NCBI RefSeq assembly: GCF_000186345.1
Contig: NC_014962.1
Coordinates: 3,314,450-3,378,449 of the forward strand
Source of the DNA: Isosphaera pallida ATCC 43644
Lineage (GTDB): Bacteria; Planctomycetota; Planctomycetia; Isosphaerales; Isosphaeraceae
Reading direction: 5' to 3'
DNA: 64,000 nt
Shown: one piece after another, positions 1-64,000 of the stretch
How positions within the stretch are numbered: the first letter of the stretch is position 1
Layout: each line of letters begins with the position of its first letter
Position numbers and translations under genes: made by a program
Notes under the pieces: model-generated
Databases searched by the model: none
The model's input: only the letters and a program-made list of their open reading frames with translations
Told to the model about the DNA's origin: nothing

Positions 1-1
1 C

Positions 2-547
2 GAACAACTCATGCGCGCCTCGGACCACAGCACACTGGTCGCCTTCGCCGCCATTGCCTTTCAGGAGATCCGAGGCGACAGCGGCGATGGACCCGGCCCC
101 AAGGTCGGATGCGCCCTGTTGCTTCTAAGCGTGCTGATGTGCGCGTTTGTCCATTTTGCGATGGGCCATGCTTTTATGGGCCGAGCGCGGCGTTTGATTC
201 GTCGTCGGCGTCGCAGTTGGGGGTCGGAGTTACGTCATGGTCTGCACGTGACGTTGGCTTGGCTGGCGGCGCTGACCCAGTTCGGCTTGGTGATTGTGGG
301 CACCATGTTGGTGTTGATGGACAACCCACCCGCGCCGTTGCCCAACTTGGTGACCTGGTGGGAGCAAGGGGTCGGCAAGTCGGTCAAGGCCGAAGCCGAG
401 GGCGAATCCCAACCACCGTCCAAGGCCAAGAGTCCGCAGTCGGCCCCGGCGGGCGATGCCAACCCGTCGCCGCCCCCGCCCAACGACGCGCTCCTCCTCA
501 TCCCTCCTGACCAGGGGTCCGCCCCCGCCCTCAAAGCGTCCTCATGA
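2..547 (+). CDS. Hypothetical two-TM membrane protein, possibly 5' partial
   Basis: The first ATG is at 11, but the frame is open back to base 2, so the true start may lie before the window. Two hydrophobic segments can be seen (about residues 31-55 and 78-103 counted from ATG 11), separated by an Arg-rich loop with nine basic residues in a short run. A Pro/Ser/Ala/Lys-rich tail of about 60 residues follows and looks disordered. This suggests a small inner-membrane protein with a cytoplasmic basic loop. I do not recognise a family. Length and hydrophobicity are loosely like SecG-type proteins, but there is no conserved motif to support that. The next gene on the same strand is about 390 bp away, so no operon is implied downstream. 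Confidence 0.6.
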   Translation, partial: EQLMRASDHSTLVAFAAIAFQEIRGDSGDGPGPKVGCALLLLSVLMCAFVHFAMGHAFMGRARRLIRRRRRSWGSELRHGLHVTLAWLAALTQFGLVIVGTMLVLMDNPPAPLPNLVTWWEQGVGKSVKAEAEGESQPPSKAKSPQSAPAGDANPSPPPPNDALLLIPPDQGSAPALKASS

Positions 548-939
548 GGTCGAGTCGAAGTCCCTCCCTGTGGTTGAGTCGCCGTGAGCAATCGGCCTGA
601 TTCCACCAAGCCAAACGACCCGCGCCACCTGAGCCCGACCCGGCTCGAAGTGGGGATGGACCCAAGGGAATCGGTTCAAGGGAGGCAATGGGTAAGTCGA
701 TAACATGGGTGGCTCGCGGAGGATGGTGAAGTTGAATACGGAACCGACCTTCGCGGGGATTCGGGAAACACCGTTGGGGGATGTCGGTTGTGGTTGAGGC
801 CCCTGGGTCTCCGAGCTTCGGGAACGGCTCGCCGCGGCTTCGACATCATCAGTACGGACTTACAACCAGGAGGGTGGCGCGGTCTTCCAACGAGATCGTG
901 TGCCCTTAGCACGACGGAACGTTCAAGGAGTTGAACTCC
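548..939. other. Intergenic region, nothing recognised
   Basis: About 390 bases without a convincing gene. Short reading frames on the minus strand here are Arg/His/Gly-rich translations typical of GC-rich noncoding DNA. It must contain the promoter of the small secreted protein at 940, but no clear -10/-35 pair is visible by eye. No tRNA-like T-loop or long hairpin was seen. Confidence 0.5.
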
Positions 940-1371
940 ATGTCGATGTTCAAGACGATGGCCCTGAGCCTGGCTCTGGTCTTGGCTTCCACTGCCTCGG
1001 CCCAAGCCAACATTGGCGTCGGCAAGAGCCTGCCCGCCGCCCAGTGCCCGACCCCTCAGTACTATGATCCCGGTTGCGGTGGCGGCTCGTTGTGTGGTCC
1101 TAAGCAGCGCTGCTTCAGCATGCCCAAGATTTGCCTGCCTAAGATCACCATGCCCAAGCTGCGTCTAGAGAAGTATCAGGTCGTCAAGACCCGGTACCGT
1201 CTGGTCTGCGAAAAGCCGGCTTGCCCGCCGCCTGTCTGCTACCCCTACCCCACCGCTCAAGGTGGTGTGATCCACGCTGCTCCTCAGTTCGGCCCCGCGA
1301 TGGGCGCTCCCCAAGGTCTCGCCGCTCCGGCTCCAGCTTTCCAAGGCCCCATCCCGGGTCCTCAACAGTGA
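940..1371 (+). CDS. Small secreted Cys/Pro-rich protein
   Basis: A 143-residue protein with a clear signal peptide (MSMFKTMALSLALVLAS, cleavage near AQA-N at about residue 23). The mature part has about ten cysteines, many next to Pro or Gly, a KICLPKITMPK repeat-like stretch and a Pro/Ala/Gly/Gln-rich tail. The ATG at 940 is preferred over an in-frame TTG at 931 because AAGGAG lies at 925-930, giving normal spacing only for 940. The function is unknown. Small Cys-rich exported proteins are common in planctomycetes and may be cell-surface or matrix components; that role is inference. A strong hairpin with a following T-rich stretch lies about 100 bp downstream and probably ends this transcript. 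Confidence 0.7.
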   Translation: MSMFKTMALSLALVLASTASAQANIGVGKSLPAAQCPTPQYYDPGCGGGSLCGPKQRCFSMPKICLPKITMPKLRLEKYQVVKTRYRLVCEKPACPPPVCYPYPTAQGGVIHAAPQFGPAMGAPQGLAAPAPAFQGPIPGPQQ

Positions 1372-1764
1372 GTTTGGCGAACCTCAGCTGGTCCGAAACC
1401 CAAGGTTGTTTCTCCGATTGAGTCCCGCCGCGCTTCGATGTGACCTCCCTCAATCGGATCTCCTATCGGCTCGGCTCGTCCACCCCTCGCGGTGTGCGGG
1501 CCGAGCCGTATTTTGCTTTGGAGAGGGGACCTCACAAACTCGGAGCGAGCATGGGACTTGCCGTTGACCACCTGGGGTTGGCATGATGAAAATCGGTAGC
1601 GGGAACTGGAGCTGGCCGGAAGGTTCCCCTCGACGTAACGTAAGCGGCTCGATCGACCAACCCGACCCGGACCGCTCCATTCAACGACGAAACACCATGC
1701 TAATGCGACCTCATCAGGCGACGCCTCAAGCCCCTCGGATCACCTCTGAAAGGATACGCAACAC
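1372..1764. other. Intergenic region with terminator and short pentamer tract
   Basis: About 390 bases. It holds the hairpin at 1467-1516 and, at about 1655-1685, a degenerate 5-bp periodic tract (units like CGACC, AACCC, GACCC, GGACC, GCTCC) upstream of the epimerase gene. The same style of tract occurs upstream of several other genes in the window. No small gene was supported. Confidence 0.5.
1467..1516 (+). terminator. Candidate intrinsic terminator
   Basis: Perfect 9-bp stem: CGGCTCGGC at 1467-1475 pairs with GCCGAGCCG at 1500-1508. The 24-nt loop contains a smaller CACC/GGTG stem. TATTTTGCTTT follows directly. Position and T-rich tail fit termination of the small secreted-protein transcript that ends at 1371. 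The loop is long for a classical terminator. Confidence 0.55.
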
Positions 1765-2694
1765 GTGAGGACGGTCATCACCGGCGGAGCGGGCTTCATC
1801 GGCTCCCATCTTTGCGAACGGTTTCTCCAGGACGGCGAGGTGATCTGTGTGGACAACCTCCTGACCGGCAACCTCCGCAACATCGAACATCTCAAAAGCC
1901 ATCCCAAATTTCACTTCCTCGACCACAACATCTCCAAGCCCCTGGAGATCGACGGCCCGATCGACAACGTGCTGCACTTCGCCAGTCCGGCCAGTCCGGC
2001 CGACTATCTCAAGCATCCAATCCCGACCCTGAAGGTTGGCTCGTTGGGCACCCATAACGCCCTGGGGCTGGCAATGGCCAAGAAGGCGCGGTTCCTGCTG
2101 GCCAGTACCTCGGAAGTGTACGGCGATCCCGAAGTTCACCCCCAACGGGAGGATTACTGGGGTAACGTCAACCCGATCGGACCCCGGGGCTGTTACGACG
2201 AGGCCAAGCGATTTGCCGAGGCAATCACCATGGCCTATCACCGCCACCACGGGGTCAACACCCACATCGTCCGCATCTTCAACACCTATGGACCCCGCAT
2301 GAGGCTCAACGACGGTCGGGTGTTGCCGGCGTTCATGTCCCAAGCGCTTCGCAACGAGCCGATCACCGTATTCGGCGAAGGGCGGCAGACCCGCAGCTTC
2401 TGCTACGTGGACGACCTGGTGGACGGCATCCACCGCCTGCTCTTTTGCGACTACCACGAGCCGGTCAACTTGGGGAATCCCTCCGAGATTACGGTCTACG
2501 AACTTGCCAAGGAGATCATCGCCCTGGTTCCTGGCTGCACCAGCGAGATCATCCACAAAGATCTCCCCCAAGACGACCCCAAGCGCCGCCGTCCCGACAT
2601 CAGCCTGGCCCGCCGCCTGCTGGGCTGGGAGCCCCAGGTCGATCGTGCAGTGGGGCTCCAACGGACCCTGGACTACTTCAAGACCGTGATTTGA
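1765..2694 (+). CDS. uxs: UDP-glucuronate decarboxylase (UDP-xylose synthase)
   Basis: A 309-residue extended SDR enzyme that would convert UDP-glucuronate to UDP-xylose using bound NAD+. The Rossmann motif GGAGFIGSH is at residues 7-15. The active-site set is STSEVYGD (E117) and YDEAK (Y144, K148). The family-typical signatures [14 protein letters not shown] and NDGRV are all present. The near-exact match to known UXS proteins along the whole length makes this more specific than a generic epimerase. It starts with GTG at 1765, with GAAAGGA about 11 bases upstream. The product would feed surface polysaccharide or glycan synthesis. It is followed 91 bp later by folC, which is functionally unrelated, so any co-transcription is probably incidental. 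Confidence 0.92.
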
Positions 2695-2785
2695 TCCGGT
2701 CGCGTGGTTGTCGCCTCGTTCGTCCGCTCGGTTCGCCGTTCCGTCCCTCCGAGCTTCGCCCCCGAGTCCCGCGAGGGATGGATTC

Positions 2786-4195
2786 ATGGTCACCACCACT
2801 TTGACAACCTCTCCCCCGTCGGGTTCCGACCCCGCGCTGGCCTTCTTATATCGTCGGATCAACTACGAACGCGCCGGAGTGTCCGACCAAACCAAACGCG
2901 AGCTTCGTTTGACCCGGATGCGGAGACTGGTTCGGGTTCTCGGCGATCCTCACGACGGCCCGATCGTGTTGCACGTCACCGGCACCAAGGGCAAAGGCTC
3001 GACTGCGACCATGCTCGCGGCGATTTTGAGACAAGCCGGCTGGCGTGTGGGGCTTTACACCTCGCCCCATTTGCACCGCATTGAGGAACGCATTCGCTTG
3101 GACGGCGAGCCGATCGACCCGCAAGTCTTCCGCGGGTTGGTCGAGGAGGTTCGCCCAGTGGTCGAACGGCTCGACCGGGAGTTAGGCGCGTCCTTGACCT
3201 TCTTCGAGGTGCTGACGGCGATCGCCTTTCTGCACTTCGCTCGGGTGGGGGCGGAGGTCTGGGTGGTCGAGGTCGGGATGGGAGGGCGTTTGGACTCGAC
3301 CAACATCGTGCGACCTGCGGTGGCCACGATCACGTCGGTGTCGCTCGATCATGTGCGGATCCTTGGGGATACCCCCGAGGCAATCGCCTACGAAAAGGCC
3401 GGGATCGTCAAACGAAGACGTCCGGCGGTGACCGGGGTGGGCGAGCCGGGACCCGCGGCGGTGATCCGACGGGTGGCTCGTCAACGCCGGGCTCCGCTGA
3501 CTCATATCGGCTTCGACTTCGACTTCGAGTACGACCCGCCCGCGCCTCCGCTCGATCGCCCCGATCCCGGACGGGCCCGCGTCTGGTCTCGCCACCGCGA
3601 GCTCCAGGGCTTCCGCCTGCCCCTGTTTGGTCGTCATCAGGCCCATAACCTGGCGGTGACCCTGGCGACCCTCGACAGCCTAGCCGAGCATCATGGTCCG
3701 ATCGTCGATCACGAAGCGATTCGGCTAGGGCTGGAGCAAACCCGCATCGACGCCCGCGTGGAGACTAGGCGCGACCCCGGCGGTCCCTGGCTGGTCATCG
3801 ATGGCTGTCACAACGTCGCCTCCGCCCGCGCCCTAGCTGAAACCCTGGCCGACTGCTTCCCGCCCGGCTCCCGCACGTTGGTCTTCGGCACCAGTCAGGA
3901 CAAGGATCTCGCCGGGCAGCTTGAGCAACTGCTGCCGACCTGCGATCGCGTGGTCGCCACCCGTTACGTCAACAACCCCAGAGCGGTCGCTCCCGAGGCG
4001 GTCGCCCGCGCCGTCGAGCAAGTCGCCTGCCGCATTGGTTGGTCGGGCGGGGTCCACATCGAACCCGACCCCGCCCGCGCTCTAGAACGGGCCCGCGACC
4101 CCGATCTGACGCCGCCCGATTTTGGGCAAATCGTCGTCGCCGGCTCCTTGTTCCTCGCCGCCGAAGCCCGCGAAGTCCTCGATGGAACCCATTGA
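2786..4195 (+). CDS. folC: Bifunctional folylpolyglutamate / dihydrofolate synthase
   Basis: A 469-residue Mur-ligase-fold enzyme that adds glutamate to dihydropteroate or tetrahydrofolate. The P-loop TGTKGKGST is at residues 65-73. The family motifs [37 protein letters not shown] and AYEKAGI follow in order, and a C-terminal ligase part contains VIDGCHN and a downstream Asp/Lys segment (FGTSQDKD). ATG 2786 is chosen because GAGGGA precedes it by about seven bases. An in-frame TTG 26 codons upstream would add only Pro/Ser/Arg-rich sequence. The N-terminus is about 20 residues longer than usual before the first helix. Confidence 0.92.
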
Positions 4196-4388
4196 AAAGG
4201 AAAGGAAATCGTTCCCAATCCGATACCCGCACGAATTGGTCCGGGGGGTCGGTTGGGAAAGGAAGCCAATCCCCAACCAAGGTCACGTGGACACTGTCTC
4301 AACGGCTCATCCAAATGGTAGTTTCGATCAGCGACCACCTTGGATTCCAAGCCCCCCTTTCTTATCCAAGTATTCAAAGGAACGCATC

Positions 4389-4892
4389 ATGATCTGGATT
4401 CGTATGGCAGCCATTTTGGGCGGTCTGGCCGTCGCGTTAGGAGCCTTCGGCGCGCATGGTCTGGAGTCGAACCTGCCGCCCGATCCCTCCCCGACGCTCA
4501 TAGAACCCTCTTCCAACGGAGTTTCGGCCTCCGAAGGCGACGCGGAGTCCCGCCCCCCGTTATCCCGGGCGCGACGCCTGGAGGTCTATGAAACCGGCGT
4601 GACCTATCATATGTCCCACGCTCTGGTGCTGTTGGCGGTCGGCTTGCTTGGACTTCACCTTCCATCGAACCGAACCGGTTGGCTCAAGGCCGCGGGGACA
4701 TCCTTCCTGGTGGGCATTCTGGTCTTTTCCGGGAGCCTGTACCTCATGGCGTTGACCGGCCTCCGCTGGTTGGGCGCGATCACGCCGATCGGCGGCGTCG
4801 CCTTCCTGGTGGGCTGGGCGTGTCTGGCCCTCGCCGCTCGACATGCGCAACGTCATCATGGCGACGAGGGGTCGGCGAACGCACCGCTTTGA
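4389..4892 (+). CDS. DUF423 family inner-membrane protein
   Basis: A 167-residue membrane protein of the DUF423 (YgdD-like) family. The N-terminal segment [21 protein letters not shown] is highly characteristic. [20 protein letters not shown] follows and matches the family's second segment, then two further hydrophobic helices ending in [11 protein letters not shown]. The usual family length is about 125. The extra residues form a Pro/Ser/Glu insertion (about residues 26-60) between helix 1 and helix 2, probably an exported or cytosolic loop. ATG 4389 has AAAGGA six bases upstream; longer in-frame starts run through folC and are rejected. The family's function is unknown. Confidence 0.85.
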
Positions 4893-4951
4893 AAACGAAC
4901 ACAAACCTCGCGGTCGAGCGCGACGCCGTTCCTAATGGGTTTTGACCTTGT

Positions 4952-7900
4952 TTATTCGACCTGGGGATGAATGAGTTTGACGTGCGCCAATGAGTCAGGA
5001 TCGGCCTGAGGGTCGAGGAAGAGGCGGACCCGGTCGGGTTGGATGGTCTGGCGGGCGCGAATGGGGAAGGCGTCGCCGTCGTGGGCGGCGGGGAATCGAT
5101 CGACGATATCGCCGTCGTCCACGGTCATGGGCACGGCGCGGGGGTGGCTCACCAGCGCCGTGGGCGGCACCTTGGAACCGGCGGGGGTTGTGTGAAACAC
5201 CACCTTCCAGCCACCTGAGAGCCAGCCTCGGCGTAGTTGATAACGCAGTTCGACTTCTTGATAGGTTGGAGCAATTTCCACCCGCGAGGTGGGGTGTAAG
5301 CCGGGTGAGATTTGGCGGCGGCCGCCCACCTCGGCCACGGCGAAGGCCCGTACCCGCCAGGTGGACCCGGACGGGGTTTCGGGCAACGAAAGGATCACTC
5401 GTCCCTGACGATAATAATCTAACTCGTCGATCATGAGATGTTGGGCGTCGGGGTCGTCGGGCGAGGCCGGATCGGTTCCCAACCGCCAGACCAGCAGGGT
5501 TTTGGTCCCGGCCTGGCCCCAGTTCCAGCGCAGTTTGACCTTTCCAGAGCGTCCGATTCGATCAGCCCGCAGTTCGGTTGGATCAGCCAGGTAGGAGAGG
5601 ACGGCCTCGGCTCCCACCACGAACGCGCCGCCGTAGGCGATCAGCGCGGTGTAATGCCAAACCCCCAGCGAGGGGGGATCGGGGTCAAAGGTGTGATCGG
5701 CGGCCACCTGAGGGAGCCAAGTGCCCTCGATCGACTTGGCGACGGCGTGCGAAATCGGGTCGCCGGGGGCGCGTCCCAACGATTCCAGGGTTCGGATGAT
5801 CTGCACTTTTCCTTTGCGGGGACGGTCCCAAAAGAGGTGGACCCGTCCACGTTCGTCCCGTTCGATCCGCAGTTCGGCCACGGTTTCGACCAGGCCGCGT
5901 GGCCAAGCGGTGGTGAAGACTCCGCGTGAGGCTCGGAGCTTGTCGGGCCTTCTGGGGTTGCGATAGAGCGTGAAGAGGCCGTAGTGATAAACCACATCTT
6001 CACGCACGTTGGTGTCGATTGCCCGATCGCGGTGGGCTGGGATGGTGACGCCGTCGAAGGGGTCGCGTGGGTCGGCCTGCTCCTTGCGAACCAAGCGGAC
6101 GCCTTCGGCTCCGGGAGGCAGAATCCAACTGAGGTGGACCTGACGGGCGTAAGAGATAGCCTGGAAGTCGGTCGCGTCGGCCCAAATCGGTAGGGGACCA
6201 TAAAGCGCCCCGATGCGCGAGACCGCTTCGCCCCGGCAGGAGTGGGCGGCATAGCCGACGAGTTCGCCGGGAGGCGGGTCGGGGTCGATCGCTTCGGCCA
6301 GATCGGTCACGGTGATGATTACCCCGTCGTTGGCGTGGGCGGGGACGCCGTTGCGTTTACGAACGAGGCGGGTCTGAATAGGACCCAGGCCGTCGGGTTC
6401 GGGCGGCATCCAGGTCAGCCGCACCTGACCGTCGCGGTATTCCGCGACGAGGTCGCGGGGAGGCGGTGGCGGGCAACGTCGGATCCCCTCGCGGGCGTCG
6501 GGAAGATCAGCGCAACGCTCCAGCGCCGCGCGGAACAGCCGCAACGCCTCGTCGGGGTTGGTGTCCACCAACGAACGTCCCCGGGTGGCCAGGTCGGTCG
6601 CCCGTCGGATCGCCTCGTTGAGTTGGCTCATTTCCGCTTCGTATTCGGGGTCCAGGGGACTGACCAACCGCGACCAGCCCGCCATCGCCTCGCGGGCGGC
6701 GATCAGGCAGCGACGCGCCATCAGTTCGTAAACCAGTTCCTTGATTCGCTCGATTTCCTCCAGACGCTTGAGAACCTTGTGACGCGCGTTGATTCCTAGG
6801 TCATGGTAGGGATCGAGCCGCAGCAGTTCGTCCAAATGCGCCAGCGCGACGGCGTAATCGCGTTGTTTGTAGGCCGCGTCGGCCGCGTCGAATCGCGCTT
6901 GGATTTCGTTGATGCCAACGATTGCGCCATTGGTTGTGACAGAGCGGGGAAGCGGTGGCGGGGCAAGGGCGACCGGGTTGGCAAGTCGCTTGGACTCGCG
7001 TAGTGGGGCGGAACTTGGTGGAGAGAGGGGATTGTCGGTTGCCGAACCGGATGCAGCGTGGGGGACTACAATGGGTTCGATGGGCTCGGGGACGACCCCG
7101 CGGGTGCGACAGACCCGTTGGATGATCCGCTCGACTACGCGGGGCGGTCCGATGTCCCGGTGGCGTCCTTCTTCGAGCAGCACCTCGCGGGTGCGGGTGT
7201 CAAGAACGGTGAGTCCCTGGACGACGAATTCGACCAGGTCGCGGTAGGCTTCGGCAGCTTCGAGCAACAGAGTGCGGTCGTAACGTTGGCGGCTTTCGGG
7301 GCGACCGAGTTGGGATTGGGCGTGCGAGACGACCTCCAGCCAGGCGGTTTTTTCGGCGGTGACTTGACTTTTGCTCATCCACTTGCGCCGTTCGGCGTCG
7401 GCCCGTTCGGCGATCTCCTCGAAACTGGCCGAGCGGGGGAGTCCCAGGGCGTGGTAGAGGTCGGATTTTTTGAGATGTTCCAAAGCCAGGCGGATTTGGC
7501 GGCGGGTGGCCGGGTCGAGAACCTCGCCGGGCGCGGCGGTGGTGGGGTCGAAGTCCGCTTCGCCGCTCTCAGGGGGCGGGTCGGGTAGAAGCGGATGACG
7601 GTTGATGAGGCGATCGACTGTTTGGTTGTCCAGCCCAAACTCGACCGCCTTGTCGTGGAGCAGACGACGATCGGTGGAGGAGAGACCTCCCTTGGCCGCT
7701 TTGAGCGTGACCAGCTTCTCAAAGTCCTTGAGACGCCGATCACGCTCAGCGCGTTTGAAGGCCGCAAGTTCGGCGTCGTAAGAGGCGCGATCGGCTGGGC
7801 TGCCCAAAAGACATTTACGGATCGAGGGAATCTGATCCAAACAAGCTTGATAGGCGTGACGGGTTTTGGGGTTGCGGGTGCCCGAGGACCAGATCGCTTG

Positions 7901-7978
7901 ATGACGCTCCAGCGCTTGGCGGATTGTTTCCGGATCAGCTCCGGGTCCGATGCCGAGCATCGCGTAGTAATCGGTCAC
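4952..7978 (-). CDS. Large protein: duplicated J-like modules, TPR-like segment, Fn3-like repeats
   Basis: A 1008-residue cytoplasmic protein (no signal peptide or membrane segment). Residues 3-72 align by eye with a DnaJ J-domain (DYYAMLGIGPGADPETI ... ASYDAEL), but the HPD tripeptide is replaced (QAIWSSG). Residues 173-238 form a second J-like segment (DLYHALGLPRSASFEEI ... RQRYDRTL), also without HPD (RRKWMSK). Each is followed by a similar helical stretch (about 98-128 and 258-290). A Pro-rich linker (300-350), TPR-like helices (about 357-490) and, from about 503, several Trp/Arg-rich beta segments with Fn3-like spacing (RLTWMPPEPDG, HLSWILPPG, HLFWDRP, KLRWNWG) follow. It is the last gene of the def-fmt-ispH minus-strand series, 174 bp after ispH. 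Loss of HPD argues against Hsp70 stimulation. The role is unknown; a scaffold or protein-protein platform is inference. Confidence 0.85.
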   Translation of the reverse strand: MTDYYAMLGIGPGADPETIRQALERHQAIWSSGTRNPKTRHAYQACLDQIPSIRKCLLGSPADRASYDAELAAFKRAERDRRLKDFEKLVTLKAAKGGLSSTDRRLLHDKAVEFGLDNQTVDRLINRHPLLPDPPPESGEADFDPTTAAPGEVLDPATRRQIRLALEHLKKSDLYHALGLPRSASFEEIAERADAERRKWMSKSQVTAEKTAWLEVVSHAQSQLGRPESRQRYDRTLLLEAAEAYRDLVEFVVQGLTVLDTRTREVLLEEGRHRDIGPPRVVERIIQRVCRTRGVVPEPIEPIVVPHAASGSATDNPLSPPSSAPLRESKRLANPVALAPPPLPRSVTTNGAIVGINEIQARFDAADAAYKQRDYAVALAHLDELLRLDPYHDLGINARHKVLKRLEEIERIKELVYELMARRCLIAAREAMAGWSRLVSPLDPEYEAEMSQLNEAIRRATDLATRGRSLVDTNPDEALRLFRAALERCADLPDAREGIRRCPPPPPRDLVAEYRDGQVRLTWMPPEPDGLGPIQTRLVRKRNGVPAHANDGVIITVTDLAEAIDPDPPPGELVGYAAHSCRGEAVSRIGALYGPLPIWADATDFQAISYARQVHLSWILPPGAEGVRLVRKEQADPRDPFDGVTIPAHRDRAIDTNVREDVVYHYGLFTLYRNPRRPDKLRASRGVFTTAWPRGLVETVAELRIERDERGRVHLFWDRPRKGKVQIIRTLESLGRAPGDPISHAVAKSIEGTWLPQVAADHTFDPDPPSLGVWHYTALIAYGGAFVVGAEAVLSYLADPTELRADRIGRSGKVKLRWNWGQAGTKTLLVWRLGTDPASPDDPDAQHLMIDELDYYRQGRVILSLPETPSGSTWRVRAFAVAEVGGRRQISPGLHPTSRVEIAPTYQEVELRYQLRRGWLSGGWKVVFHTTPAGSKVPPTALVSHPRAVPMTVDDGDIVDRFPAAHDGDAFPIRARQTIQPDRVRLFLDPQADPDSLAHVKLIHPQVE

Positions 7979-8152
7979 GGAACCGCCCTTTCCTGTTCGC
8001 TTTTACCAAGATCCCTTCCGATCAAAACAGGTTGGGCTAAGCTGAGCTCGATAGGTTGCGAGGGAGAATGGGGTGGCCTGTCGGTTGTGGCCAGTCGCGC
8101 CGTCCTCTTCCTCCCTGCGGTCCATCCTTGTGGGTGGCGTGAGGGCTTGGGA

Positions 8153-9103
8153 TTAGGAGTTGGCCCCCTGGGCCGCCAGGCGGGAGCGCAGCGATTTGGG
8201 CAGCGGGAAGTGAACATCCTCGCGGCGGACCACGGCGTGTTCGACCTGAGCTCCATAAGTGGTTTCGAGATGCTTGACGAGGTCCTGGACCACATCCTCG
8301 GGCGCGCTGGCTCCGGCGGAGACCAAAACGGTTTGGACCCCTTCGAACCATTCGGGTTGAAGTTCGCCGACGCCGTCGATGAGGTGGGCCGGAGTACCCA
8401 GCAGGTTGGCGATTTCGGCCAGCCTTAGGCTATTGGAGGAGTTTTGGCTGCCGATGACCAGCACCAGATCAGCCTGGGGGGCGAGTTCGCGGATCGCCTC
8501 CTGGCGATTCTGGGTGGCGTAGCAAATATCGTCCTTGGGCGGGTGGTGGATCGCGGGGAACTTCCGCTTGAGCGCGGCAATGACAATGTTGGCGTCGTCC
8601 ACCGAGAGGGTCGTTTGGGTCAGATACGCAAGCTTGTTGGGGTCGGGCACCTCTAGGCGTTCGACATCCTCGACCGACTCGACCAGCACCATGCGGTCGG
8701 GGGCTTCGCCCATGGTGCCGACGACTTCGTCGTGGCCCTCGTGGCCAATCAGGATGATGGTGTAGCCGAGCTTGGCGTACTTGACTGCTTCGAGATGCAC
8801 CTTGGTGACCAGCGGGCAGGTCGCGTCGATGACCTGGAGCCGTCGCTGGCGGGACAGCTCGCGGATCGCTGGGGAAACCCCGTGGGCGCTGAAGAGCAGA
8901 GGAGAGCCTTCCGGCACGTCGTTGAGGTCTTCGACGAAGATCACGCCGCGGCGTTGGAACCGCTCCACCACCCATTTGTTGTGGACGATTTCGTGGTAGA
9001 CGTACAACGGCGCTCCGAAAATCTCCAGGGCGCGGTCCAGGCTTTCGATCGCCATGTTGACCCCGGCGCAGAAGCCTCGGGGATTGGCAAGAATGACCTT
9101 CAT
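8153..9103 (-). CDS. ispH: 4-hydroxy-3-methylbut-2-enyl diphosphate reductase
   Basis: A 316-residue iron-sulfur enzyme, the last step of the MEP pathway, making IPP and DMAPP from HMBPP. The three cluster cysteines are present: C12 in PRGFCAGV, C96 in DATCPLVTKVH and C194 in CYATQNRQ. YVYHEIVHNKWVV, FSAHGVSP and IGHEGHDEVVGTMGE are family signatures. Length matches the family. ATG 9103 is used; the longer frame back to 9400 is Arg-rich and overlaps the end of fmt. The Shine-Dalgarno is weak. The product supplies precursors for squalene and hence for the squalene-hopene cyclase encoded about 11 kb away. Confidence 0.95.
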   Translation of the reverse strand: MKVILANPRGFCAGVNMAIESLDRALEIFGAPLYVYHEIVHNKWVVERFQRRGVIFVEDLNDVPEGSPLLFSAHGVSPAIRELSRQRRLQVIDATCPLVTKVHLEAVKYAKLGYTIILIGHEGHDEVVGTMGEAPDRMVLVESVEDVERLEVPDPNKLAYLTQTTLSVDDANIVIAALKRKFPAIHHPPKDDICYATQNRQEAIRELAPQADLVLVIGSQNSSNSLRLAEIANLLGTPAHLIDGVGELQPEWFEGVQTVLVSAGASAPEDVVQDLVKHLETTYGAQVEHAVVRREDVHFPLPKSLRSRLAAQGANS

Positions 9104-9282
9104 GTCGAGCGGTCCATCACAACGGGAACCAAACCGGGCTTGGGCCAGGGTGTCGAGGTCGGCGGGGCGCAAAGAGCGCCTCGTCGGATCGCGGCACACG
9201 CGGGCATATTGTAGCCGTTGTTGGGGGGGTCGCCCACCGTTTTGGGAGCGGCGCGACGATGGCCCGCGACCGCGCGTTAGCC

Positions 9283-10260
9283 CTACTCGAAGCGGTCGCC
9301 GGGCGCGACGGGGTAGCCGTTGAGGAATGCGGCGATCGGCATGGGCTTTTTGCCGGGAATCTGCACTTCGCGCAACGCCAGCAGGGTTCCCGCTCCACAA
9401 GACACAACAAGACGCTTAGGTTCGACGATCCACGCCGTGCCGAAGGAAACGTTGGCAATGGTAGGGTCGTCCGACTCGACCTGAGTTTTCAACACGATCA
9501 GGCGAACCTGGGGACGCCCGCGGGGCGTCCAGAGGGTGTCGGCCAGCGGCCAGGGATGCAGAGCGCGGACGTGGTTGTGGATGGTCCGAGCCGTTTGCGA
9601 CCAGTCGATGCGGCTTTCCTCCTTGCGGAGCTTGGGAGCGCGGGTGGCTTGGGTGGGGTCCTGGGGCAGTTCCTCGACCGTGCCCGCCAGCAGACGCTCC
9701 AACGTCTCCTCCACCAGAGGCGCGCCCAAGGCGGCGAGGCGGTCCTCCAATTCGCCGGCGGTCTCATCGGGGTCGATTGGGGTACGGGCCACCGCCAACA
9801 TGCCGCCGGCGTCGAGCTGGGGGGTCATGCGGATGACCGTCACTCCGGTGACGGTTTCGCCCCGTTGGATCGCCCGGGCGATCGGCGCGGCTCCCCGGTA
9901 GGCTGGCAAAATCGAGGCGTGCAAATTGATCGCCGCGAGTTTCGGCACCGCTAGCGCCTCCGCCGAAAGGATCTGGCCGTAGGCGGCCGTGACCAGCAGG
10001 TCAGGCTCAAAGCGCCTCAGCTGGTCCAGCGACTCCGGGGCGTTGATCGACTCAGGTTGAAATACGTCGATCCCGCGTTGTTGGGCGGCCACTTTGATCG
10101 CCGCGGGGATGAGTTCCTGGCGACGTCCCTGGGGACGATCCGGCTGGGTCACCAGCGCGACCATGTTCCAACCCCGGTCGCACAGCCGCTCGAAGGTCGG
10201 CAAGGCGAACTCGCCAGTTCCCAGCATCACGACCCGACATTGGGACGGTGTCTGACTCAC
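9283..10260 (-). CDS. fmt: Methionyl-tRNA formyltransferase
   Basis: A 325-residue enzyme that formylates initiator Met-tRNA with 10-formyl-THF. The N-terminal formyltransferase fold shows VVMLGTGEFALP, LVTAAYGQIL, the catalytic region INLHASILPAYRGAAPI and DAGGML (Asn/His/Asp set). The C-terminal OB-like domain follows (SRIDWSQTARTIHNHVRALHPWP, the usual linker motif). The GTG at 10260 is chosen because GGGAGAGG lies six to eight bases upstream. A longer frame would run backward through def. It sits 58 bp after def, the classic def-fmt pair that acts at both ends of N-formylmethionine metabolism. Confidence 0.94.
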   Translation of the reverse strand: MSQTPSQCRVVMLGTGEFALPTFERLCDRGWNMVALVTQPDRPQGRRQELIPAAIKVAAQQRGIDVFQPESINAPESLDQLRRFEPDLLVTAAYGQILSAEALAVPKLAAINLHASILPAYRGAAPIARAIQRGETVTGVTVIRMTPQLDAGGMLAVARTPIDPDETAGELEDRLAALGAPLVEETLERLLAGTVEELPQDPTQATRAPKLRKEESRIDWSQTARTIHNHVRALHPWPLADTLWTPRGRPQVRLIVLKTQVESDDPTIANVSFGTAWIVEPKRLVVSCGAGTLLALREVQIPGKKPMPIAAFLNGYPVAPGDRFE

Positions 10261-10318
10261 CCGAACCTCTCCCTGCTCGACAATGGCCAACCCGTCGGCC
10301 GGATTAGAGCATCCGACG

Positions 10319-11026
10319 TTAGGCGGAACCCGCGACAGTCGCGCTTTGTAGGGCGGCCAGGGCGTCGAGTTGACGCACAATCTCCTCGTCGCTGGGATAC
10401 TCGCCCCGTTCCTGGGCCGCTCGGAATTCGGCCTCGAAGGCTTTGAGCTTCTTGGAGGCGTTGATACGACCAAGTGTAGAAAATTTGTCGATGAACAGGC
10501 GACCGTGGAGGTGGTCCCACTCATGCTGGATAGCGCGGGCCAACAGCTCGTCGGCTTCGAGTTCGAACGGCACGCCATACTGATCCCACGCCCGGACCTT
10601 GATCCGCCGCGGACGCAACACCTTGCCATGCAGGCCGGGGAAGCTCAAACAGCCTTCTTCGTCCTGCGCGGTGGCCTGTTTGCGGAGAATTTGCGGGTTG
10701 ATGAACACCTGTTCAAGTTCAGTCTGCTCGGGGTTGCCGCTAATGTTGAGGATGAAGAATTGGTAGGGCAACGCGACCTGGTTGGCGGCCAGTCCGATTC
10801 CTTCGTTCTCATACATCAGCGCGAACATCGCTTGAATTTGACCGCGCAACTCGTCGTCGAACCGGGTCACCGGCACCGAAGGGTAACGCAACGCGGGATG
10901 AGGGTAGGGAACGATTCTCACGGCGGGGCGGTCCTCGAGCGCGGCGACCGGATGGGTGGGGATGGGACAAGGAATCGCGGCGTCTTGGTTCAGCGACCCG
11001 CTTCGATTGGACGCCGGCGATTCCAA
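10319..11026 (-). CDS. def: Peptide deformylase
   Basis: A metallohydrolase that removes the formyl group from nascent peptides. All three motifs are present: GIGLAANQ (residues 77-83 region), EGCLS with metal ligand C126, and QHEWDH with ligands H168, H172 and catalytic E169. The C-terminal extension of about 40 residues after the catalytic helix is charged and Ala/Glu-rich, longer than in E. coli. Start is uncertain: TTG 11026 has GGGAG four bases upstream and gives 235 residues. GTG 10921 would remove 35 poorly conserved residues and begin right at the conserved RIVPYPHPALR. It is first in the def-fmt pair. Confidence 0.93.
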   Translation of the reverse strand: MESPASNRSGSLNQDAAIPCPIPTHPVAALEDRPAVRIVPYPHPALRYPSVPVTRFDDELRGQIQAMFALMYENEGIGLAANQVALPYQFFILNISGNPEQTELEQVFINPQILRKQATAQDEEGCLSFPGLHGKVLRPRRIKVRAWDQYGVPFELEADELLARAIQHEWDHLHGRLFIDKFSTLGRINASKKLKAFEAEFRAAQERGEYPSDEEIVRQLDALAALQSATVAGSA

Positions 11027-11140
11027 CCGTCTCCCATCATAGGGGGACCATCACACCTTTCCAAGTCCGAGATGGCGCGGCGAGCGGACCAGCACTGGTT
11101 CGAGGCGCGTCCCCGCGCGAAGGGGGGCTGCCCCTAACTT

Positions 11141-12244
11141 TCAAGGTGAGGCCGCTCGGCTCAAACGCGCCAGATAAATTGAGGTCCGGCCCTCGCGCGA
11201 GTCGTAGTAGCTGACCCAGAGGAAGCGATTTGTTTCCACCAAGCCAGGATAACTGGTGTCGCCGCCGCTGGGCAAGGCAATCAGGGGGATCAAAGCCCGT
11301 TCAGGGGAGTCGGCCTGGGGATCGAGCGCAAACAGCGCTGTGGTGGTGGGTTTGCCCGCGCCGACGGCGTGGGGGTCGTTGGGCTTGGGGGTATAACGTC
11401 CCGAGGCGATCATCGAACCATCGCGCAACACCAGGAAGTTGGGACCGCCCACCGAGTGACGACTGGCGATCCAGGTCCAATTCTCGGGACGGTACGGCGG
11501 CCGCGCGCGTCCGATCGCCGCTGATTGATCCCCCTTCTCCCGACGGACCAGGGCGATTAGGGTGCCGTCGTCGAGAAACCGCAACGTTGTTTCGTTGGGA
11601 TAGCCATCGACAGCAAGTTCGCCGAGATGATCATACGTCAGGCCGTCGGTGGTTTTGAGCAGGGTGATCCGCTCTTGAGGCGGGCCGTCGCCATAGGCCA
11701 CGCCGAAGCCTTCCCCTTGGGGGCTCCAGGTGACCCGCCACAGCCAGCGATCCGGCTCATGCACCTTGACCGGCTGGGTCCAGGAGATGCCGTCGTTCGA
11801 GAAGGCGACCCGGGTTTGGTAGCCCAACAGGCGGTTGCCCGGCGCGTACTTGGAAGCACCTATCAATAGCATCAGCCGGCCGTCGGGATGGATCGACAGT
11901 TTGGGGTCGCGCAGGTCGATGCCCTCTTCAGAGACGACGGCGACCGACTTCCAGGCGTTGGGGTCGATGGCCCGTTCCTCGTCCATTCCGAGTTCGACGG
12001 CCAGCACGCGGACGACTCCATCGCCGCCAACGTGGTCCTCGCCTTCGCGGAAGACGCACCAAAGTTGGTCCTTCCAGGCGATCAGGTCGGTGAAGGCATT
12101 GTGGGGCGCTCGGTCCCAGAGCTTGACCACCGTTTCCAAACGCCACGCCGGCCTCGGTGGTTCAGCGGCGTGAGTCGTCGCGCCGACGATCATCAGGGAC
12201 GAGAGGACTAGCCAAGTCGCGGGCAAGGGAGCGAAAGAGTTCAT
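11141..12244 (-). CDS. Secreted sialidase-like beta-propeller protein
   Basis: A 367-residue exported protein. The signal peptide covers residues 1-26 (WLVLSSLMIVGATTHA then AEPP). The body has repeated beta-sheet strands with Asp-box-like or related features: FREGEDHVGGDG, DLRDPKLSIHPDGRLMLL, FSNDGISWTQPV and LLKTTDGLTYDHLG, and an active-site-like GYPNETTLRFLDDG / SYPGLVETNRFLWVSYYDSREG end. This resembles the planctomycete exo-alpha-sialidase-like (BNR) proteins. Whether it cleaves glycosides cannot be told: an Arg triad is not obvious by eye. It is divergent from leuS. A G-rich, G-quadruplex-capable stretch lies 80-110 bp upstream. Confidence 0.72.
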   Translation of the reverse strand: MNSFAPLPATWLVLSSLMIVGATTHAAEPPRPAWRLETVVKLWDRAPHNAFTDLIAWKDQLWCVFREGEDHVGGDGVVRVLAVELGMDEERAIDPNAWKSVAVVSEEGIDLRDPKLSIHPDGRLMLLIGASKYAPGNRLLGYQTRVAFSNDGISWTQPVKVHEPDRWLWRVTWSPQGEGFGVAYGDGPPQERITLLKTTDGLTYDHLGELAVDGYPNETTLRFLDDGTLIALVRREKGDQSAAIGRARPPYRPENWTWIASRHSVGGPNFLVLRDGSMIASGRYTPKPNDPHAVGAGKPTTTALFALDPQADSPERALIPLIALPSGGDTSYPGLVETNRFLWVSYYDSREGRTSIYLARLSRAASP

Positions 12245-12323
12245 GGGCGGACGGAAACCTCGGGAACGAAATGTTGAGAGGGGATGGAGAAACCGAACAT
12301 CAAAAGTTTAATACTTGCGGCTT

Positions 12324-12353
12324 GGGTCGGGGAGGGTGTGGAGGGGGGAGGGG
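12324..12353 (+). promoter_or_regulatory. G-quadruplex-capable G-rich stretch
   Basis: Five runs of three or more G within 30 bases (12324-12326, 12329-12332, 12334-12336, 12343-12348, 12350-12353) with loops of 2, 1, 6 and 1 bases. The run satisfies the G3+N1-7 rule on the plus strand. It lies in the divergent spacer between the sialidase-like gene and leuS. Any regulatory effect is inference. Confidence 0.4.
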
Positions 12354-12538
12354 AGAGAAGCCGTGCGGGAGGCGTGGCGTGATCGTCGTCGCGTGGCGGG
12401 TGGCCGCGTTCCTGCCCGGCACGATCAAGCGGCCTAGGTGACAATTGGGTAAACTGACAGGCGAGTCGGTTGGTCGCCCGCTGTTTCGGAAACGGGTCCC
12501 CTCCCCTGCTTGTGTTCCTGCCGAGGTTGTTGACGGAT

Positions 12539-15379
12539 ATGCCCGCGTATCATTTCCAGCGAATCGAATCCAAGTGGCAAGCCTATTGGCGTCAGCATCG
12601 AACCTTCCGCGCTCCCGATTTGCCTGCGCGTCCCAAGCTCTATGTTCTGGACATGTTTCCTTATCCCAGCGGCGATGGTTTGCATGTGGGCCACCCCGAG
12701 GGCTACACCGCCACCGACATCTACGCCCGCTACAAACGAATGAGGGGCTACGACGTCCTGCATCCGATGGGTTGGGACGCCTTCGGACTACCCGCTGAAC
12801 AGCACGCCATTAAAACCGGCACCCACCCGGGCGCTAAAACTCAGGCCAACATCGCCACCTTCAAACGCCAGATTGAATCACTCGGCTTTTCATATGACTG
12901 GGATCGGGAAATCGATACCACCGACCCCAATTACTACCGCTGGACCCAGTGGATCTTTCTCCAACTCTTCGACACCTGGTACGACCCCGACTTCGAGTGG
13001 ACCGACCCCCAAGGACGCTCCCGCCGCGGCAAGGGACGGCCCATCGCTGAACTACCGATCCCCCCAGGGATTGATCCCTACGACTACCGCGACTCCAAAC
13101 GCCTAGCCTATCGCGCTGAGGTCCCGGTCAACTGGTGCCCCGAACTGGGCACCGTGCTGGCCAACGAGGAGGTCGTCGATGGCAAAAGCGAAGTCGGTGG
13201 ATTTCCGGTCATCCGGCTGCCTTTGAAACAGTGGATGCTTCGCATCACCGCCTACGCCGATCGACTCCTGGAGGATCTCGACCTGGTTGATTGGCCTGAA
13301 CCGATCAAGGACATGCAGCGCAACTGGATTGGTCGCTCCGAAGGAGCCGAGGTCGATTTCCCCCTGGCCTACCCCGACTTCGACTTCGCCGCCTGGAGTC
13401 AAGCCCGCGCTGCGATCGGTTTCCCTCCGCCCCAGGCCGTCGGCCACCAGGTGATCCGGATCTACACCACCCGGCCCGACACCCTCTTCGGCGCGACCTA
13501 CATGGTCCTTGCGCCGGAACACCCGTTAGTCGATCGCATCACCACCCCCGAGCAGCGCGACGCGGTGGCCGCCTATCGTCGGGCCGCCGCGGCCAAGTCG
13601 GACCTGGATCGCACCGATCTGGCCAAAACCAAGACCGGGGTCGCCACCGGAGCTTTCGCCGTCAACCCCGTCACCGGCCAGTTGATTCCGGTCTGGATCG
13701 CCGATTATGTGCTGATGGGTTATGGCACTGGGGCGATCATGGCCGTGCCCGGCCACGACGAGCGCGACTTCGAGTTTGCTCGTGCCTTCGGCCTGCCGAT
13801 TCGTCGGGTGGTCGCTGCCGCGCTCGATCAGGCCGACCAACCCTTAGACCAAGCGGAAACCGCCTACGCCGTTTCGGTCAACTCGGCCAACGCCGAACTC
13901 AAACTCGACGGCTTGCCCTCGGCCCAGGCCAAGGTCGAAATCACCAACTGGCTGACCTCGAAAGGATTCGGGCGCAAGGCGGTCAATACCAAGCTGCGCG
14001 ACTGGCTTTTCAGTCGTCAACGCTACTGGGGCGAACCGTTCCCCATCCTGCTCGACGACCAGGACCGTGCCCATCCAGTGCCGGTTGAACAGCTGCCGGT
14101 ACGTTTGCCTGAACTCGCTGACTTCAAACCCACTGGCAAGCCGGAACCCCCGTTGAGCAAAGCGGTCGCGTGGGTCAACGAAATCCCCGGCTTCCGCCGC
14201 GAAACCAACACGATGCCTCAGTGGGCCGGCTCATGCTGGTATTATCTCCGCTATATCGATCCGCGCAATGACCAAGCCCCCTGGGATCCCGCCAAAGAAC
14301 GCGCCTGGATGCCGGTCGATCTCTACATTGGCGGGGCCGAACACGCGGTGCTGCACCTGCTTTACAGTCGGTTCTGGCACAAGGTATTGTTCGACCGCGG
14401 CTATGTCAGCCACCCCGAACCCTTCCAGCGTCTGGTCAACCAGGGTATGATCTTGGGCGAAATCGAATATCACGCTTACCAGACCGAAGACGGCCGGCTC
14501 GTCTCGGTCGATCACGTCATCGACACCCCGCAAGGCCCCACGCTCCAATCAACCCCGCCCGATGCCCAGCCGATTCCGGTCCGTTTGCTCAAACTCGACC
14601 CTGCGGCCGTGGTCAAGACCGGCTCGGGCTTTGTCATGGCCGATCACCCCGAGATCAAGGTCGAAGGCCGTGCCTCCAAGATGTCCAAGTCGCGGGGCAA
14701 CGTCATCAACCCCGATGGGGTGGTGGCCGAATATGGAGCCGACTCGCTTCGACTTTACGAAATGTTCATGGGTCCGCTCGAAGCCACCAAACCGTGGAGC
14801 ATGAAGGGGGTTGAAGGCGTCTATCGCTTTCTCAACCGGGCCTGGCGGATGATCGTAGACGAGGAGGCCGAGACCCCCCGGCTCCATCCCAAGGTGGTGG
14901 ACATCGAACCCTCGGCGGAACTCGTTCGGTTGACCGCGCGGACTATTGCGGCGGTGACGGAGGACCTGGAGGGTCTGCGATTCAACACGGCGATCAGTCG
15001 CTTGATGGAATTCGTGAACGCCGTCGCGCCTCTGGAAGCGCGGCCCAAAGCGGTGCTGGAGACCTTCACGTTGTTGTTGGCTCCGATGGCTCCCCACATC
15101 GCCGAGGAGCTTTGGGAGGTTCTTGGTCACGCGACGAGCTTGGCGTATCACCCGTGGCCCACTTACGACCCCAACGACCTGAAAGAGGATCGCATCGAAA
15201 TCCCAGTGCAGATCAACGGCAAGCTCCGCGGCAAGGTGGTGGTGGACGCCCAAGCTGAACCCGCCGCGATTGAGGAGGCCGCCCGCGCTGAGCCGCGCAT
15301 CGCCGAGTTACTCCGAGGCAAGACGATCCGCAAAGCGATCGTTGCCAAGGGCAAGCTGGTGAACTTCGTGGTGTCGTGA
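12539..15379 (+). CDS. leuS: Leucyl-tRNA synthetase
   Basis: A 946-residue class I synthetase. The HIGH-type signature is HVGH at residues 49-52 (within [21 protein letters not shown]) and the KMSKS loop is at 714-718. The CP1 editing domain with [20 protein letters not shown] and [15 protein letters not shown] is present, so misaminoacylated tRNA proofreading should be intact. [14 protein letters not shown] marks the zinc-like insertion. The anticodon-binding and C-terminal domains end in [16 protein letters not shown]. An insert of about 75 residues (RSRRGKGRP ... DYRDSK) sits before the CP1 domain. ATG 12539 starts at the conserved [14 protein letters not shown]; the ribosome site is weak. 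Confidence 0.96.
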
Positions 15380-15716
15380 TGGGCTTGGACCTGGATCGAA
15401 TCGGACCGGACCGGACCAGACCAATTCTCCCCCATCCCCCAAGCCGCGCGCTGCCGGGAACGGACAAGCCACGATGTCGGACTCGTTCGTTCTTCTAAGA
15501 GAGGTTAGGGGATTGGGAAACGTGGAAGGTCGATCCAGGGTCAACCTGGAGTGGGAGGATCACCTGGCGGGGATGGCGTCGTCGCGTTGACTCAGCGGCA
15601 GGCAAGGATCGGGATGCGACATCGTTCAGGCCGCACGGCGGGTGTGCCCCACGGGTTCGGTGGTCTCGGTGCAACGTGGGGCGGAGCGAATCTGGGCTCA
15701 AACGGGAGTTCGGATC
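15380..15716. other. Convergent spacer with pentamer tract
   Basis: About 340 bases between the convergent leuS and BON-protein genes. At 15387-15421 there is a drifting 5-bp tandem tract: GGACC, TGGAT, CGAAT, then CGGAC three times, then CAGAC. No clear bidirectional terminator was found and the short frames here are not gene-like. Confidence 0.5.
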
Positions 15717-17186
15717 TCAATAGACCCGCACCTCCGGCTTGACCTCGAAGCCCCGCAATAGCGGCATGGAGCGAAGGATGGCCAGGACGCGGACCCGGTC
15801 TTCTGGCGAACGGACCGCGCCCAGGACGCGGACCACCCGGCCCTCGACCCGGACCCGTTCTAAAGCGAGCAAGTCGTCGCACTGCCGACCAATTTGGAAT
15901 TCGAGGTAGGGTTCCAATTGGTCGGTCAACGCGCGGTTGAGCAACGGGTTGTCGCGGCCGTCGTCGGCCTGAGGCAAGGGGAAGTCAAGACGATCGACCA
16001 CCTTGCGGACCCCAGGCGTGGTTCGGGCTGCCTGGATCGCCAGCATCGCCTCGTAGGCCGAGGGGACCGGACCATCCAACGTGACCACGCCGCGTTCGAC
16101 CACCGTGCGAAACCGCGCCCCGTCCAATTCGGGACGGCGGCCCATGACTCGACCAACCCGCGCGGCCAGGTCGGTTTCCTCCTGATCCTTAAGGTTGGCG
16201 TCGAGAAGGTTGGCGTCGAGGTCGTCGCCCGGCATAGGTTCGGGCTCGACCGCGTGACGGCCTTCGGGCTCAGCCGCGGGCGGCGGCGGCACCTCGATGG
16301 GCCGGCCCGGTTGGGCGTCGGGGGCGGGAGCCGGCGCGACGGGGCCGGGGGTGGGCGGGTTGGCCTGTGGAACGACTCGCAACAAATTGATGATCGCCGA
16401 GACATTGGGCAAACGACGCGCCTTGTCGGCCAACTCGCGCTTGATCTCCTCGGTAGGCACCACACCGCGCAACACTCCTAAGCCATTGCGGCCCATGAGC
16501 AGTTCCACCGAGTCGCCGGGGAGTCCTGGAGTGGGCGTGGGATCGAGCAACCCTTCGAGGGCTTCGATCTCGTCGGGCGTGATTCCTTCCCGACTAGGCC
16601 GACGCAACCTCGTCAGGTCAAACCATCCCAGAGGGTACATCAGGTCGGGCGTGGTCCACACGCTGTGGAACACGGGGTCGAGCCCCGGTCCCAGACGATC
16701 CCATCCGCCCGCCCAGATCGGTTCCCCCGAGTAGAGGGGCGGCGGTCCCGCTACCCCACGCAGCAGCGGATACGGCGGAGCCGGCGCTGGAGTCGATTGC
16801 AACGGTTGGCCCGCCACCCGGTGCGCCTCGCCAGTGTCGATCACTAGGCCATCGACCAACGGCAACCGTGACTCCAACGCCAGGCGGATCGCCGCGTCGT
16901 AAACCGGACGGGTTCCCACCACCCCTGAGATCACCAGTTTGCCCCGCCGCGCGTCCCACTCCAAACGATAGGTGTAAGGCGCGGTCAACGGGTGGTCCCT
17001 CAGCGCTTGAGCCAGCCGCTCCATCGCCATGACGACCTCCTCCGAAGCCGTCGCCCCCGACGACGCCGAGGAGGGACGTGGTTGAGCCCACGCCGCCGAA
17101 ACGCCGATTCCCACCCCGGCCAGCGCCAGCGTCACCCTCGGCAACACCCTGGACCAACCGCTCGTCTTCGATCCGTGGACGCTCAT
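15717..17186 (-). CDS. Secreted protein with four BON-like repeats
   Basis: A 489-residue exported protein. The signal peptide ends at about residue 35 (GVGIGVSAAWA-Q). Four segments have the BON-domain pattern (a V-x-L-x-G-x-V strand, a helix, then a conserved Val/Arg strand): residues about 75-120 (KLVISGVVGTRPVYDAA), 235-285 (GLGVLRGVVPTEEIKREL), 375-425 (GVVTLDGPVPSAYEAML) and 450-489 (VRVLGAVRSPEDRVRVL). Pro/Ala/Glu-rich linkers separate the last pairs. BON domains bind phospholipid or outer-membrane surfaces in OsmY-type proteins. An envelope role is inferred. ATG 17186 has a very strong AGGAGGAGG upstream. Confidence 0.75.
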   Translation of the reverse strand: MSVHGSKTSGWSRVLPRVTLALAGVGIGVSAAWAQPRPSSASSGATASEEVVMAMERLAQALRDHPLTAPYTYRLEWDARRGKLVISGVVGTRPVYDAAIRLALESRLPLVDGLVIDTGEAHRVAGQPLQSTPAPAPPYPLLRGVAGPPPLYSGEPIWAGGWDRLGPGLDPVFHSVWTTPDLMYPLGWFDLTRLRRPSREGITPDEIEALEGLLDPTPTPGLPGDSVELLMGRNGLGVLRGVVPTEEIKRELADKARRLPNVSAIINLLRVVPQANPPTPGPVAPAPAPDAQPGRPIEVPPPPAAEPEGRHAVEPEPMPGDDLDANLLDANLKDQEETDLAARVGRVMGRRPELDGARFRTVVERGVVTLDGPVPSAYEAMLAIQAARTTPGVRKVVDRLDFPLPQADDGRDNPLLNRALTDQLEPYLEFQIGRQCDDLLALERVRVEGRVVRVLGAVRSPEDRVRVLAILRSMPLLRGFEVKPEVRVY

Positions 17187-17518
17187 GGTTGCATCCTCCT
17201 CCTCGATCGGCTCGCAACCGCCTGGGGCAATCCCAGTTCGCGCCGATCCTTCACCCCACCCCTGCACTGGCTGATTCTAACTCAATCCGGTCGCTCATCA
17301 CAAGACGCCTGGGTTGCAATCATCCACGCAATCGTGGTGAGCGTGTGAAACGGGAAGGTTAGGGTTGATGGGGGATTGGTCTGGACGAAGAAAGCGGGTT
17401 GAGGCAAAGTGATAGGTCGATGAGAATGGCCCCGTCGCGTTCACGATGAGAGGGGGCGGTTGGACCAAGGAGGATGGAGGCGATGGGGGGTGGTGGATAT
17501 CCAAGGAGGGAGCGACTG
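17187..17518. other. Divergent spacer
   Basis: About 330 bases between two divergently transcribed exported-protein genes, so it should carry two promoters. It contains strong ribosome sites at both ends (AGGAGGAGG for the minus gene, AAGGAGGG for the plus gene). I see no confident -10/-35 boxes and no RNA gene. Confidence 0.5.
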
Positions 17519-17824
17519 ATGAGCAAGGAGACGCGGACGCCTGGCATGCGCCTGGGGCAGCGGGTCGCAATCGGGCTAGCGATCGTGGCGATTCACGGCA
17601 GCGCAACGGGATGTGAACAAGTGAATCGATTCTCGGGCAAGTCCCGCTCCAACGACGACGAGGTGGTGCGTGCTTTGCGCGAGGAGACGCGGGTAGACAA
17701 CGAGTCGCCCGAGGACCGGGAGGCGCGGGACCTTGTTCGGAAGTTCTTTAAGCCCAATCGTCTCAGTGGAGCGTTGAGTTCCGAGGCGGCCGAGATCGAA
17801 CGCAATCTGGGAGTTGGCCGTTGA
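17519..17824 (+). CDS. Small putative lipoprotein
   Basis: A 101-residue protein with a hydrophobic N-terminal segment (QRVAIGLAIVAIHGSATGC) ending in a plausible lipobox whose Cys would be residue 32. The mature part is highly charged (DDEVVRALREETRVDNESPEDREARDLVRKFF) and likely helical. ATG 17519 is fixed by AAGGAGGG about nine bases upstream. No family is recognised. It is divergent from the BON-repeat gene and convergent with hpnG. An envelope location is inferred from the lipobox, which has Ala at -3 instead of the commoner Leu. Confidence 0.65.
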   Translation: MSKETRTPGMRLGQRVAIGLAIVAIHGSATGCEQVNRFSGKSRSNDDEVVRALREETRVDNESPEDREARDLVRKFFKPNRLSGALSSEAAEIERNLGVGR

Positions 17825-18103
17825 ACCAACACGGGGGACTTGAACCCGAACGCGGTTCGACCTTGTTGGGACCGCCGCTCTTGCGATCCGCGTCGAAGCT
17901 TATGGCTGGGCGATCGAATCGCCGGTTTGCTGGGCGACGAGTCATCGACCGCTCCGCTCCGCTTTGAAGGGAAGGGTTGGGGACGATCCGCCGCGCTGGA
18001 ATGAGATCGATTCCAAGTCCCTCGAAGTCTGAATCGGTCTGAAGTGAATCATCCTTGCGAGCCGATTTGGGGGTGGGTGTGTTCCAACCGGATCGCGGGG
18101 CGT

Positions 18104-18907
18104 TTACGACCGAGGCGGGGGAATCGCGGTCTGGAGGGCGTGGGCGAGGCGTTCGGCGGCTTCGAGGGAAGTTTCATAGAGATTCCAATAATCTTTGATG
18201 CGTCCCGGCCGGTGCCAAAGCGAGGCGGCGACCGCGCCCAAGCGTCGGGGGGTGGTGGAGGCGGCCAGGACAGCGGCTAGATCGGAGGGGAGCGGGTCGT
18301 CAACCGCGTCGGAGACGACCCGCAGCCCCAACAGGGGTTGGCTCCACTGGTGACAGATTTCGGCCACGGCGCTGGTTTCCATGTCCACCAGGTCGGCTCC
18401 GGTGTCGTGCCGGAGTTGGGCTTTGGCCTGAGGAGTGGTGAGGAGGCGATCGACCGTCGCCAGGGTCGCGGTGGGAAAGGGCCCAACGGGCGGGGGCCTC
18501 AGGGGGAAGCGATGGCCTTCGGGGTCCAGTGCTTCCCGAATGGTCCAGACCGAGAAGCGGGCCGCGTCGGGTCGCAGCGCTCCGGCGAAGCCCAACGACA
18601 CGACCAGGTTGGGCGCATGGCCGGTCAGCAGGAACCGGGTGGCGGCGCGGGCATGGTCGCGGCCGACCCCGGCCAAAACCAGCGCGATCCCTCGCCCGTT
18701 CCATTGTCCTTCGATCACCCGGTGGTAGCGGCCTTGGATGGTGACCCGTTCGCTCAGCGCGTCCAGAATCGCGCCGACCTCCGAACCCAGCGCCGCGACC
18801 AACCCCAGGTCGCAAACGCGGCGGTTCGAGGTTGCTTCGCTCGACCCCATCGCCGTCGAGCCAACGGGTTGGAAGGGCGAATTGGACGCAGAGGGGTCGG
18901 CGGTCAT
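18104..18907 (-). CDS. hpnG: Hopanoid-associated nucleoside phosphorylase
   Basis: A 267-residue member of the phosphorylase/MTA-SAH-nucleosidase fold. It shows the glycine-rich LVLAGVGRDHARAATRFLL, VSLGFAGALRP and the VDMETSAVAEIC motif with the ribose-binding Met-Glu pair, then a LRVVSDAVDDPLP strand. Alone this could be an MTA/SAH nucleosidase. The position directly after hpnH and shc on the same strand (77 bp after hpnH) makes the hopanoid phosphorylase assignment much better. HpnG releases adenine from adenosylhopane to give the ribosyl-hopane intermediate. Start codon ATG 18907 has a poor Shine-Dalgarno; ATG 18850 is an alternative. Confidence 0.85.
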   Translation of the reverse strand: MTADPSASNSPFQPVGSTAMGSSEATSNRRVCDLGLVAALGSEVGAILDALSERVTIQGRYHRVIEGQWNGRGIALVLAGVGRDHARAATRFLLTGHAPNLVVSLGFAGALRPDAARFSVWTIREALDPEGHRFPLRPPPVGPFPTATLATVDRLLTTPQAKAQLRHDTGADLVDMETSAVAEICHQWSQPLLGLRVVSDAVDDPLPSDLAAVLAASTTPRRLGAVAASLWHRPGRIKDYWNLYETSLEAAERLAHALQTAIPPPRS

Positions 18908-18984
18908 GGTCGCGGCCTAGAACCTGGCGGGAGGCAACTGGAAACCGAAAATCCTCTTCGGCACAACACGCCGTCATCTCGCTA

Positions 18985-19998
18985 TCAGGTGAATTGCCAC
19001 TTGAGCAGACGGAACATGTCGCCCAGTTTGCTGTTGACCCCCAGCACCGCCGAGGCTTCGTAGCCGGAGTGGACCATGCAGTTCTCGCAACGCGGGTCGT
19101 TGCCGTAGCCGTACTTTTCCCACGGCGTCTTCTCGATCAGGTCGTTGAAGGTGGGGTGGTGCAGGTCCGTGATCAAATAGCACGGACCTTTCCAGCCCTT
19201 AACATTGCGGGTCGGGTTGCCCCAGGCGGTGCAGCCCATCTCCCGCTTGCCCATCAGGAAATCCAGGAAGATGGGCGAGTTGTTGAACCGATACTTCTTG
19301 AACATCGCCTCGGCCGAGCGGAACTTCTCGCGGATCATTGCCCGATCTAGGAAAATCTCCTTGGTTTGCACCGCCTGGTATTCGTAGCCCGGCGAGATCA
19401 GGAAGCCGTCCACCCCCAGTTCGGTCAAGTAGGCGAACAGCTGGTCCAGTTCGTTCATGTCAGTCTCTTTGAAGACCGTGGTATTAGTGCAGACCAAAAA
19501 GCCCCGCTCCTTGGCCGCCTTGATCCCGTCGATCGCCTTGTCGAAGACCCCCTGACGCTCCACCGCCAGGTCGTGGCTTTCCCGCATTCCATCCAGATGG
19601 ACGTTGAAGAAGAACCGGGGCGACGGCTTGAACTTATCTATGTGTTTGCGAATGAACATTCCATTGGTACAGAGATAGACGCACTTGCCGCGTTCCAGGA
19701 TTTTGGCGGTGAGTTGGTCGATACCGGGATAGATCATTGGTTCGCCGCCGCAGATGGAGACCACCGGCGCGCCGCATTCGTCCACGGCGGCGAGGCATTC
19801 GTCGATGCTGAGTTTTTCCTTGATGGTCGAGGCATATTCGCGGATGCGTCCACAGCCGGTGCAGGTGAGGTTGCAGGCGTGGAGCGGCTCCAGCATCAGC
19901 ACCATCGGGAACTTCTTGTTCTTGGGCCCGGTCAGCTTCTGCTTGGCGACGTAGGTGGAAATCCGGGTGGTCATTTGCCAGGGGAAGCGGAGCCTCAT
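18985..19998 (-). CDS. hpnH: Adenosyl-hopene transferase (radical SAM)
   Basis: A 337-residue radical SAM enzyme that joins the 5'-deoxyadenosyl group to diploptene, the first step of extended bacteriohopanepolyol synthesis. The cluster motif is C42-x3-C46-x2-C49 (ACNLTCTGCGR), followed by CGGEPMIYP. A C-terminal Cys group (MGCTAWG, GPCYLITD, CENCMVHSGYEASAV) is typical of HpnH. ATG 19998 is chosen because AAGGAGA lies six bases upstream; the in-frame ATG at 20004 touches that site. It follows shc by 95 bp and precedes hpnG by 77 bp, so the three genes are probably one operon. Confidence 0.94.
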   Translation of the reverse strand: MRLRFPWQMTTRISTYVAKQKLTGPKNKKFPMVLMLEPLHACNLTCTGCGRIREYASTIKEKLSIDECLAAVDECGAPVVSICGGEPMIYPGIDQLTAKILERGKCVYLCTNGMFIRKHIDKFKPSPRFFFNVHLDGMRESHDLAVERQGVFDKAIDGIKAAKERGFLVCTNTTVFKETDMNELDQLFAYLTELGVDGFLISPGYEYQAVQTKEIFLDRAMIREKFRSAEAMFKKYRFNNSPIFLDFLMGKREMGCTAWGNPTRNVKGWKGPCYLITDLHHPTFNDLIEKTPWEKYGYGNDPRCENCMVHSGYEASAVLGVNSKLGDMFRLLKWQFT

Positions 19999-20093
19999 GG
20001 GCATTCTCCTTGAATTCGACGGCGCGGTTGGTGGGGGGGATGGGATTGGCGGGATGGGCACGGAGTAGCGGATGACGCGATGGTTGTGGGGCG

Positions 20094-22079
20094 TCAGGAC
20101 GGCCGGCGGGTGAGGGCCCGGGCGTGGCGGGCCAACGCCATGATCGGGAACGAGACCCGATAGAGGTGATACTTGAGGTAGAAGACCTTAGGGAAGCCGG
20201 TGCCGGTGAATTGATCCTCGGGCCAGTCGCCGTGGGAGGTTTGACGGTCGCGCAGCCAGGCGGCCGCGCGATGGGCGGCGGGGGAGTCGGCCCGTCCGGC
20301 GGCGATCAGACCTAGCAGGCCCCAGGCGGTTTGCGAGGGGGTGGGGGGGCCCTGGCCGATCCAGGAGCGATCCTCATAGCTTCGGCAGCTTTCGCCGAAG
20401 CCGCCGTCGGCCTGCTGGATCGTTTCCAGCCAGTCGGCCGCCTTGACCAAACGCGGGTCGCTCATCGGCCAACCTAGGGCGGCCAGACCTTGCAACACCT
20501 GCCAGGTGCCGTAAATCGCGTTGACTCCCCAGCGGCCCTCCCACCAGCCTTCCGGCTCCTGACGGCTCCAGATGAACTCCAGAGCCCGTTGGATCGACGG
20601 ATGAGACGAGGCGAATCCCAGTTGGCCCAGCATCTCGACAACCCGCGCGGTGATGTCGGCGCAACCAGGGTCGAGCATGGCGTTGTGGTCGGCGAAGGGC
20701 ACCTGGGTGAGCACCTGATTGTCAATGTCGGCGTCGAAGGCGGCCCAGGCTCCGTCGCGTCCCTGAAGCGCTAGCAACCAGTTGAGCGCCCGTTCGATCG
20801 CGGGCTTGACCGTTGGATCGTCGCGCAGACCGGCCCGATCGAGCGCCATGAGGACCATCGCAGTGTCGTCGATGTCGGCGTAATGATCGTTGAGATATTC
20901 AAACGCCCAGCCGCTGGGTTCGATGTGGCGGAACCGTCGGCGGATCGCCCAGTCGCCCTTGCGGCGGATCTCGCGGGCGACCAGCCAGCGGGAGGCGGTC
21001 GTCAGGGCGGTTTCGAGCTCGGCGCGGGCGGCCGGGTTGTTCTCGGCTTGAGCGTCGCGGACGTCGGCCAAGGCGATTGTGGCGATCGCGGTGTCCCAGA
21101 CCGGCGAGAGGCAGGGTTGGAGCCAGAGCAGGCCGTTTTCCTCGTCGCGCACCTTGAGGTCATCGAGTTGCCGCACGGCCCACTCGAAGAGGCGGTCGTT
21201 GCGGTCGTACCCGAGGGTTTCCAACACAACGACGGTGTAAATCATCGGCGGGAAGATCGCCCCCAGGCCATCGGAATCCTCAAAATGGTCAAGCATCCAT
21301 TGGTGGCAGGACCGCACCGCTGCGCGACGCCAGACGCCGGGTTTGATCCGGTCGAATGCCTTGAGCAACCGATCGACCCCGAGGAAGAAGCCCCGCCAGG
21401 TGAACAGGCCGGCGGGTTTGCGCCAATCGGGAACGAAATGGGGATTCTTCAGTTCGTCGATCCGAAGCGCGTCGGGCACCGGACGGCACGGCTTGAGGCT
21501 GGAGAGGATCGCCAACGGGACGACCAGGGTGCGGGTCCAACTCGACATCGCCGCCAAGCCGAAGGGAACCCAGGACGGCAGCCAGACGAGTTCCGGCGGC
21601 ACCGCCGGGCAATCGTCGTAGGGAATCTGGCCCAGAAGCGCCAGGTAAAACCGGGTGAAGCTGTTGCAGGCGTCGAGGCCGCCGTGTTGCAGGATCAACT
21701 CGCGGGCCCGGACCATGTCTGGCTCGTCGGGCGAGACCCCAACCAGCTTGAGGGCGAAGTAGGCTTTGACCGAGGCGCTGATCTCGAACGGCCCGCCGGG
21801 ATGGATCGCCCAACCGCCCTCGGGCCGGGCGTCGCGGCGCACCGAGCGGCAGGCGGCCACCACCTCGGGGTCGTCGAGTTCGCCGAGGAACGCCTTGAGC
21901 AGCACCCACTCGGTTTCCAGAATCGTGTCGCCTTCGAGCTCGCCGACCCAATGGCCATCCGTTTTGCGCTGGGCGAGCAACCACGCGGCGGCGCGTCGCG
22001 CGGCCAGGGCCGAATCGGCGGCAGCCTGTTCCGACACCGGCGCGGCCAACCCGCGCCCGTCCTGGGCGGTGACGATCAT
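20094..22079 (-). CDS. shc: Squalene-hopene cyclase
   Basis: A 661-residue class II terpene cyclase that converts squalene to hopene at the membrane. The catalytic acid motif DIDDTA has D402, D404 and D405. QW-type repeats are visible (GAWAAFDADIDN, GWWEGRWGVN, GGFGESCRSYED, GDWPEDQFTGTGFP). GTWQVLQGLAALG and FPKVFYLKYHLYR are the family C-terminal signatures. ATG 22079 has AAGGATGG eight bases upstream. Longer frames start within the 5-bp repeat tract and are Arg-rich. It is first in the minus-strand shc-hpnH-hpnG series. Upstream DNA is unusually structured (pentamer tract, G-rich heptad array). Confidence 0.95.
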   Translation of the reverse strand: MIVTAQDGRGLAAPVSEQAAADSALAARRAAAWLLAQRKTDGHWVGELEGDTILETEWVLLKAFLGELDDPEVVAACRSVRRDARPEGGWAIHPGGPFEISASVKAYFALKLVGVSPDEPDMVRARELILQHGGLDACNSFTRFYLALLGQIPYDDCPAVPPELVWLPSWVPFGLAAMSSWTRTLVVPLAILSSLKPCRPVPDALRIDELKNPHFVPDWRKPAGLFTWRGFFLGVDRLLKAFDRIKPGVWRRAAVRSCHQWMLDHFEDSDGLGAIFPPMIYTVVVLETLGYDRNDRLFEWAVRQLDDLKVRDEENGLLWLQPCLSPVWDTAIATIALADVRDAQAENNPAARAELETALTTASRWLVAREIRRKGDWAIRRRFRHIEPSGWAFEYLNDHYADIDDTAMVLMALDRAGLRDDPTVKPAIERALNWLLALQGRDGAWAAFDADIDNQVLTQVPFADHNAMLDPGCADITARVVEMLGQLGFASSHPSIQRALEFIWSRQEPEGWWEGRWGVNAIYGTWQVLQGLAALGWPMSDPRLVKAADWLETIQQADGGFGESCRSYEDRSWIGQGPPTPSQTAWGLLGLIAAGRADSPAAHRAAAWLRDRQTSHGDWPEDQFTGTGFPKVFYLKYHLYRVSFPIMALARHARALTRRPS

Positions 22080-22136
22080 GGGGGAGCCATCCTTCAGGTG
22101 CGTCATCCTTCGCGCGGCGCGACCTTGTCTTTCCTC

Positions 22137-22191
22137 CGAGTCGAGTCGCATCACGTCGCGTCGCGTTCCGTCCCGCCGGGTTGGATTCGGT
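22137..22191. repeat. Drifting 5-bp tandem tract upstream of shc
   Basis: Eleven consecutive 5-base units keep a pattern ending mainly in GT or AT: CGAGT twice, CGCAT, CACGT, CGCGT twice, TCCGT, CCCGC, CGGGT, TGGAT, TCGGT. Neighbouring units differ by one or two bases. It lies about 60-110 bp before the shc start, in the likely 5' leader. Confidence 0.6.
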
Positions 22192-22323
22192 TCGCCTTCG
22201 GCTTGCCCCATGACCCAACGAGTCACGAGCGAACCGTCCACCCGGCCGATCGGTTCGCCATCCTAGTGGCTCCGATCGCCTCGGACAACCCCAAACCGCT
22301 TGGCGAAACCAAGTTGAAACCGT

Positions 22324-22386
22324 GTGGGGAGTGGGGAGTGGGGAGTGGGGTGTGGGGAGTGGGGAGTAGGGTGTGGGGTGTGGGGT
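22324..22386. repeat. Nine tandem G-rich heptads
   Basis: Nine contiguous 7-base units with consensus GTGGGGW: GTGGGGA x3, GTGGGGT, GTGGGGA x2, GTAGGGT, GTGGGGT x2. Runs of four G separated by three bases make a strong G-quadruplex candidate on the plus strand. The array lies 245-307 bp upstream of shc and about 630 bp before mgtE. Confidence 0.85.
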
Positions 22387-22476
22387 GGAGAAAGTGAGGA
22401 GTGGGGTGATCGGAGAGGAAGGGAAGATGAGGGATGTTCTTGGAAGCGCCCACGCCTTGGGGTTCGGATGCGGGCG

Positions 22477-22532
22477 GATGCGGGCGGGACGCCCACGCTC
22501 CCAAGAGCCTACACTGGCGTCTCGCCCGCATC
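22477..22532. repeat. Long palindrome of a dispersed-repeat type
   Basis: Arm GATGCGGGCGGGACGCC at 22477-22493 pairs with GGCGTCTCGCCCGCATC at 22516-22532, 16 of 17 bases complementary, with a 22-base loop. The minus-strand translation across it reads SWERGRPARI, a phrase I have met in spurious translations of intergenic repeats from several bacterial phyla. That memory is not a search result. Confidence 0.6.
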
Positions 22533-22620
22533 TTCCTCCGGTTGAAGAACGCAAACGGTTCCTTCGGTATGCTTGCATTTTGATCATTTGCATTTATTCT
22601 ATTATCAGTGCTTGAAAACC

Positions 22621-22636
22621 ATCACCATAAGGTGAT
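22621..22636. promoter_or_regulatory. Operator-like palindrome
   Basis: ATCACC and GGTGAT flank ATAA in a perfect 16-base inverted repeat just after an AT-rich island. This arrangement would suit a dimeric regulator near the mgtE (or shc) promoter, or a short hairpin. The function is inference. Confidence 0.35.
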
Positions 22637-23016
22637 TGAATGGGTGTGGTCCGCGATGGTGTGACGGGTTGGGTGGTTGAGGGCCAAGCCCGGCCTTGTT
22701 GCGCGATGTTGGTGTCGGGGGGATCGGGGGGCCGTTGTCGGCGCGAGGAGGTTCCCAACCGGGACGAGGCGACGCCTGGCAACGCCGTGAGGTTGAGGAG
22801 CGGGCACCGGTTGGTCTGGGCGAGTCGGCGGGGTGGTGGTGAGTGGATTGGGGAATCGAGCGTTTCGGCGCGGGGAAAATCAAGCCAAGGGGAATCCCAA
22901 CGCTTGCCGTGGACGATTTCCGACCTCACAATCATCGGTCCGATTCGCCGCATGCGTTCACCGGGGGAGCGGTGGGACGGCGGGTCGGAGTGGGCGGGTT
23001 GGGAGTCTCTTGATTC

Positions 23017-24402
23017 ATGCTGCGTCACCCTCTGCTCGCGCCCGACCTGGAAGATTTCCTCGCGTGCGGCGAGGCAGAGGCGGTGCGCGAGTTTCTGGAG
23101 GAGCATGAGCCGCCGGTCATCGCCGAGATGCTCGCCGACCTGCCCAGCGAACGCGCCCAGGATGCGTTGGGGATGCTCGATCCCCGGACCGCCGCGCAGG
23201 TTTTCAGTTACTTCGACGCGGAGGATCAAGAGCGGGCGTTGTTGGGGATGCCCCCCGAACGTGCCGCCGGGTTGCTCCAGCACATGCCCCATGACGACCG
23301 GGCCGACCTGGTGGCCCGGTTCGACGACGAGGTGATCGAGCCGATTTTGCGGCGTCTGGCCCGCGCTGAACGCGAGGACATCCGCCGTTTGGCCAGTTAC
23401 GAACCGGGGACGGCCGGGGCGGTCATGACCACGGACTACGCCGCCCTCTCGGCGCGTCAGACCGTCCGCGAGGCACTGGAGCAACTGCGCCGCGAAGCGC
23501 CCGACCGCGAGACGATCGACCCGAGTTTTGTGGTCGACCACAAGCGGCGGCTGTTGGGGGTCGTGTCGCTCAAGACCTTAGTGCTGTCCCGACCCTCCAA
23601 GCGGATCGAAGAGGTCATGACCGACCGCAACCTGATCACCGCCCAACTCGACGAGGACCAGGAGGAGGTGGCCCGCAAGATCGCCAAGTACGACCTGTTA
23701 GCCCTGCCGGTCCTCGACGCCGACCACCAACTGGTGGGGATCGTCACCCACGACGACGCGGTGGACATCCTTCAACGCGAGCAAACCGAGGACCTGTTGG
23801 CCCTGACCGGTGTGCAATCCCAGGCCGACGACGCCGACGAGGGCTACTGGAATCCGCCGGTGGTCACGGTGGTGCGGCGACGCGTGGTCTGGCTGGTGGC
23901 CTTGTTCGTCTCCGGGATGATGACCGCCACCGTCACCGACTCGTTCGGCGGGGCGCTGGGGCCGGAACTCGTGGCGCTTCTCAGCGCGTTTGTGCCGATG
24001 CTGATCGGCACTGGCGGCAACGCCGGCAGCCAGACGGTCGGCACTGTCATCCGCGGCTTGGCTCTGGAGGAGATTCAGACCAGCGACCTGCTTCGGGTGA
24101 TCCGTCGGGAGGGTCTAACCGGCTTGATTCTGGGCTTGTTGATGGGTCCAATGGGGATGCTCTTCGTGGTGAGCATGGGGCGTCCCCTGGTGGCTGGTTT
24201 GGTGGTCGGGCTGGCGATTGTAGGCATTTGTTTGTGGGCCAACATCGTCGGTGCGATCGTTCCCCTCATCGCCAAGCGGCTCAACATCGACCCAGCGATT
24301 GTGTCGGCACCGATGATCTCCACACTGGTCGATGTTACAGGGATGATCATTTATTACGGCATCGCGTTGCTCATTCTGGTCCGGCTCCGGTTGTTAGAGT
24401 GA
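23017..24402 (+). CDS. mgtE: MgtE-type magnesium transporter
   Basis: A 461-residue Mg2+ channel/transporter. The N-terminal superhelical domain has the family repeats (EMLADLPSERAQDALGMLDP, LLQHMPHDDRADLVARF). Two CBS domains follow (about 140-260) starting with the signature YEPGTAGAVMTTDY. Five C-terminal membrane helices contain the pore motif region PMLIGTGGNAGSQTVGTVIRGLALEEI. The acidic residues of the N and CBS domains that sense cytosolic Mg2+ appear kept. It starts at ATG 23017 after GGGTTGGGAG. It stands alone, divergent from the hopanoid genes. Confidence 0.94.
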   Translation: MLRHPLLAPDLEDFLACGEAEAVREFLEEHEPPVIAEMLADLPSERAQDALGMLDPRTAAQVFSYFDAEDQERALLGMPPERAAGLLQHMPHDDRADLVARFDDEVIEPILRRLARAEREDIRRLASYEPGTAGAVMTTDYAALSARQTVREALEQLRREAPDRETIDPSFVVDHKRRLLGVVSLKTLVLSRPSKRIEEVMTDRNLITAQLDEDQEEVARKIAKYDLLALPVLDADHQLVGIVTHDDAVDILQREQTEDLLALTGVQSQADDADEGYWNPPVVTVVRRRVVWLVALFVSGMMTATVTDSFGGALGPELVALLSAFVPMLIGTGGNAGSQTVGTVIRGLALEEIQTSDLLRVIRREGLTGLILGLLMGPMGMLFVVSMGRPLVAGLVVGLAIVGICLWANIVGAIVPLIAKRLNIDPAIVSAPMISTLVDVTGMIIYYGIALLILVRLRLLE

Positions 24403-24602
24403 GGCGGGACCGGTTCGCCCCCAACCCGATCGGCACATCCCTACGGTATCCTACTTGATGAAGCCCCCCCCCGACTTGCCACCGGATCTCCTTCCCTCCA
24501 GCAGGGCGGTTTCGTCCTTTCCTGCGACGAATTGCTCCGCCTCGGCATCTCCGTTTCGTTGAATCCATTTCGTTTCGTTTGGCCTCACCAAGGAGCCGTC
24601 CC

Positions 24603-25676
24603 GTGAACGACGCACGTAGTGAAGTCTGTCCCGAATGTGGATCGAACCCGTTGGATCGGGGTGAGTCGGCGAGTCGTCGCGCTTTCCTCAAGACGATCGG
24701 TCTGAGCGCCGCGGGGTTGACGTTGAGTGGTCGGGGTTGGGTCGAAGCGGCGACGATCACGCCGTTCGGACGGATCGAGCCGCCCCAGGTCGGTCCCTCG
24801 CCGACAAGCGCCGCGGAGTCGGCGGCGGCTCGTTTGTTCGCCAGCCTCGACAGCGAGCAGAAAGGGATTCTTCACCTGCCGTTTTCCAGCCCGCTGCGGC
24901 GTCGGATCAACGCCAACTGGGCTGTCACGCGACTGACAATCGACGACCTGACCACCGAGCAACAAGCGCTGGCCCGCGAAGCGGTGCGAGCGGTGATGAG
25001 TCCTGATGGTTACGAGCGGATGCTCAAGCAGATGGAGGAGGATTACGGAGGGCTCGGTAGCTACCACCTGGCGTTCTTTGGCCAACCGTGGGGCCAGGCC
25101 AAAACCGAGGAGGAGGCGTCGGAAGGGTTCGAGTTCGTGCTGACCGGCCGTCACGTCACCTTGAGAGCCGACGGCAACACTAACCCCGGTGTCGCCTTCG
25201 GTGGACCGATCGTTTACGGCCACGGTGCCGGTGATGGCGAAGCTGGGCTGCCGGGCAACGTCTACTACAACCAGACTCGGACCGCCAACCAGGTCTTCCA
25301 AGCACTCGACGGTCCGCAACGCAAGGCAGCGCTGCTGCCCAAAGCCCCGGCGGAAACCTCGGTGAAAGTCCAGGGCGACCACGGCAGCTTCCCCGGTCTG
25401 GCCGTTGGCGAACTCTCCTCCGACCAGAAGGAACTGTTCCGCTCGGTGCTCAAGACTCTGCTGGCCCCCTACCGCGAGGAGGACCAAACCGAGGCGATGG
25501 CTTTGATCGAAGCCCAGGGCGGTCTGGATCGTCTGCACATCGCGTTCTATGAAACTGGCGACCTCGGCAACGACCGCGAGTGGGACATTTGGCGGATCGA
25601 AGGCCCCTCGGCCGTCTTCCATTTCCGCGGCTCGCCCCACGTTCACGCCTACATCAACGTTGCCAAGAACGCCTGA
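24603..25676 (+). CDS. Tat-exported DUF3500 family protein
   Basis: A 357-residue protein of the DUF3500 family (function unknown). GTG 24603 is fixed by AGGAG seven bases upstream. A twin-arginine motif SRRAFLK lies near residue 25, followed by a hydrophobic stretch (TIGLSAAGLTLSG), so Tat export is likely. The body has family-type sequence: DDLTTEQQALAREAVRAVMSP, YHLAFFGQP, LTGRHVTLRADGN, FGGPIVYGHGAG and DIWRIEGPSAVFHFRGSPHVHAYI. Oddly a CPECG pair sits just before the twin arginines, in a place usually short and basic. The gene lies 200 bp after mgtE with a 9-C run between. Confidence 0.82.
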   Translation: MNDARSEVCPECGSNPLDRGESASRRAFLKTIGLSAAGLTLSGRGWVEAATITPFGRIEPPQVGPSPTSAAESAAARLFASLDSEQKGILHLPFSSPLRRRINANWAVTRLTIDDLTTEQQALAREAVRAVMSPDGYERMLKQMEEDYGGLGSYHLAFFGQPWGQAKTEEEASEGFEFVLTGRHVTLRADGNTNPGVAFGGPIVYGHGAGDGEAGLPGNVYYNQTRTANQVFQALDGPQRKAALLPKAPAETSVKVQGDHGSFPGLAVGELSSDQKELFRSVLKTLLAPYREEDQTEAMALIEAQGGLDRLHIAFYETGDLGNDREWDIWRIEGPSAVFHFRGSPHVHAYINVAKNA

Positions 25677-25822
25677 GCGTTCGCCTAGGATGTTCCCACG
25701 CCCTCCCCTCGTCCGTGTTGATGCCAAACCCCCTGTCGTCGTGTGAGTCCGTTAGCTGGATGGGTGCAAGGGGGGGCGGGTTTCCCTTGACCTTCATCCC
25801 AGCCGGGAGCGCGGCCGCCGCC

Positions 25823-27013
25823 ATGTTCTCCAACCTCGCCTTACTCCGGGAACGACCACGAGGGAACGCGGTGTTCCTCCTGAACGCGGGTCTGCTAACG
25901 GGCGTCTTGTGGCTGTCGCCGCTCGTCTCGTGGGCCCAGGCTGAGAAGCCCCCCGAGACGGTGATGACCACCCTGGTCGGCACCGGCGAGGCGGGCAACG
26001 ATTCCTCCGCCCAGGCGGTCCCGGCCCGCTCGGCCCGTCTGAATCAGCCGTTCGATTGCCGCTACGACGCCGTGGGCAACCTGGTCTTCTCCGATACGGC
26101 CAATCATCAGCTCAAGCGTTGGAATCAGGCGAACGACACGGTGGAGGTAATTGCTGGCACTGGTCGAAAAGGGTTCTCGGGCGACGGCGGCCCCGCCCGC
26201 GCCGCGGAACTCGACGAACCTTATGGCGTGGCTCCCGCGCCCGATGGTTCGATCTATTTTGTCGATCGCCTCAATCGCCGGGTTCGCAAAATCGACGGCG
26301 CGACTGGGATCATCACGACCGTGGCGGGCACCGGACGCCCCGAAACCAGCGGCGACGGTGGCCCCGCCAACCGCGCTGGTCTGGTCGAACCCAACGGCCT
26401 AGCGCTCGATCCCAAGGCCGAAGACTTGTTGATTGCCGACGTTCAGGCGTGCCGAATCCGGGTCGTCGATCTCAACACTGGCGTGATCTCGACCTTCGCG
26501 GGAACCGGGCGTAAGGCCCGCGACGGCGACGGCGGACCGGCCCAACAGGCTTCGATCCTGGGCGCGCGAGCGGTGCGGGTGGCCCCCGACGGAACGGTGT
26601 ACATCCTCGAACGCGAGGGAAACAGCTTGAGGGCGGTCGATCCCCGCGACGGGATCATCACGACCGTGGCGGGCAACGGACGCAAGGGATACTCCGGCGA
26701 CGGCGGACCCGCTCTGGAGGCGACCTTCAACGGACCCAAGGAGCTCGACGTGTCCCCCGAGGGTCTGGTGGCGATCGTGGACACCGAAAACCAGGCGATC
26801 CGGCTCTACAATCCGAAGACCCGCGTTGTGACCACCCTGGCGGGCAACGGTCAACGTGGCCGCGAGGGTGACGGCGTCCCGGCGACGGCCGCGCGGCTAG
26901 ACCGTCCCCACGGCATAGCGTTTGGTCCCGGCGGAGTGATCGCCATTAGCGACACCAACAACCACCGAATTCGTTTGGTCAAGTCGGTCCCGGTCGGGAG
27001 CAATTCTCCTTGA
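25823..27013 (+). CDS. Secreted NHL-repeat beta-propeller
   Basis: A 396-residue exported protein. The signal segment is FLLNAGLLTGVLWLSPLVSWAQA. The mature part has about six NHL units, each with the pattern VAGTGRKGFSGDGGPA ... LDEPYGVAPAPDGSIYFVDRLNRRVRKID. The GDGGPA motif recurs in four or more units. These propellers usually bind protein or polysaccharide partners. The start is uncertain: ATG 25823 has only a weak GGGAG 14 bases upstream; ATG 25760 is possible. It follows the DUF3500 gene and its TGA overlaps the TTG start of the next gene, so the two are translationally coupled. Confidence 0.82.
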   Translation: MFSNLALLRERPRGNAVFLLNAGLLTGVLWLSPLVSWAQAEKPPETVMTTLVGTGEAGNDSSAQAVPARSARLNQPFDCRYDAVGNLVFSDTANHQLKRWNQANDTVEVIAGTGRKGFSGDGGPARAAELDEPYGVAPAPDGSIYFVDRLNRRVRKIDGATGIITTVAGTGRPETSGDGGPANRAGLVEPNGLALDPKAEDLLIADVQACRIRVVDLNTGVISTFAGTGRKARDGDGGPAQQASILGARAVRVAPDGTVYILEREGNSLRAVDPRDGIITTVAGNGRKGYSGDGGPALEATFNGPKELDVSPEGLVAIVDTENQAIRLYNPKTRVVTTLAGNGQRGREGDGVPATAARLDRPHGIAFGPGGVIAISDTNNHRIRLVKSVPVGSNSP

Positions 27014-27615
27014 ACTTGTCATTTTGGCTTCAACATCCCCGCCTGATTGGTCCACGATTGCTCATGTGGGCCCGCGAGGTGATCGACCCGGATCGCCCCT
27101 GGCTCTGTCCCGGCACGATCCGGTTTTGCCAGCGCGCCCTGGTAGGGTCCCAGCTGGGGATCGAGTTTGGCGGCGGACGCTCCACCCTGTGGCTGGCCGG
27201 TCTGACTCAACGTCTCATCACCATTGAACACGACCAGGAATGGCACCGCTGGATCGAATGGGCGCTTCGACGTCGCGGCATGGAGCTGGAACCGCGACGG
27301 GTCGATCTCCGCTGGGTACCGCTGGATCACCCGCTCGAGGAGCCAGAGCGTCCCGAGTACGACCCGATTCCCCGTTATGTCGCCCAGGCCGACACTGTGG
27401 AGGACAGCACGCTGGATTTCGCCCTGATCGACGGCCACTATCGCACCCAGTGCGTGCGGCGGATTCTTCCCAAGCTGCGTCCCGGCGGTTTGCTGATCGT
27501 CGATGACGTCAACCTCTGGCCCTCTCTTGAAAACCTGCCGGTTCCTTCCTCCTGGACCATCGCCGACGATTCCTCCAACGGTCTGAAACGCTGCGTGATC
27601 TGGCGCGTGGTTTGA
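27010..27615 (+). CDS. Class I methyltransferase-fold protein
   Basis: A 201-residue protein with a Rossmann methyltransferase layout: LGIEFGGGRSTLWLA (motif I, SAM-binding glycines) at about 49-63, TIEHDQEWH (motif II acidic residue) and LDFALIDGHYRTQCV then LRPGGLLIVDDVNLW (motifs IV-VI). The substrate is unknown; the family includes small O-methyltransferase-like proteins of glycan loci. The start TTG 27010 overlaps the stop of the NHL gene by four bases, with GGGAG eight bases upstream. ATG 27064 is an alternative. Coupling to a secreted propeller gene is unusual for a cytosolic methyltransferase. Confidence 0.72.
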   Translation: MNLSFWLQHPRLIGPRLLMWAREVIDPDRPWLCPGTIRFCQRALVGSQLGIEFGGGRSTLWLAGLTQRLITIEHDQEWHRWIEWALRRRGMELEPRRVDLRWVPLDHPLEEPERPEYDPIPRYVAQADTVEDSTLDFALIDGHYRTQCVRRILPKLRPGGLLIVDDVNLWPSLENLPVPSSWTIADDSSNGLKRCVIWRVV

Positions 27616-27732
27616 GGATGTTGGAGATCGGATTAGTTTGATTCAAGCGGTGGGGTGGATTGTGACGATCTGGGTCGAGACGAGAGGCGGCCTCGTTTCA
27701 TTTCGCAGGGGTCGGTTGAGGGAGGAGCGACG

Positions 27733-29757
27733 ATGACCATGAGGGACTCGAACGCGATCGGAAGGCCGGACCGCCGCCGGATCGAACGAGTCCGTGGTGG
27801 TTGGAAGAGACGTCGCGGTTGGGCTGGCCTCGTGGTGGTCGCCGCGTCGGCCCTGTGGGTTTGGGGTCAGGGGGCGATCCAGCCAACGGCGTGGGCGGGA
27901 GGGGCGCTGGACGCCGCCGCCGACCCCTCAGCGCGTCCGATGGTGATCCATTTCAAAAGTCGGAGCTTTCGAATTCCCTTCCATGTCGATCCCGCCGATC
28001 GAGACCGTCTCAAGCTGGTGCGGTTGTGCGTTTCGGGCGATCGGGGACGAACCTGGAAGGTGGCTGGGCAGACCGAGCCGGATCGTCCCTTCTTCGCGCA
28101 TGAAACCCCCAGCGACGGCGAGTATTGGTTTGCTGTGCAGACGATGGATGCCAACGGCGAAGTCTATCCCGACCGCGACGCGGCGATCGAGCCGACGCTC
28201 AAAGTGGTGGTCGATACCGTGCCGCCCACCGCGACGCTTCAGCCGGCTGGTCGCAAGGGGGGACGGGTGGCGCTGGATTGGGAATGCCGCGACGACCACC
28301 TCGACCCGGCCACCCTCAAGTTGCTTTACCGCACCGAGGACCGCGACTGGACTGCCGTGCCCCTCGAACGTCGGGCTGCCACGGGACGAGTCCAATGGGA
28401 AACCGGCTCTTTGGGACGGATCGAAGTGGCTCTGAGCGTCGCCGATCGCGCGGGCAACCTGGGACGGTTTGAAGCAGCGATTCCGGCCGTGTCGTCGGCG
28501 TCTCGGGGTGGGGCGGCCGTGGAGCCAACCGAACCGCGCCAAGGCGACCGTCTCGACACGGCCTCGACCGCGGCGAGCTTAGATCGTGGCGGAGGCGGCT
28601 CGGGACTCCAGTTGACCCCGTTTCCCGACGAGGGCGGGTTCAGTCTAGGCGCGATCGCCGCGGCCACGTTGTCGGGCGATTCGATTCCCACTGCTTCAAG
28701 CCTGGGAGATTCCCCTCCGCGTCCCGCGTCCGCCTCGTCGTCCGGATCCCAGGTCAGGTCTCATCGAAATCCCGACCCGCGCTCGGGGCCGAACGACTTG
28801 AGCCATCAGCCCACCGAGCTTGACGAGTTGGCGCAGGCGCTGGATTCGCCGTCCGAGGCGTCGCCACTTTCCTCCTCCTTCCCGTCGCCGGCTTCCCCCC
28901 CCGAACCGATTGGCCTTGGGGATGGGGACAATCTTCCCCGTCGTGGTGTCGAGGCGAGGGGATCCTCCGCGCGGTTTGAACTGGGGAGTGCGGCGAGTCG
29001 TCCAGCCGATCCGTTCGCTGGGTCACCCGAACCGGCGTCGGCGGGATCGGTGGGCACCGGCGGTGGAGGGGGCAACGGGGACGGCGGCGTGGCGGGAATC
29101 CCCACCTTATTGCTGGGAACCCCGCGGTTTCCGCTGGATTATTCGGTGGAGGACGCTGGACCCGAAGGGCCAGCGGTGGTGGAGCTGTGGATAACCCGCG
29201 ACCGGGGCCGCACTTGGTCGCGTCATTCCGAGGATCCCGACCGCGCGCCTCCCTACCTGGTCGATCTGGGCGGCGAGGGACTCTACGGGTTGCGGATCGT
29301 AGCCCGCTCGGCCACTGGTCAGGGCGATGTTCCGCCCGTCGCCGGAGACGCGCCTCATGTCTGGGTCGAAGTCGATACCTCCCCGCCTTTGATCCAACTG
29401 GACCGGCCCCAGGTCGGCACCGGGCCCCATCTTGGCAAGGTGGCGATCACCTGGAGAGCCGAGGACGCCCACCTCGGTAGTCCCTGCGTGCTGCTTTCCT
29501 GGAGGGCCGAGGATCGCCCCGATGGACCTTGGACCCGGATTACCGCCCCGATGGACAACGTCGGACGCTACATCTGGGTGGTTCCTCCCCACGTTCCTCC
29601 ACGCATCCACCTGCGTATCGACGTGATCGACATCCTCAAAAACCGCAGCTACGCTGACACCACCGCCTCTGGACCGGTCGTGATCGACCGCAGCAACCCC
29701 AAGGGCAAAATCCTCGGACTGGCCCCTGGCTTCCAGCAGGGAACCGTCCGTCGCTGA
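27733..29757 (+). CDS. Large secreted protein with a duplicated beta module
   Basis: A 674-residue protein. A basic 30-residue head precedes a hydrophobic signal/anchor (about 31-47). Module 1 (about 68-250) and module 2 (about 456-674) follow the same plan: a strand ending in DRGRTW, a GEYWF/GLYGL strand, a D-T-x-P-P junction (DTVPPTA; DTSPPLI), then an L-x-W strand with AEDAHL/RDDHL and a YRTEDRDW/SWRAEDRPDGPW strand. Between them lies about 200 residues of Ser/Pro/Gly-rich linker. This looks like tandem Ig/Fn3-like domains of a surface protein. No enzyme motif was seen. ATG 27733 has GAGGGAGGAG upstream. Confidence 0.75.
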   Translation: MTMRDSNAIGRPDRRRIERVRGGWKRRRGWAGLVVVAASALWVWGQGAIQPTAWAGGALDAAADPSARPMVIHFKSRSFRIPFHVDPADRDRLKLVRLCVSGDRGRTWKVAGQTEPDRPFFAHETPSDGEYWFAVQTMDANGEVYPDRDAAIEPTLKVVVDTVPPTATLQPAGRKGGRVALDWECRDDHLDPATLKLLYRTEDRDWTAVPLERRAATGRVQWETGSLGRIEVALSVADRAGNLGRFEAAIPAVSSASRGGAAVEPTEPRQGDRLDTASTAASLDRGGGGSGLQLTPFPDEGGFSLGAIAAATLSGDSIPTASSLGDSPPRPASASSSGSQVRSHRNPDPRSGPNDLSHQPTELDELAQALDSPSEASPLSSSFPSPASPPEPIGLGDGDNLPRRGVEARGSSARFELGSAASRPADPFAGSPEPASAGSVGTGGGGGNGDGGVAGIPTLLLGTPRFPLDYSVEDAGPEGPAVVELWITRDRGRTWSRHSEDPDRAPPYLVDLGGEGLYGLRIVARSATGQGDVPPVAGDAPHVWVEVDTSPPLIQLDRPQVGTGPHLGKVAITWRAEDAHLGSPCVLLSWRAEDRPDGPWTRITAPMDNVGRYIWVVPPHVPPRIHLRIDVIDILKNRSYADTTASGPVVIDRSNPKGKILGLAPGFQQGTVRR

Positions 29758-30544
29758 TCTGACCTCGTTCGTCTCGAACGATCGCTGATCCAAGCCGGGT
29801 CGCTCGACGTGACGCGACCCGATGCTTGCCATCGCCTTTGTATCGGCCATTCCAGCTCAGGGGCAAGCCTTCGACGAGTTCACCTTCAACATGGTCGGCC
29901 GTTTCTAAAAGAATTCGAGGTAACTTTTCTTAACTTCTTTTTATTTTTCTACTGGTCGGTCCCTGAGCACCGCGCCACCGTGCCAACCCCACGCTTCATC
30001 TTGCTCATCACGTCGGGAGGACCCTTGAAAATATCCCGATCGATTGGGAGCCAAACCGTTGCGGCCAAGATGGTCGCCGGGATCATCCAACGGACCTGGA
30101 CCACTCCGCTCCAAACCGTCTGAGATAAGGGAGACATTAAAACGATTCCGAGCAAAAGAGAGCGCAGAGGGCGGTTTGCGCTGAAATCCGAACTGATTTC
30201 GGGAGGGGGACGAAGTCAAGAGGCTGTTGAAGTGGACGGATCACATTGTGTCGATTGGCACGCCTGAGAGCGTTCCGAAGGGGCGATGTCGGTGGGCCGT
30301 CAAGTTGAGTTAGGGGTGGACCAATCCAACCAAACCAGGGATCGAGGGAGCAGGGCGTTTTACTGATCTGGGGCGAAATGAAATGAAATGAGGCGTGAGG
30401 CGGGGAACGGTGACGAATTCGAGCGAGACGCGGTGGAGGCCGCCTCTCGCTCGCAGTTTGGTGGGTTCAGCGTTGCGTCCTGTCGTTTGGTGCTCGCGTT
30501 TGTGGGTTGGCTCGGCCTCCGGGTAGGAGTTTGGAGCCGAGTGT
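29758..30544. other. Long intergenic region with hairpins
   Basis: About 790 bases between convergent genes. Two perfect hairpins follow the plus gene: TCGTTCG/CGAACGA at 29765-29781 and GGGTCGC/GCGACCC at 29797-29820. Neither has a T-run, but both may aid termination. A strikingly AT-rich patch is at about 29909-29955. Another hairpin GAAATC/GATTTC is at 30183-30200. Three GAAAT units are at 30375-30389. No tRNA or protein gene was supported; a small RNA cannot be excluded. Confidence 0.5.
29765..29820 (+). terminator. Two tandem hairpins after the large secreted-protein gene
   Basis: TCGTTCG-TCT-CGAACGA (29765-29781) and GGGTCGC ... GCGACCC (29797-29803 with 29814-29820), starting 8 bases after the stop codon. 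The location suits 3'-end formation; the missing T-tract means intrinsic termination would be non-classical. Confidence 0.4.
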
Positions 30545-32749
30545 TCACAGCTTGATCGTCGGGGTGAAGTCCAGCACCTTGACGAGGAAGGCCCAGCGGT
30601 CGGCGATTTCCTCGATGGTTTTGGAGGTGGGTTTGCCTGCGCCGTGGCCGGCATCGACTTCGATGCGGATCAAGGTGGGCTTGTCGCAGGATTGGGCGGC
30701 TTGAAGGGCGGCCGCGAACTTGAAGGAGTGGGCCGGCACCACACGGTCGTCGTGGTCGGCGGTGGTGATGAGGGTGGCCGGGTAGCAGGTACCGGGTTTG
30801 ATGTTGTGCAACGGCGAATACTTGAACAGCGCCTGGAAGAGTTCGGGGTCTTCCGACGAGCCGTAGTCGTCTTTCCAGGCCCAGCCGATGGTGAAGAGGT
30901 GGAAGCGAAGCATGTCCATGACTCCCACCGCCGGCAGCGCTGCGCCAAAGAGGTCGGGACGTTGGGTCATGCACGCCCCCACCAGCAGCCCGCCGTTGGA
31001 GCCGCCGCCGATGGCGAGCTTGGGGGTGGAGGTGTAACCCTGGGCGATCAGCCATTGGGCCGCGGCGATGAAGTCGTCGAAGACGTTCTGCTTGTTGAGC
31101 TTGGTGCCGGCCTGGTGCCAGGTTTCGCCGTATTCGCCGCCGCCGCGCAGGTTGGGAATCGCCAGAACGCCGCCCATCTCCATCCAAGCCAGGTTGGCCG
31201 GCGAGAAGGTGGGGGTCAGCGAGATGTTGAACCCGCCGTAGCCGTAAAGGTAGGTGGGATTCGACCCATCTTTGACCAGCCCTTTGCGGTAGCTGATGAA
31301 CATCGGGATCGTTGTGCCATCCTTCGAGGTGTAGAAAACCTGCTCGGTGACGTATTCCTCGGGGTTGAAGGTGAGGCGGGGGGCCTTGAAGATGGTGCTT
31401 TGGCCGGTGGCGATGTCGTAGCGGTAGATGGTGCCGGGGGTGGTGAAGCCGGAGAAGGCGTAGAAGGTTTCGGTGGAATCCTTCTTGCCGCCGAAGCCAC
31501 TCGCCGTGCCGATGCCCGGCAGTTCCACCTCACGCTCGAAGGTACCGTCCAGACCATATACCTTGACTTGGGTACGGGCGTCCTTGAGGTAACTGGCAAA
31601 AAAGCGTCCACCCGTCAATGAAACGCCTTCGAGGGTCTCGGCCGCTTCGGGGATGATTTCCCGCCAGTGCTCGGGAGAGGGGTTGGTCAAGTCGATGGCG
31701 ACAACCCGACCCAACGGGGCGTCCTTGTTGGTCTTGAAGAAGAAGGTCGAGCCGTCGTTGTCGATCAACGAATATTCCGCGTCGAAGTCGCCCACGAGTT
31801 CGACTGCTGGAGAATCGACTAACCCTCCCTTCTCTAGGTCCTTGACGAACACCTTGTACTTGGCGTCGGTTCCCTTGGAGATGGTCACAACCAAGTAACG
31901 GCCGTCCTCGGTGAACTCGCCGGAGGGACGCCATTCCTTGTCCTCGGGACGCTCATAGAGCAACAGGTCTTGATCTTGGGATGTACCGACACGGTGATAA
32001 TAGAGTTTGGCGAAGTAGTTAACCTGTTCCAGCTTGGCGTTGGGGTCGGGGGTGGGGTAACGGGTGTAGGCGAAGCCCTGGTTGTCTGTGGACCAACTGG
32101 CTCCTGAGAACTTGATCCACTCCAGACGGTCCTCCAAATCTTCGCCAGTGGCCACGTCGCGGACTTTCCACTCGTTCCAGTCCGACCCGGCGGAGGCCAG
32201 GCCGTAAGCCATGAGCCGCCCGTCGTGGGAGACCCGCAGGCCGGAGAGGGCCACGGTCCCCTTTTCGCTCAAAAGGTTGGGGTCGAGCAACACGCGGAGG
32301 TCGCCGTCGAGCGATTCGGTGGTGTAGAGGACCGCCTGGTTTTGCAGGCCGTCGTTCTTTGAGACGAAGTAGCGGTTGGCTTCCTTGTAGGGGACGCCCC
32401 AGCGCTCGTAGTTCCAAAGCTGGGTGAGCCGCTCGCGGATGGGAACGCGGGCCGGAATCGCCTCTAAAAACGGCATGGTGATGGCGTTTTGAGCCTCAAC
32501 CCACGCGCGGGTTTCCTCCGAATCGGGATCCTCCAGCCAACGGTAGGGATCGGCGACCAGGGTACCATGATAATTGTCCACCACGTCGGCTTTGCGGGCG
32601 GGGGGATAAGTGAAACGAGCCGGGTTGACGTTGGGTTGAACGCCGTCGGCGGTGGATTGCGCATTCGAGTTCATGTCGATCTGATGGGCGATGAGCGCGA
32701 CGGCCAGGGCCGCCGAACCTCGGATCGTGGCGGACCACGTTCCACGCAT
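30545..32749 (-). CDS. Prolyl oligopeptidase (S9A)
   Basis: A 734-residue serine peptidase that cuts after proline in short peptides. The N-terminal hydrophobic stretch ([14 protein letters not shown]) suggests export. The propeller domain begins with the family [21 protein letters not shown]. The catalytic serine S584 is in GGGSNGG, the Asp in [10 protein letters not shown] and the His in [29 protein letters not shown] and SYRKGL are S9A hallmarks. Length matches the family with a short leader. It starts at ATG 32749 after AGGAG. It stands alone; the upstream region with a cysK promoter is divergent. Confidence 0.94.
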
Positions 32750-33178
32750 GACGCCTCTCCTAAGGAGGATGTTCGTTCCTTAGCGGCGGGTCGAACTAAA
32801 GTCGGACCATCCAACGCCGGCCCCGTCCAGGGGACAGGGACGGCACTGAGTATAACCAAACCTTGAAGGGGTCGGGAGCATTCCTTACGAAGGTGAACTG
32901 CCGACGCCGCTCAATCCCAGGCAATCCGGGACCGTCAGACCGCGGGCTTGCCAGCGAATCCCGACTGTCTCTATGATGAAACTGAATTTTCCCCGTCCTT
33001 GAGACCGATTCGGAAAAATATTCCAAGGAGTCGGTGCGGGGTTGGGTCCCAAACCAGGATGAACGGTTGAGTTTGAGCTCGGCTCGGCTTGACGCGACTC
33101 GACCCAATCCGTCGCCGCTCAACCGATCCGATCCGATCCGTATTCTTCTCTCCTCGCCAACACCGGGGGACATCCGCG
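32750..33178. other. Divergent spacer with pentamer tract
   Basis: About 430 bases. An AT-rich patch near 32975-33025 includes TTGAGA at 32999-33004 but no well-spaced -10. At 33075-33139 there are thirteen 5-base units (CGGCT twice, CGACT, CGACC, CAATC and GATCC three times among them) just before cysK. No SAM or other riboswitch was recognised. Confidence 0.5.
33075..33139. repeat. Drifting 5-bp tandem tract before cysK
   Basis: Thirteen 5-base units in register: GAGCT, CGGCT x2, TGACG, CGACT, CGACC, CAATC, CGTCG, CCGCT, CAACC, GATCC x3. It ends 39 bases before the cysK start codon, so it lies in the 5' leader or promoter. Confidence 0.65.
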
Positions 33179-34228
33179 ATGGCGACCGAATCGCTGGCGC
33201 ACAATCAGGTGGCATCAACCGCCGAAAACGGCCACGGAGCAACCCATGCCGAGACGATTGGGGGGACCGCCGCGGTTCGTGGGCGGGGACGGATTTACGA
33301 CGACATTACCCAGACCATCGGCAATACCCCGCTGATTCGTATGAGGCGGGTGACCGCTGGTTGTCACGCCGAAGTGCTGGCCAAGCTCGAGAACTTCAAC
33401 CCGCTCTGGTCGGTCAAGGACCGCATCGGCGTGGCGATGATCGAGGCCGCTGAGGCCGAGGGCAAGATCGGCAAGGACACCGTCATCATCGAACCCACCA
33501 GTGGCAACACTGGCATCGGCCTGGCCTTCACCTGCGCGGCGCGGGGGTATCGTCTGATCGTCACTATGCCCGAGAGCATGAGCTTGGAACGGCGGCGGCT
33601 CCTCAAGGCCTTCGGCGCAGAGATCGTGCTGACACCCGCGGCCGAGGGGATGTCGGGGGCGGTTCGTCGCGCCGAGGAACTGCACGCGCAGACCCGCAAC
33701 TCGTTCATGCCTCAGCAGTTCAGCAACCCAGCCAATCCGGAGATTCACCGCCGCACCACCGCCGAGGAGATTTGGCGTGACACCGGCGGCCAGCTCGACG
33801 CCTTGGTGTGCGGGGTGGGCACCGGCGGCACCATCACCGGTTGTGGCGAAGTTCTCAAGAGCCGGTTGCCTCACCTCAAGGTGTTCGCCGTCGAGCCGGT
33901 CACCTCGCCGGTCTTGACCCAGACTAAAAAGGGGGAACCGATCCGTCCTGGACGGCACGCGATTCAGGGAATCGGGGCTGGTTTCGTCCCTGGCGTGCTG
34001 AATGTGGACATTATCGACGAGGTGCTGACCGTTACCGACGACGAAGCGTTCAGCATGGCCCGACGGCTCGCCAAGGAGGAAGGGTTCCTCGTCGGCATCT
34101 CCTGCGGCGCTGCCGCCACTGGCGCGTTGCGGGTCGCTCAGCGTCCCGAGTTCGCCGGCAAACGGATCGTGGTCGTGCTGCCCGACCTGGGCGAACGCTA
34201 CCTCTCGACCCCCCTCTACCCCGAGTGA
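33179..34228 (+). CDS. cysK: Cysteine synthase A
   Basis: A 349-residue PLP enzyme that makes cysteine from O-acetylserine and sulfide. [13 protein letters not shown] starts the fold. The PLP lysine is K80 in SVKDRIG, the substrate loop is [10 protein letters not shown], and the phosphate-binding loop is [27 protein letters not shown] matches CysK. The N-terminus has about 38 extra residues ([13 protein letters not shown] ...), longer than typical CysK. ATG 33179 is chosen; a longer frame enters the pentamer tract. The next gene begins two bases after the stop, implying co-translation with a DNA methyltransferase, which is an unexpected partner. Confidence 0.94.
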
Positions 34229-34229
34229 C

Positions 34230-35846
34230 GTGGCCGACTCCCCCGACCTATCCACGTCTCCTTGTGCTCCACCCGTCGCTCTTTGGTCCAACCACGCGCG
34301 GGTGGAGTACGGCGACTTCCAAACCCCGCCTCAAGCCGCCGCCGACCTTTGCGACGAGTTGGTTCGTTGGGGGATACGACCCCATTCCATTCTCGAACCG
34401 ACCTGCGGGCGGGGCAACCTGCTTCGGGCCGCCTTGAACGCCTTCCCCAACGCAGCGGCTCTGGGCGTTGAACTCAATTCGGCGCATCTGGAAACGTGCG
34501 CGTCCGTTCTGACGCGGGAGTTCCCTGGCCGCTTCGAATTGCGTTGCCAGGACGCCTTTCAACTGGACTGGGACGCCGTGATCGCCCGTCTGGAGCCGCC
34601 CGTATTGGTTCTGGGCAATCCGCCCTGGGTGACCAACGCCGCCCTCGGCGTGTTGAAATCCGGCAATTTGCCGCCCAAGACCAACTTGCGGGGCGATCCC
34701 GGCCTGATCGCCTTGACCGGCGGCGGCAACTTCGATGTCTCCGAGTGGTTGCTCATCCGGTGGCTGGAGGCCCTCGCCCGCGCCGAGACTCCAGGATGGC
34801 TGGCAATGCTGGTCAAGACCTCGGTGGCTCGTCGGGTGCTGAGCTTCGCTTGGCGACGGCGTCTGCCGCTGGTCCAGACCCGTTTACGTCCCATCGACGC
34901 CTCGCTTTGGTTCGGCGCGACCGTCGAGGCAGGATTATTCGTCTGCGCTCTGGGAGCGGAGAATCTTCGGACGCGCGACTGGACGGACGAGCATCCAAGG
35001 GAATGCCCCATCGTCGAGACGCTTGACTCGGAGATGCCTCCGCGACGGATTCTGGGGTGGCGCGATCATCGTCTGGTCGCCGACCTAGAGGCCTACGAAC
35101 GGGCGCGTCCCTGGCTGCATCCGGAGGGTTCCAAGGGTGAGGCCTCCTGGCGCTCAGGAATCAAGCACGACTGCGCCGCGGTGATGGAGTTGATTCCACT
35201 GGCCTCGTTGGATGGTCGCGGCGTCTCTGATGGGGAGGTGAAGGGGGCGTGGGAGCGATCGCTTCCGACGCGGGCATGGTTCCGCAATGGGTTGGGGGAA
35301 ACAGTCGAGTTGGAGACGGAGCCGCTGTATCCCTTGCTCAAGGGGACCGAGGTGGCGCGGGGCCAGGTCGAAATGCCGAGACGCTGGGTGATCGTCACCC
35401 AAACCAGGGTGGGCGAGCCGACCGAGCGCTTGCGCGACGCCGCTCCGTTGGTTTGGTCCTACCTGGAGCGTCACGGCGCGCGTTTAGACCGTCGAGCCAG
35501 TTCGGTTTATCGGAACCGTTCCCGGTTCGCGGTCTTCGGGATCGGGCCTTACGCCTTCGCGCCCGGGAAGGTGGCGATTTCAGGGTTGAGCAAGCACGCG
35601 CGGTTCGTCGCAGTCGGCTCCTGGATGGGCAAACCGGTGATGTTCGACGACACAGTGGCGTTTTTCGCGTGTGAGCAGCTCGCCCATGCTCGATGTCTGG
35701 CCGAGGCGCTGAACGCCGAAGCCGGACGGCTGGCGCTGGAGGGACTAATCTGTCGTGACGCTAAGCGTCCCATCACCATCGAGATACTGAATCGTTTGAA
35801 TCTGGAACGTCTAATGGCCGAGGCGGCTCGAGCGCGTTCCAAGTGA
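34230..35846 (+). CDS. Orphan N6-adenine DNA methyltransferase
   Basis: A 538-residue protein. Motif I is ILEPTCGRGNLL (residues 54-65), and the catalytic N6-adenine motif NPPW is at 130-133 (GNPPWVTNAALG). Further motifs: FDVSEWLLIRWLEAL and a helix with WLAMLVKTSVARRVL. The C-terminal half looks like a target-recognition domain of type II/IIG enzymes (YPLLKGTEVARG, RWVIVTQTRVGE, FAPGKVAISGLSK). No nuclease motif (PD-x-ExK) was seen in the protein, and no restriction gene lies beside it. The start is GTG 34230, right after the cysK stop. Methylation of host DNA is expected; a regulatory role is inference. Confidence 0.82.
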   Translation: MADSPDLSTSPCAPPVALWSNHARVEYGDFQTPPQAAADLCDELVRWGIRPHSILEPTCGRGNLLRAALNAFPNAAALGVELNSAHLETCASVLTREFPGRFELRCQDAFQLDWDAVIARLEPPVLVLGNPPWVTNAALGVLKSGNLPPKTNLRGDPGLIALTGGGNFDVSEWLLIRWLEALARAETPGWLAMLVKTSVARRVLSFAWRRRLPLVQTRLRPIDASLWFGATVEAGLFVCALGAENLRTRDWTDEHPRECPIVETLDSEMPPRRILGWRDHRLVADLEAYERARPWLHPEGSKGEASWRSGIKHDCAAVMELIPLASLDGRGVSDGEVKGAWERSLPTRAWFRNGLGETVELETEPLYPLLKGTEVARGQVEMPRRWVIVTQTRVGEPTERLRDAAPLVWSYLERHGARLDRRASSVYRNRSRFAVFGIGPYAFAPGKVAISGLSKHARFVAVGSWMGKPVMFDDTVAFFACEQLAHARCLAEALNAEAGRLALEGLICRDAKRPITIEILNRLNLERLMAEAARARSK

Positions 35847-36050
35847 TCAACGATCAAGCTGGGGTGGTGTTGGCGGGGAGGAATCCTCTGGCCTGGGCAG
35901 GCGACTCAGGCCAAGATGGGACACCGCTTCGGCCGCGTCCGTCAAGAGGACTCGATTGGGGCGTCCGCGCGGGATCATTCGAGTGAGGTGCGATGAGGAG
36001 CCTGGCCGCCGCCGTGAGGCGTCGTTCGAGGCGGATTGGGGGATGGCGTC

Positions 36051-36584
36051 ATGACGGCCCCGAAGCGGAGTGACTCGGCATCAGCGGCGGTGCGGATGGG
36101 CGGGATGATCCCAGCTTTGCGGATTCCTGAACCGATCCACCGCAAAATGGTGGAGCAGTGTCGGGCTGAAGCGCCGCTCGAGGCCTGCGGGATTCTCGCC
36201 GGCCCGCTCAACGCTAACGAAGCAGCCGAGGCGTCTCTGGTGACGATGATTTATCCGTTACGCAACGCTGAACGCAGCCCCACCCGGTTCTCCGCCGATA
36301 CCCGCGACCTGTTGGAGGCGCACAAGGCCATGCGGGCGCGGGGGGAGACGATCCGGGCGATTTACCATTCGCACCCGCGTTGGGAACCGATCCCCAGTGC
36401 CACCGACCTAGCGCGGAATGCTCACGGCGCGATTCCGTGGGTGATCGTCTCGTTGTTGAGCGAGCCGCCACCGGTGCGGGTATGGCGTCTGAGCGCGTCG
36501 TCTTACGAAGAGCTGTTCTGGGAATTGGTGACGGTCGCGCCCGAGGGTTGGGGAACGGTCGATCGCGCCGAGCGGGCCTCCTGA
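36051..36584 (+). CDS. JAMM/MPN+ metallopeptidase (Mov34 family)
   Basis: A 177-residue zinc peptidase of the bacterial JAMM type. The full motif is present: E44 in PLEACGILAG, H106-x-H108 (YHSHP), seven residues, then S116-x2-D119. Bacterial relatives cut isopeptide-like C-terminal tails, for example the sulfur-carrier protein CysO in actinobacterial cysteine synthesis. cysK lies about 1.8 kb upstream on the same strand, but no ThiS/CysO-like carrier was found nearby. ATG 36051 is used, with GGGGGA upstream; ATG 36096 is possible. The last 82 bases overlap the 3' end of the convergent kinase gene. Confidence 0.86.
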   Translation: MTAPKRSDSASAAVRMGGMIPALRIPEPIHRKMVEQCRAEAPLEACGILAGPLNANEAAEASLVTMIYPLRNAERSPTRFSADTRDLLEAHKAMRARGETIRAIYHSHPRWEPIPSATDLARNAHGAIPWVIVSLLSEPPPVRVWRLSASSYEELFWELVTVAPEGWGTVDRAERAS

Positions 36585-37267
36585 TGGATCGTGGCGGCGA
36601 TTTTGGCGGAGGAGCCAGGCTCGAACGACTCGCCCAAGCCGGAGAGACCTGCTAAACGTCGGCCTTTCTGGAGCATCACCAGGCGATTGATGATGTCCTG
36701 AAGCACCATCAGAGGAGCTTGGGTCGCGTCGATGTCGCAGATCAGGGCCGGGTCGTAGAAGCTTAACGTATTGGCAGTCTGCTCCTCGTAGATTTTGAGA
36801 CGACGTTGGATCACCTCGTCGTTGATGTCGTCGAGGCGGTTTTCGCGCAGAGCGCGGGCTTTGAGACGGTCGATGGCCAGATCCACGTCGTTGATGCATA
36901 GATGAAAGATTTGGACCACGTCCAGCACGTTGGCCAGTCGCTCGGCCTGCGCGTAGTTGCGAGGGATGCCGTCGAGGATCAGCACGTGGCGATCGTGGGT
37001 CAGCAACTCCTGCATTTCCAGTAGGGTGATGTGCCGCTCGTAGATCTGGATGGTTAAATCGTCCGGGACCATGTTGCCCCTGGAGGTGTACTCCAGAACC
37101 TTTTGACCCAGCACGCCGTACTTGGGAAGCTTACGCAGCACCTCGCCCATCGAGACGTGGACGTAAAACGGAATGTGACCCAGGATGGTACCCTGGGTTC
37201 CCTTGCCGCTGCCGGGCATCCCGAACAAAAGGACCGTGCGGTATTTGTGCTTGATCGTCTCGGGCAT
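36503..37267 (-). CDS. Adenylate-kinase-like nucleoside monophosphate kinase
   Basis: A 254-residue P-loop kinase. The Walker A motif is FGMPGSGKGTQ (about 15-25), followed by VSMGEVLRK, the NMP-binding helices, VLILDGIPRNYAQAERL (the DGFPR counterpart, with Ile in place of Phe) and a short LID region (RALRENRLDDINDEVIQRRLKIYEEQT). It matches adenylate kinases of the short-LID class. A C-terminal tail of about 55 residues after the kinase fold is Ser/Ala-rich, and the tail coding DNA overlaps the JAMM gene. ATG 37267 is preferred over TTG 37321. It could phosphorylate a nucleotide other than AMP. Confidence 0.83.
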   Translation of the reverse strand: MPETIKHKYRTVLLFGMPGSGKGTQGTILGHIPFYVHVSMGEVLRKLPKYGVLGQKVLEYTSRGNMVPDDLTIQIYERHITLLEMQELLTHDRHVLILDGIPRNYAQAERLANVLDVVQIFHLCINDVDLAIDRLKARALRENRLDDINDEVIQRRLKIYEEQTANTLSFYDPALICDIDATQAPLMVLQDIINRLVMLQKGRRLAGLSGLGESFEPGSSAKIAATIHQEARSARSTVPQPSGATVTNSQNSSS

Positions 37268-37541
37268 GACGGGACCATCCGAAGCGGGCGCGGAAAGGAC
37301 CGGGAGGCAAACCAACTTCAACCTATCATCTTCCCGTGGTTGAGAAAAGGCGCGTCAAGACCCCGGGGAGTTGAATTCCTTTCATTCTTTCTTTGCTTCG
37401 GTTCGCTCCAACCGCAACCGGTCGGGGAATCGGCGGGGCCAACGAGACCGCGGGAGTAAGCCGTGGAACCGTGTTCGGGGTTCCAGATCCAATCGGGTTG
37501 CAACACCTGCATGGCGACGTTGACGTGAGCATGGTCATGTT

Positions 37542-38327
37542 ATGAGCGAATTCGAGTCGAATTGCGGCAAAACCCACTGTCTGTTGCTGGTCTTGAGGCA
37601 CGCGACCTCGGCGGAACCCGACCGGGTTTTGGGTTCGGAGACCGACGTGGGCCTCTCGGATCAAGGGAGGGTCGAGGCAGAGGAGGTGGCCGCGCGGTTG
37701 TCCCGAGTCGCGCCTCGTCCCGTGGCGGTCTATAGCTCCCCCTTAAGACGCGCTCGTCTGACGGCCGAGCCGATCGCGCGGGCGCTGGGTGTCGATCTCT
37801 TGATCGAAAACGACCTGCGCGAACGGGCGATGGGGGATCTGTCGGGTCGCCGCCGAATCGAGGTGATGAGCGACTACCTGCGGGTGCTGGATCGTTGGAT
37901 CGCCGGCGATCTAGACTACACCAATGCCCAGGGGGAGTCGTTCCGCCAGGTGGCCGAGCGGGCACGAAGCGTCCTGGAGCGGATCGCCCGCGGTCATTTG
38001 GGACGAACCGTGGTGGTGGTCACCCACGGCATGTGGATTCGCGTCGCGCTTTCAACCTTGCCCGATGCCGCGCGGGTTGCCAGTCTCAAAGACGTGGGGA
38101 TCGGCTGCGTGGCGGTCAATGAACTGTTCTTCGAACCAGTCGAGGAACCGGTTGGGTCGATCAGCTTGAGACCGGATCAGTCCTACGATCCGTCGCGTTC
38201 CTTGGACCGCTGGTGGGTGGGTTGCCTCAACTCCCGGCATTATCCCGACCCCGACCTGCCGTTGGAAGGCGTTCCGTGTGGACTGTCGCCGCGGGACGCC
38301 CCCGATCTGCCCACTCCTTCTCCTTGA
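37542..38327 (+). CDS. Histidine phosphatase superfamily protein
   Basis: A 261-residue phosphoglycerate-mutase-fold protein. The catalytic motif reads L-R19-H20-A-T rather than the usual RHG/RHGET, keeping the nucleophile His. YSSPLRRARLTAEPIA carries the second Arg, ERAMGDLSGR the catalytic Glu, and VVVVTHGMWIRVAL the second His. The C-terminal 60 residues are a Pro/Asp-rich extension. This is likely a phosphatase of small phosphometabolites; substrate unknown. It is divergent from the adenylate-kinase-like gene. Confidence 0.85.
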   Translation: MSEFESNCGKTHCLLLVLRHATSAEPDRVLGSETDVGLSDQGRVEAEEVAARLSRVAPRPVAVYSSPLRRARLTAEPIARALGVDLLIENDLRERAMGDLSGRRRIEVMSDYLRVLDRWIAGDLDYTNAQGESFRQVAERARSVLERIARGHLGRTVVVVTHGMWIRVALSTLPDAARVASLKDVGIGCVAVNELFFEPVEEPVGSISLRPDQSYDPSRSLDRWWVGCLNSRHYPDPDLPLEGVPCGLSPRDAPDLPTPSP

Positions 38328-38628
38328 GCCAGTACGCCGTTTCCCACCCAGAGGCCGGTTCAACTTCGGTTGACCTGAGGGGACCCCGCCCCTAGACTCG
38401 ACCCACGTTTCGTTTCAAAGCCGGACCCCGTTGTTGGGTTGGCTCACGGGGTCAACCCCGCCCACCTCTCGCAGCGGCGCGGCCGCGTTGAACCCTCGAC
38501 GGAATTCATCCTCCATCGGATTCCATTGAAGGGAAACGAGGTCGCCTAGAACGCTCGCGGTTGGTTGGGTAAGCGTGAACCGAGCCGTCCGAGTCGCAAG
38601 TCACGTCTCTGGAAGGGAACCCCGCGCG
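38328..38628. other. Intergenic region with a hairpin
   Basis: About 300 bases. A perfect stem GACCCCGT/ACGGGGTC (38424-38431 with 38446-38453, 14-base loop) may act in termination of the phosphatase transcript, but no T-run follows. No gene seen. Confidence 0.5.
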
Positions 38629-39954
38629 ATGGCCTGGCTGTTTCGCCTGAGTTTGACCGTTTGGATTCTGATCGCCACCGTGGTGGGGATTGCGATCGGT
38701 TGGGCCGCGCCGGAGTTCGCGGTCTCTACCGCGCCGCTGGCCGACCTGTTTTTGCGGCTCATCAAGCTGCTGGTCGTACCGCTGATCTTTGGTACCCTGG
38801 TGGTGGGAATCGCCGGTCACGGCGACGACCTCTCCGCGGTGGGACGCATAGCACTCAAGGTGGCGGTTTATTTCACCGCGACCACGATTCTCGCTCTGAC
38901 CATCGCCTTGATCGTGGTGAACACCGCCCGTCCCGGCGACGGCGTGGCGTTGCCCAAGAACGACGATCAAGCCACCGCCGCCAAGCTCGCCGAGATCGAG
39001 GCGGCCGAAGCCAAGGCGGGATTGAAGGATCAGTCGATGTTGGCCGATCTGATCCGCAAGGCGGTCCCCGAGAGCTTCTTCAACGCCGCGGCCACCAACC
39101 AAGTGTTGCAGGTGGTGGTCTTCGCGGTGCTGTTTGCCTCGGGCCTGACGATGGTGACCACCGAGCGTCGTCAGCCGATGCTGAGCTTCTGCGACGCATT
39201 GGCCGAAACAATGCTCAACGTGACCAAAATCGTCATGTATTACGCGCCCATCGGCATTGGCGCAGCGATTGGCGTGGCGGTCGGTTCAAGCGGTTTAGGA
39301 GTGCTGTGGACCCTGGCGTATATGGTCGGCACCTTGTATGTGGCGCTACTTCTGTTCGTGGGGTTGGTGCTGGTGCCAGTCTTGTTGGTATGGCGGATTC
39401 CTCTGAGACCATTCGCGCGCGAGATCCGCACGCCGTTCCTAATTGCTTTCACCACTGCGAGTTCCGAGGCGGCCCTGCCTTTAGCGATGGAGCGTCTAGA
39501 GAGATTGGGGGTTCCCAAGCGGATCGTGGCCTTCGTGATGCCGACCGGCTACTCGTTCAACCTGGACGGCAGCACCCTCTATCTGGCGATCGCCTCGATC
39601 TTCGCCGCCCAGGCCGGCGGGATCGAATTGAGCTTGCCTCAACAGCTGCTCATCATGGGCACGCTGTTGTTGACCTCCAAGGGTGTCGCGGCGGTTCCCC
39701 GCGCTTCGTTGGTAATTCTGACGGCCACCCTGACCTCGTTCAAACTCCCTTTAGAGGCGATCGTCCTCATCATGGGGGTGGACGCCTTCATGGATATGGC
39801 TCGAACCTCGGTGAACCTGACCGGCAACTGCGTGGCCTCTTGCGTGATCGCCCGTTGGGAAGGCGACGTGGAACCTGGCTCCGCGCTGGATCTCACCGCT
39901 GCCGCGGCCCCGCCGCCTCCCGCTCCCGCCTCGCCCCCGGCTCAGGCTGGTTGA
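38629..39954 (+). CDS. Dicarboxylate/amino acid:cation symporter (DAACS)
   Basis: A 441-residue sodium- or proton-coupled transporter of the GltP/DctA family, with eight membrane helices and two re-entrant loops. Family signatures: LFLRLIKLLVVPLIFGTLVVGI, the hairpin-1 motif TASSEAALPLAMERL, MPTGYSFNLDGSTLY, LTSKGVAAVPRASLVIL and the C-terminal FMDMARTSVNLTGNCVASCVIARWEG, which is of the DctA/GltP kind. A charged insertion (about residues 113-150) sits in an extramembrane loop. ATG 38629 follows GGAAGGGA. The Pro/Ala tail is long. The substrate (glutamate, aspartate or C4-dicarboxylate) cannot be decided. Confidence 0.9.
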   Translation: MAWLFRLSLTVWILIATVVGIAIGWAAPEFAVSTAPLADLFLRLIKLLVVPLIFGTLVVGIAGHGDDLSAVGRIALKVAVYFTATTILALTIALIVVNTARPGDGVALPKNDDQATAAKLAEIEAAEAKAGLKDQSMLADLIRKAVPESFFNAAATNQVLQVVVFAVLFASGLTMVTTERRQPMLSFCDALAETMLNVTKIVMYYAPIGIGAAIGVAVGSSGLGVLWTLAYMVGTLYVALLLFVGLVLVPVLLVWRIPLRPFAREIRTPFLIAFTTASSEAALPLAMERLERLGVPKRIVAFVMPTGYSFNLDGSTLYLAIASIFAAQAGGIELSLPQQLLIMGTLLLTSKGVAAVPRASLVILTATLTSFKLPLEAIVLIMGVDAFMDMARTSVNLTGNCVASCVIARWEGDVEPGSALDLTAAAAPPPPAPASPPAQAG

Positions 39955-40389
39955 TCGCTTCGGTCGTCCCGGCCAACGCAACGAATCATCCCTAGGCTTG
40001 GTTTGCCCCGGTCTGGGGATCGCGGTTTGATCTCCTTGACAAATCATCAGGTCGTTGTTGGGCATGAGGATGTCTACCCCGGACCAAGACTGGATTCGCG
40101 GGGAGTTCCCAACCCCAGACGCCCCCCCATTGGGGAGATTGGTCGGAAAATCATTTCGGGGATTGGTCGAAAAACCCCGTTCCCGCGCGGGAGCGATTAT
40201 CGTAAAATGCTCCGTGAGACGCCCCACCCAATCGTATCTCCAGGGAAGGACGGGACCGGACCTCGGGGAAAGGAGGTTTGGTCCAATTCGAGTTCGACAC
40301 GCTTTCCCCTCCTTCCCCCTTGGCGGTCCGTTTCCGATTGACTCAGGCCCGGACGCCCCTCCTCCCTCAACCCTAGCAGGCCCTCGCGC
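39955..40389. other. Intergenic region with short repeats
   Basis: About 435 bases. It holds a near-direct repeat (GGGGAGATTGGTCGGAAAA at about 40132-40150 and GGGGATTGGTCGAAAAA at 40158-40174), followed by the palindrome TCCCGCGCGGGA near 40181-40192. It could carry the miaB promoter and an operator. No gene was supported. Confidence 0.5.
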
Positions 40390-42291
40390 ATGGCGAGCCC
40401 GAACCCCGATTGCGATGACGACCGCCCAACCCCGCTGATTCCCTCGCAGGGGACAGCGTGCGCCGCCCCCCAGCCGATCGACCCGGAACGATCCGCGCCC
40501 GGTTCCGACGCTCCACCCCCACGGCGTTTGTTCATCGAGACAGTTGGCTGCCAGATGAACGTGCTGGACAGCGAACTCGTCGTCGAACGTCTGCGACGCG
40601 ACGGCTATGAATTGACTAGCGACCCCCAACAGGCCGACACCATCCTGTTCAACACCTGCTCGGTTCGTCAGCACGCTGAGGACAAGGTCTATTCCGCGCT
40701 AGGACGGCTCCGGGGACTCAAAGCAGAACATCCCGAAGTCACCATCGGCGTGCTGGGCTGCATGGCTCAGAAGGACCAAAAACGGATTCTCCAACGCGCT
40801 CCCCACGTCGATCTCATGGTCGGTCCCGGCCAGCTAGAGGTGGTGCCCGAGCTAATCGCCCGAGCCAAGAACGGCGAGCGCAAGCTTACGGCCTTCAGTC
40901 TACCCCGCACTGCCGGCAGCCGCGACCGAGTCGCCGCTAGCTTCAACGAGTTCGATCCCGCCCGCCGCAAGGAGGCCCGCAAAGTCCCGTTCCAGGCGTT
41001 TGTACGCATCATGATGGGGTGCGACAAGTTCTGCACCTACTGCATCGTGCCCAGCGTGCGCGGGCCAGAACAGTCGCGCCACCCCGACGAAATCGTTGAG
41101 GAGGTTCGCAACCTGGTCGATCAGGGCACCCGCGAGGTGACCCTGCTGGGGCAGACGGTCAATAGCTACCGCCACAAAACCCCCGACGGCCGCATCACCT
41201 CGTTCGCCGACCTTTTGGCCAAGCTTCACGACATCGACGGCCTGCGACGGATCAAATTCGTTACGAATTACCCCAACGACATGACCGACGAGTTGCTAGC
41301 CGCCATCCGCGACCTGCCCCGAATCTCGCGCTACCTGCACGTCCCAGCCCAAAGCGGCTGCGACCAGGTGCTCAAGCGAATGAAGCGGGGCTACACCGTG
41401 GGCCTCTACAACGACATGATGGCCCGGATCCGAGAAACCCTGCCCGAGGCGGCCGTGACCTCCGACTTCATCGTTGGCTTCTGCGGGGAAACCGAAGCAT
41501 CGTTCCAGAAGACCGTTGACTTGGTTCGTCGCTGGCGTTTCAAGAATAGCTTTATCTTCAAATATTCCCCCCGCGAAGGAACGAAGGCGTATAATCTGTT
41601 CCCCGACGACGTGCCTGAGGCGGTCAAACGTCGGCGCAACAACGAATTGCTGGCGGTCCAGAATGCCATCGCCCTGGAGGATCAACAAGCCTTCGTGGGT
41701 CGCACCGTGGAAATCCTGGTCGAGGGTCCATCCAAAGCCCATCTCAAAGCCGCCGGTGGTCCTGGCGCGGTGTTCAACGGCTCGGCGTCTCCAGCCATCG
41801 TCTTTCGTTCGATCCCCTCGTCGGCATCCTCCCACGGGTCCGGCATCCCGGACCCAGACTTCGGAGCTGAACCCGCTCAGGATGTCGCCTCGCCCACTTT
41901 GTTGACCGAACCCCACTCCCCAATCCCGATCGTTTCAGGGGCTAAGGACGAGGGAGGCTCTTCCAGACCCTCCGCCCTGGTGTCTCTGGCTCCACCCCCC
42001 CGCCCCCACCTTGTCGCGTTGCCGACCCCGCCCGACCGAGAGTCGGAGGAGGACCGTCCCCTTCAGTTGACCGGGCGAACCGCGTGCGACCGGATCGTCG
42101 TCTTCGAAGGCCATCCGCGATTGATTGGTTCGTTTCTTCCAGTGACGATCCAAGCCGCTTCGGCGGTGACCCTGTTCGGCCAAGCGGTCACTCGTGAAAG
42201 CGTGGTGGCGCAAGCCGGAGCGTGGGAACCCGAATCCGCCGAGTCCAACGATCGTTCTTCACGGTCCAAGGAATTGGGGAGGCTGGCATGA
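40390..42291 (+). CDS. miaB: tRNA-2-methylthio-N6-dimethylallyladenosine synthase with split TRAM domain
   Basis: A 633-residue radical SAM methylthiotransferase that modifies A37 of tRNAs. N-terminal cluster cysteines lie in TVGCQMN (C54), NTCSVR and VLGCMAQ. The radical SAM motif is C211-x3-C215-x2-C218 (CDKFCTYC). LHVPAQSGCDQVLKRMKRGY and DFIVGFCGETE are family-specific. MiaB is normally about 450 residues. Here the TRAM domain starts at about 437 (VGRTVEILVEGPSK), is interrupted by about 100 Pro/Ser/Ala-rich residues, and resumes at about 560 (LTGRTACDRIVVFEG ... VTLFGQAV). A 45-residue N-terminal extension is also present. The stop overlaps the next start by 4 bases. Confidence 0.92.
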   Translation: MASPNPDCDDDRPTPLIPSQGTACAAPQPIDPERSAPGSDAPPPRRLFIETVGCQMNVLDSELVVERLRRDGYELTSDPQQADTILFNTCSVRQHAEDKVYSALGRLRGLKAEHPEVTIGVLGCMAQKDQKRILQRAPHVDLMVGPGQLEVVPELIARAKNGERKLTAFSLPRTAGSRDRVAASFNEFDPARRKEARKVPFQAFVRIMMGCDKFCTYCIVPSVRGPEQSRHPDEIVEEVRNLVDQGTREVTLLGQTVNSYRHKTPDGRITSFADLLAKLHDIDGLRRIKFVTNYPNDMTDELLAAIRDLPRISRYLHVPAQSGCDQVLKRMKRGYTVGLYNDMMARIRETLPEAAVTSDFIVGFCGETEASFQKTVDLVRRWRFKNSFIFKYSPREGTKAYNLFPDDVPEAVKRRRNNELLAVQNAIALEDQQAFVGRTVEILVEGPSKAHLKAAGGPGAVFNGSASPAIVFRSIPSSASSHGSGIPDPDFGAEPAQDVASPTLLTEPHSPIPIVSGAKDEGGSSRPSALVSLAPPPRPHLVALPTPPDRESEEDRPLQLTGRTACDRIVVFEGHPRLIGSFLPVTIQAASAVTLFGQAVTRESVVAQAGAWEPESAESNDRSSRSKELGRLA

Positions 42292-43199
42292 CGACCACGA
42301 GCCAACCCATCCCCTCCTCACCGCGATCCTCCCCAGGATTGAAGGTTTCCGAAGCGGTGATGCGCTGGGCTCAACGTTTGAGTCTTGATCCACGTCAGAT
42401 TCCCACCCCCTCAGCGCTGGATCGGGCGTTCCCCAACCCCGGTCGTCCCGGAGTCTCCACCCACGCGCTGGATGATTGGGAAGATCGGTTCGGGGTGGCG
42501 TTGCCGACCCCACTGCGGGTCTGGCTGGAGCTGTGCGACGGTTTCCCCGGCGACGGCTCGTTGATTCATCCCCTACGCGGCCTGGGACCGATGCTGCCGT
42601 TTGCGCGTCCTCCCGGCGTGGTTTTGATTCCCGAGGGGTGGATCGAGTTGGGGAACCCGCGTTCCGAGTCGGAAACCGTCTGCATGGACCTTGAGGATCG
42701 TCGCGCCTGGGAGGGACCTGGCCACGATTGCCCAGTCTTCGTGTCGGGCGACGATTTGCGGGGTCTGCCAGCGCGGATCATCGCGCCGGGGTTCGTGCCC
42801 TGGTTTCTGCGGTTGCTCCACGAGGACGGTCGGGAATCGTGGTCCGAACCCTCATTTGTTGATCTGGGGTGTCCGTGGCGTTCACATCAGGAGCGGGTGG
42901 CTCCGCCCGAGTTGCCCGCGCCGCTGCGTCCCTGGCTGGAGCCGGTGGACGTCCTCTTGGCCGAAGGCCGTTCGCTGGAACGAATCGCCGACCAACTCCA
43001 CCTGCTCTCCGACGAGGTGGAGACCCTGATTCGCCACCTTCAACATCGCCGTCGCGGCACCTTCTCTGGCGTGAATGGCTCGGCCCCTTGGCCGACGATT
43101 CCGCCGCCGCCCGCGGCGTCTCGACCTGCCGGCTCGCCACTGGTCCCCGCCTGTTCGGGACGCCTTCCCGTGGGCGGTTCTCCCCCGAGTTCTCTTTAG
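42288..43199 (+). CDS. SMI1/KNR4 (SUKH)-like protein with C-terminal HTH-like segment
   Basis: A 303-residue protein. ATG 42288 overlaps the miaB TGA (ATGA) and has GGGGAGG five bases upstream, so it is coupled to miaB. Residues about 55-190 resemble a SMI1/KNR4 domain: LDDWEDRFGVALPTPLRVWLELCDGFPGDGS, then VVLIPEGWIELGN and a beta strand run. Around residues 215-255, VDVLLAEGRSLERIADQLH then EVETLIRHLQHRRRG looks like a sigma-4/LuxR-type helix-turn-helix. The tail is Pro/Ser-rich. SUKH proteins often serve as contact-dependent toxin immunity, but no toxin gene is adjacent. The combination with an HTH points to a regulatory or RNA-linked use. Confidence 0.68.
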   Translation: MTTTSQPIPSSPRSSPGLKVSEAVMRWAQRLSLDPRQIPTPSALDRAFPNPGRPGVSTHALDDWEDRFGVALPTPLRVWLELCDGFPGDGSLIHPLRGLGPMLPFARPPGVVLIPEGWIELGNPRSESETVCMDLEDRRAWEGPGHDCPVFVSGDDLRGLPARIIAPGFVPWFLRLLHEDGRESWSEPSFVDLGCPWRSHQERVAPPELPAPLRPWLEPVDVLLAEGRSLERIADQLHLLSDEVETLIRHLQHRRRGTFSGVNGSAPWPTIPPPPAASRPAGSPLVPACSGRLPVGGSPPSSL

Positions 43200-43210
43200 T
43201 CCGTCGTTTC

Positions 43211-43245
43211 CTCAATTTATATTCTAATCATACCATATCAACGGT
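43211..43245 (+). promoter_or_regulatory. AT-rich island upstream of glnE
   Basis: A short AT-rich patch in GC-rich surroundings, with TATATT at 43218-43223, 130-165 bp before glnE. It is a promoter candidate by composition and position only; a matching -35 was not clear. Confidence 0.3.
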
Positions 43246-43377
43246 TAGATCTCACCCTCGTTTGAAAAGGCGTGACACCCAGACCAGACCGAGCGACTCG
43301 ACTCATCCCTCACTTCCCGTCGGGAGGCGACTCGGATCGAATCGCTCGGTCTTCCCTCCCTTTGCAACCGCGCCGCA

Positions 43378-46300
43378 ATGACGCCGCCTCCCTCCCGGAC
43401 TTCGCCTTTCGACGCCGATGCTTCGGACTCGGCCCGTCCGTCACCCCTCTCGACCACGGTTCCAGACGGAACCGCGAGCGAGGCGGTCGGGGTCGCCGAC
43501 GGGGAGGATTTTCACGCCTGGCTCGCTGACGAGGCGGCGGTTCGCGCTTGGCTTCGAAGTCGTGGGGTCAAACGGGCCGAACAGGCGGTACGCGACCTGC
43601 GCGACCTGGCCAGTCGGGGCAGACAACCGCGGGTCGGTCGAGGTTTGCTGGCGGTCCTGGACGCGGTGCTGCCCCGTTGCGGCGATCCCGACGCCGCGCT
43701 GACTCATCTGGATCGGTTCGTCGCCGCCCACAAGGAACCAGACATCGCGCTTTCGGTGCTGACGCTGGACCTCAAAACCACCGAGATCCTGCTTCAACTC
43801 TTCGGCACCAGTTATTACTTCGCCGAACTGTTGATCCACGACCCGGACGTGCTGCCTTGGCTGAGGGGAGGAGCCGAACGACTCGACCGGGGCGAACTCG
43901 TCGATCGCTTGGCCGAGGAACTCGCCGAGGCGCAGGACGACGCCGACCGCCTGGCCCGGCTGCGCCGGTTCCGCCACCGCCACCTGCTGCGGATCGGCTA
44001 CGCCGATATCGTGAAAAACGCGCCGCTGGAAGTCGTCGCCCAAGACCTTTCCCACCTGGCCGACGCCTGCGTGGAGGCGGCCTTGCGAATCGCCCGCGGT
44101 CAGTTAGAAGCGCGCCACGGCGTGCCGCGGGACCAGCATGGTCGTCCGGCCCGATTCGCGGCTCTGGCGCTCGGCAAGCTCGGCGGCGGCGAACTCAATT
44201 ACAGTTCGGATATTGACCTCATGTTCATCTATGATGGTGAAGGTAACACCACGGGAAGCCGCCCATTGAGCAATGCTGAGTTCTTCGAGCGTCTTGCGGC
44301 GGAGACTACTCGGCTGTTGTCCGACTCCTCCCGAGGCGCGCCGGCATACCGGGTCGATTTGCGGTTGCGTCCCGATGGAGCGACTGGGCCATTGGTGCGC
44401 AGTCTGGCGGCCACCTTGGGCTACTACGAGACCGTGGGGCGCACCTGGGAACGTCAAGCGCTGATCAAATGCCGTCCTGTCGCAGGCGATCTGGATTTGG
44501 GGCACGCCTTTTTGACCGCGATTGAGCCGTTCGTGTATCGCCGTCATCTCAACAGCGCGGACATTGGCGAGATCAAGGCGATGAAGCGGCGGATCGAACG
44601 TCGCGCCGCGACCGCCGGGACCGACGATTGGGAGGTCAAGACCGGTCGTGGCGGCATTCGGGATGTGGAGTTCGTGGTGCAATTTCTTCAGCTGCTTCAT
44701 GGAGGGACTGACCCCTCGGTTCGCCATCCCAACACCCTCATCGGCCTGGCGCGGTTGCACGCCGCGGGCTGCCTGCAAACCGAGGAGCGGCGGATCATGG
44801 AGGAGACCTACCGCTTCCTGCGCCGGGTTGAACACCGTCTTCAAACGATGTTCAACCGTCAGACTCACGAACTCCCCCGCGACCCGGAGGAGCTCCGCGC
44901 TCTGGCCTTGAGAATGGCCGAACACCCCAACGGCCCGGATTGGGCCGATCCGGCCGCGGACGAGGTTGGCGGCGATTCGAGGCCGTTTGACCCTGGCGTG
45001 GTGTTCCTCAATGAGTACCGATCTAAAACCCGCCTCAACCGCAAGATTCTTGACCACCTGCTGCACGACGCCTTCCCTGGCGACGGCCCGGTGCATCCGG
45101 TGGTCGATCTGGTGTTGGACCCCGACCCGCCCGCCGATCTGATCGCTTCGGCCCTGGGGGCCTTCCCGTTCCGCGACCCCACCCGCGCTGCGGAAAACCT
45201 GGCCCGGCTGGCCCGCGAGGACATCCCGTTTCTCTCTCAGGCCCGCTGTCGCCACTTTCTGGCCGCGATTGCTCCCAGGCTGCTTGAGGCCGTCGGGACC
45301 ACTCCCGACCCCGACCAGGCCCTCGCTAACCTGGAACGAGTCTCCGCCTCGCTGGGAGCCAAAGCGGTGCTTTGGGAACTGTTCAATCATCACCCTCCCT
45401 CGCTGTCGTTGTATGTTGAACTATGCGCCGTCAGCCCCTTGCTTTCGGAAGTGTTGATTTCCAATCCCGGCATGATCGACGATTTGATGGATTCTCTGGT
45501 CGATGACCGTCCTCGCTCCCGGGAGGAAATCCTCGACGAGTTGAAGCACCTGGCGTTCGGGGCCGAAGACCTTGGACCCATTCTGGCGAGCTTCCGTAAC
45601 AAGGAATGGGTTCGCGTGGGGGTGCGGGAAATTCTCGGCAGGGAACCGGTGCGGGTGGTTTGTCGGGAACTGGCCGACGCCGCCGAAGCGGTCCTCATGG
45701 TGGCGGCCCTCGATCTATGGCAGCGTTGCGACTGCCGCCCGGCCCGCCCGCCCCTCGGCTCCAGGTACCGTGCGCACGACCAAGACCCGAGCAACCCTGC
45801 TTGCCCCGACCGGCCCCCCTGGGCGATCCTCGCTCTGGGCAAACTCGGCGGTCGGGAGTTGTCCTACCACGGCGACCTCGACGTGGTCTTTCTCTTCGAA
45901 GAGGCCGACGACCCAGCCGAGACGGCCCGCCGCGAGGCCCGTTGCGTGCGGCATGCCCAACAGGTCATGAAATTCCTCGCCGGTGGTCCCGACCGTCCCG
46001 CCCTCTACGAAGTCGATCCCCGGTTGCGTCCGTTCGGGTCCTCCGGCCCGCTAGCCCTGCCATTGCGCGCCTTTGCGGAGTACCACCTCAACGGCACGGC
46101 CCAAGGCTGGGAGCGCCTGGCGCTGACCCGCGCCCGCGTGCTGGGACCGCCAGGACACTTCGTCTCGCAGGTTGAAACGACGATCCGTCATATTTTGACA
46201 CGACGCGATCTCGGTCCACCCCAACAACTGGCTCGACTCACCCGCGACCTACGGGACCGTATCGGGCGGGGACGCCCGGCGCATGACCTCAAACGCGGCC

Positions 46301-46686
46301 TGGCCGGGACGCTCGACGTGGAATTCATCGTGCAGTACCTCCAACTCCGCCACGGACCCGACCATCCCAACCTGCTGGTGCCTAACCTCTGGGATGCGCT
46401 AGATGCCCTTAGGGACCACGATTTGTTGAGTTCTACCGCCCATCGTCAACTTACGGAGGCTTACGACTTCCTGCGGGCGTTGAAAAACCGGGTCCGCCTG
46501 GTGCATCATCGCGCGGTCGCCGCGCTTCCCGAATCGGTTGAGGACTGGGTTCGCCTAGCTCGACGCCCCGGAACATCCCAGGCCTCCAACCCTCTGGATC
46601 ATCCCAAGTTGGCCCACCATTTCCGCGCCGAGGTCACCCGGCACGCCGAAATCGCCCGCGACTGGTTCGATCGCATCGTGGTTTGA
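43378..46686 (+). CDS. glnE: Glutamine synthetase adenylyltransferase/deadenylyltransferase
   Basis: An 1102-residue bifunctional enzyme that adds or removes AMP on glutamine synthetase in response to PII. Both nucleotidyltransferase domains are present. The first has ALGKLGGGELNYSSDIDLMFIYD (from about residue 261). The second has ALGKLGGRELSYHGDLDVVFLF (from about 818), with the acidic pairs SDID and GDLD. Family helices KTGRGGIRDVEFVVQFLQL and the parallel LAGTLDVEFIVQYLQLRHG end each half. E. coli GlnE is about 946; the extra length lies mostly in the N-terminal head and a spacer near 830 (PLGSRYRAHDQ). Start ATG 43378 has a poor ribosome site. It stands without glnA or glnB nearby. Confidence 0.93.
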   Translation: MTPPPSRTSPFDADASDSARPSPLSTTVPDGTASEAVGVADGEDFHAWLADEAAVRAWLRSRGVKRAEQAVRDLRDLASRGRQPRVGRGLLAVLDAVLPRCGDPDAALTHLDRFVAAHKEPDIALSVLTLDLKTTEILLQLFGTSYYFAELLIHDPDVLPWLRGGAERLDRGELVDRLAEELAEAQDDADRLARLRRFRHRHLLRIGYADIVKNAPLEVVAQDLSHLADACVEAALRIARGQLEARHGVPRDQHGRPARFAALALGKLGGGELNYSSDIDLMFIYDGEGNTTGSRPLSNAEFFERLAAETTRLLSDSSRGAPAYRVDLRLRPDGATGPLVRSLAATLGYYETVGRTWERQALIKCRPVAGDLDLGHAFLTAIEPFVYRRHLNSADIGEIKAMKRRIERRAATAGTDDWEVKTGRGGIRDVEFVVQFLQLLHGGTDPSVRHPNTLIGLARLHAAGCLQTEERRIMEETYRFLRRVEHRLQTMFNRQTHELPRDPEELRALALRMAEHPNGPDWADPAADEVGGDSRPFDPGVVFLNEYRSKTRLNRKILDHLLHDAFPGDGPVHPVVDLVLDPDPPADLIASALGAFPFRDPTRAAENLARLAREDIPFLSQARCRHFLAAIAPRLLEAVGTTPDPDQALANLERVSASLGAKAVLWELFNHHPPSLSLYVELCAVSPLLSEVLISNPGMIDDLMDSLVDDRPRSREEILDELKHLAFGAEDLGPILASFRNKEWVRVGVREILGREPVRVVCRELADAAEAVLMVAALDLWQRCDCRPARPPLGSRYRAHDQDPSNPACPDRPPWAILALGKLGGRELSYHGDLDVVFLFEEADDPAETARREARCVRHAQQVMKFLAGGPDRPALYEVDPRLRPFGSSGPLALPLRAFAEYHLNGTAQGWERLALTRARVLGPPGHFVSQVETTIRHILTRRDLGPPQQLARLTRDLRDRIGRGRPAHDLKRGLAGTLDVEFIVQYLQLRHGPDHPNLLVPNLWDALDALRDHDLLSSTAHRQLTEAYDFLRALKNRVRLVHHRAVAALPESVEDWVRLARRPGTSQASNPLDHPKLAHHFRAEVTRHAEIARDWFDRIVV

Positions 46687-46914
46687 CGGCGGCGGTCGGA
46701 CGGAGGCAATGAATCACGATGCGTCTGTTGGTTCGGCTTTGAACCGATGCCGGACGCTTGACGACGCAGGGGACGCCGTCCACAATTCAATCTTCATCCG
46801 GCGCAACACGCGGGTCGCTGCGTGCTTGTGCCTGGCTTGTGATGCGATCCCAACATGTTTCGAGGGATCGGCTCCTGGTTCCAACATGACATTAACTGGA
46901 TCGAGTGTTTTCCT

Positions 46915-48912
46915 ATGAATGGTCTCACCATGTTCGACCGTGTCGGCGCGGCTGGCGGTCGCGGAGTTCTCACCGGACGCGCAGGGCGCGGCGTGCTGGT
47001 GTTCCTGATGGTCCTGGCGGCGTTCTCCGGGCCGATCCGGGGTCAAGAGGCGTTGCCGACGCCTCAAGAACGAATGAGGGCCGACCTCGCTTTCCTAGCT
47101 GATGACGCTCAAGAAGGTCGGGGAGCCGGAACCAAGGGACTGGATGTGTCGGCTCAATATCTGGCCGACCAGTTCCGGGCGATGGGACTCAAACCGGCCG
47201 CAGGGACCGAGGACTACTTCCAACCGTTCGAGATTCCCGGGCGTCCTCGTCTGGCCGAAACGGTGGCCCTGACCTGGACCCTGCCAGAGGAGTCGGCCTC
47301 GGGAGCCGGCGTCCTGGGCGAGACCTTCACCCCCCTTTCCGTGGGCGGCTCGGGACGGTTCGAGAAGGCCGAGGTGGTCTTTGCTGGGTATGGGATCACC
47401 GCCAAGGACGACACCCTCAACATCCACTACGACGATTACGCCGACCTCGACGTGAAAGGCAAAGTGGTGTTGATTCTGCGGGGCGAACCTCAGCAGAACG
47501 ACCCCAACAGCAAGTTCGCTGGTGCGAACAACACGGTCTACGCCACCTTCCGCCACAAGGCGGTCAATGCCTTCCAACACGAGGCGGCCGCGGTGGTTCT
47601 AGTCAACAACCTGGCCGGTTTGGGCGACGCCCAAGACAGCCTCATTCCCTACAACGCGGCCGGCAGAGGCTCGAGCTTGCCGTTTTTCATGGTCAAGCGC
47701 GAGGTGGCCGACAGCTGGCTCAACGCCATCGGTCAACCCAGTCTGGCTGACCTTGAAACCGCGATCGACAAAGAGGGGGCACCCCAAAGCCGTCCCCTGC
47801 CCGGCCTGACCCTCTCCGGCGACGTGACAATCGAACGTCCTCCCTACAAGCTTAAGAATGTGGTGGCCGTGTTGGAAGGCCAAGGCCCCAAAGCCGAAGA
47901 AACCGTCGTCATCGGCGCTCATTACGACCACCTAGGGGACGGCACCCAAGGCGGATCCCGCACCCCCAACCGCCGCGAAATCCACAACGGGGCCGACGAC
48001 AACGCCTCGGGGACCACAATGGTCCTGGAACTCGCCCGACGTCTGGCCGCGCGACCTGACCCCCTGCCGCGACGGGTTGTCTTCATCCTCTTCTCGGGCG
48101 AAGAACTCGGCCTCTTCGGGTCGCGTCACTACGTCGAAAACCCGCTCTATCCTCTTGAAAATACCGTATTCATGTTCAACTACGACATGGTGGGCCGGCT
48201 CAACGACAAGAACGAACTGAGCCTGCTGGGGGTTGGCACCATGGCTGGCCTGGCCGAAATCTGCCAGGCGCTGGGAACGTCGCATGGCTTCGTCATCAAA
48301 GGAACCGCAGGCGCGTCGGACGGATTCGGCGGTTCGGACCACCAACCATTTTACAATAAGTCGATTCCCGTGCTGTTCGCCTTCACCGGGTTACACAGTG
48401 TCTACCACACCCCCGACGACACGCTCGACACCATCAACTTCGAGGGAATGGAACGGATCGCCGACTTTATGGAGGAACTGACCCTGCATCTTGTGCGACG
48501 TCCCAATCGTCCCGAGTTCATCCCGACCACCCGTCGTTCCGCTCCTCGTGCCGACACCGCCAAGGCGGAGGTCGGAGCCAACTCCACCGCCCCCCAACCC
48601 GCTCCGCCGGCCAACGACCCCGGCCCGGTCTCCGGCGCACGGGTTTACCTGGGCACCCAACCGGATTACGCCCAGGAGGAAGGCAAAGGGGTGTTGCTGA
48701 GCGGCGTCACCGAAGGCAGCCCCGCCGAGAAGGCCGGTCTCCAAGCCGGCGACCTGCTGGTAGGCATGGGCGACCGCAAGATCGGCACCCTTGAGGATTT
48801 CATGGAATGTCTCAGTGTTCACAAGCCGGGTGAAACCGTCGAGGTCCAGATTATTCGTGACGGCAAGCCGCAACGTCTCAAAGTCGTGCTGGGAACCCGG
48901 TCGGCCAACTGA
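46915..48912 (+). CDS. Secreted M28 family metallopeptidase with C-terminal PDZ
   Basis: A 665-residue exported zinc aminopeptidase-like protein. The signal region is about residues 22-43 (GRGVLVFLMVLAAFSGPIRG). PA-type lid sequence (DYADLDVKGKVVLILRGEPQ) precedes the M28 core: H336 and D338 in GAHYDH, the bridging Asp in NGADDNASG, catalytic Glu in FSGEELGLFGS, NYDMVGR, and the last His in HSVYHTPDD. A Pro/Ala linker leads to a PDZ domain (VLLSGVTEGSPAEKAGLQAGDLLVGMG ... VEVQIIRDGK), which probably binds substrate C-termini. The start is not certain (46915 or 46930); the frame back to 46855 is less likely. Confidence 0.9.
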   Translation: MNGLTMFDRVGAAGGRGVLTGRAGRGVLVFLMVLAAFSGPIRGQEALPTPQERMRADLAFLADDAQEGRGAGTKGLDVSAQYLADQFRAMGLKPAAGTEDYFQPFEIPGRPRLAETVALTWTLPEESASGAGVLGETFTPLSVGGSGRFEKAEVVFAGYGITAKDDTLNIHYDDYADLDVKGKVVLILRGEPQQNDPNSKFAGANNTVYATFRHKAVNAFQHEAAAVVLVNNLAGLGDAQDSLIPYNAAGRGSSLPFFMVKREVADSWLNAIGQPSLADLETAIDKEGAPQSRPLPGLTLSGDVTIERPPYKLKNVVAVLEGQGPKAEETVVIGAHYDHLGDGTQGGSRTPNRREIHNGADDNASGTTMVLELARRLAARPDPLPRRVVFILFSGEELGLFGSRHYVENPLYPLENTVFMFNYDMVGRLNDKNELSLLGVGTMAGLAEICQALGTSHGFVIKGTAGASDGFGGSDHQPFYNKSIPVLFAFTGLHSVYHTPDDTLDTINFEGMERIADFMEELTLHLVRRPNRPEFIPTTRRSAPRADTAKAEVGANSTAPQPAPPANDPGPVSGARVYLGTQPDYAQEEGKGVLLSGVTEGSPAEKAGLQAGDLLVGMGDRKIGTLEDFMECLSVHKPGETVEVQIIRDGKPQRLKVVLGTRSAN

Positions 48913-49338
48913 CCGCGCCTAGGATCGACCGACGTTGGTGCCGGTCGCTCATCCGGTCGCAGGGCGGGATCTCCTGGACCGATGGCAAGCTCCCCGCGTG
49001 GCTCTTCCTCGACATGCTCCAAGCCGGGGTGGCGGAGTGAACTATCCCAGTTCGCTCCCGCCGCCCCTTGACCTTTCCGCTCCACCACGCCGCGCCGCGC
49101 CGCGCCGCAACGCAACGCGACGCGACGCAATCCAACCCAATCCGATCAAGATTAAAAATTAAATTATTAAAGAGGGTGTTGCTGGTTCTCGTTTCCTCCA
49201 CCATCTGGACCACGCCCTACACTCTCTTCGATAACAGCGCCTTACACAGTTCCGTTCCGTCGCAAGAGGCGAAAAGGTCGGGAGCAGGTTGGGCGACGGC
49301 TCGGCGAGAGGGTGACGAAACGCGACGGGGAACATCCA
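48913..49338. other. Intergenic region with pentamer tract and AT-rich island
   Basis: About 425 bases. It contains the 5-bp tandem tract at 49089-49148, and directly after it an AT-rich stretch at 49149-49172 (TTAAAAATTAAATTATTAA), the best promoter candidate for the LRR gene. No supported gene. Confidence 0.55.
49089..49148. repeat. Drifting 5-bp tandem tract before the LRR gene
   Basis: Twelve 5-base units: GCCGC four times, AACGC twice, GACGC twice, AATCC, AACCC, AATCC, GATCA. Neighbouring unit types differ by one to three bases, giving a graded change along the tract. It is the clearest example of this intergenic motif style in the window. Confidence 0.75.
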
Positions 49339-50850
49339 ATGCTCGCCGATGAGAACGACCACACACCTTTTCTCAAGGCGATTCTGACCACCGACCCGCC
49401 GTGGGACGCCTTGCGGATCTACGCCGATTGGTTGGAGGAGCGGGGCGAGGTCGATCGGGCCGAATTCTTTCGCCTCCAAGCGGAAATCGAAGAGATTGAC
49501 GATGAAGAGGATCCTTGGGTGGAAGCCCTGACCGCCCGGCGCTATCGGCTCTATCGGCGTCATCGGGCCGAGTGGCTGGCCGCCTTGCCGACCTTGCCGG
49601 GAATCAGGTGGGAGGGCTCGGCTGGCTTTTCCTTCCGCTCGGCGCATCTGTGGCTCGACGATGAATCCTGGCCTGGTCAGGATTCGCTGGATCGCTTGTT
49701 CGCTCATGTGCCTGTGCGAGACCTTTGGATCGAGCGCATCCAGCCCGAACCCGCCCGGCTCTTGGCCCGTTCCCAGTGGCTCGACGTCGTGCGCCGACTG
49801 GAAATTGTCCTCAACCCCAACAACCACCTCGACGCCGTCGAAACCTTGGTGCAATCCTGCCGATATCAACGGCTCGAAGCGCTGACCCTCCCGTTGGGAC
49901 GAGGTGGTTGGAGCCGTCAAGCGACCCAACGTTTCGCCGTCCTTGACGCGCCTCGTTTGAATCGGTTGCGGTTGATCGGCGGCGTGTTCGAGGCCGGTCC
50001 TGGTCAGGCGTTACGCGACCTTTTGCCCGCCGAACTTCCCGCGAAGCTGCGTGGATTGGGGCTGTTCCTTCAAACCATTGATCGAACGACCTTGGAATGG
50101 CTTGACGACTCCGCGACTTGGCCCCATCTGGAACGTTTGGACCTGTTCCGCAACGCCTTGGAGTCGGACGACTGGCGGACCTTGGCCCACTCCAAACTGA
50201 TCCGACGGTTGCGCGGGGTCATGCTCGCCAACAACAACTTGGGGGTGCGCCAGGCTCAGATCGTTGCCCAAGCCGGGCCCTTTCCCGAGGTGGAACACCT
50301 CGACGTTTCGTTCAACCGGATGAGCGACGTGGCGCTGGGCATTTTGCTCCAAGCGTTCCAACCACGCTCGCTGGATCTCTCGGAGAACCAGCTCACCTTG
50401 CATGGTTACGGCGACGGCATGCTGGGTCCCGACTCGACGTGGGGGCGAGCGTTTTGGGAAACGCCGCGTTTGACCTCGATCGACTTACGGAGCAATCGCC
50501 TGGATCGCCGCTCGGCAGCGTTGCTGGCCCAGTGGCCGGCCTTGACCAGGTTGATCTCGCTGAAGCTGGCCGACAACCCGCGTCTCGGCGACGCCGGGGC
50601 GATCGCGCTTGCCAAGGCTCCCCCCTGCCCCGAGTTGGCTCTGCTTGATCTGTCCAACTGCGACATTCGCGGCCCCGGCGCACGCGCATTGGCCGAGTCC
50701 GATCTGTTGGAAAGTCTCGAATTGCTCAAACTGATTGGCAATCCCATCCCCTGGCATGACCGGGTCGCTCTCACCGAGCGTCTGGGGGATCGAGTGGTGT
50801 TCACGCTGGTCCCCCGCGCCCTTCCCATGACGTCCGGCGAGGGGCCCTGA
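49339..50850 (+). CDS. TIGR02996-domain leucine-rich-repeat protein
   Basis: A 503-residue protein without a signal peptide. The N-terminus matches the TIGR02996 repeat-companion domain known from Gemmata-type planctomycetes: FLKAILTTDPPWDALRIYADWLEERGEVDRAEFFRLQAEI. From about residue 135 there are degenerate leucine-rich repeats, clearest toward the end (LEHLDVSFNRMSDVALGILLQAF-like, LTSIDLRSNRLDRRSAALLAQWP, LISLKLADNPRLGDAGAIALAK, LALLDLSNCDIRGPGARALAES). It probably mediates protein binding in the cytoplasm; function otherwise unknown. ATG 49339 follows GGGGAA; a GTG at 49312 is possible. Confidence 0.88.
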   Translation: MLADENDHTPFLKAILTTDPPWDALRIYADWLEERGEVDRAEFFRLQAEIEEIDDEEDPWVEALTARRYRLYRRHRAEWLAALPTLPGIRWEGSAGFSFRSAHLWLDDESWPGQDSLDRLFAHVPVRDLWIERIQPEPARLLARSQWLDVVRRLEIVLNPNNHLDAVETLVQSCRYQRLEALTLPLGRGGWSRQATQRFAVLDAPRLNRLRLIGGVFEAGPGQALRDLLPAELPAKLRGLGLFLQTIDRTTLEWLDDSATWPHLERLDLFRNALESDDWRTLAHSKLIRRLRGVMLANNNLGVRQAQIVAQAGPFPEVEHLDVSFNRMSDVALGILLQAFQPRSLDLSENQLTLHGYGDGMLGPDSTWGRAFWETPRLTSIDLRSNRLDRRSAALLAQWPALTRLISLKLADNPRLGDAGAIALAKAPPCPELALLDLSNCDIRGPGARALAESDLLESLELLKLIGNPIPWHDRVALTERLGDRVVFTLVPRALPMTSGEGP

Positions 50851-50909
50851 GATCGAACCACGTTCCGTCGCGTGGCCTGCACAGCTGGTCTTCGCAGGCA
50901 GGGTCGGGG

Positions 50910-51761
50910 TCAACGACCGGCCGCCGCCTCAAGCCGCGCCGGTTGGGAGTGCCGGTCTGAGCAAGGTCCACTCGCCGCGTTGGCCGCGTCCAGGTTGGTG
51001 TTGGTATTGCTCCGACCGGCAGGTTTGCGAGCCAACGCCCACATCACCGGCGACCAAATCGCTGGTGCCTCCAGACCCAAGGCTCGAAACCGCAGCGCTT
51101 CAAGACGCCGGCAGACCGTGGCGATTCCCCGGTGAATGGTGCGTGGCAGGTCGATAGGCGCGGGCCAGGGATCGCGAAAGGCTTCGATTTCCAGGTCGTG
51201 GCAAAACAACATCTGTCCCAGCGAGAGCGTGGTGAACGACAGTTCGTGGGTGATGTCGGCGTGGAACAGGAACGACCCCCGGGGACTTTCGGAATTGGGG
51301 ACGCTCAGAATGAGCCGCCCCCCCTCCTCCAGACGATCGACAACCGCCTCCAGCAGCGCGTGCCCTTCAGCCAACGTGAAATGTTCCAGGATGTCGAGCA
51401 GAACGATCAGACCGTAACGAATAGGTACCCCCCTCCCCTCCTCACCCCCACCCTTGAGGAAGTCCAAAACATCCTCGCGGCGGCAATCCAGCCCGATGCG
51501 TCGGCCGATCTCGACTTGGTCGGCGTCGAGGTCGATTCCCAGGGCGTGGGTGTAGCCGCGCGTTTTGAGGAAGTGGAGGAACTGACCCGACCCGCAGCCG
51601 ATGTCCAAAATCGGGGTGTCGAGCCGTTCGGGCAGCCAGCCGCGGGTGTACCATTCGTAATACCGGGCTCGATGCTGATGCCGGGCGGCGACATCCTCGG
51701 GTCCCTGGTAGCGGTGCCAGCGGGCTTGACGTTGGTAGAAGGCGTCGCGGTAGGGGTTCAT
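50910..51761 (-). CDS. Class I SAM-dependent methyltransferase
   Basis: A 283-residue methyltransferase of the Methyltransf_11/23 type. Motif I ILDIGCGSGQFLHFLKTRG, motif II LGIDLDADQVEIG, YGLIVLLDILEHFT (motif IV with DILEH) and GGRLILSVPNSESPRGS are clear. HITHELSF-like sequence (HADITHELSFTTLSLGQML) is typical of methyltransferases in glycan and surface loci. The C-terminal 35 residues are Asn/Ala-rich and poorly conserved. ATG 51761 is used. A pure pyrimidine run lies 160-220 bp upstream. The substrate is unknown. Confidence 0.85.
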   Translation of the reverse strand: MNPYRDAFYQRQARWHRYQGPEDVAARHQHRARYYEWYTRGWLPERLDTPILDIGCGSGQFLHFLKTRGYTHALGIDLDADQVEIGRRIGLDCRREDVLDFLKGGGEEGRGVPIRYGLIVLLDILEHFTLAEGHALLEAVVDRLEEGGRLILSVPNSESPRGSFLFHADITHELSFTTLSLGQMLFCHDLEIEAFRDPWPAPIDLPRTIHRGIATVCRRLEALRFRALGLEAPAIWSPVMWALARKPAGRSNTNTNLDAANAASGPCSDRHSQPARLEAAAGR

Positions 51762-51921
51762 CGAGGCGTCATCCTTTCCGCCTGGGAGTTGATCGAGGGT
51801 GAGAAGAACGCGTCGTCGCCAAGCCAACGGGTAGTTAGTCTAGCAAACCACCCGCCGCGCGCGAAGACCGCGTCGCGTCGTTGACGCGGGGAGGTGGAGC
51901 GTCCAAGACGCCCTTTCACTA

Positions 51922-51979
51922 CTCCCTTTCCTTTCTTCCCTCCCCTCCCTTTCTTTTCCCTCTCTCTTTTCTTTCCTTC
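51922..51979. repeat. 58-base homopyrimidine run
   Basis: Every base from 51922 to 51979 is C or T, in a mix of CCCT, CTTT and TCTC units (all purine on the minus strand). It sits between the methyltransferase start (minus) and the end of the DUF1559 gene, so the transcript from upstream would carry a long A/G tract. It can in principle form triplex (H-) DNA. Confidence 0.85.
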
Positions 51980-52046
51980 ACGCGATACCGCGACGTGGGT
52001 AGGCCGGGTGGTCGAGAAGTCAAATCTCGTCAGATCGCAATCAGGA

Positions 52047-53096
52047 TCAATACGCATCCGATGAAACGACTTCCCCGCCGTTGCGGGTGGCCAATTGCTG
52101 CCAGACTCCCAAACGGGTGCCAGGGGCCAACACGTAAATCCGGTTGGCCGAGTCATAGCCCACGCCGGGGGCGTTGCCCGCCACGATGGGCCAGGAGTCG
52201 ATCGTGTCTTTGATGAATCGGACCGAGCCGTCGGCGAAGGCCATGTTGACCCCGCCGGGATGAAGGCTGGAGGCGTTCATCGCGTAAAAGTCGTAACCCC
52301 CCACCTGGGCCACCGTGCCCACGTTGCGCTTGTGCATGTTGGGCGGATAATACGCCTCGAAAAACACGTCGGCATAATAGCCTGAGTTCCACCAGTGGTA
52401 ATAGTTGATCTGACTCGGAGGCAGAAGGCTGTGACCGTGTTCGCCCATGAGAAACGTATTGGAGGTCCCATCGGAGATGCTGGCGACGGTGATGGTCGAG
52501 TGTCCGAAAATCACGCCGTTCATGTTGGCCACCCGGATCGGGAAGGTGGAGTCGCTGGAGCGGATGCGCAGTCCCCAGGTTCCCTGGTTGCCCGCGTAGC
52601 TCGAATAGGCTTGACGCCACGAACCCGGCGGCAACACGTAACTGCTGGTATCGATTGGTTGCGCGATCGACACCAGCGCGTCGCTCGGACACCACAAGGT
52701 GGCGATGCCCAAACCCGCGATCGTCACATTCTGAATGGACCCATTGGAAAACGACATGTTGTAGGCATTGACTTGCGGCTGGCCTTCGATAAATGGCAGT
52801 AAACGCACAAACACGTTCGCTCCTTCGCGGGGCGCAAGGTCGGTGTTACGCACCGAAGTGAAGTGACCCGGCGGGAAGCACCTGTTGGCCGACTCGTAGT
52901 TGTGGCAAGCCAGCCCTAATTGCTTGAGGTTGTTGACGCACTGGGCGCGGCGGGCCGCCTCGCGTGCTGACTGCACCGCCGGCAGCAACAACGCGATCAA
53001 CACCGCGATGATGGCGATGACCACCAGAAGTTCGATCAGGGTGAACCCGCTGCGAACGCGGACTGGTCTCAATCGAGATGGCGTGGTGTCCAACAT
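52047..53096 (-). CDS. DUF1559 pseudopilin-like secreted protein
   Basis: A 349-residue protein of the planctomycete-expanded DUF1559 family. The prepilin-type N-terminus is textbook: [24 protein letters not shown], with cleavage after G17 and Glu at mature position 5. Next come [34 protein letters not shown] and the C-terminal H-x-G-DG motif ([26 protein letters not shown]). These proteins are exported by type II/IV-pilus-like machinery and likely sit on the cell surface. A small lipoprotein gene lies upstream on the same strand, a frequent arrangement with this family. Confidence 0.95.
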
Positions 53097-53511
53097 GGAA
53101 TCAACCTCGTTTCGGACTTGCGAAGCTCAAGACATGGACATGAAGAACACGCGGACAAGATGGGAGAGGCTACGAATCACGGCCCGACCGCGCTCCGGCA
53201 TCGTGAACGTGAACAAGACCTACGACAACGCGGCCTCCATCGCGCCGGGAAGAGGAAGGGATCGGACCTCGCCCAACTCCGGAGAGAATCTTCTTATGAC
53301 GACACGCGGTCGCGTCGGCCAACGCCACGAGTGGTGGGCGAGTGTGAAAGAGGGAGACGACTGGCAAGCAGCCAGCGTGTGGCGGCGTCGATTGAGGACG
53401 GGGTTTGGAGAGGTGGGGAATTGCGAAGAGGAAGAGGAAATGGGAGTTGCGGATCGGTCGGAACGCCGTAAATGCGATCCAGACGCAGAGCGAGCCCCTG
53501 GACGGCGAGGC
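53097..53511. other. Spacer between lipoprotein and DUF1559 genes
   Basis: About 415 bases on the minus-strand path. Short frames here are of low quality. Purine-rich patches (about 53420-53445) are present. The DUF1559 promoter should lie here; no boxes were clear. Confidence 0.45.
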
Positions 53512-53832
53512 TCATCGGGTTTCCCGCCCTTCTTCGCCGGTGGTTGCGCCTTTGGGAGTCTTGCGCGGCGTTGCGGCCTCCTTGGCGTCGGCCGGCGGAG
53601 TGAACCGCCCCGAGGCCGAGTCGGCTTCAGCGCTGCGGCCCTGGGCGTTGGGATCGTCGGGGATTGCGTGGAGGGGTTCAGAACCATTACAACCCCACGC
53701 CGCCACCATCATCAGGATCATCGTCATCGTCAGTAACAACGCGGTCGGGGCCGACTTCCTTGAACCCGGTTTCCGGGAATTCGAGGAGGAGCTGTGCCGG
53801 ACCGACTTCGTCATGGTCATGGTTGTGAACAC
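53512..53832 (-). CDS. Small putative lipoprotein next to DUF1559 gene
   Basis: A 106-residue protein. GTG 53832 has GGGAG seven bases upstream, which is better than the ATGs at 53820 and 53814. A Ser/Lys-rich head precedes a hydrophobic segment LLLTMTMILMMVAAWGC with a plausible lipobox Cys, then a Pro/Ala/Glu/Lys-rich tail (AIPDDPNAQGRSAEADSASG). Short lipoproteins of this kind are common next to DUF1559 genes in planctomycetes. The longer frame back to 54141 looks noncoding. Confidence 0.6.
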   Translation of the reverse strand: MFTTMTMTKSVRHSSSSNSRKPGSRKSAPTALLLTMTMILMMVAAWGCNGSEPLHAIPDDPNAQGRSAEADSASGRFTPPADAKEAATPRKTPKGATTGEEGRETR

Positions 53833-54536
53833 CAACAAGCTCCCGCTGCGGAACCAAACCCAACCCAACTCAACCCGTCCATTCTTCGCTTGGCGCTCGC
53901 TCATCCTTCCTCCCTGACCCGACCATGCTAAGAGAGAGAAGGAGTCTTGGGGGCGATGAGAGTTGTCTGCCGCTCGGCGATTGAAAACGCGTTGCCATTT
54001 TAGCGTCCGAACCGTTCGGTGTGAAGGGATTAGGAAGGTCCCTCGAAGGCAAATTGGCGAAACGCCCGTCAAGGCGACGATGAGGATGACGAGAGACGCC
54101 AGGGGATGCGACCGACCGCCTTGCCTTCCTCTCAGAGCCAATGCGCGGACTTGGTTTCAGCACGTATCGACGATTGATCGCCCGCTAAGCTAAGCGAAAA
54201 CCGGCCTGCGAACGCGATGGCGGGAGGGAGGAGTTCTTGAAAGCGGGACGCCTTGACGACACGGATGCAAATCCTTGTGAATGAATTGACGTTCATCGAT
54301 TTAGATGGCGAGACGTTCCGTGTGGTTGCGTTGTCGGTTCAGGGCGGCTTGGGACCGCTTGATTCCCGCGGGAAGGCTTTTACAATCAAGCCTTGGAAGA
54401 GTCGCGCGACATGGTGAAGAGTCAAGGAATGTCCGCGATCCTCTGACACCTCGGGGTTGCTGAGTGGGCCGCGCGGACCTTCGCCGCCTCGTGACGCGAT
54501 TCATCGCACTGCCAACGCCGCGCCGGGAGCTGGTCC
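53833..54536. other. Long divergent spacer with inverted repeats
   Basis: About 700 bases between divergent genes. A perfect 12-base palindrome TTCCCGCGGGAA (54363-54374) overlaps the left arm of a hairpin AAGGCTT/AAGCCTT (54373-54379 with 54388-54394), about 145-175 bp before the YhaM-like gene. No tRNA or protein gene supported. Confidence 0.5.
54363..54394. promoter_or_regulatory. Overlapping palindrome and hairpin
   Basis: TTCCCGCGGGAA is its own reverse complement; its last AA begins a second stem AAGGCTT ... AAGCCTT with an 8-base loop. The two structures are mutually exclusive for the shared bases. The location upstream of two RNA-decay genes suggests a regulatory or attenuation site, which is inference. 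Confidence 0.35.
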
Positions 54537-55544
54537 ATGCCTCGACGATCCCTCGCCGATCTCGCGCCCGGCGACCTGGTGGATGACGTTTTCCTCGTGG
54601 CCTCCAAGCAGTCGCGGGCCGATCGTCAAGGGAATCTGTACTTGACCTTGGATCTGCGCGACCCCACCGGGAATATCTCGGCGCGGGTCTGGAACGTGAC
54701 CAAAAGCTTGGCCGACTCGTTCGAGAGCGGTGACTTCCTCAAGGTTCGCGCCAAGGCGCAGTATGCCCAAGGGATCACCCAGTTGGTGGTCTCGCATCTC
54801 GAGGCGGTCGATCCGGCTCGCCTGGGATTGGACCCGGCCGCCTTCCTGCCTAAAGCCCCGGTTAGCATCGCCGTTCTGACCAGCCAGTTGCGCGGCTTTC
54901 TCAAGAGCCTGGACGATCCCCACCTCAAAGCGCTTTGCGACGCCTTCTTAATGGACGACGCCTTCCTCGCCGACTTCACCGCCGTTCCCGCGGGCGTGCG
55001 TGAACATCACGCCTACCAGGGCGGTTTGCTGGAGCACGTTGTGGCGATGATGACCCTGGCCTCCACGGTCGGCGAACTCTATCCCGAGGTCAACCGCGAC
55101 CTGCTGTTGGTCGGTTGCTTCCTGCATGATGTCGGCAAAGTCCGCGAGTTGTCCCATCAACGCGGGTTCGACTACACCGACGAAGGCCAACTCGTCGGCC
55201 ATCTCAGCCTGGGCGTTTCGATGGTCGAGGAGAAACTGCCCCTGGTCCAACGGCTTCTCGGCGAGCCATTCCCGCCCGAAACCCTCTTGAGGATCAAGCA
55301 TATGATCCTCAGCCATCATGGAACCCTCGAATTCGGCAGTCCGAAACTACCCATGACGCCCGAAGCCGTGGCGCTACACCACCTGGACGCCCTCGACTCG
55401 AAGCTGCACGCGGCGTTGCGCGAGATCCGCGACGACCCCGACACCGCGTCGCGGTGGACTCGATACGACCCCAAGCGCAACCGACGCTTGTTTAAAGGAT
55501 CGGCCCCCCCCGCCGCCGGAGAAGGCGAGGAGGATCTCGATTGA
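54537..55544 (+). CDS. YhaM-like 3'-5' exoribonuclease (OB + HD)
   Basis: A 335-residue protein. Residues 1-95 form an OB-type nucleic-acid-binding domain (GDLVDDVFLVASKQSRADRQG ... ISARVWNV). Residues about 140-300 form an HD hydrolase: HHAYQGGLLEHVV, FLHDVGKVREL, GHLSLG and ILSHHG supply the metal ligands. This order and spacing is that of YhaM/CBF1 enzymes that trim RNA (and DNA) 3' ends. ATG 54537 follows GGGAG. A run of eight C near the 3' end could slip and alter only the Gly/Glu tail. RNase R follows by 120 bp, so two RNA-decay enzymes are probably co-expressed. Confidence 0.9.
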   Translation: MPRRSLADLAPGDLVDDVFLVASKQSRADRQGNLYLTLDLRDPTGNISARVWNVTKSLADSFESGDFLKVRAKAQYAQGITQLVVSHLEAVDPARLGLDPAAFLPKAPVSIAVLTSQLRGFLKSLDDPHLKALCDAFLMDDAFLADFTAVPAGVREHHAYQGGLLEHVVAMMTLASTVGELYPEVNRDLLLVGCFLHDVGKVRELSHQRGFDYTDEGQLVGHLSLGVSMVEEKLPLVQRLLGEPFPPETLLRIKHMILSHHGTLEFGSPKLPMTPEAVALHHLDALDSKLHAALREIRDDPDTASRWTRYDPKRNRRLFKGSAPPAAGEGEEDLD

Positions 55545-55664
55545 TTGAAGGGTTGATAAATGGAACGATCAGGTTGCCGGGCACTTGATCCAACTCAACC
55601 CCTGGGCCGCTCGACGTGCTGCCGCTTGTTCCGCCCCGTCCCGAGACGACGTGAACCGACCCCC

Positions 55665-58145
55665 ATGAGCAACGACTACGCCGCACGGGTGATGGAATGG
55701 GCCGGTCGGCCCAACTGCCGACCCTTGAGGCTCCGCGCGCTGTTTCATTACTTCGAGTTGCCCGACGAGGAATATCCGGCCTTCCGCCGGACGGTCAAAG
55801 CCCTGATTCGCTCCGGAGCGTTGCTGGTGGGACGCGACAAGGCGATCCGTTTGGCGGCGTTCCGAACCCGTCCCCTGGAGGGATTCACTTCCCTCGACGC
55901 GACCTTGGTCCAACCCCAAGGCGGGATGGACTGGGACGAACACGATGGGGATCCCGACATGCGGGAGTGGGAGCGTCTTCTGGAGGCGAAGTGGGTCAAC
56001 ACCCGTCGCGGCGTCCGCGAGACGTCCGATGCGGTACTGACCGGCACCTTCAAGCGAACCAGCAAGGGATTTGGATTCGTTCGACCCAGAGGGGTGACCG
56101 ATCGCCGTCATGACATCTTCATTCCCGCCGAGTTCACCCTCGACGCCGCCTCGGGCGATCTGGTCGAGGCGCGTCTGGTCCGCAGACCGCGCGGGGGTTG
56201 GCTGAGCAACCGCGAGGGACGCCTGACCCGGGTTGTTCAACGCGCCTCGGGAACCTTCGTGGGCACCTATCAGGTCCAGGGTCGCCGCGCCTTCGTCGTG
56301 GTCGATGGCCTGAAATTCGAGGAACCGATCCCGGTGGGCGATCCCGGGGCTAAAGGGGCTCGGCACGGCGACAAAGTGGCGATCGAACTGGCCCGCTACC
56401 CCACGCCTCATCATCCTGGTCAGGGGGTGGTCGTCGAAGTGCTCGGGCCCCGAGGCGTGCCCGGCGTCGATACCCTCACGATTATCCGGACGTTCAACCT
56501 TCCTGATCGCTTCGACGACCTGACCATCGCCCATGCCCGCGAGGTGGTTCTGTCCTACGTTGGACCCGACGAGGAGGACTCCCATGCCACGGCGGTCCGC
56601 AATCCCCGGTGCCGGCGGCATGATCTGCGTCACCTGCCCACCGTGACCATCGACCCGGTCGACGCCCGCGACTTCGACGACGCGATCAGTCTGGAGCGCG
56701 ACGCGAGGGGCCACTGGACCCTGCGGGTTCATGTTGCCGACGTCTCGGCTCTGGTCGCGCCTGGCTCGCCTATGGATGTCGAAGCCCGCGCCCGCGGCAC
56801 CAGCGTCTATCTGCCCGACCGCGTGCTGCCGATGCTCCCCGAGGCCCTCTCCAACGGGATCGCCAGCCTCCAGCCCGGCGAGGAACGCCAGGCCGTCACC
56901 GTCACCCTCGACCTGACCCCCGAGGGCATCGTCACCGCCGCTCAGTTCGCCCGCACCTGGATCCGCGTCGATCGTCGCTTCACCTACGAGGAAGCGCACG
57001 CCATCATGACCAACGCCTTCGACGCCCCCGAAGACCTCGCCGAGGAACATCGAACCCTCCTCATGCAGATGCTCGAACTGGCGATGATCCTTCGAGACCG
57101 CCGATTCCGTCGCGGGGCGCTCGAGCTGACCATGCCCGAAACCAAACTCCTGCTCGATGACCAGGGCAAAGTCGCCGGAGCGCGTCTGGAGTCGCACGAC
57201 GAAAGCCATCAAGTCATCGAAGAGTTTATGCTCGCCGCCAACGAGGCAGTCGCCAACTACCTCGCCCAACACGAGGTCCCCTTCCTGCGTCGCTGCCATG
57301 AGGATCCCGACCCAGCTAAGCTCGACCAGTTCGCCGAATTCGTCCGCGGCCTGGGATTGACGTTAGATCAACCCCAAAGTCGTTCGGAACTGCAACGCGT
57401 GTTGGATCAGACCGCTAGCACCCCTCTGCGGCACGCAGTCCACTACGCCCTGTTGCGTAGCCTCAAGCAAGCCACCTACACCCCCGAGTCCGAAGGACAT
57501 TACGCCCTGGCCAGCCGGGAATACTGCCACTTCACCTCGCCGATTCGCCGCTATCCCGACCTTCTCGTCCATCGTCAACTCACCGCCCTGATCGAGGGAC
57601 GCCGCCCTATGGACGACCAGGGCCAACTGGAAGCCTTGGCCGATCATTGCAACAAAACCGAACGACGCGCCGAGGCGGCCGAGCGGGATTTAATCCGCCT
57701 CAAGATGCTCAACCTGTTGTCCGACCATGTGGGCCGCGAGTACCACGCCATTGTGACCGGCGTGGAGGATTTCGCCCTCTTCTGCCAGTTGGTCGAGCTT
57801 CCCGCCGAGGGAAAAATTCCCCTAGAGGCGCTGCCGCCGGACCTCTACGACTACGACTCTCGTGGCCACAGTCTCACCGCCCGACGCAAAGGCACCCGCT
57901 ATCGTCTGGGCGACGGCCTCATCGTCAAAATCCGCCGAGTCGATCCCGACAAACGGCTGCTAGAATTCGCCCCGGTGGCCGATCCCGTCAGCCCCGAGCG
58001 CTGGGGCAACCAAGGAGCAGCCCACGCCGGCGAACCGTTAACTCATCAAATCACGTTAAACCGTCGCCCCCGACCCTCGGTCCGCCGTAAGCATCGCCCC
58101 AAACCTCCCAACCGGGTTCGTCCGTGCGGTCGGCGTAAACGTTAA
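55665..58145 (+). CDS. rnr: Ribonuclease R
   Basis: An 826-residue hydrolytic 3'-5' exoribonuclease that degrades structured RNA. An N-terminal winged-helix-like segment (LRLRALFHYFELPDEEYPAFRRTVKALIRSG) precedes the cold-shock domains (TGTFKRTSKGFGFVRP, FIPAEF). The RNB catalytic core has DARDFDDAISLERD (acidic metal ligands from about residue 333) and the C-terminal catalytic Arg region HYALASREYCHFTSPIRRYPDLLVHRQL. An S1 domain (YHAIVTGVEDFALFCQLVE) and a basic tail (PSVRRKHRPKPPNRVR) end the protein. ATG 55665 begins at MSNDYAARVMEW; the ribosome site is weak. Confidence 0.94.
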   Translation: MSNDYAARVMEWAGRPNCRPLRLRALFHYFELPDEEYPAFRRTVKALIRSGALLVGRDKAIRLAAFRTRPLEGFTSLDATLVQPQGGMDWDEHDGDPDMREWERLLEAKWVNTRRGVRETSDAVLTGTFKRTSKGFGFVRPRGVTDRRHDIFIPAEFTLDAASGDLVEARLVRRPRGGWLSNREGRLTRVVQRASGTFVGTYQVQGRRAFVVVDGLKFEEPIPVGDPGAKGARHGDKVAIELARYPTPHHPGQGVVVEVLGPRGVPGVDTLTIIRTFNLPDRFDDLTIAHAREVVLSYVGPDEEDSHATAVRNPRCRRHDLRHLPTVTIDPVDARDFDDAISLERDARGHWTLRVHVADVSALVAPGSPMDVEARARGTSVYLPDRVLPMLPEALSNGIASLQPGEERQAVTVTLDLTPEGIVTAAQFARTWIRVDRRFTYEEAHAIMTNAFDAPEDLAEEHRTLLMQMLELAMILRDRRFRRGALELTMPETKLLLDDQGKVAGARLESHDESHQVIEEFMLAANEAVANYLAQHEVPFLRRCHEDPDPAKLDQFAEFVRGLGLTLDQPQSRSELQRVLDQTASTPLRHAVHYALLRSLKQATYTPESEGHYALASREYCHFTSPIRRYPDLLVHRQLTALIEGRRPMDDQGQLEALADHCNKTERRAEAAERDLIRLKMLNLLSDHVGREYHAIVTGVEDFALFCQLVELPAEGKIPLEALPPDLYDYDSRGHSLTARRKGTRYRLGDGLIVKIRRVDPDKRLLEFAPVADPVSPERWGNQGAAHAGEPLTHQITLNRRPRPSVRRKHRPKPPNRVRPCGRRKR

Positions 58146-58556
58146 ATTCCTGGCGCGTTCCGATCCGATCGCTCTGAGCGACTGGACGGAGCCGGCCAGT
58201 CGATCCGATTCCGATCCCAAGTGAGACCGCCTGCGTGTTCCAATGCGGTGCAGATCGACGGCGGAAGTCAAGTGGTTCGGTCGCGTCACGGGATGACGAT
58301 CCCATCTTGGACGCGGCCAAGACGACCTTCCGGCGTCTCCCGGGCCCTTTGGGGACGCGGGACGGTTCGGGTGGAGGACGGTCGGACTTCCTCCCCGCCA
58401 TCGAGAGCCCATCGGTTGACCAGGACCGCGGCCCGGGCGCGTCGCCAGCGGATTCCATTCCGGGGAGTGGGGCTAGCATGAGGCCGCCCATAGTCGGGAT
58501 GGAGCCGGTCGTCGTGTCGCAAGCCCCGATCCGATCCAGGGAAGGTTGATCCCATC
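58146..58556. other. Intergenic region, nothing recognised
   Basis: About 410 bases between rnr and the RTX protein gene. Frames in it are short and Arg/Ser-rich. No terminator with T-run, repeat or RNA gene was identified. Confidence 0.45.
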
Positions 58557-60224
58557 ATGTCATTGTTTGACTTGTCCCGTCGCGGCCAGGCGCGCCGCCG
58601 CCCCTGTCGCCACCGTCCCGGTCTGGATGGTTTGGAAACCCGCCGACTGTTAACGATCGACTTCTCCCCCCTCACTGGGGTTTTGAGCATCACCGGCACC
58701 TTCGACCCCGAGACCGGTTTGCCCAACGACGATCGCGTTTTGCTGAGCCTCAACGCGACCAATCCCGCCCAGCTTGACGTGACCCTCAACGAGGAGGTGG
58801 TTAGCCTCAACGCCGCCGAGGTCCAGTCAATCAGCGTCGCGTTGGGCGGCGGGGCCGACCTGTTGACCATCAACCTCGCCAACGGCAACCCCATTCCCGT
58901 CGGGGGGCTGACCTACGACGGCGGACTGGACCCGGCCGGCCTCCTCAACCGCCTGCAACTCCTGGGCGGCGCGGAGTCGTCCGGCAACCTCACCTCCGTT
59001 GGCGGCGACCAGTTCGTGGTAGATGGGCGGGTCGTCACCCCCGTCAACGTGGGTCTGACCCGGATCGCCTCGTTCCGCGACTTCCAGGTGGTCACACCCA
59101 ACAGCCAGGATCGGATCACTCTGAGCAGCCCCGACGGACTCGAAACCCTGGTCACCGGCACCAGCGACGGTCAACCCATCCCCAACCTCCTCTTCGCCAC
59201 CAATGTGGAGGTCACCCTAAGCCTGGACATCAACGACGGCACCGGATCGGGATTGACCGATGACCAGATCGTGGTCGATCCCAACGGCGGCGGTGCGGTC
59301 AACTTCAACATTTTCACCGGGGCCGGCAGCGACCTGGTCGATCTGACTGGAACCACCGGCGCTCACGTCGTGAACGGCGGCGACGGCGACGATACCCTCA
59401 TCGGCGGTTCGGGTGACGACACCCTCGCCGGCGGCGCGGGCAACGATGTCCTCGCTGGCGGCGCGGGAGCGGATCTGCTGATTGGCGGGGTCGGCAACGA
59501 CTCGCTTTCCGGCGGCGCGGGGCAGGATTCGCTCTTCGGCGGCGACGGCGACGACACCCTCGCCGGCGGCGACGGCGACGACCTGTTGGTTGGCGGCGAC
59601 GGCGACGACATCCTCTTCGGGGGTGACGGTAACGACATCCTCTTCGGAGGTGACGGCAACGACGCCCTCGCCGGCGGTTCGGGTGACGACACCTTGTTCG
59701 GCAACGACGGCGAGGATGTCTTGCTGGGCGGACCCGGCAACGATGAAATCTTCGGCGGCCTCGGCTTCGACGCAATCGACGGCGGACCCGGCAACAACAT
59801 TCTGGACGCCGGACGCGATGGCATCCATGAAACCATCCGCGTGGGCGACGGCAACACCATCGTTTACGTCCACCGACCCTACTTCGGCAACGCCGAGGAT
59901 CGCGCCGTCGTGGGCCGAGGCCACAACCAGATCCGTCTGGGCGGCGGCCTCGTCGAAGTCGATGCCCCCGCTGAACCGGTTTTCTTCCGGGGCGTCATGG
60001 TCGCTGACCCGGTCCTAGTTCCATTCCTTCGTCAGCCAGGTTCGAATGAACACCTCTTCCCGCCGCGATCCTTCGTCGAGTTCAACGACCCCCGACGAGG
60101 CGCGCCGGCTCTCATCCATCGGGTGAGGAGTTTCCCTCCCCAGCATCGGACCAAGCCGCCGATTCCAGCTCGCGTGCCTCATCGCGCCGCCAAGCCGTTT
60201 GTGATTCGAACGCGGGGCCGTTGA
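58557..60224 (+). CDS. RTX-type calcium-binding repeat protein with LEPR-XLL-like N-terminus
   Basis: A 555-residue surface or secreted protein. The N-terminal [17 protein letters not shown] fits the planctomycete LEPR-XLL-type motif (here LETRRLL) found on large exported proteins in place of a classic signal peptide. Residues 274-417 are sixteen tandem nonapeptides of the RTX form GGxGxDxLx (for example GGDGDDTLA), which bind Ca2+ in a parallel beta roll. Residues about 60-260 are beta-rich. The tail (about 470-555) is Pro/Arg-rich, unlike the acidic secretion signal of type I RTX exporters, and no ABC exporter genes are adjacent. Confidence 0.88.
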
Positions 60225-60312
60225 TTCGAACGCGGGCCGGACCAGCGGCTGGCAACACCATGACATGAAACGACGCCAGGTGAAGAGGGGTTCTCAAAGG
60301 CGTTCCCGAAGA

Positions 60313-61002
60313 TCAAAGGACGCCCACCCAAGAATCGAATTCGCCTGAGCTCGTGGTCTCCTCGAGGTTGAGTCCCGAGCCCTGCAAATCGAACTCGCCG
60401 GACGCTTCGTGCCAGGAGTCACGCGAACCGCCCGGCGAAGCCCATTCCACCCATCCTGGAACCACCGGCAAGGCCCGGTGCCATTGGGACACGCCTTCAG
60501 CACGTCCGGTCCAATCGGGTTGGAGGGTTTCAATCCAACCGGCTTGCAATTGGTCTTGCGTGAGGGAGGTGTTTGAGTCGTCGGTTGGATCGGTGGCCGC
60601 CACGCCCGGCAAGGTCTCGACCGCTTCGGAGCTGGAAACCGCTTCGTTCTCGCCAGACGAGCCAGTTTCGCCAGGCCCGAATCCAGAAGCGGATTGAGCC
60701 GGCTTGTTTGTTTTGAGTATGGACGGATTCGCACCTTGGGAAGAAGCCACCTCTCCGATTCGAGGCAGAGGAATGACCAACGCCTCACCGCGTCCAGCGA
60801 CTTCTTCATAGAGAGTCCAAGCTCCGCACCGCTCACACGTCCCCAACAAACGCTCGGGCACCGAGGGTTGGGGTTCGTGGAACTGGATGGCTCCGCCACA
60901 ATGAGGGCAGGACCCTTCGACAATGCCCTCCTCGGGAATGGGAATCACCGAGATTTGAACCAACAGACGCGTAGGTAACGTGCGGGCGGGCGACATCGGC
61001 AC
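60313..61002 (-). CDS. Zinc-ribbon protein with acidic low-complexity tail
   Basis: A 229-residue protein. A single zinc-ribbon is visible: CPHCG (about residues 32-36) and CERCG (56-60), spaced as in rubredoxin-like or TFIIS-like ribbons. The rest (about 85-229) is rich in Ser, Glu, Gly and Asp, with many Trp residues (GWIETLQPDW, GWVEWASPGG, DSWHEASG, DSWVGVL), probably disordered. GTG 61002 has a CGAGG six bases upstream; ATG 60996 is two codons in. I do not recognise the family. It is convergent with the RTX gene, 88 bp apart. Confidence 0.65.
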   Translation of the reverse strand: MPMSPARTLPTRLLVQISVIPIPEEGIVEGSCPHCGGAIQFHEPQPSVPERLLGTCERCGAWTLYEEVAGRGEALVIPLPRIGEVASSQGANPSILKTNKPAQSASGFGPGETGSSGENEAVSSSEAVETLPGVAATDPTDDSNTSLTQDQLQAGWIETLQPDWTGRAEGVSQWHRALPVVPGWVEWASPGGSRDSWHEASGEFDLQGSGLNLEETTSSGEFDSWVGVL

Positions 61003-61505
61003 TCCAAGCCTCGGAAAGGTCGGGGGTGTCGTTTCAGTTGGCGTGAGTCTTGAGAGTTGCCTGCGACCACTGTTCCAATTCCGTTCTACCGCGATCCCAC
61101 ACCATTGTCAACCACACTGAGAGCGAAAAACGAAAAAGTGACACAAAAAACGAAACTGCGAACATGGTTTCGCCAATGTTCGACCCCGTAATCGCAGACC
61201 GCGAGGGCGAGTGAATGGGTTGCGATGGACTTGAGGGAAGGGGTTGGAGGAAGGGCGGACGAGTTGCGTGACTGGGGGCGTCGTGGACGTTGGGTTGCGT
61301 TGAGCGTTGGCGTGTGGGGCTGGAGAGGGTATGGCTTGTTGGAACTGGTCCGACGGATTGATCTTATTTATTGATCTTGCGGAACCCGGAGGAATGGCTA
61401 GAATCCGCCCGCCCGTCCCCGAGGGAGTGGGGTTGGGCTGACGTGTTCGGGCCGGCGTTGCGGATCAAGCCGGCATCGAACCCGATTCCGCAAGGAGGCG
61501 AGCCG
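61003..61505. other. Divergent spacer with A-rich patch and direct repeat
   Basis: About 500 bases. An A-rich patch (61125-61160, with GCGAAAAACGAAAAAG) and a 9-base direct repeat ATTGATCTT at 61357-61365 and 61370-61378 (13-base period) are the notable items. AAGGAGG at 61492-61498 is the ribosome site of the next gene. No RNA gene recognised. Confidence 0.5.
61357..61378 (+). promoter_or_regulatory. Tandem 9-base direct repeat
   Basis: ATTGATCTT occurs twice with a 13-base period, in an AT-rich stretch about 130-150 bp upstream of the PEGA lipoprotein start. It could be a regulator binding site or promoter element; that is inference from spacing. Confidence 0.3.
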
Positions 61506-61967
61506 ATGCCTAGGGATGGGTGCAGGTGGTCGGCGTGGGTAGCGCTCTTGGCCGTGGTCGTGTTGACGACGACCGGATGCGTCAAGCGGCGGATGACGAT
61601 CCGAACCGATCCCCCTGGCGCGTTGGTGTCGGTTAATGGCGAGGAACTTGGTCCTAGCCCGGTCTCCAAGAGTTTCACCTACTATGGCGACCGCGAGGTG
61701 GAGCTTGTGGCTGACGGCTACGAGCGGCGACGGTTGGTGCAGCCCACGCCTCCGCCTTGGTGGAACAACGCCCTGACCGAGTTTGTCACCGAGAACCTCA
61801 TTCCCTTAACCTTGCGCGACGAACGCGAATTCTTTTATCAACTCCAACCCGCCTCGACCCCTCCCCAGACCGACGTCGCTCGACGGGCCGAAGCGCTCCG
61901 CGCCCAAGCTCAATCCCGTCCGCCCGATCCCCCTCCCGGCTTGTTCGAGGGGCTGTTTTCCAACTGA
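61506..61967 (+). CDS. PEGA-domain lipoprotein
   Basis: A 153-residue lipoprotein. The signal WVALLAVVVLTTTGC ends in a plausible lipobox Cys (about residue 25). A PEGA-like domain follows: MTIRTDPPGALVSVNGEELGPSPVSKSFTYYGDREVELVADGYERRR, the usual carbohydrate- or wall-associated surface domain. PPWWNNALTEFVTENLIPLTLRDEREFFYQL is a pattern seen in planctomycete PEGA lipoproteins. ATG 61506 is set by AAGGAGG eight bases upstream. Confidence 0.85.
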   Translation: MPRDGCRWSAWVALLAVVVLTTTGCVKRRMTIRTDPPGALVSVNGEELGPSPVSKSFTYYGDREVELVADGYERRRLVQPTPPPWWNNALTEFVTENLIPLTLRDEREFFYQLQPASTPPQTDVARRAEALRAQAQSRPPDPPPGLFEGLFSN

Positions 61968-62238
61968 CGCGGTATGGTTCGGGCTGTCCTTGTCCATCCC
62001 TTCCCATCCCATCCCCCGGCGCAGTCCGTCTCGGTTCACGTCAAGTCCAGTCGATGAGACGCCGATGAGGACGAGTGAAACATCGCCAAAAGCGTGTCGC
62101 GGCCTGGAGGACTGGCCGTTTTCTTTCTCGGAAGGAAGACCACAATCATAATCGAATCGTCGGTATGGCATCCGCAACCGGATTGAGGTTGACCGCCTCC
62201 AACGACGTGGAGAGAGCGAGGGCAAGGGAGAGGTTCAG

Positions 62239-63096
62239 GTGAGCCACGCCATCGCGGCCGTTCAAATTGCCACGACTCCTTTTGAGACGGCGGCCAATCT
62301 CGAGGCGGCAGATGACGGTCTGCGCCGCGCGTGGGAACACGGCGCGGTGCTGGCGGTGTTGCCCGAACTATTCCACTCTGGATACTGCCCGGGTTGTCCC
62401 TATCACACCGTCGCCGAAACCCTCGAAGGCCCCGTCGCCTCCTGGCTGATCGACCGCGCCCGTCGCTTTGGAATGATGATCGCTGCTGGGTTGGTAGAAC
62501 GCGATGGCGAGGATGTTTACAACGCTTTGATCCTGGTGGACGCCTCGGGATTGCTGGCGCGGTATCGTAAGCGTCACCTCGTCTTCTGGGAGCGGCGGCG
62601 GTTCCGTCCCGGACGTTCCCAGGTGGTGGCGAGAACCCGTTGGGGTCGGATCGGATTCGCCATTTGTGCGGATATGCTTTATCGTCGAGTTTGGCGTGAT
62701 TATCGTGACCAAGTGGATTTGATGGTGGTGGGTGCGGCATGGCCGGAGTTTGTCCACCGTTCCACCAATCGCCCCCATTGGCTTTTGGGTCGTTTGGGGC
62801 CGTTGGTGGGGGAATTGCCGCGACTGGCCGCGGCCGATCTGGGGGTGCCGGTGGTGGTGGCCAACCAGAGCGGTCCTACTCATTCGCGGGTGCCGGGGCT
62901 GCCTTGGATGGGGTTCGAGGACCGGTTCGCCGGTCGCAGCGCGGTCGTTGATCCGATCCACGGCGTGATCGCCCGAGCCGGTCTGGACGCGGAAATCGTA
63001 GTGGGCGAAGTGAACTTGAAGCATCGGGAGCCATCCGCATGGGCTATTACGTCGCCTTGGGACCGTGGGCGGTCGTCTATCGTTTCGGGACTCTGA
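62239..63096 (+). CDS. Carbon-nitrogen hydrolase (nitrilase superfamily)
   Basis: A 285-residue amidase-type enzyme. The catalytic triad is visible: E43 in VLPELFHSGY, K111 in RYRKRHLVFWE and C143 in FAICADMLYRRVWRDY. The alpha-beta-beta-alpha fold is complete, and VVVANQSGP with a C-terminal GRSAVVDPIHGVIARAG fits the family. The substrate is unknown; omega-amidase, N-carbamoyl-type and nitrilase branches all share these motifs. The GTG 62239 start is set by GGGAGAGG six bases upstream. The next plus-strand gene is a glutamine-dependent asparagine synthetase, so a role in amide nitrogen metabolism is possible. Confidence 0.87.
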   Translation: MSHAIAAVQIATTPFETAANLEAADDGLRRAWEHGAVLAVLPELFHSGYCPGCPYHTVAETLEGPVASWLIDRARRFGMMIAAGLVERDGEDVYNALILVDASGLLARYRKRHLVFWERRRFRPGRSQVVARTRWGRIGFAICADMLYRRVWRDYRDQVDLMVVGAAWPEFVHRSTNRPHWLLGRLGPLVGELPRLAAADLGVPVVVANQSGPTHSRVPGLPWMGFEDRFAGRSAVVDPIHGVIARAGLDAEIVVGEVNLKHREPSAWAITSPWDRGRSSIVSGL

Positions 63097-63540
63097 TCTC
63101 GACACTAGGGGGAGCAGTGGTGTATTGGAAAACCCACCGTTGGCGGCGCGCTCGCTCGGGGCGTTGAAATCAGCCTGGATTCAAAACCTCCCCAACGCAG
63201 TGAAGGACCCCTCGGTGTCGGGGGGGGGCGGAGCGTCGAACAGGTGTTCCCAGCGCTCTATCGGATTGGCCTGGGACCGGAACCCGGCATGGCGTTCGAG
63301 TTTCCACTTCCGCTGCGAGATCGGCACCCTCGAATGCCAAGGTCTTGGATCATGTCGAATTCGACTGTCCACTCCTACGCTGTGAATGATTCTGGTTAGA
63401 CGACTCCGCGATGCGACACCGGAGGCGGCCCCCGCCGGGAGGCTAAACCCGCGATTGACCGCGTCGTCCACGTTCAGGCGGCGGGCGACCTTGAAGGAAG
63501 TGAAAGCAACGCGCCGAGTCGCGCGGAAAGGTGTTTGACG
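63097..63540. other. Intergenic region, G9 run
   Basis: About 445 bases. A nine-G run is at 63220-63228. Minus-strand frames continue through it into the asparagine synthetase gene and are antisense shadows. No gene or RNA recognised. Confidence 0.45.
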
Positions 63541-64000
63541 ATGTGTGGAATCGCCGGCGCGTTGGATTTGACTGGTCGCCGCGACTTCGACCGGGCCCGC
63601 CTGGAGGCGATGGCCCAAGCGATTGTTCACCGCGGTCCCGACGACGGCCATTGCTACCTTGAACCCGGTGTCGCCTTGGCGGCTCGACGCCTGGCGATCG
63701 TGGACCTGGAGGGGGGCCGTCAGCCCCTTTCCAACGAGGATGGCTCGGTTTGGGTCGCTTTTAATGGTGAACTGTTCGACTATCCCGACCTTCAAGCCTC
63801 TCTGACCGCCCGCGGGCACCGCTTGGCGACCCGCTGCGACACCGAACTTTGGGCGCATCTTTGGGAGGATCACCGCGAGGCGATGTTCGACCACGCCCGC
63901 GGCCAATTCGCCGTCTCGCTGTGGGACCGCCACCAACGCACCCTCATTTTGGGACGCGACCGGATCGGCATCGCCCCCCTGTACGTCGCCCAGACCGACG
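63541..64000 (+). CDS. asnB: Asparagine synthetase (glutamine-hydrolysing), 3' truncated by window
   Basis: The first 153 residues of a class II glutamine amidotransferase are visible. MCGIAGALDLTG carries the nucleophile Cys2. HRGPDDGHCYLEPGVALAARRLAIVDLEGG, FNGELFDY, DTELWAHLWED and GRDRIGIAPLYVA are the AsnB N-terminal signatures. The synthetase domain lies beyond the window. XrtA/exosortase-locus amidotransferases look the same here, so the exact role (free asparagine or surface glycan amidation) is open. The ATG follows GGAAAGG by nine bases. Confidence 0.9.
   Translation, partial: MCGIAGALDLTGRRDFDRARLEAMAQAIVHRGPDDGHCYLEPGVALAARRLAIVDLEGGRQPLSNEDGSVWVAFNGELFDYPDLQASLTARGHRLATRCDTELWAHLWEDHREAMFDHARGQFAVSLWDRHQRTLILGRDRIGIAPLYVAQTD

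Follow-up and report, generated by a model that had tools for sequence, protein, structure and literature searches.

A tandem HPD-less J-domain protein of Isosphaera pallida as the probable fibronectin type III scaffold of an HSP70-type GAP1-N2/DO-GTPase system

Introduction

Kaur et al. 2020 (PMC7159879) predict GAP1-N2/DO-GTPase systems that contain HSP70 and GrpE, together with a protein in which fibronectin type III (FNIII, or Fn3) repeats are fused to DnaJ or TPR. They assign this HSP70 theme chiefly to actinobacteria and firmicutes and offer a function in biological conflict or defense as a prediction; their passages on the FNIII component do not discuss the HPD motif. In the complex with DnaK, R167 is contacted by D35 of HPD and the linker by H33, and no system tested retained stimulation after replacement of H or D (PMC8215388). 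Both R167 and D393 of DnaK belong to a switch network (PMC7289447).

Isosphaera pallida IS1B is a filamentous, gliding planctomycete from hot springs, with a chromosome of 5,472,964 bp (PMC3072084). Here, we analyze a gene in a 64,000-nucleotide stretch of this chromosome (hereafter, the window) that probably encodes the FNIII/J scaffold of an HSP70-type GAP1-N2/DO-GTPase system, with a pair of J domains that lack HPD and an altered docking site on the Hsp70 side.

Domain architecture and predicted folds

The gene and the domains that it encodes are as follows (window coordinates):

4952..7978, (-) strand: whole gene, 1008-aa open reading frame with a GTG start and a strong codon-based coding score
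7754..7978, (-) strand: J-like domain 1 (J1), residues 1-75 (predicted model; VIA Z 9.5; profile alignment to the DnaJ family)
7589..7753, (-) strand: helical module 1 (H1), residues 76-130, with conserved AKGGL..D...L (model helices 61-96, 101-114 and 118-125; conserved columns)
7259..7516, (-) strand: J-like domain 2 (J2), residues 155-240, with WMSKSQVTAEKTAW in the place of the HPD loop (VIA Z 8.7; Pfam DnaJ match at 173-234, below cut-off)
7091..7258, (-) strand: helical module 2 (H2), residues 241-296 (predicted model; J1+H1 versus J2+H2, profile E 4.5e-9)
6914..7090, (-) strand: disordered linker, residues 297-355, at the site of the orthologues' double zinc ribbon (alignment; pLDDT <50 at 300-354)
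6470..6913, (-) strand: TPR-type helical region, residues 356-503 (Pfam TPR_2 at 362-391, E 2.6e-5, narrowly below cut-off; model helices 356-501)
4955..6469, (-) strand: about five Fn3-like beta sandwiches, residues 504-1008 (Foldseek and VIA; strands to 1003)

The Pfam DnaJ family matched two stretches, both below the cut-off of 27.8 bits (24 bits, E 4.3e-5), and a profile of 22 orthologues reached J-domain sequences in the PDB at E 1.8e-5. In an AlphaFold model of residues 1-300, built from the 22-sequence alignment (pLDDT 91.9), VIA-align recovered the J fold for residues 1-69 (6rzy; Z 9.5, rmsd 2.0, 68 aligned) as well as for residues 159-239 (4wb7; Z 8.7, rmsd 2.2, 69 aligned), and the titles of the entries listed were nearly all those of J-domain proteins. 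Foldseek assigned the J segments a probability of 1.00 at E-values of at least 0.1, an expected outcome for domains this short within a longer chain. On the predicted model, the two J-like segments that an initial annotation of the window had delimited at residues 3-72 and 173-238 are thus genuine. Its observation of a similar helical stretch behind each of them was likewise borne out: J1 and J2, each with its helices, align over 114 columns at a profile E of 4.5e-9, and the internal duplication of the J-hairpin modules is therefore genuine.

The full-length model (pLDDT 84.8) shows TPR-like helices at residues 356-501 and beta sandwiches at residues 508-1003, the order that had been read from the sequence. 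Residues 502-906 match Fn3 structures from fibronectin, tenascin and titin (Foldseek E 5e-13 to fibronectin fragments), and residues 505-693 align with Fn3 arrays at a VIA Z of 13.7; the array consists of four to five domains, of which four were matched to Fn3 structures and the last was assigned from its strand pattern. At 1008 aa, the label "giant" given to the protein was an overstatement. Nor do we share the view that Fn3 domains are unusual in a protein without a signal peptide: since FNIII fused to DnaJ or TPR is already a described component of such Hsp70 systems (PMC7159879), intracellular Fn3 is to be expected.

Replacement of the HPD loops

In J1, the loop WSSGTRNPK is found where the HPD loop is expected. 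When the 22-orthologue profile is compared with the PDB, "WssGtRNP" aligns with the canonical "WHP-DKNP", so that the Trp before the loop and the Asn-Pro after it are kept and HPD itself is gone. The corresponding loop of J2 reads WMxKxQVTAEKTAW, again without HPD. With R35, N36, P37, K38 and T207-L214 invariant in the 22 aligned sequences, the replacement loops are among the best-conserved parts of the protein. No HPD was found in either loop of the window protein, of the orthologues with intact N termini or of the operon homologues discussed below; an "HPD" string in L007 and L036 was rejected as the motif, as it sits at the turn between helices III and IV of J2, outside the loop. Because the Isosphaeraceae orthologues with an intact N terminus likewise lack HPD, its absence from the I. 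pallida protein does not reflect local decay.

Compared with a canonical Hsp40, the protein therefore has the J-domain fold, but not the HPD between helices II and III. Two outcomes had been named beforehand as speaking against the initial annotation, namely, the lack of any structural match to a J-domain and the presence of HPD in close orthologues; neither was found, and the judgment that this J-fold protein without HPD, scaffold-like in architecture, is unlikely to be a normal Hsp40 stands.

Orthologues and the missing zinc ribbon

Besides the I. pallida genome itself, 36 of the 44 other Isosphaeraceae genomes contain an orthologue, and none was found among 54 further genomes of the class from the same sample. 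The named sequence collection returned planctomycete records only, including Singulisphaera, Paludisphaera and Aquisphaera. Phylum-wide matches such as L057 were set aside, their similarity being limited to the Fn3 array or to the TPR and zinc-ribbon (ZnR) parts. In two of the orthologues, the N-terminal part is damaged: G011 has lost J1, and in G012 the reading frame is split.

According to the alignment, the second J-hairpin module of the orthologues is followed by a double zinc ribbon that the I. pallida copy lacks (window positions 6914-7090); it is the only aligned copy without one. Across other genomes, this loss could not simply be equated with the absence of a ZnR DO-GTPase, for which we found no gene in the I. 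pallida genome.

The adjacency of the window genes ispH, fmt, def and folC is not conserved among the orthologues, leaving the local context uninformative on function. Genes for GAF, FKBP, RidA and cytochrome c proteins near the orthologues differ from genome to genome. In several genomes, a single-domain GAF-like protein of ~150 aa is encoded directly upstream of the orthologue (L036:8873-9313, L046:9377-9829 and L047:415-903).

Operons of distant homologues

The operon evidence comes from three loci, all in planctomycetes outside the Isosphaeraceae and all connected to the window protein by distant homology. The homologue in G454 (E 1.3e-11 including the Fn3 part; 21-23% identity overall) has the same architecture (JJ-ZnR-TPR-Fn3), and both of its J-like loops are devoid of HPD. 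It is encoded in an operon (L126) with GrpE, Hsp70A (557 aa), Hsp70-vWA (715 aa), the JJ-ZnR-TPR-Fn3 protein itself, DO-GTPase2, GAP1-N2/M and a further DO-GTPase2. A class-wide search added two loci. The G552 locus (L176) encodes a DO-GTPase, GrpE, Hsp70A, Hsp70-vWA, a JJ-ZnR-TPR homologue with a DZR match, for which no Fn3 match was found, and GAP1; the G629 locus (L178) encodes GrpE, Hsp70A and a JJ-ZnR-TPR-Fn3 homologue. The neighborhood of DO-GTPase, GAP1, HSP70 and GrpE is thus present in L126 and L176, partial in L178 and absent around the window gene. As for the "lineage-specific scaffold" suggested initially, the scaffold-like architecture is retained, but a stand-alone invention is not, as homologues outside the Isosphaeraceae sit in Hsp70/GrpE/DO-GTPase/GAP1 operons.

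Near its Hsp70/GTPase operon, G454 encodes a second J-J-ZnR-TPR paralogue (L175:4551-6974; 807 aa), which is HPD-less, has no Fn3 and carries a likely membrane helix. At the canonical GAP1-N2 loci of other Isosphaeraceae (L110-L112, L116, L119, L120 and others), the third position was considered as a candidate and rejected, being occupied by an unrelated helical transmembrane (TM) protein of ~980 aa. Searches of plasmids with the G454 J-Fn3 protein and with GAP1 gave no matches; with Hsp70-vWA, most matches were Hsp70s of the DnaK type, and neither of the two loci inspected belonged to this system.

Partner genes in the Isosphaeraceae

In other Isosphaeraceae, the genes for Hsp70A, Hsp70-vWA and an FHA-TM protein are clustered; GrpE and vWA proteins are often encoded there too, and in some cases a ZnR DO-GTPase. 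The J-Fn3 gene lies apart from the Hsp70 genes and from any GTPase gene. I. pallida has orthologues of Hsp70A (C2:108851-110533; 42% over the full length), Hsp70-vWA (C2:1499645-1501711; 39% including vWA) and the FHA-TM operon partner (C2:3461215; 65%), all on the chromosome (C2). These genes are scattered, and the J-Fn3 gene is linked to none of them.

Among 45 Isosphaeraceae genomes, J-Fn3 and Hsp70-vWA (counted as present on strong matches, E below 1e-20) occur together in 35 and are both missing from 8, with J-Fn3 alone in 2 and Hsp70-vWA alone in none (Fisher p 2e-7, uncorrected for kinship). The two J-Fn3-only genomes are G011 and G012, those with the damaged J-Fn3 N termini. The co-absences span five genera, and several of the genomes concerned are incomplete. 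The link to Hsp70 has been retained rather than abandoned.

The I. pallida genome contains further loci of related composition. In a separate small cluster (L137:7615-10817; C2:4577614-4580816), a 102-aa J protein with HPPD for HPD is encoded together with a helical protein of 284 aa and an Hsp70 of 612 aa. A compact pair (L115:7438-9042; C2 ~2.693-2.695 Mb), matched in many other planctomycetes, combines a 264-aa DO-GTPase2-like protein with a 205-aa GAP1-N2-like protein that is too short for the usual middle and C-terminal domains of GAP1. Finally, nearly every one of the 45 Isosphaeraceae genomes searched has a match to a DO-GTPase2-like protein with a frame of ~770-900 aa (L117:5700-8009; C2 ~1.297 Mb), which suggests a core role.

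The Hsp70 docking site

By motif alignment, all 13 dedicated Hsp70A sequences carry A, Y or D at the position of DnaK R167, and 12 of the 13 carry N at that of linker residue D393, an equivalence that depends on an alignment that is gappy in the linker. In the same gappy region the hydrophobic linker appears altered; catalytic T199 is kept. With Hsp70A changed at R167 and D393, the receiving side is altered in one partner. The classical interface is not wholly lost, as Hsp70-vWA keeps R167 in 8 of 12 sequences and D393 in all 12. R167 is also present in DnaK and in a further Hsp70, of 612 aa, encoded by the same genome.

Discussion

The window protein resembles the FNIII component of Kaur et al. 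(PMC7159879) in that Fn3 repeats are fused to a J fold and TPR and in that its homologues adjoin GrpE, Hsp70s, DO-GTPase and GAP1. It departs from the same description in having two J-like domains, both HPD-less, along with helical hairpins and, in its relatives, a zinc ribbon, and in being encoded apart from the other components in the Isosphaeraceae. With canonical DnaJ/Hsp40 proteins it shares the J fold, the helix order and, in J1, the Trp before and the Asn-Pro after the loop; unlike them, it has HPD in neither copy, no recognized G/F region or CTD I/II, and an extra hairpin, TPR and Fn3. A J-like fold without a working HPD in an Hsp70 setting is also a feature of Pam16, the J-like partner of Pam18 in an Hsp70 motor. 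The likeness to Pam16 holds at the level of general description; here, by contrast, both HPD-less J copies are part of a single chain, and the operons revealed no active J of the Pam18 type.

In the account that we consider best supported, the window protein would act in the cytosol as a scaffold for an Hsp70/GTPase machine located close to the membrane. The two J folds and their helical hairpins would dock Hsp70A, Hsp70-vWA or both, the dedicated Hsp70s, at a membrane complex through a contact other than HPD-R167, and the TPR and Fn3 arms may collect clients or further components (GTPase/GAP1, FHA and vWA proteins). With HPD replaced and the arginine contacted by its aspartate missing from Hsp70A, the J modules would most likely tether and position Hsp70s, or regulate them via a different surface, rather than act as the classical trigger of ATP hydrolysis. 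Any role of the assembly in defense or conflict would follow from the predicted function of such systems. Speaking against this account are the separation of the J-Fn3 gene from Hsp70 and GTPase genes in the Isosphaeraceae, the missing ZnR DO-GTPase in I. pallida, the R167 retained in most Hsp70-vWA sequences, the low identity to the G454 homologue and the absence of an Fn3 match in the L176 homologue. A less probable reading is that, with HPD and its receptor site (R167 and D393) both replaced but the folds and the catalytic threonine kept, the Hsp70 machine is driven through a contact other than HPD and coupled to a GTPase.

Also less likely than the scaffold account is a rewired but active co-chaperone, in which the J modules stimulate the Hsp70A ATPase via a new contact (GTRNPK or QVTAEKTAW) that coevolved with the R167/D393 site. 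Both sides have indeed changed while the J fold, R35/N36/P37/K38 and T199 of Hsp70A were kept, and the GrpE encoded in the operons implies a nucleotide cycle; however, the uniform loss of stimulation upon H or D replacement (PMC8215388) weighs against it, and loop conservation may instead reflect a different contact. It is unlikely that the J folds are purely structural, serving a homodimer or a non-Hsp70 partner, with the Hsp70s as mere fellow components of a large complex. The missing HPD, the conservation of the helical region beyond the J folds and the duplicated hairpins, which could be oligomerization modules, would fit such a role, but J folds that occur in Hsp70/GrpE operons and are damaged where the Hsp70s are missing point to one related to Hsp70. 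Finally, although the window copy lost its zinc ribbons and the genes of the system are dispersed in I. pallida, an ordinary DnaJ-type protein that degenerated locally in Isosphaera is refuted for practical purposes by strongly conserved replacement loops and by the lack of HPD in any operon homologue or orthologue with an intact N terminus.

Through the probable assignment as an FNIII/J scaffold, a planctomycete protein that had been an orphan is connected with the DO-GTPase systems predicted for multicellular bacteria, for which we found no experimental tests in the literature; the organism in question is filamentous and in culture, and its genome is complete. J-domain proteins are customarily defined by HPD, which is regarded as indispensable; a conserved Hsp70/GrpE system with an HPD-less J pair, alongside an Hsp70A without the matching arginine, is a natural case for testing J-type regulation free of that contact.

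Follow-up and report, generated by a model that had tools for sequence, protein, structure and literature searches.

We analysed 64,000 nucleotides of the Isosphaera pallida ATCC 43644 genome (the window), in which nine G-rich heptads (9 x GTGGGGW) stand in tandem at positions 22324-22386 with the G-rich strand forward. We read this array as the gene-less surviving end of a dispersed foldback-type element of S23 type, and not as a switch for the neighbouring squalene-hopene cyclase gene (shc), with a probability of about 0.62. Heptad arrays of this kind look like the leftovers of a little-known genetic parasite. In its complete form, the element would consist of two facing heptad arrays, with the G-strand 5′ outermost on both strands, flanking a core, and would fold as a long DNA or RNA hairpin. 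The coding form would carry a small four-helix-bundle protein of the S23, or 23S-rRNA-intervening-sequence, family (PF05635), whilst gene-less copies and solo arrays would be by-products. Such elements would occupy intergenic spacers, mostly directly adjoining a stop codon, and by analogy with rRNA intervening sequences they would probably be tolerated in operons through excision or cleavage of the transcript hairpin, for instance by RNase III. The window copy would have lost its second arm and protein gene, or never had them. The direct observations behind this reading are the array itself, its dispersal, the pairing and polarity of the arms, their abutment on stop codons, an S23 gene in one element, 7-bp periodicity at S23 loci elsewhere and one replacement in Microcystis.

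The window array was delimited by direct reading, Tandem Repeats Finder and shuffles. Eight of its nine units are GTGGGGA or GTGGGGT and unit 7 is GTAGGGT. Tandem Repeats Finder reports 22324-22385 with a period of 7, 8.9 copies and 90% matches, and three consecutive units with up to two mismatches match seven times in the real window and never in 100 dinucleotide-preserving shuffles of it. Past 22386 the degenerate units GGAGAAA, GTGAGGA and GTGGGGT continue up to about 22408, and array scoring places the whole arm, degenerate units included, at 22322-22408 (+). The sequence-only reading had reported nine heptads of exact 7-base periodicity; the nine heptads are there, but "exact" slightly overstates the case because of unit 7 and the degenerate continuation. 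Folded as single-stranded DNA the array gives z -0.78, a measure that is uninformative for G-quadruplexes; circular dichroism data exist for the sister sequences GGGGACT and GGGGATT in the available part of PMC4692102.

Array scoring and an inverted-repeat search of 22240-23016 found no facing C-rich partner in the spacer, so that the window copy is a solo arm in place of two facing arrays, and no PF05635 ORF was found in it. It does have in common with the paired elements described below a motif at the junction of array and core (GTGATCGGAGAGGAA, 22406-22420, +). This motif recurs at an identical offset from the array end in both arms of L054 (14/15), in L050 (13/15) and, more weakly, in L056 (12/15); among 2000 random 220-bp pieces 14/15 was reached 3 times, 13/15 8 times and 12/15 7 times. 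We read the window array as an element end without its other half and infer that the arm descends from a paired element. Just downstream lies a 17-bp inverted repeat (GATGCGGGCGGGACGCC ... GGCGTCTCGCCCGCATC, 22477-22532). A 26-base piece of it (22478-22503) occurs exactly at four places in the Isosphaeraceae genome G411, among the matches listed, and a slightly longer piece has a 91% match in G412; it therefore seems to be a dispersed palindromic repeat in its own right. At the opposite end of the window, 59375-59795 holds a long 27/54-bp tandem repeat, which we take possibly to code for an RTX-like glycine/aspartate-rich repeat.

The sequence-only reading had placed the array in the divergent spacer between shc and mgtE, and its neighbours are indeed a squalene-hopene cyclase gene (20094-22079, -) and an MgtE magnesium transporter gene (23017-24402, +), the latter 608 bp downstream of the array, whose G-strand is antisense to shc. 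Four of five relatives examined carry a MIAN.../MIVK... stretch shortly before the conserved GHW (L192, the fifth, yielded no result), which makes the ATG (MIVT...) at 22079 a better candidate start than the GTG of the longer form at 22241. The array therefore begins 245 bp upstream of the probable start of shc. A tandem array within a divergent spacer upstream of shc could act as a phase-variable or roadblock element controlling hopanoid synthesis. However, we hold this to be very improbable: the array is one of 42 dispersed arms in the genome, the genes beside the other arms are diverse (19 neighbours checked), the likely start is 245 bp away, one array unit is already degenerate, and in the nine relatives for which matches to both shc and mgtE are listed on one contig, the two are separated by 385 kb or more. 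Because the two genes are apart in relatives, no orthologous empty site for the spacer was obtainable; the family sample comprised 45 genomes, without a second genome of the genus Isosphaera. Of the three possibilities that the sequence-only reading had proposed, a simple-sequence relic comes closest, the array being a relic-like solo arm of a dispersed element family, whilst phase variation of hopanoid synthesis finds no support. The array is not special to shc and nothing links it to shc regulation. As the window copy is without its partner arm, we expect no effect on either neighbour, and it is most likely inert towards both shc and mgtE. G-rich heptad arrays should not each be read as a promoter switch.

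The I. pallida genome consists of two contigs of 5,472,964 and 56,340 bases (total 5,529,304). Three exact units in a row match 211 times across it, overlaps counted, and the pattern read backwards matches 43 times, although GTGGGGT arrays also satisfy the latter, so that these 43 may partly be the same arrays. BLAST with the window array found 64 places. Array scoring of the fetched loci, with arms scoring below 20 dropped, gave 42 arms at 27 sites. Of these arms, 28 are arranged in 14 pairs that face each other, the 5′ end of the G-rich strand being outermost on either strand. A fifteenth paired element, L061, was added by eye and has just one or two heptads on each side; together with 12 solo sites the 15 paired elements make up the 27. 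The paired, hairpin-like elements span 350-1229 bases each and together occupy 10,445 of 5,529,304 bases (approximately 0.19%). Inverted inner arms are present in L052a (183 bp at 98%), L045 (72 bp at 92%) and L055 (51 bp at 94%), and L048, L049 and L053 have none outside the heptads. Several cores are common to more than one locus (L048/L049/L056, L053/L054/L061 and L052a/b).

Within an element the two arms are unlike in the number and order of their units, and higher-order units of 14, 21 and 28 bp occur, as would result from plain simple-sequence expansion unrelated to S23, in which G-rich heptads are seeded in spacers by chance and multiply by slippage. We regard this as an improbable account of the whole family, since facing pairs, consistent polarity, common cores and an association with S23 are unexpected from slippage alone. 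In L047 (2731-3446; G000:C2:2966230-2966945) a 28-bp unit of four diverged heptads is repeated about 10 times, which suggests local amplification of higher-order units. On the 56-kb plasmid, an array of roughly 250 bp runs across the record start (L040/L039; G000:C1:56169-56340 and 1-78) and lies 3 bp past the stop codon of a gene for an NAD-dependent epimerase.

Within its own phylum, four exact units in a row were found in 1/392 genomes of the phylum sample and three in 1/45 family genomes, in both cases only I. pallida, and one relative (G406) has a 59-base stretch 85% alike to the array. A scan of reference genomes found GTGGGGW arrays mainly in cyanobacteria and in a few other bacteria, among the matches listed. 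A reverse-transcriptase origin of the repeats was dropped, as the genome has no match to the reverse transcriptase profile PF00078.

The arms are placed precisely with respect to genes, as called by our own codon scores. In 23 of the 42 arms the 5′ end of the G-strand follows a sense stop codon at a distance of no more than 10 bp (null 1.8%, taken from intergenic positions; binomial p 2.5e-29), whereas the 3′ end comes that close to a gene in 0/39 arms. Six elements (L042, L044, L049, L054, L057 and L061) occupy the whole spacer of a convergent gene pair, reaching from one stop to the other, and neither end of L047 or L056 adjoins a called gene. The window copy precedes a start codon and has no sense gene on its upstream side, and is therefore not one of the stop-abutting copies. 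In other genomes we analysed 80 of at least 119 listed stretches, comprising 124 arms. With ORFs of at least 150 aa, the 5′ end lies at a sense stop in 24/124 arms and the 3′ end at an antisense stop in 1, the 5′ end lies within 10 bp of an antisense start in 6/124, and facing outnumber divergent neighbour arms by 16 to 3. The number of abutting arms varies with the minimum ORF length: at 150 aa it includes none of the 15 non-cyanobacterial arms, and with ORFs of at least 100 codons it comes to 32/124, including the non-cyanobacterial L096, L130 and L139.

This precision after sense stops, with a G-rich sense strand in 23/42 arms, and the like preference in Nostoc and Xanthomonas reported in the available part of PMC4692102 would suit a functional 3′-end element, placed by selection, in which an mRNA G-quadruplex or hairpin ends or stabilises transcripts. 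However, the G-strand also points away from start codons, in the 6/124 arms above and also in that paper, and polarity therefore follows ORF edges and not transcription. Moreover, the adjacent genes are diverse, as noted above, low-G units (TTAGCTG and AAAAGCT) stand just past a CDS end at the plasmid S23 locus L311, and the window copy lacks a sense gene upstream. We consider a 3′-end function unlikely. TGA was also tried as an insertion motif: it ends 21/23 abutting genes and 41/56 other genes (p 0.13), and the arm ends listed away from stops are without it, so the motif was dropped.

Inverted ends, mostly non-coding cores and dispersal are also what foldback or MITE-like elements moved by an ordinary transposase encoded elsewhere would display. 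Against this, the 15 I. pallida elements have no target-site duplications (mean longest match 3.33 vs 3.27), the pairs are too short for most transposases, and the sole ORF recognised inside any pair is an S23 gene, in one of them, with no transposase recognised within the 15 pairs. We therefore think movement by an ordinary transposase decidedly unlikely and return to the S23-type element.

The pair that holds this gene, L045, follows directly after the polA stop and contains an ORF of 123 aa that matches PF05635 (E 7e-40) and TIGR02436, four helix bundle protein. In a profile search of the whole I. pallida genome it is the only PF05635 match, and the other paired elements have no S23 gene; one S23 gene for 27 array sites counts against our main reading, as do the lack of an S23 ORF and of a partner arm in the window copy and the lack of target-site duplications in the paired elements. 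An element of the same build, L125, was found through its heptads alone in a Nitrosomonadales MAG, where the rmlD stop is succeeded by a GTGGGGA array, an S23 ORF, an inverted array and rmlA. A Gallionella MAG has another S23 gene at the rmlD-rmlA site with other heptads (GTAGTAA-like, judged by eye). In Xanthomonas codiaei, S23 sits between accB and accC with GGGAATC-like units in its flanks, seen by eye and below our lag-7 threshold. A cyanobacterial horizontal origin of the I. pallida cores was considered and rejected: the loci compared gave only two weak core matches, L042-L209 (E 0.004) and L045-L125 (E 7e-9), and the latter proved to be the S23 gene itself.

PF05635 is present in 24 of 26 heptad-rich genomes vs 0 of 14 control genomes. 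The two heptad-rich genomes with no match, which count against the link, include Microcystis G436; a 2-kb query holding a GTGGGG array has 60 matches in that genome, most of them to the array part, among the matches listed. A tblastn search for S23 in phages gave no match. Structures of S23/IVP proteins are available (2gsc and 2rld, five chains each), and according to the available part of PMC4990558 these proteins have no known function. Annotated neighbours of S23 genes include cas6/cas4, cas10/cmr3 and nrdB/nrdA. On three cyanobacterial plasmids (L303, L309 and L311), S23 genes lie within CRISPR-cas gene clusters. Predicted RNA folds of the L125 and L049 elements are very stable hairpins (z -8.6 and -9.9, respectively), and on the model of rRNA intervening sequences the RNA hairpin may be processed. 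S23 itself may drive, or once have driven, the spreading.

We next consider the flanks of S23 genes at large. The main set held 71 loci, namely the I. pallida gene and 70 of 129 PF05635 matches, 30 of these chosen by the tool and 40 by us roughly by score; L125 was left out, as were some matches that contained an internal stop or were close to the end of a contig. Period-7 arrays occur in 82/139 flanks of up to 300 bp vs 15/276 windows 600-1200 bp away (p 2e-33). Across the same 71 loci few or no arrays are found at periods 4, 5, 6, 10, 11 and 12, the counts for period 8 are 4 vs 3, and period 9 shows a mild excess (7/139 near vs 3/276 far, p 0.02). At a stricter setting, 45/71 loci have an array within 400 bp, and where both flanks hold an array (26 loci) the two are inverted in 16 cases, direct in 4 and neither in 6. 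The source genomes of this main set were picked for GTGGGGW arrays, and therefore only a second set, of plasmids, is unselected; it is mostly cyanobacterial and comprises 18 loci of 34 records not chosen for heptads. Here 12/18 loci have an array, and period-7 arrays occur in 18/36 near vs 4/71 far windows (p 2e-7). An upstream array is present in 11 of these plasmid loci, and the distances of its start to the end of the CDS before it are 2, 6, 10, 114, 14, 21, 7, -10, 2, 5 and 5 bp; in L299 and L302 that CDS lies on the opposite strand.

Taken over 89 S23 loci, lag-7 identity is 0.424 near vs 0.263 far (p 3e-60), with further peaks at 14 and 21 and a rise of only 0.01 to 0.05 at other lags. 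The 22/35 lag-7 threshold is reached on at least one side in 69/89 loci vs 7/89 far-window pairs, leaving 20/89, including that of I. pallida, below it within 130 bp. In an intergenic-only control, 52/80 segments touching S23 pass vs 17/83 segments more than 400 bp away (p 8e-9), and the 17 come from genomes chosen as heptad-rich. Moreover, the upstream flank is more purine-rich than the downstream flank in 69/89 loci. The units themselves differ freely between loci (TTTGAGG, GGGGCTG, AAAAGCT and others), and as elements of the same build use many such 7-base units, G-richness is not a defining property of the elements. Co-evolution of S23 with its unit, the protein reading its own heptad, was rejected, for unit likeness and S23 relatedness show no overall correlation (all pairs, Spearman 0.03, p 0.25); the closest 2% of S23 pairs do have more alike units (5.27 vs 3.98 of 7).

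Microcystis spacers show such repeats turning over. One spacer (L123 and its orthologues L199-L203), with flanks 94-98% identical, carries different repeats in four genomes: CCCCACA heptads in the first, short G-rich facing repeats and a few TAACTGA units in the second, and long TCAGTAA/TAACTGA arrays in the remaining two. At another spacer, 22 bp are common to three genomes and the fourth has about 152 bp with heptads instead; on one reading this junction represents a 20-bp loss with a 4-bp duplication (TAAC). Close to a CCCCACA array, L214 (15939-16265) holds a repeat of about 330 bp with dozens of copies across three Microcystis genomes, among the matches listed.

We tentatively extend these findings to a hypothesis that we rate at somewhat less than an even chance. 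It supposes widespread, transposase-free bacterial mobile elements that consist of an S23 gene between inverted arrays with a unit fixed at 7 bases in length and variable in sequence, and that insert flush with gene ends inside operons or gene pairs (cas6-cas4, cas10-cmr3, nrdB-nrdA, accB-accC and rmlD-rmlA). The dispersed heptads of cyanobacteria, Xanthomonas and a planctomycete would be solo or gene-less derivatives, and an S23-linked machinery would count seven bases and read no sequence. Heptameric repeats have been described several times without explanation. Should S23 and heptads prove to be linked, a DNA partner would be identified for an orphan protein family, a common origin would account for several repeat families that lack an explanation, and the constant period of 7 bases would offer a way to test for a new mechanism of mobility or RNA processing.

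Among known systems, the foldback transposons of Drosophila have long inverted ends built of short tandem repeats; the I. pallida elements differ in having no recognised transposase, inside the 15 pairs, and no target duplication. Heterocystous cyanobacteria reportedly contain heptanucleotide tandem repeats termed STRR, described by Mazel in 1990. Dispersed heptads, their preference for stop codons, pairing in Xanthomonas and heptads in one intervening sequence are already in print. We found no paper joining dispersed heptads to S23, bar the Coxiella heptads discussed below, in a literature search that left subscription papers mostly outside.

The TAACTGA heptads of Beggiatoaceae, cyanobacteria and Bacteroidetes are likewise dispersed, intergenic 7-base tandem repeats, and in two Microcystis genomes such units take up the spacer whose orthologue in another genome holds CCCCACA heptads. 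They have another unit, and the available part of their description places them mostly just upstream of start codons and, by word search, makes no mention of S23 (MacGregor 2015, PMC4679880). A further known system is the G-rich dispersed heptad of Rehm et al. (2015, PMC4692102), the available part of which describes GGGAATC in Xanthomonas and GGGGAYT in Nostoc as dispersed, intergenic and close after stops on the coding strand, with a preference for 0-50 bp after stops and with 70 and 75 convergent pairs in two Xanthomonas genomes; a word search of that part finds no mention of S23 or four-helix proteins. The I. pallida family resembles this type in having a tandem 7-base unit with a G-tract of at least 3 and many, mostly intergenic, copies genome-wide, some of them after stops. 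It differs in its near-exact abutment, its foldback cores and the S23 gene inside one pair, and elements of the I. pallida build elsewhere use many non-G units.

The intervening sequence (IVS) of the Coxiella 23S gene is, in the available part of PMC4990558, an S23-coding insert excised by RNase III, with tandem heptads upstream of the S23 ORF whose number varies by strain. It thus resembles the S23-type elements in being a hairpin-forming insert that combines an S23 ORF with tandem heptads. However, the IVS lies inside rRNA genes, whereas the window and L045 copies lie between protein genes and not in an rRNA helix, and the present elements carry heptads on both sides and most are without an ORF.
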